From: Phenylobacterium sp.
GTDB lineage: Bacteria; Pseudomonadota; Alphaproteobacteria; Caulobacterales; Caulobacteraceae
Direction of reading: 5' to 3'
DNA length: 12,373 nucleotides
Assembly: GCA_019264505.1 (NCBI GenBank)
Contig: JAHUZY010000296.1
Coordinates: 1 to 12,373 of the forward strand
In this document: piece by piece, positions 1 to 12,373 of the stretch
How the letters are laid out: each line of letters begins with the position of its first letter
Position numbering within the stretch: the stretch's first letter is position 1
The notes under the pieces: generated by a model
The model's database searches: none
What the model was told of the DNA's origin: nothing
The model's input: only the letters and a program-made list of their open reading frames with translations
Position numbers and translations under genes: made by a program

Positions 1-777
1 GATCCATTGCAGCCAGAGCGCCCCCGTAAGAGCGGCGCCCAGAAGGATCATGAGCAGAACGTGCAGCCAGGAGAGACCGCGAAAGCCGCCAGCCATCTCT
101 GAGCGGTCCGCCGGGGGCAGCGTCATCTCGTGTCGGAACCAGGCCAGAGCGGTCTGTTCAGGCGACTGGCCCGCCTCGAGCGCCCGAAGCGCGCCGGCCC
201 CGCTTTGCGCCAACGAAAGACCGTCTCTGACGTCGCGCAGCGCGGTGAGCGCGGCAGCGGCGTCATTGGCGGCCTGGGCGCGATGCAGGGCCGCCTGCCC
301 ATCCGTGACCGCCTGCGACCCTGATCCCAGTCGCGTCAGCGCCTCAGGCCGGATTCGCGCGCGAGCTTCGTCGGTGAGCTTCGGAAAGTCCATCATAGAC
401 GCGTAGAACGGCTTGGGCCCCATGGGGCCGCAGCAACCCGCTGCGCCTTCGCCTGCCCCCCCGCCCATGCCAGAGGGCGCCATCATATCTCCCATCATGC
501 CGCCCATACCGCCGGCCGCCGCAGGCGCCGCTGGGGGACCGGCGCCCATTGTGGGGTTGGGGGCCTTCATTCCGCTCATCCCTGAGGCCGCATCGGGGTT
601 CGCGCCAGCTGGCGGCGGATGATGAGCGGCGTGGTCCTCGGCGGGGGCCTGCGCCCAGGCGAAGGTGGATGGTGTTGCGGCGGTTAGAGCCACAGCCGCG
701 ACGGTGGCGGCTCTTAGGGCTGTGACGAGAGGCGCCGACTGGGTGCCGTGCATATGCAGGTCAGATCCCTTATCCAT
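1..777 (-). CDS. Met/His-rich exported membrane protein, probable N-terminal part of a heavy-metal efflux adaptor (partial)
   Basis: The frame is open for 259 codons from ATG 777 to the left edge with no stop, so the gene is truncated by the window. Seen: a signal peptide ending near AWA-QA (residue 42), a His/Pro/Met-rich stretch (HAAHHPPP, then GGMGGMMGDMM), a CCGPMG motif near residue 116, a helical Ala-rich domain with the segment ALAWFRHEMTLPP near residues 212-224, and a hydrophobic span at about 237-258 beginning GLSWLHVLLMILL. This order (Met-rich front, helical domain, WF-REM-LP motif, membrane span) resembles N-terminal regions I recall from proteins annotated as periplasmic adaptors of heavy-metal RND efflux systems in alphaproteobacteria; the diagnostic HlyD domain would lie outside the window. 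ATG 753, in frame, has AAGGGA 12 nt upstream and is an alternative start. Divergent from gap. The gene is secure; the adaptor function is moderate. Confidence 0.7.
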   Translation of the reverse strand, partial: MDKGSDLHMHGTQSAPLVTALRAATVAAVALTAATPSTFAWAQAPAEDHAAHHPPPAGANPDAASGMSGMKAPNPTMGAGPPAAPAAAGGMGGMMGDMMAPSGMGGGAGEGAAGCCGPMGPKPFYASMMDFPKLTDEARARIRPEALTRLGSGSQAVTDGQAALHRAQAANDAAAALTALRDVRDGLSLAQSGAGALRALEAGQSPEQTALAWFRHEMTLPPADRSEMAGGFRGLSWLHVLLMILLGAALTGALWLQWI

Positions 778-790
778 AGCAACGCTTCTA

Positions 791-805
791 GCCGAAAGGC
801 TCGGC
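791..805. promoter_or_regulatory. Short inverted repeat between divergent genes
   Basis: GCCGA-N5-TCGGC is a perfect 5-bp inverted repeat in the roughly 150-bp gap between the leftward Met-rich gene (start 777) and gap (start 931). The gap must hold both promoters, so the repeat could be an operator, but I see no convincing -35/-10 pair or known metal-regulator box. Repeats this short are common in GC-rich DNA. Confidence 0.2.
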
Positions 806-882
806 CGCTTTGAAGGCAAGACGTAAGAGACGCTGCGATGGAGCGTCCCTTACAGCGCCACAGCAACAGAAGGCTCCGCCAT

Positions 883-899
883 AGCGCCCATCAGGCGCT
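883..899 (+). promoter_or_regulatory. Hairpin in the gap leader
   Basis: AGCGCC-CATCA-GGCGCT forms a perfect 6-bp stem with a 5-nt loop. It ends 19 nt before the GAGGAGG ribosome binding site of gap, so it would lie in the 5' untranslated leader if transcription starts upstream of it. It could affect mRNA stability or translation; no known riboswitch consensus is seen. Confidence 0.3.
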
Positions 900-930
900 G
901 CTGGGGGACCAGCGAAAGAGGAGGTGCCAA

Positions 931-1980
931 ATGGCAGGGGAGATTCGGGTCGGCGTCAACGGCTACGGGGTGATCGGCAAACGTGTTGCCGATGCTGTGC
1001 GTGCTCAGGCTGATATGCGCCTGGTGGGCGTCTCCGACGTCGCAGCAGACTGGCGGACGCGGGCCCTGCACCGCAAGGATATCCCACTGTTCGCCGCCAC
1101 GTCCGAAGCACATGAGCACCTCGCGGCAAATCGGATTCCCGTGGAAGGGCGTCTGCAGGATCTGCTTGGAACCGTCGATGTCGTCGTAGACTGCACACCC
1201 AAGCGGGTCGCTGCGGAGAATGTGCCGGTCTATCGCCAACTCGGCCGGAAGTTCATCGTGCAGGGCGGCGAAAAGCACGGCGTCACCGGTCACTCCTTCG
1301 TCGCGGAGTCCAAGTATCAAAGCGCAGTCGGCCTCGACGCGACCCGCGTCGTCTCCTGCAATACGACGGCGACGGTGCGGACCTTGACCGCCCTGAAGCG
1401 GGCTGGGTTGCTCCGGCGCGCTCGCGGCACGCTCATGCGGCGCGCCACCGACCCGTGGGAGAGTCACCTTGGCGGTATCGTCAACACCCTCGTCCCGGAA
1501 CCGGAGATCCCGAGCCACCAAGGTCCTGATGCTCAGACGGTCGACCCGGACCTCGATGTGCTGACCATGGCCGTCAAGGTCCCCGAGACGATCGCCCACC
1601 TCCACTACTGGTCGGTTCAGCTTTCCCGAAGCGCCCCGAAGGAGGAGGTGCTGGACGCCTTCCGCGCGTCACCCCGCATTTTCCTCATGCCCGACAGCTA
1701 TGGCCTAGCCGCGATCAATGCGGTCAAGGAGCTGATGGCGGACCTCGGCCGCTCCCGGGGCGATCTCTACGAGGTTGCGCTTTGGTCCGACATGCTGCGC
1801 GTGGAGGGCGATGAGGTGTTCTATACCTACATGGTCGACAACCAGGCTATTGTTGTGCCTGAGACGATCGACGCCATCCGGGCGCTCGCCGGCCGCGAGC
1901 CCTCTGGGGCCGCATCGATACGCGCGACCGACGAGGCCTTGCAGATCTGGCGCGATCCCTTCAGCCCTGCTCCGGGCTAG
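931..1980 (+). CDS. gap: Type II (archaeal-type) glyceraldehyde-3-phosphate dehydrogenase, phosphorylating, NAD(P)+
   Basis: Oxidises glyceraldehyde-3-phosphate with phosphate to 1,3-bisphosphoglycerate in cytosolic glycolysis/gluconeogenesis. The 349-residue product matches the archaeal GAPDH class (about 335-345 aa) and not classical GapA: Rossmann start VNGYGVIGKRVADAV (residues 9-23), QGGEKH (111-116), catalytic-cysteine motif SCNTT with Cys143, RRATDP phosphate region (170-175), SHQGPD (195-200), TIAHLH histidines (220-225) and a C-terminal YMVDNQAIVVPE. Start ATG 931 is chosen for the strong GAGGAGG at 919-925; an in-frame ATG at 838 adds 31 Arg-rich residues that do not fit the family. 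It stands alone on the plus strand between metal-handling genes, convergent with the DUF411 gene. Residues after RRATDP (ESHLGG) differ from the KKGP-type text I know in archaeal enzymes. A bacterial host for this class is uncommon and suggests horizontal acquisition. Confidence 0.93.
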   Translation: MAGEIRVGVNGYGVIGKRVADAVRAQADMRLVGVSDVAADWRTRALHRKDIPLFAATSEAHEHLAANRIPVEGRLQDLLGTVDVVVDCTPKRVAAENVPVYRQLGRKFIVQGGEKHGVTGHSFVAESKYQSAVGLDATRVVSCNTTATVRTLTALKRAGLLRRARGTLMRRATDPWESHLGGIVNTLVPEPEIPSHQGPDAQTVDPDLDVLTMAVKVPETIAHLHYWSVQLSRSAPKEEVLDAFRASPRIFLMPDSYGLAAINAVKELMADLGRSRGDLYEVALWSDMLRVEGDEVFYTYMVDNQAIVVPETIDAIRALAGREPSGAASIRATDEALQIWRDPFSPAPG

Positions 1981-1993
1981 CGTTCGCATCACT

Positions 1994-2014
1994 AGCGGCG
2001 GCGGCGCCGCCGCT
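1994..2014. terminator. GC hairpin between convergent genes, possible bidirectional terminator
   Basis: AGCGGCGGC-GGC-GCCGCCGCT is a perfect 9-bp stem with a 3-nt loop, placed between the gap stop (1980) and the DUF411 stop (2025). The position suits a shared terminator. A run of T follows on neither side, only a short AT-rich patch (ACAATTAGAT) on the right, so intrinsic termination is plausible but not proven. Confidence 0.5.
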
Positions 2015-2024
2015 CACAATTAGA

Positions 2025-2474
2025 TCAGCCATGGCGCGCGAAGACCCGCGTCTTGCCTCCCGGCATGAGCAGCAGCGTCTGGTAGGCCTCGACCTCACCC
2101 CTTGGGGACTCCATGCCGGGAGACCCGAAAGGCATGCCCGGAACGGCGATGCCTAGGGCTTTCGGCCTCTCGCGCAGCAAGCGTGCGATGTCGGCCGGCG
2201 GTATGTGGCCGACCACGACATAGCCACCGACCGTCGCGAGATGGCATGACGACAGCTCGAATGGCACGCCATGCTTGCGTCCGATCGGATTGACGGCCTC
2301 CACGACCACTTCCTTCATAAGGTAACCCGACCGGCGCATGTGGGTGATCCAGCCCTTGCAACAGCCGCAGCTGGCGGTCTTGTAGACCGTCACAGGCGGC
2401 GGGCTCGCCGCGAGGGCGGGTGCTCCGGACACAAGCGCCGCGCTGGCGGCCAGCAGGTATCGACGAGTCAGCAT
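2025..2474 (-). CDS. DUF411 family periplasmic metal-binding protein
   Basis: 149-residue secreted protein of the DUF411 family, found with copper and other metal resistance genes; the molecular role is not settled, and metal binding through its cysteines is the usual proposal. Seen: signal peptide MLTRRYLLAASAALVSGAPALA, the CGCCKGW motif of a thioredoxin-like N-terminal segment, then the family hallmarks SSCHLATV, GYVVVGHIPPADIARLL and the C-terminal PGMPFGSPGME. ATG 2474 is preferred over ATG 2483: AAGGAA at 2484-2489 abuts the first ATG but lies 9 nt from the second. The twin arginine after MLT followed by a hydrophobic run could be read by Tat or Sec. It lies 20 nt downstream of the HMA gene and is probably co-transcribed with it. 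Confidence 0.92.
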   Translation of the reverse strand: MLTRRYLLAASAALVSGAPALAASPPPVTVYKTASCGCCKGWITHMRRSGYLMKEVVVEAVNPIGRKHGVPFELSSCHLATVGGYVVVGHIPPADIARLLRERPKALGIAVPGMPFGSPGMESPRGEVEAYQTLLLMPGGKTRVFARHG

Positions 2475-2494
2475 CTCTGTCATTTCCTTGAGAC

Positions 2495-2749
2495 TTAGCG
2501 GCGCGGGCCGCAGCAGCAGGAGCCGCTGCTTGTCGGGGCCGCCGCGTCCTGTGGGTACAAGGCCGGTGTATAGCCGGCCTTGCTGATCGCCCCCGCCACC
2601 GCAGACGGCTCGCGGTCAGACCGCACATCGACCCGCTTGCTCGGCAGGTCAATGGCGACCTCTGCGGCTGGATCCAGCGCGTTGATGGCGGCGGTTACAG
2701 CTTGGACACAGTGTCCGCAGCTAAGGTCGTTGACGTGATAACGAAGCAA
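2495..2749 (-). CDS. Small HMA-domain metal chaperone (CopZ-like)
   Basis: 84-residue cytosolic protein with one heavy-metal-associated domain, expected to carry Cu(I) or a similar soft metal to an ATPase or a store. Seen: [10 protein letters not shown] with Cys11 and Cys14, the beta-alpha-beta pattern through AEVAIDLPSKRVDV, and a C-terminal tail GSCCCGPRR that adds three cysteines. The usual Met of the MxCxxC motif is Leu. The start is TTG at 2749: AGGAG at 2756-2760 is 6 nt upstream, and an in-frame TAG at 2759-2761 excludes any longer form. Followed at once by the DUF411 gene, so the two form a metal-binding pair at the end of the tkt-tal-gnd strand. Metal specificity cannot be told from sequence; copper is inferred from the neighbours. 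Confidence 0.88.
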   Translation of the reverse strand: MLRYHVNDLSCGHCVQAVTAAINALDPAAEVAIDLPSKRVDVRSDREPSAVAGAISKAGYTPALYPQDAAAPTSSGSCCCGPRR

Positions 2750-2897
2750 TGAAATCTCCTAGTTTGCTGGCCTCGCCTGACCAGATGGGGCTTCCCACGA
2801 TGGCAAGGTCAAGGCCGCGCATCGTTGGTGCAGGCGCCGCCGATCGTCGGCGTTCCGAAGATGAGCGCCGCCGTCGGCACAGCCGGGCCTCGCTCAT
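2721..2897 (-). CDS. Doubtful 58-residue ORF overlapping the gnd stop
   Basis: The ATG overlaps the gnd stop as ATGA (2894-2897), the arrangement of translationally coupled genes, and the frame ends at TAG 2721, inside the first codons of the HMA gene. The first half is Arg/Ser-rich and unconvincing. The second half, [20 protein letters not shown], reads like real protein and recalls the loop region of flavodoxin-type folds (VGSPxW). It may be a small gene, the worn end of a lost gene, or chance in the 144-bp gap between gnd and the HMA gene. Gap codons such as AAA, CTA, GGA and TTA are unlike the neighbours. Confidence 0.25.
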
Positions 2898-3880
2898 TGC
2901 GGCATCTCCACGTGCCCGCCGAACCCGAAGCGCATCGCTGACAAGACCTGATCGGCGAATGTGTGCTCCACGCGGCTGCGATAGCGCGCGAACAACGCCG
3001 CGGAGAGGACGTTGACCGGAACCGCCTCCTCCATCGCCGCGTCGATCGTCCACCGCCCTTCGCCTGAGTCGGAGACCCGGCCTGAGAACTGACTCAGCAT
3101 CTGGTCCTTGGCCAAGGCCGCGGCGGTGAGGTCGAGCAGCCAGGAGGAGATGACGCTGCCGCGCCGCCAGACTTCGGCGATATCGGTCAGATTCAGATCG
3201 AACCGTTCCTCGGCCGACAGCTTGGCCGAGTTCCTGCCCTTGAGGATGTCAAATCCTTCAGCGTAGGCCTGCATCAACCCGTATTCGATCCCGTTGTGGA
3301 CCATCTTGACGATGTGGCCGGCGCCGGCGGGACCGGCGTGAATGTAGCCCTGCTCGGCGCGCGGATCCTCACCCTCCTGCTCCATGCGGTCCGGCGTGCG
3401 CGGAATGGCGCCGAGCCCTGGCGCCAAGGCTGAGAAGATCGGGTCGAGCAGAGCGACGGTCGCCTTGTCGCCGCCAATCATCATGCAGTAGCCGCGCTCC
3501 AGACCCCAGACTCCGCCGGAAGTGCCGACGTCCACATAGCAAAGGTTCTTCTCACCCAGCGCGCGCGCGCGTCGAATGTCGTCCTTGTAGAAGCTGTTGC
3601 CACCGTCGATGATGATGTCGCCCGGCTCGGCCAGTTCGGTGAGTGCTTGGATGGTGTCCTCAGTGGGCAGGCCCGCGGGCAGCATCACCCAGAAAATGCG
3701 CGGTGACACCAGCTTGGCGGCGACGTCCTTCAGCGACGACGCCGCGATCGCGCCCTCTGCGGCGATCGCCTCGATGAGCGGTGGGTTGCGATCGAAGCCG
3801 ACGACGCTGTGTCCCCCGCGCATCAGCCGGCGCGCGATATTGGCGCCCATCCGCCCCAGACCGATGACCGCTAGACGCAT
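2894..3880 (-). CDS. gnd: 6-phosphogluconate dehydrogenase, decarboxylating, short (probably NAD+-preferring) type
   Basis: Oxidatively decarboxylates 6-phosphogluconate to ribulose-5-phosphate. The 328-residue length fits the short Gnd class (about 300-330 aa), not the 470-residue E. coli form. Seen: Rossmann motif [13 protein letters not shown] (residues 7-19), Asp30 at the end of the second strand (GFDRNP), which usually selects NAD+ over NADP+, [10 protein letters not shown], the substrate segment [18 protein letters not shown], and the catalytic stretch [16 protein letters not shown] with its lysine. ATG 3880 begins MRLAVIG, has GAGGA about 10 nt upstream and lies 13 nt after the tal stop; the open frame continues to 4012, but that part only overlaps tal. 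Third enzyme of tkt-tal-gnd. No zwf is in the window, so the 6-phosphogluconate source must be elsewhere. Confidence 0.95.
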
Positions 3881-3893
3881 GGCGCTGTTTTCC

Positions 3894-5090
3894 TCATTGG
3901 GTAGGTGTGGCAGGGGCCGTCTGCGGGCTGTTCGCTGGGGGCGCGTCCGTCGCCCTCTGGCGATCGCCGAGAAGCGTCGTGCGCTTGGCGTCGACTGCGC
4001 CGAGCAGGGCATCCGTGGCCTCCGCGAACAGCGTTATGCCCTCTTCAACGAGGCCACGGGTGACGGCGTCCAGGTCGAGGCCTAGGCGGGCCGCCTCCGA
4101 GAGCACGCGTCGCGCGCCCTCGATGTCCTCGGTGAGCGTGGGGCCGACCGCGCCGTGATCGCGGAACGCGTCCAGGGTCTTGGGCGGCAGGGTGGTCACA
4201 GTGTTCGGCCCGACGAGGGCGTCAACATAGAGCGTGTCCGGATAGGCCGGGTCCTTGACGCCCGTGGACGCCCACAGCAGCCGCTGGGGCATCGCGCCCT
4301 TCGCGTCCAGCGCCTGCCAGCGCTCGCTGGAGAGCAACGTTCGAAACCAGGCGTAGGCGAGCTTGGCGTTGGCGATGGCCACCTTGCCGCGGATCGCCGC
4401 GAGGTCGGCGCTCTGCGGATCGTTTGCCGCAAGCCGCGCATCGATGGCCTGGTCCATCTGCGCGTCGATCCGGCTGACGAAGAAGCTGGCCACGCTGGCG
4501 ATCCGGTCGATCGGCTCGCCCCGCGCCGCGCGCGCCTCGAGCCCGGCCATGTAGGTGTCCGCGACCGCCTGGTAGGCGCCGAGCGAAAACAGCAAGGTGA
4601 TGTTGACGTTGACCCCTGCCTCGACCAGCACCCGCAGGGCGGTTACGCCGGCCTTTGTCCCAGGGACCTTGACCATCAGGTTGGGCTCGTCGACGGCCGC
4701 CCACAGCCGCCGCGCCTCCTCGACGGTCGCCGCGGCGTCGTTGGCGAGGCGCGGCGAAACCTCAAGGCTGACATAGCCGTCCTTGCCGCAGAGCCTGTCG
4801 TAGACACGCCGCAGGTCCGCTGCCGCGGCCTTGACGTCGCCGATGGCCTGGCTCTCGTAGAGGTCTTGCGCGCTCGCGTCGGCCCTGCCGGCGGCCGCCT
4901 GGAAGCCCGCATCATAGGCATCGCCGTGACCCATCGCCTTCTCGAAGATGGAAGGATTGGAGGTGACGCCGGTGAGGCCGTCTTCCTCGACGAGCTTGCG
5001 CAGGCCGCCGTCGGACAGGAACCGGCGATCGATGAAGTCGAGCCAGACCGCTTGTCCGGCCTCGCCAAGTGTCTTCAGACGACTGGTCAT
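3894..5090 (-). CDS. tal: Transaldolase
   Basis: Transfers a dihydroxyacetone unit between sedoheptulose-7-phosphate and glyceraldehyde-3-phosphate in the non-oxidative pentose phosphate pathway. The 398-residue product is of the longer actinobacterial/alphaproteobacterial class. Seen: N-terminal [13 protein letters not shown] (TSNPSIF hallmark), [12 protein letters not shown], the [12 protein letters not shown] segment, and [20 protein letters not shown], whose lysine is the Schiff-base residue. The last 25 or so residues are Pro/Thr/Ala-rich and probably disordered. The ATG at 5088-5090 overlaps the tkt stop as ATGA, so translation is likely coupled to tkt; gnd starts 13 nt after the stop. 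Confidence 0.96.
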
Positions 5091-7174
5091 GAGTGCTTCC
5101 CGATGATGCCACGCGCGATGGCGCAGACATTTTCGATGGTGAAGCCGTAGTGCTCCTGAAGCATGGCCAACGGGGCCGAGGCTCCGAATGTCTTCATCGT
5201 GATCGTGCAGCCGTCGCTTCCGACATAGCGATCCCAGCCCATCGAGCCAGCCTGCTCAACGGCAAGCCGTGCGCGTACCTCGTTGGGAAAAACGTGCTTG
5301 CGATAGGCATCGTCCTGCAGCTCGAACAGATACCAACTTGGCAGGGATACCACGCGCGACCGCACGCCTTCTGCGCTCAGCTTCTCGTGGGCCGCCACGA
5401 CCAGCGGCAGTTCGCTACCAGTGCCGATCAGGATGACCTCGGGATCGCCGCCCTCGCAATCCGCAAGGATGTAACCGCCCTGCTGCAATCCGTCGGCCGA
5501 CGCATACCTGACACGGTCTAGCGTAGGGATCGCTTGGCGGGACAATACCAACGCAGTCGGTACGTTGCTGTGCTCCAGCGCGACCTTCCAGGCGACCGCC
5601 ACCTCGTTGGCGTCGCCCGGGCGGATCGTGTTCAGCCCCGGAATGGCACGCAAAGCTGCGAGATGTTCAACCGGTTGGTGGGTTGGACCGTCCTCGCCGA
5701 CACCGATGCTGTCGTGTGTGAACACGAAGGTGACCGGCAATTCCATGATCGCCGCCAGCCGGATCGGTGCGCGCATATAGTCGGCGAAAACCAAGAAGGT
5801 GGAGCAATAAGGGCGCAGATAGGACAGCGCCATGCCGTTGGCGATCGAGCCCATCGCATGCTCGCGCACGCCGAAATGCAGGTTGCGGCCCGCAGGATCA
5901 CCGCGCTCGAACGAGCCCGCCCCCTCGAAGGTCATTTTTGTCTTCGTCGAGGGCGATAGGTCCGCAGAACCGCCCATGAGCAGCGGGACGTGGGGCGCGA
6001 TGGCGTTAAGCACCTTGCCGCCACTGTCGCGCGAGGCAAGGCCTAAGGCGTCTGTCGGAAAGCTCGGAAGTGCGGCCTGCCAGCCACCGGGCAGCTTGCC
6101 TTCACGGAGCAGGTCGATCTGTGCGGCTTCCCTCGGGAAGGTATTGCGGTATCGGACGAGGGTCGCCTCCCAGGCCTCCCGCGCCGGCCTGCCGCGGGCC
6201 GCAATGGCCCCCTGGAACGCCTCCGCCACGCCGTCCGGCACGAGGAACTCGCTGTCCGCAGGCCATTCATAGACCGTCTTGGTCGCGCGGACGTTGTCCT
6301 CGCCAAGCGGCTCGCCGTGCGCTTTCTCGCTGCCGGCCTTTGGGCTCCCCCATCCAATCACGGACTGTACCACGATCAGTGTGGGCCTATCGTCGGTCGC
6401 CCTGAAGGCGTCAAACGCGCTTGCGAGTGCGGCGGTGTCGTTGGCGTCCCCCACATGGACGACGTTCCAGCCATAGCCCTCGAAGCGTTTGCCGACATCC
6501 TCGGTGAAGGCGAGGTCGGTCGATCCTTCGATCGAGATACGATTGCTGTCGTAGATCCAGCACAGGTTCGAGAGCGCCAGGTGGCCGGCGAGCGACGCCG
6601 CCTCACCTGAGACGCCCTCCATCATGTCGCCGTCGCCACACAGCGCATAGACGTTGTGGTCGAACAGGACGAAGCCGTCGCGGTTGAAACGCGAGGCCAG
6701 CGCACGCTCCGCAATTGCCATGCCAACGGAGTTTCCGCAGCCTTGGCCCAGGGGACCAGTGGTCGTCTCGACGCCCGTGGTGATCCGGTACTCGGGATGG
6801 CCGGGCGTCTTCGAGCCGAACTGCCGGAACTGCTTGATATCCTCCAAGCTGACCGCGGGCTCTCCAGTCCGCTTCGCGTCGGCGGCGACCTCCTTGACCC
6901 CGGCCAGGTGCAAGACTGCATAGAGGAGCATCGAGGCGTGACCGACCGATAGGACAAAGCGATCGCGGTTCGGCCAATCGGGCGTGTCCGGATCGTAGCG
7001 CAGGAAGTCTCGCCATAGGGTGTAGGCTACTGGGGCCAGCGCCATCGGCGTGCCAGGATGGCCGGAATTTGCCTTCTGCACGGCATCCATCGCCAGCGTG
7101 CGGATGGTGTTGATCGCCAGGCTTCTCGGGGAGCCCTCCCCCAATGCCGAATCCATCTTCAGCCACCCCGCCAT
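5087..7174 (-). CDS. tkt: Transketolase
   Basis: Thiamine-diphosphate enzyme that moves two-carbon units between ketose and aldose phosphates, joining the pentose phosphate pathway to glycolysis. 695 residues, full length. Seen: SGHPGTPMALAP (37-48), GPLGQGCGNSVG (140-151), the ThDP/Mg motif GDGDMMEG (180-187) with the later NRISIEG, catalytic Glu438 in HFGVREHAMG, and the signature HDSIGVGEDGPTHQP (487-501). The start is uncertain: ATG 7174 (MAGWLK) and ATG 7156 (MDSALG) are both in frame and neither has a clean ribosome binding site; ATG 7156 lies two bases after the stop of a short upstream ORF with a strong one. First gene of tkt-tal-gnd. The 289-bp gap upstream should carry the operon promoter, which I cannot place. 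Confidence 0.97.
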   Translation of the reverse strand: MAGWLKMDSALGEGSPRSLAINTIRTLAMDAVQKANSGHPGTPMALAPVAYTLWRDFLRYDPDTPDWPNRDRFVLSVGHASMLLYAVLHLAGVKEVAADAKRTGEPAVSLEDIKQFRQFGSKTPGHPEYRITTGVETTTGPLGQGCGNSVGMAIAERALASRFNRDGFVLFDHNVYALCGDGDMMEGVSGEAASLAGHLALSNLCWIYDSNRISIEGSTDLAFTEDVGKRFEGYGWNVVHVGDANDTAALASAFDAFRATDDRPTLIVVQSVIGWGSPKAGSEKAHGEPLGEDNVRATKTVYEWPADSEFLVPDGVAEAFQGAIAARGRPAREAWEATLVRYRNTFPREAAQIDLLREGKLPGGWQAALPSFPTDALGLASRDSGGKVLNAIAPHVPLLMGGSADLSPSTKTKMTFEGAGSFERGDPAGRNLHFGVREHAMGSIANGMALSYLRPYCSTFLVFADYMRAPIRLAAIMELPVTFVFTHDSIGVGEDGPTHQPVEHLAALRAIPGLNTIRPGDANEVAVAWKVALEHSNVPTALVLSRQAIPTLDRVRYASADGLQQGGYILADCEGGDPEVILIGTGSELPLVVAAHEKLSAEGVRSRVVSLPSWYLFELQDDAYRKHVFPNEVRARLAVEQAGSMGWDRYVGSDGCTITMKTFGASAPLAMLQEHYGFTIENVCAIARGIIGKHS

Positions 7175-7338
7175 GCCGCGCTCGCCGGCGCATTAACGGC
7201 CGGCAAGCCACCGGGCGCGTCGAGCGTGAGCGGTCGATGTGAGCGGGCAAACGGCGTACCGAGCCGACAGCCGGGCGCCGACGACGGGGCGGAGAAACGT
7301 CTTCCTAGACAATGGTGGTCGGGCTCGACCGCGGCCAT
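7159..7338 (-). CDS. Possible 59-residue upstream ORF coupled to tkt
   Basis: ATG 7338 follows AGGAGG (7344-7349) at a 5-nt spacing, the best ribosome binding site near the tkt operon. The frame ends in TGA at 7159-7161, two bases before the internal tkt ATG 7156 (TGA-AG-ATG), as expected for translational coupling. The product (MAAVEPDHHCLGRRF...) has no domain I recognise, and codons such as CTA, GGA and AGA are unusual here. It could be a leader peptide, a real small gene or a degraded remnant. Confidence 0.3.
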   Translation of the reverse strand: MAAVEPDHHCLGRRFSAPSSAPGCRLGTPFARSHRPLTLDAPGGLPAVNAPASAAWRGG

Positions 7339-7404
7339 GCGCTCCTCCTGCCTTCCGCCTATTCGGCCGCCACAGTGAAACACCACGCACCTGAGTCACC
7401 GGTC

Positions 7405-7423
7405 CGGACGCCTCAAGCGTCCG
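7405..7423 (-). terminator. Hairpin downstream of the Met-rich gene
   Basis: CGGACGC-N5-GCGTCCG is a perfect 7-bp stem with a 5-nt loop, 40 nt past the stop of the small Met-rich gene and upstream of tkt on the same strand. The place suits a terminator or attenuator separating the two units. No U-tract follows on the minus strand, so it could instead be an operator for tkt. Confidence 0.35.
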
Positions 7424-7463
7424 CTGTAGATGCGGCCACCGTTCCCTGCGCCGATCGCACGAA

Positions 7464-7823
7464 CTACATGTCGTCGTGAGATTTCGGCGCGTCGGCCTTA
7501 GGGGCAGGAGCCGAGGAACCGGCGGGCGGATGAGCGCCCGCCTTGGGCTGGCCCATGCCACCGTGGCCCATCATCATCTCGCCGCACATCTTGTGCATTT
7601 TATCCATCTCAGCTTTGGACATCGGCTTGCCATCCGCCCCCTTCATGGCGCCCATCTGCCCCTTGCCGGCGGGCATCTGACCGCCCTTCATCCGGCCGCA
7701 CATCTCGTGCTGCGAAGCGGTGGCGCTATGAGGCGGGGTCTTCGCTGGCGGACCGTCCGCGAGCGCATAGCTGGCGGAGAACAGCGCCGAAGCGGCGATG
7801 ATCGTGGTGAGGAAGGCTTTCAT
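7464..7823 (-). CDS. Small secreted Met/His-rich protein, putative periplasmic copper binder
   Basis: 119 residues. Seen: signal peptide MKAFLTTIIAASALFSASYALA cut before DGPP, then a low-complexity chain rich in Met, His, Gly and Lys: HEMCGRMKGGQM, MDKMHKMCGEMMMGHGGMG, and an Ala/Pro tail ending KSHDDM. Two Cys (MCGRM, MCGEM) sit in repeated MCG contexts. Such Met/His-rich periplasmic proteins usually bind Cu(I) or Ag(I) by thioether groups; function here is inferred from composition and neighbours. ATG 7823 is chosen because GGAG lies 7 nt upstream and a signal peptide starts there; the frame's 22 upstream residues look non-coding. It lies 101 bp after exaC on the same strand and about 290 bp before tkt. 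Confidence 0.82.
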   Translation of the reverse strand: MKAFLTTIIAASALFSASYALADGPPAKTPPHSATASQHEMCGRMKGGQMPAGKGQMGAMKGADGKPMSKAEMDKMHKMCGEMMMGHGGMGQPKAGAHPPAGSSAPAPKADAPKSHDDM

Positions 7824-7924
7824 GGTCGGGCTCCAAATTCCTGATTGCTGGTAAGGACGCTCGCCGCTCTCCACCATTACGCGGGCCAAAGGCGAGGTTG
7901 CGGCTTCGGATTATTTTCGGGCTC

Positions 7925-9445
7925 TTAGAACAGGCCGCGGGGCTGGTCGTCGTAGCTCACCAGCAGGTTCTTGGTCTGCTGGTAGTGGGCCAGCATCATC
8001 TTGTGGTTCTCCCGCCCGAAGCCTGAGGCCTTGTAGCCGCCAAAGGCCGCGTGCGCCGGATAGACGTGGTAGCAGTTCGTCCACACCCGGCCAGCTTCGA
8101 GCGCCCGCCCCATCCGGTAGGCCGCGCCGCCGTCGCGGGACCACACCCCGGCGCCAAGGCCGTAGGGCGTGTCGTTCGCGAGCCGCACCGCGTCTTCCGG
8201 CGTACTGAAGCGGGTCACGGCTAGCACCGGACCGAAGATTTCCTCCTGGAAGATGCGCATGTGGTTTTCGCCGACAAACACGGTCGGCTGTACGAAGTAG
8301 CCAGCGTCCAAATCGCCGCCCGGCAGCGCACGCTCGCCGCCCGTCAGGCATTGTGCGCCCTCCTGCTTGCCGATCTCGATGTAGCCCAGGATTTTGGTCA
8401 GCTGGCCTTCCGAGACCTGGGCCCCCATTTGCGTCGTCGGCTCCAGGGGGTCGCCGACCTTGATGCTGGCGACGCGGCTGATCGCTCGTTCCATGAAGGC
8501 GTCGAAGATAGATTCGTGCACCAGGGCGCGCGACGGGCAGGTGCAGACCTCGCCCTTGTTGAAGGCGAAGAGGGCTAGGCCCTCCACGGCCTTGTCGAGG
8601 AAGCTGTCGTCGGCGGCCATGACGTCGGGCATGAAAATGTTCGGAGACTTGCCGCCAAGCTCCAGGGTTTGCGGGATCAGGTGTTCGGCGGCGGCCTGCA
8701 TGATCTGCCGTCCCGTCGTGGTCTCGCCGGTGAAGGCGACCTTGGCGATCCGCGGGTTGGCGGCGATCGCCCGGCCGACGGTGCCGCCCGGCCCGGTCAC
8801 CACATTAAGCACGCCGGGCGGCAGGATGTCGGCGGTCAGCTCGGCGAACAGCATCAGTGTGAGTGGCGTCTGGGACGCCGGCTTGATCACGGTGCAGTTG
8901 CCGGCTGCGAGCGCGGGGGCGAGCTTCCAGGCGGCCATGAGTAGCGGGAAGTTCCAGGGGATGATCTGGCCGACCACGCCAAGCGGTTCCTTGAAGTGGT
9001 AGGCGATCGTCTGTTCGTCGATTGTCGAGATCGAGCCTTCTTCGCTGCGGATGCAGCCTGCGAAGTAGCGGAAGTGATCGACCGCCAGGGGCACGTCGGC
9101 GCCGCGCGTCTCGCGGATCGGCTTGCCGTTATCGATCGTCTCGGCGAGCGCGAAGAGTTCGAGGTTCTCCTCCAGCCGGTCAGCGATCTTGTTGAGCATC
9201 CGCGACCGCTCGCTGGGCGACAGCCGCGCCCAGCCCGCCTTGGCCGCGTGCGCCGCGTCCAGCGCCGCCTCGACGTCCTCAACCGTCGACTGCGCGAACT
9301 CTGCGATCCGCGCGCCGTTGATCGGGCTGTGGTCGGTGAAATACTGCCCCCTCAGAGGCGGCGACCAGTGCCCCGCGATGAAGTTGCCGTAGCGGGCGGG
9401 GACCTTGCCCAGGGTCCGCACGGACTGAATGGCGCTCTGGAACAA
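7925..9445 (-). CDS. exaC: NAD+-dependent aldehyde dehydrogenase, ExaC/AcoD acetaldehyde dehydrogenase type
   Basis: Oxidises acetaldehyde (and probably other short aldehydes) to the acid. 506 residues, the usual length of ExaC/AcoD. Seen, numbered from the TTG start: GNFIAGHW (21-28), [20 protein letters not shown] (161-180), [10 protein letters not shown] with catalytic Glu263, the subgroup motif [12 protein letters not shown] with catalytic Cys301, [10 protein letters not shown], and the C-terminal [15 protein letters not shown]. The TTG at 9445 is preferred because AAGGAG (9452-9457) lies 6 nt upstream and the product then matches family length; the longer frame to 9487 also begins at TTG but lacks such a site. 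Divergent from adhP, so the pair suggests alcohol to aldehyde to acid with NADH made at both steps. Confidence 0.95.
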
Positions 9446-9497
9446 GGGGCTCTCCTTGTATTCGCACGCGAGCCGAAGTGCTCGCAACGGCCCTGCC

Positions 9498-9515
9498 CTG
9501 GCGGAATGTCGCCAG
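9498..9515. promoter_or_regulatory. Inverted repeat in the exaC/adhP divergent gap
   Basis: CTGGCG-N6-CGCCAG is a perfect 6-bp inverted repeat spanning 18 bp, 52 bp from the exaC start and 134 bp from adhP. A symmetric site between two divergent, functionally linked genes is a good place for a shared operator. No regulator gene lies in the window, and the repeat matches no consensus I know. Confidence 0.4.
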
Positions 9516-9573
9516 TTCAGAGATGAGCCCGTAGCGGACCCACTGGATACTCTTTCTGCACGGGAGGCGCGTC

Positions 9574-9594
9574 GCCTTGACAGGGATCAAAGGC
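9574..9594 (+). promoter_or_regulatory. Imperfect inverted repeat with TTGACA, possible adhP promoter part
   Basis: GCCTTGA and TCAAAGGC, separated by 6 nt, pair with one bulged T. The first arm carries TTGACA at 9577-9582, a perfect -35 hexamer, on the adhP strand 67 bp before its start. No good -10 box lies 16-18 nt downstream (the match there is GC-rich), so the promoter call is weak. A regulator overlapping the -35 is possible. Confidence 0.3.
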
Positions 9595-9649
9595 AACCTT
9601 CGGCCAGATCATTACGAGGGATGCACGGCCAGGAGAGGAAAGCAGACCC

Positions 9650-10675
9650 ATGGCGACGATGATGAAAGCCGCAGTCGTGCGGGAGTTCGGCAGGCCTCTA
9701 GCGATCGAGGAGGTCCCCATCCCGACGCCGGGACCGGATCAGGTTCTCGTGCGCCTGGCTGCCACCGGCGTCTGTCACACCGACCTGCACGCCGCCAAGG
9801 GCGACTGGCCGGTGAAGCCGAACCCACCGTTCATCCCCGGCCACGAGGGCGTGGGTGTGGTGGTCGGGGTCGGCGCGAACGTGCAGAGGGTGCGGGAGGG
9901 CGACCGCGTCGGCGTGCCCTGGCTGCATACCGCGTGCGGCTACTGCCCCCACTGCCGCACCGGCTGGGAGACCCTCTGCGGCTCTCAGAAGAACACCGGC
10001 TATTCCGTGAACGGCAGCTTCGCCGAATACGCAGTGGCGGATCCCAATTATGTGGGCCGCTTGCCCGATGGCCTGGATTGGGGCGCCGCAGCGCCGCTGC
10101 TTTGCGCCGGCGTGACCGTTTACAAGGGCCTGAAGGAAACCGAGGTGAGGCCCGGGCAGTGGGTCGCGATCTCGGGGATCGGCGGGCTGGGACACTTGGC
10201 GGTTCAGTACGCGAAGGCCATGGGCATGCACGTCGCGGCGATCGACATCCATCCCGAAAAGCTGGCGTTGGCCAAGCAGCTGGGTGCAGACCTCACGCTG
10301 CACGGCCGGGACACCGACCCCGTGGCCGAGATCCAAAAGCAGATCGGCGGGGTTCACGGGGTGCTTGTCACGGCCGTTTCGCCGGCGGCCTTCGAGCAGG
10401 CCTTCGGGGCGCTGCGGCCGCATGGGACCATGGCCATGATCGGCCTGCCGCCCGGCAAGTTCGCCATGCCGATCTTCGACACGGTGCTCAAGCGGATCAC
10501 CGTCCGGGGCTCGATTGTCGGAACGCGGCAGGATCTGGAAGAGGCGCTCGAGTTCGGGGGCGAAGGCAAGGTCGCCGCGCATTTCTCCTGGGACCGGCTC
10601 GAGAACATCAACGAAGTCTTCGAACGCATGGAACGCGGCGCGATCGATGGGCGCGTAGTCTTGAGCCTGGAGTAG
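9650..10675 (+). CDS. adhP: Zinc-dependent NAD+ alcohol dehydrogenase, AdhP type
   Basis: Reversibly oxidises ethanol and other primary alcohols to aldehydes in the cytosol. 341 residues, normal for bacterial AdhP. Seen: catalytic-zinc ligands Cys42 (GVCHTDLH), His65-Glu66 (GHEGVGVV) and Cys152; the structural-zinc lobe with Cys96, 99, 102 and 110 (ACGYCPHC...LC); the Rossmann motif GIGGLGHLAVQYAKAMG (177-193) and Asp199, consistent with NAD+. ATG 9650 has AGGAGAGGAAAG upstream (9631-9642); ATG 9659 and 9662 are in-frame alternatives closer to the common MKAAVV start. Divergent from exaC. A long overlapping reading frame in another phase covers the gene but is not real. Confidence 0.96.
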   Translation: MATMMKAAVVREFGRPLAIEEVPIPTPGPDQVLVRLAATGVCHTDLHAAKGDWPVKPNPPFIPGHEGVGVVVGVGANVQRVREGDRVGVPWLHTACGYCPHCRTGWETLCGSQKNTGYSVNGSFAEYAVADPNYVGRLPDGLDWGAAAPLLCAGVTVYKGLKETEVRPGQWVAISGIGGLGHLAVQYAKAMGMHVAAIDIHPEKLALAKQLGADLTLHGRDTDPVAEIQKQIGGVHGVLVTAVSPAAFEQAFGALRPHGTMAMIGLPPGKFAMPIFDTVLKRITVRGSIVGTRQDLEEALEFGGEGKVAAHFSWDRLENINEVFERMERGAIDGRVVLSLE

Positions 10676-10787
10676 CCGCTAGACTCATCTAAAGCGCGGC
10701 GGGGCGGGTGAGGCGTCCGGGCCGGCTCCGCCGTTGCGGCACGACCGGAAGGGCCGATTCGCCCCTCCAGTCGCGACAATGTAATCC

Positions 10788-10807
10788 TGACGCGACGAGT
10801 TGCGTCA
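10788..10807. promoter_or_regulatory. Inverted repeat upstream of the small secreted gene
   Basis: TGACGC-N8-GCGTCA is a perfect 6-bp inverted repeat of 20 bp in the 251-bp gap between adhP and the next gene, followed by AAAA. It could be an operator about 120 bp before the GTG start or a weak terminator about 110 bp after adhP. Nothing else recognisable lies in this gap. Confidence 0.3.
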
Positions 10808-10926
10808 AAAAGGACATCAACCGCGTGCGTCCTGCGGACCGAGTGCGGTCGCGCCGGGTTTAGGGAGCCCTCCAGGCCTCGGCCGGCTGCAGGTCTGGGC
10901 TCGTGGAGAGGACAAGGAGATTCGAT

Positions 10927-11292
10927 GTGAACAGGACAATTGGACGGGCCCTCGGCCTTTCGGCCCTTTTTGCGCTCCTGCCTGTGCTGGGCTCTTCCGC
11001 CACAGCAGAGGTCTGGCACCGGTACATAATGCGCGGTCAGGTCGTGGAGATGCAGGGTCAGGCGGTGATCCTTTGCGTTGGGCGCGCCGAAGGGGCCAAA
11101 CCGGGACAGGTCCTCACGGTCGTCCGATTCATCGGAACGCCGGGGGTGTCGAAAGGTGCTCCGCCTGTCCCGCGCCGCGATGATGTCGGTGCGGTCCGCA
11201 TCGACCGAGTTATAGACGAGCACTTTGCCGAGGCGACCGTGGTCAACGGCCAAGCCAGGAAGTTCGATCTGGTCGAACTGAAAGCTCCCTAG
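10927..11292 (+). CDS. Small secreted protein of unknown function
   Basis: 121 residues. Seen: signal peptide MNRTIGRALGLSALFALLPVLGSSATA cut before EVW, then a mature domain of about 95 residues rich in beta strands, with GRAEGAKPGQVLTVVRF, VGAVRIDRVIDEHFAEATVV and KFDLVEL. The pattern (Gly-x-x-Gly-x-x-x-Gly-Gln-x-Leu, then an isoleucine-rich strand pair ending in an Asp-Leu-Val turn) resembles small beta-barrel domains of FlgT or CsgG-associated proteins, but I do not recognise a family. GTG 10927 is chosen because AAGGAG (10914-10919) lies 7 nt upstream; the frame extends back to GTG 10903 without a site. It has one cysteine and no metal-binding motif. It lies before the Csp gene on the same strand with a 225-bp gap. 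Confidence 0.75.
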   Translation: MNRTIGRALGLSALFALLPVLGSSATAEVWHRYIMRGQVVEMQGQAVILCVGRAEGAKPGQVLTVVRFIGTPGVSKGAPPVPRRDDVGAVRIDRVIDEHFAEATVVNGQARKFDLVELKAP

Positions 11293-11523
11293 CGAACGCT
11301 ACGCGGGACGGCGGAACTCGCTCTCCGGTCGCACGGGCCACCAAGGTGCCCAACGGCAAAGTGGCTCCCGGCGCGGCTGTTGCGATCGGGGGGCGTGGAC
11401 GTCTCCGACACCTGCCGCCGAGCGGTCGAACCCCGCCCCTCAAGGTTATCATCGACACCAGAGAGACCCGTCCGACGGACAGCCCGGCATCAAGCCCTCA
11501 AACATAGCAGAACGGAGATGCAA

Positions 11524-11952
11524 TTGCGCGACCGCAGAGAACTTCTGGCCGGCCTTACCCTCGCCGGGGCCGCAGCCGCCATGCCCGCCGCCGCGCAAGC
11601 CCCTCCTCCCAATGGTGATGGGATGTCGATGGATGATTGTGTCGCGCTCTGCATCGCCTCGCATCGGAGCTGTCTGACGAGCGCTCGCCATGTGATGGGA
11701 CAGCCGCAACTGCGCGCGCCGGCGCAGCTCGTGGCGCTGCTGCAGGACTGCGCGGAACTCTGCCAGACCACGGCCAATTCGATGCTCCGGGGTGCGCCGA
11801 CGCACACCCTTCTCTGTCGCGCCTGCGCCGACCTCTGTGAAGCGTGCGCTCAGGCTTGCGACGCCTTCAAGAACGACGCGGTGCTCACCCGATGCGCGGC
11901 GACGTGCCGGGAGTGCGGCGCGGCATGCCGGCACATGGCCATGGAGATGTAG
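11524..11952 (+). CDS. Exported four-helix-bundle copper-storage protein (Csp1-like, DUF326)
   Basis: About 142 residues. Seen: a Tat-like signal DRRELLAGLTLAGAAAAMP ending AAAQA, then a helical domain with 14 cysteines in helix-spaced CxxxC arrays: DDCVALC, RSC, QDCAELC, LLCRACADLCEACAQAC, TRCAATCRECGAAC, ending HMAMEM. This is the layout of Csp/DUF326 proteins, whose bundle core holds many Cu(I) ions on Cys thiolates; Csp1 members are Tat-exported, as here. The start is doubtful: GGAG (11514-11517) abuts ATG 11518 but lies 6 nt from the in-frame TTG 11524, so TTG is chosen; the difference is two residues. The frame extends further back to 11380, without a signal peptide. The 225 bp before it show no clear promoter. 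It is the plainest copper protein in the window and anchors the copper reading of its neighbours. Confidence 0.92.
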   Translation: MRDRRELLAGLTLAGAAAAMPAAAQAPPPNGDGMSMDDCVALCIASHRSCLTSARHVMGQPQLRAPAQLVALLQDCAELCQTTANSMLRGAPTHTLLCRACADLCEACAQACDAFKNDAVLTRCAATCRECGAACRHMAMEM

Positions 11953-11959
11953 GTGGGCG

Positions 11960-11977
11960 CCCGCCTCCGTCGGCGGG
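11960..11977 (+). terminator. Probable terminator of the Csp gene
   Basis: CCCGCC-N6-GGCGGG is a 6-bp all-GC stem beginning 8 nt after the stop and followed by TTCCTGTT, a T-rich though imperfect tail. The strand and position fit rho-independent termination of the copper-storage gene. An alternative pairing (GGTGGGC with GCCCGCC) overlaps its left arm. Confidence 0.5.
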
Positions 11978-12373
11978 TTCCTGTTGCGCTGATAGCGGTT
12001 GCGCAGCCGCAGAGCGGCGCTTCGTTGAAAGCCACACCGGACCGGAGCGGTAACCCCGCAACTGGGGCGGTTGCCCGTTGTTTCCGAGCCGCCACACGGA
12101 CCTACCTATCCCCAGTCGGCCGGCACACTCCGCCATTCACGGCTGTGGCTTCGGCTCCAGCATGCCCTCTCACTCCGGGCTCGGGCGCATGGAGCCGGCG
12201 CGGCGTCTAATAATTGCTGAGGATGCCGAGTTGACGTGGATCACTACCCGAGCGTGCTCATGCTCATTCGCCACCCGGCTACATCGCCTTCAAGTCGGTG
12301 CTGCAGGCGCGCCAGGTCGGCGCATCTGAACGCCCGCACTGGACCCCGAGGAATGCGTCGGATGGTGAACGGG
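11978..12373. other. Stretch of about 400 bp without a recognisable gene
   Basis: No frame gives a recognisable product. Short open frames cover it on both strands, as expected at this base composition. Two reach the right edge: a plus-strand frame from about 12219 (reading VDHYPSVLMLIRHP near its start) and a minus-strand frame of 42 codons that ends at TAG 12244-12246. Either could be the tip of a gene lying outside the window; neither has enough sequence to judge. No tRNA, repeat array or riboswitch consensus was seen. Confidence 0.5.

Follow-up and report, generated by a model that had tools for sequence, protein, structure and literature searches.

A predicted type II (archaeal-type) glyceraldehyde-3-phosphate dehydrogenase (GAPDH) gene of Phenylobacterium is carried, as a second copy beside classical gap, by a copper island that has moved recently between genomes of the genus. 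We put at about one half the probability that it encodes an NAD-linked backup GAPDH within a mobile module joining copper resistance and energy metabolism. The gene lies in a 12,373-nucleotide stretch of DNA (the window), which is the entire contig G000:C265 of a 3.2-Mb, 82% complete genome.

An archaeal-type GAPDH beside classical GapA

The open reading frame at 931–1980 on the forward strand translates into 349 amino acids without an internal stop. The product matches NF003251 (431.9 bits, cut-off 185) and TIGR01546 (325.2 bits, cut-off 232.9) over the full length and scores only 19.2 bits against the classical GapA model; the solved structures nearest to it are the archaeal-type GAPDHs 1cf2, 1b7g, 2czc and 2yyy. 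Because the match is full length and over two curated cut-offs, chance was ruled out as the source of the assignment. The earlier note, made from the letters of the window, had called the protein an archaeal-type GAPDH from its motifs; the named motifs are present in the translation, and the family models agree with the call. With the enzymes of Methanothermus fervidus (1cf2) and Sulfolobus (1b7g), the predicted phosphorylating GAPDH shares the family and the full-length match, the motifs QGGEKH and SCNTT, and the residues Cys140 (in SCNTT) and His219 (in AHLH; M. fervidus numbering), whereas the island clade has no cysteine at M. fervidus positions 146 and 156.

The window's protein has Cys140 and His219, which we take to be the catalytic residues of the M. 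fervidus enzyme, and so have 100 of 101 locus sequences (L204, the exception, is cut short); both residues, with the flanking site residues, are kept in the 100 full-length locus sequences, which span several phyla. The cofactor site departs from that of the NADP-preferring archaeal GAPDHs. Lys33, presumably a contact of the NADP 2'-phosphate in the M. fervidus structure, is Lys in all 121 archaeal-type rows (the Sulfolobus enzyme and 120 related to that of M. fervidus, some of them unnamed), whereas in the island clade it is replaced by Asp, in the window as in 101/101 bacterial-locus sequences (near-copies included) and 14/15 plasmid sequences. Asp at this position usually means NAD, predicting that the island clade uses NAD. 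Such use would suit the catabolic, ATP-forming direction.

A classical gap gene is also present in the window's genome, on contig C507. The earlier note had suggested looking for such a second gene, and classical GAPDH-I was likewise found over its cut-off in 49 of 50 other carrier genomes (50 of 80 searched), the sole exception being a Lautropia genome assembled from a metagenome. A housekeeping role for the type II enzyme is thereby ruled out. The family is also rare: it occurs over cut-off in 19 of 298 genomes of the window's order and, at E ≤ 1e-40, in 3 of 387 genomes of a class-level sample, the window's own genome being counted in both. Thus, unlike its archaeal relatives, the island gene is an accessory gene, found in genomes with classical gap, and a second isozyme in its host. 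Its carriers include genomes and plasmids labelled Pseudomonadota, Bacteroidota, Actinomycetota and Deinococcota, among others. One genome (G319:C2) has three type II copies within 70 kb (L201, L203 and L204), of which L204 is broken by an in-frame stop.

A copper island shared between Phenylobacterium genomes

Towards the left edge of the window, the GAPDH gene is flanked by a gene for a Met-rich, signal-peptide-like protein (1–819, reverse strand, open at the edge) with no NCBIfam or Pfam match at 0.001. On its other side are a DUF411 protein (2025–2483, reverse strand; PF04214, 86 bits; a relative of PDB 6wis) and an HMA/CopZ-like metallochaperone (2495–2749, reverse strand), which is over the Pfam cut-off for HMA and below those of the CopZ models. 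These are the neighbours that the earlier note had described, although its 'efflux-type' label for the Met-rich protein has no family match behind it. Absent from that note were a gnd-related gene for a short 6-phosphogluconate dehydrogenase (6PGDH; 2894–3880, reverse strand; open reading frame from 4012, likely start near 3880), a transaldolase gene (tal; 3894–5090, reverse strand; mycobacterial/PRK03343 type) and a second transketolase gene (tkt; 5087–7174, reverse strand), a fragment of the housekeeping tkt adjoining gapA on C507. Also absent from it were the genes for an aldehyde dehydrogenase (ALDH; 7925–9487, reverse strand; ExaC-like, under the cut-off of that model), a Zn-dependent alcohol dehydrogenase (ADH; 9650–10675, forward strand; AdhP type, over cut-off) and a Cys-rich, four-helix copper-storage-like protein (Csp) with a leader (11518–11952, forward strand; open reading frame from 11380). 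The Csp-like protein has no Pfam match at 0.001 and matches PDB 3lmf (6.9e-13) and 6zif, RkCSP3 (1.5e-10). A small Met/His/Lys-rich, secreted-looking protein (7464–7889, reverse strand) matches no NCBIfam or Pfam family; among the best 80 of 528 loci, this protein and that at 1–819 are confined to copies of the window's own island.

The wider setting was taken from strain J426, where 60 kb around the same genes were analysed by labels and by family scans of 34 proteins. This stretch holds two copA-type multicopper oxidases, two CopB, CopC, CopD and DUF411, together with two DUF305 proteins, Csp-like proteins and stretches of metal ATPases; the window itself contributes DUF411, HMA and Csp-like genes. 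The setting of the gene is a copper island, which gives substance to the metal-resistance neighbourhood claimed from the window. The same gene families make up known copper-resistance loci of plasmids and islands (copABCD, P1B ATPases, DUF411, Csp), whereas the islands described here add a block of central-metabolism enzymes. The J426 island also holds a GH94 phosphorylase, whose reading frame was not pinpointed by the scan, and a phosphoglucomutase (L190, 5517–7154), giving sugar phosphate without ATP. In the J367 island (L007), transketolase is in two frames; the housekeeping tkt of J426 is also split, making a long-read error likely.

DNA of the window was found in seven other Phenylobacterium loci, as one 12-kb stretch in five of them and as two pieces in L006; L009 has only the initial 2.7 kb before its contig runs out. 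Across the 21 pairs of the seven genomes, island identity is 95.0–99.5%, against 77.0–87.1% for what aligns within up to 20 kb around gapA. The window's own genome, which belongs to the same genus group, compares with the seven at 92.1–98.6% in the island and 78.8–87.4% at the gapA loci. As the island is far more alike between genomes than the gapA loci are, it was transferred recently between Phenylobacterium genomes.

Relatives of the window GAPDH on plasmids number 37 records, of which 31 are at least 60% identical and 17 are typed as conjugative. In a tree of 77 sequences, all 68 island-type sequences fall on one side of a 100/99 branch that separates them from eight archaeal rows. Genomes of Proteobacteria, Bacteroidota, Gemmatimonadota and Acidobacteriota are interleaved, and plasmid sequences from Acidovorax, Corynebacterium, Rhodococcus and Meiothermus cluster together. 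The tree of type II GAPDH that the earlier note had called for thus sets the island clade apart from its archaeal rows, which are eight M. fervidus relatives only, and with this sampling it points to no donor.

Neighbours and control sites in relatives

Loci were scored alike, with labels drawn from 14 annotated plasmid stretches and the window, a choice that biases the counts towards island genes. The main set is the best 80 of 528 loci and so leans towards the window's protein, and the flanks of some loci are short. Copies of the window's island and one duplicate (L003–L009 and L200) were left out of the counts over 73, 19 and 92 loci and kept in those of upstream patterns, boxes and clusters. 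Three loci of the order sample, L200, L201 and L198, duplicate L004, L017 and L049, respectively; of the others, L205–L210 come from one genus and L204 is the broken copy. For comparison with 60 unclustered control loci, 100 loci were grouped at 85% identity into 43 clusters; Fisher p-values treat loci as independent.

Leaving the window's own island aside, one or more copper or metal markers were found within about 10 kb of the gene in 63/73 loci (from the best 80 of 528) and in 12/19 order-sample loci, against 1/40 classical-gap and 1/20 random control loci. The gene is therefore found mostly beside metal genes in relatives, not in the copper-free contexts that the earlier note had named as the outcome that would speak against it. 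By cluster, metal markers occur in 34/43 versus 2/60 control loci; this marker set includes P1B ATPases of unproven metal, and copper markers without these ATPases are still present in 22/43. Of the seven order-sample loci without a metal marker, six have genes for arginine deiminase or PEP synthase in their place. In 36 of 92 loci (best 80 of 528 plus order sample, filtered), the type II gene has a P1B ATPase no more than 3 kb away. Among the best 80 of 528 loci, the ATPase motif is CPD in 22, CPH in 18 and CPC in 14. The commonest metal ATPase near type II GAPDH is thus of the Cys-Pro-Asp type (ACPDALGLATP), with YN-x4-P and MSGSS; it also occurs in 9 of 20 order-sample loci, and its loci include L010, L015, L017, L023, L030, L037, L048 and L205–L210. 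The CPD motif was described in 2017 as novel in rhizobial copper ATPases (PMC5552934).

Energy metabolism recurs beside the gene as well. Genes of low-oxygen metabolism, which yield ATP in the absence of respiration (for example those for phosphoketolase, acetate kinase, arginine deiminase, PEP synthase and glycogen phosphorylase), occur in 32/43 clusters versus 1/60 controls, in a set that omits tkt and FBA as normal neighbours of classical gap (tkt in 24/40). The arginine-deiminase gene arcA is found in 13 of 73 loci (from the best 80 of 528), and many neighbours of type II GAPDH are sugar-phosphate enzymes. Just outside the window are genes for Prs, an archaeal-type AMP/thymidine phosphorylase (TIGR02645) and a beta-CASP protein. 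This block, seen in J426 to the left of the window (L189, 1–3576) and in L027, L029, L049 and L082, is often accompanied by phosphoketolase and looks like an RNA-to-acetyl-phosphate energy salvage, as we infer from its genes.

The gnd gene stands out among the cargo of the window's island. Host genomes have other copies of tkt and prs, plus another, smaller transaldolase, and gnd is found only in the island in 7 of 8 carrier genomes, the eighth island ending at a contig end before gnd. The window's gnd is the only 6PGDH match in its own, 82% complete genome; a set of 100 genus genomes that vary in completeness includes 17 with gnd, seven of them island carriers, and 83 without it. Zwf is present in 8/8 carriers and Edd over cut-off in 7/8, the exception being the incomplete own genome. 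With gnd confined to the island and Zwf and Edd in the hosts, the island gives an Entner–Doudoroff host a 6PGDH step. Edd is a dehydratase of the Fe–S class attacked by copper. In L016, another Phenylobacterium locus, tkt, tal, the type II gene (gapII) and gnd follow one another on one strand, which ties the GAPDH to the pentose phosphate route. All three of gnd, tal and tkt lie beside gapII in only two arrangements, that of the window's island and that of L016. As a general partner of gapII the trio was rejected for most loci, gnd occurring in 2/73 outside the window's own island.

Five regulator patterns were tried within 310 bp upstream of the gene and compared with shuffles, and only that of FNR was clearly above them: the exact TTGAT-N4-ATCAA box occurs in 12 of the best 80 of 528 loci versus 0.2 in shuffles. 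The 12 loci form two lineages, the window's sister clade, with boxes 55–59 bp before the gene and differing spacers, and Marinobacter, with boxes 144–163 bp before it. The relaxed box TTGAY-N4-RTCAA likewise precedes the gene in most sister-clade loci and in Marinobacter, but no FNR-type box lies within 310 bp upstream of the window's own gapII, nor of that of L016 in the sister clade. The one FNR/FixK-type box predicted in the window, TTGACAGGGATCAA at 9577–9590, lies between the divergent ALDH and ADH genes. Over whole loci, we counted 58 relaxed boxes in the 1,442 kb of the best 80 of 528 type II loci (Markov expectation 2.0; repeats from near-identical islands are included) and none in the 1,178 kb of controls (1.7); the order sample (371 kb) has 7 where 0.9 are expected, and the plasmid stretches (376 kb) have 6 where 1.1 are expected. 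By cluster, boxes are present in 20/43 versus 0/60 controls.

The CueR-, CopY-, CsoR- and CopR-like patterns, all of them crude, were not clearly above shuffles in the same 310 bp; the greatest excess was that of the CopY pattern with two mismatches, found in 13/20 order-sample loci versus 9.8 in shuffles but in 29/80 versus 40 in the best 80 of 528. An FNR-like regulator inside the islands was rejected: with one plasmid Crp/Fnr protein (from L119) as the only query, relatives were found in 2/80 type II loci (best 80 of 528), 0/20 order-sample, 0/40 gapA and 1/20 random loci, and in none of the J426 stretches. The annotation table of plasmid L126 lists a cyclic-nucleotide-binding protein.

Copper, low oxygen and a proposed backup role

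The earlier note had proposed a metal-tolerant replacement for the housekeeping GAPDH, an idea supported only in part. The second isozyme, the copper island and the metal neighbours speak for this proposal, whereas the retained Cys–His pair, the copper-operator patterns that did not stand out upstream, the FNR sites of the sister clade and the order-sample loci without metal markers speak against it. We consider it unlikely that weaker inhibition by Cu(I) than that of GapA is what selected the protein and that copper stress is its specific condition of use. The copper setting of the gene is consistent with such selection, and copper is reported to inhibit GapA in Staphylococcus aureus (PMC6350627) and Streptococcus pyogenes (PMC7733945), as the note had stated for several bacteria; Prs, encoded by a further island gene, is also reported to be Cu-inhibited (PMC10249872). 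In addition, 37/41 classical enzymes have a further Cys four residues after the catalytic one, as against 0/100 type II enzymes, which are thus missing one potential Cu(I) ligand. However, the conserved Cys–His pair is itself the presumed target of copper, copper alone leaves the FNR sites and the fermentative neighbours unexplained, and over-expression of gapA in S. aureus did not raise copper tolerance (PMC6350627).

Alternatively, the gene may belong to a FixK/FNR-type micro-oxic energy module whose copper genes merely share its mobile elements, a reading that we likewise regard as rather unlikely. It draws on the boxes, upstream of the gene and across the type II loci, on arcA, and on a common cargo: in Bradyrhizobium at 0.5% oxygen, the genes that depend on FixK2 and have FixK2 boxes include phosphoketolase–acetate kinase, thymidine phosphorylase–MBL, ppsA, usp and CBS genes (Table 2 of PMC9104804), and the islands carry cargo of this kind. 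Beyond such cargo, the islands hold P1B ATPases and further copper genes, unlike this B. diazoefficiens regulon, and the word 'glyceraldehyde' is absent from the main text of that paper. Moreover, the P1B ATPases lie closer to the gene than loose sharing of elements would suggest, the upstream boxes come from two lineages, the window's own gapII has none, and relatives of the Crp/Fnr protein from L119 are rare near the gene. The copper and low-oxygen readings are both live and may be one, because Cu(I) is the form expected in a reducing cytosol (PMC6350627).

A protein that does not function as a GAPDH in the cell, but moonlights or acts on another substrate, is very improbable. A type II GAPDH of Pseudoclostridium, which may be of another clade, was inactive with both NAD and NADP when assayed in an extract (PMC6543838), a finding that also counts against a backup role, but the Cys, His and flanking site residues are conserved across the full-length sequences, and many neighbours are sugar-phosphate enzymes. 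A further reading is arsenate detoxification. The ArsJ–GAPDH pair detoxifies arsenate, and other GAPDH genes are known in metal islands; by annotation names, however, no ArsJ appears in the annotated plasmid tables, nor does it among the 25 of 41 NCBIfam families listed for the 34 island proteins, making this explanation extremely improbable.

We therefore return to the NAD-linked backup GAPDH as the best explanation. The type II enzyme would act as a phosphorylating, probably NAD-dependent second isozyme beside the host's classical GapA, carried by a mobile island in which copper resistance is combined with spare central-metabolism enzymes. Copper and/or low oxygen would disable the housekeeping route at the GapA thiol, Fe–S enzymes and respiration. 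The backup GAPDH would then keep glyceraldehyde-3-phosphate flowing to 1,3-bisphosphoglycerate and ATP, even where GapA is inhibited by copper. Part of the triose phosphate may come from the co-carried gnd–tal–tkt genes by a pentose-phosphate detour, whose gnd step is missing from most sampled genomes of the host's genus. Counting against this account are the missing upstream box at the gapII genes of the window and L016, the two arrangements to which the trio is limited and the 7/19 order-sample loci without metal markers.

According to a 2019 paper, class II GAPDH in bacteria was without functional evidence (PMC6543838), and a type II GAPDH gene name is listed in an accessory element (PMC7448275). 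In the literature collection searched, no paper combines the full type II GAPDH family name with 'copper', and three have the name alone; searches joining the family or the island genes with copper found nothing judged on point, the FixK2 paper (PMC9104804) not being on copper islands. In the genomes and plasmids analysed here, type II GAPDH recurs as an accessory gene in metal islands, uniformly altered at one cofactor-site position and, in some lineages, accompanied by control sites of low-oxygen type. If the backup role is true, resistance islands carry replacements for cellular targets of copper. A broader reading, which we regard as doubtful, is that bacteria exchange a mobile, copper-proof and oxygen-independent spare central metabolism, with an NAD-dependent type II GAPDH standing in for Cu-poisoned GapA, gnd–tal–tkt leading round the Fe–S enzyme Edd, a second Prs substituting for the Cu-inhibited one, and archaeal-type RNA phosphorolysis for ATP. 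Were it true, metal resistance would consist not of export of the metal alone but of replacing its targets too.
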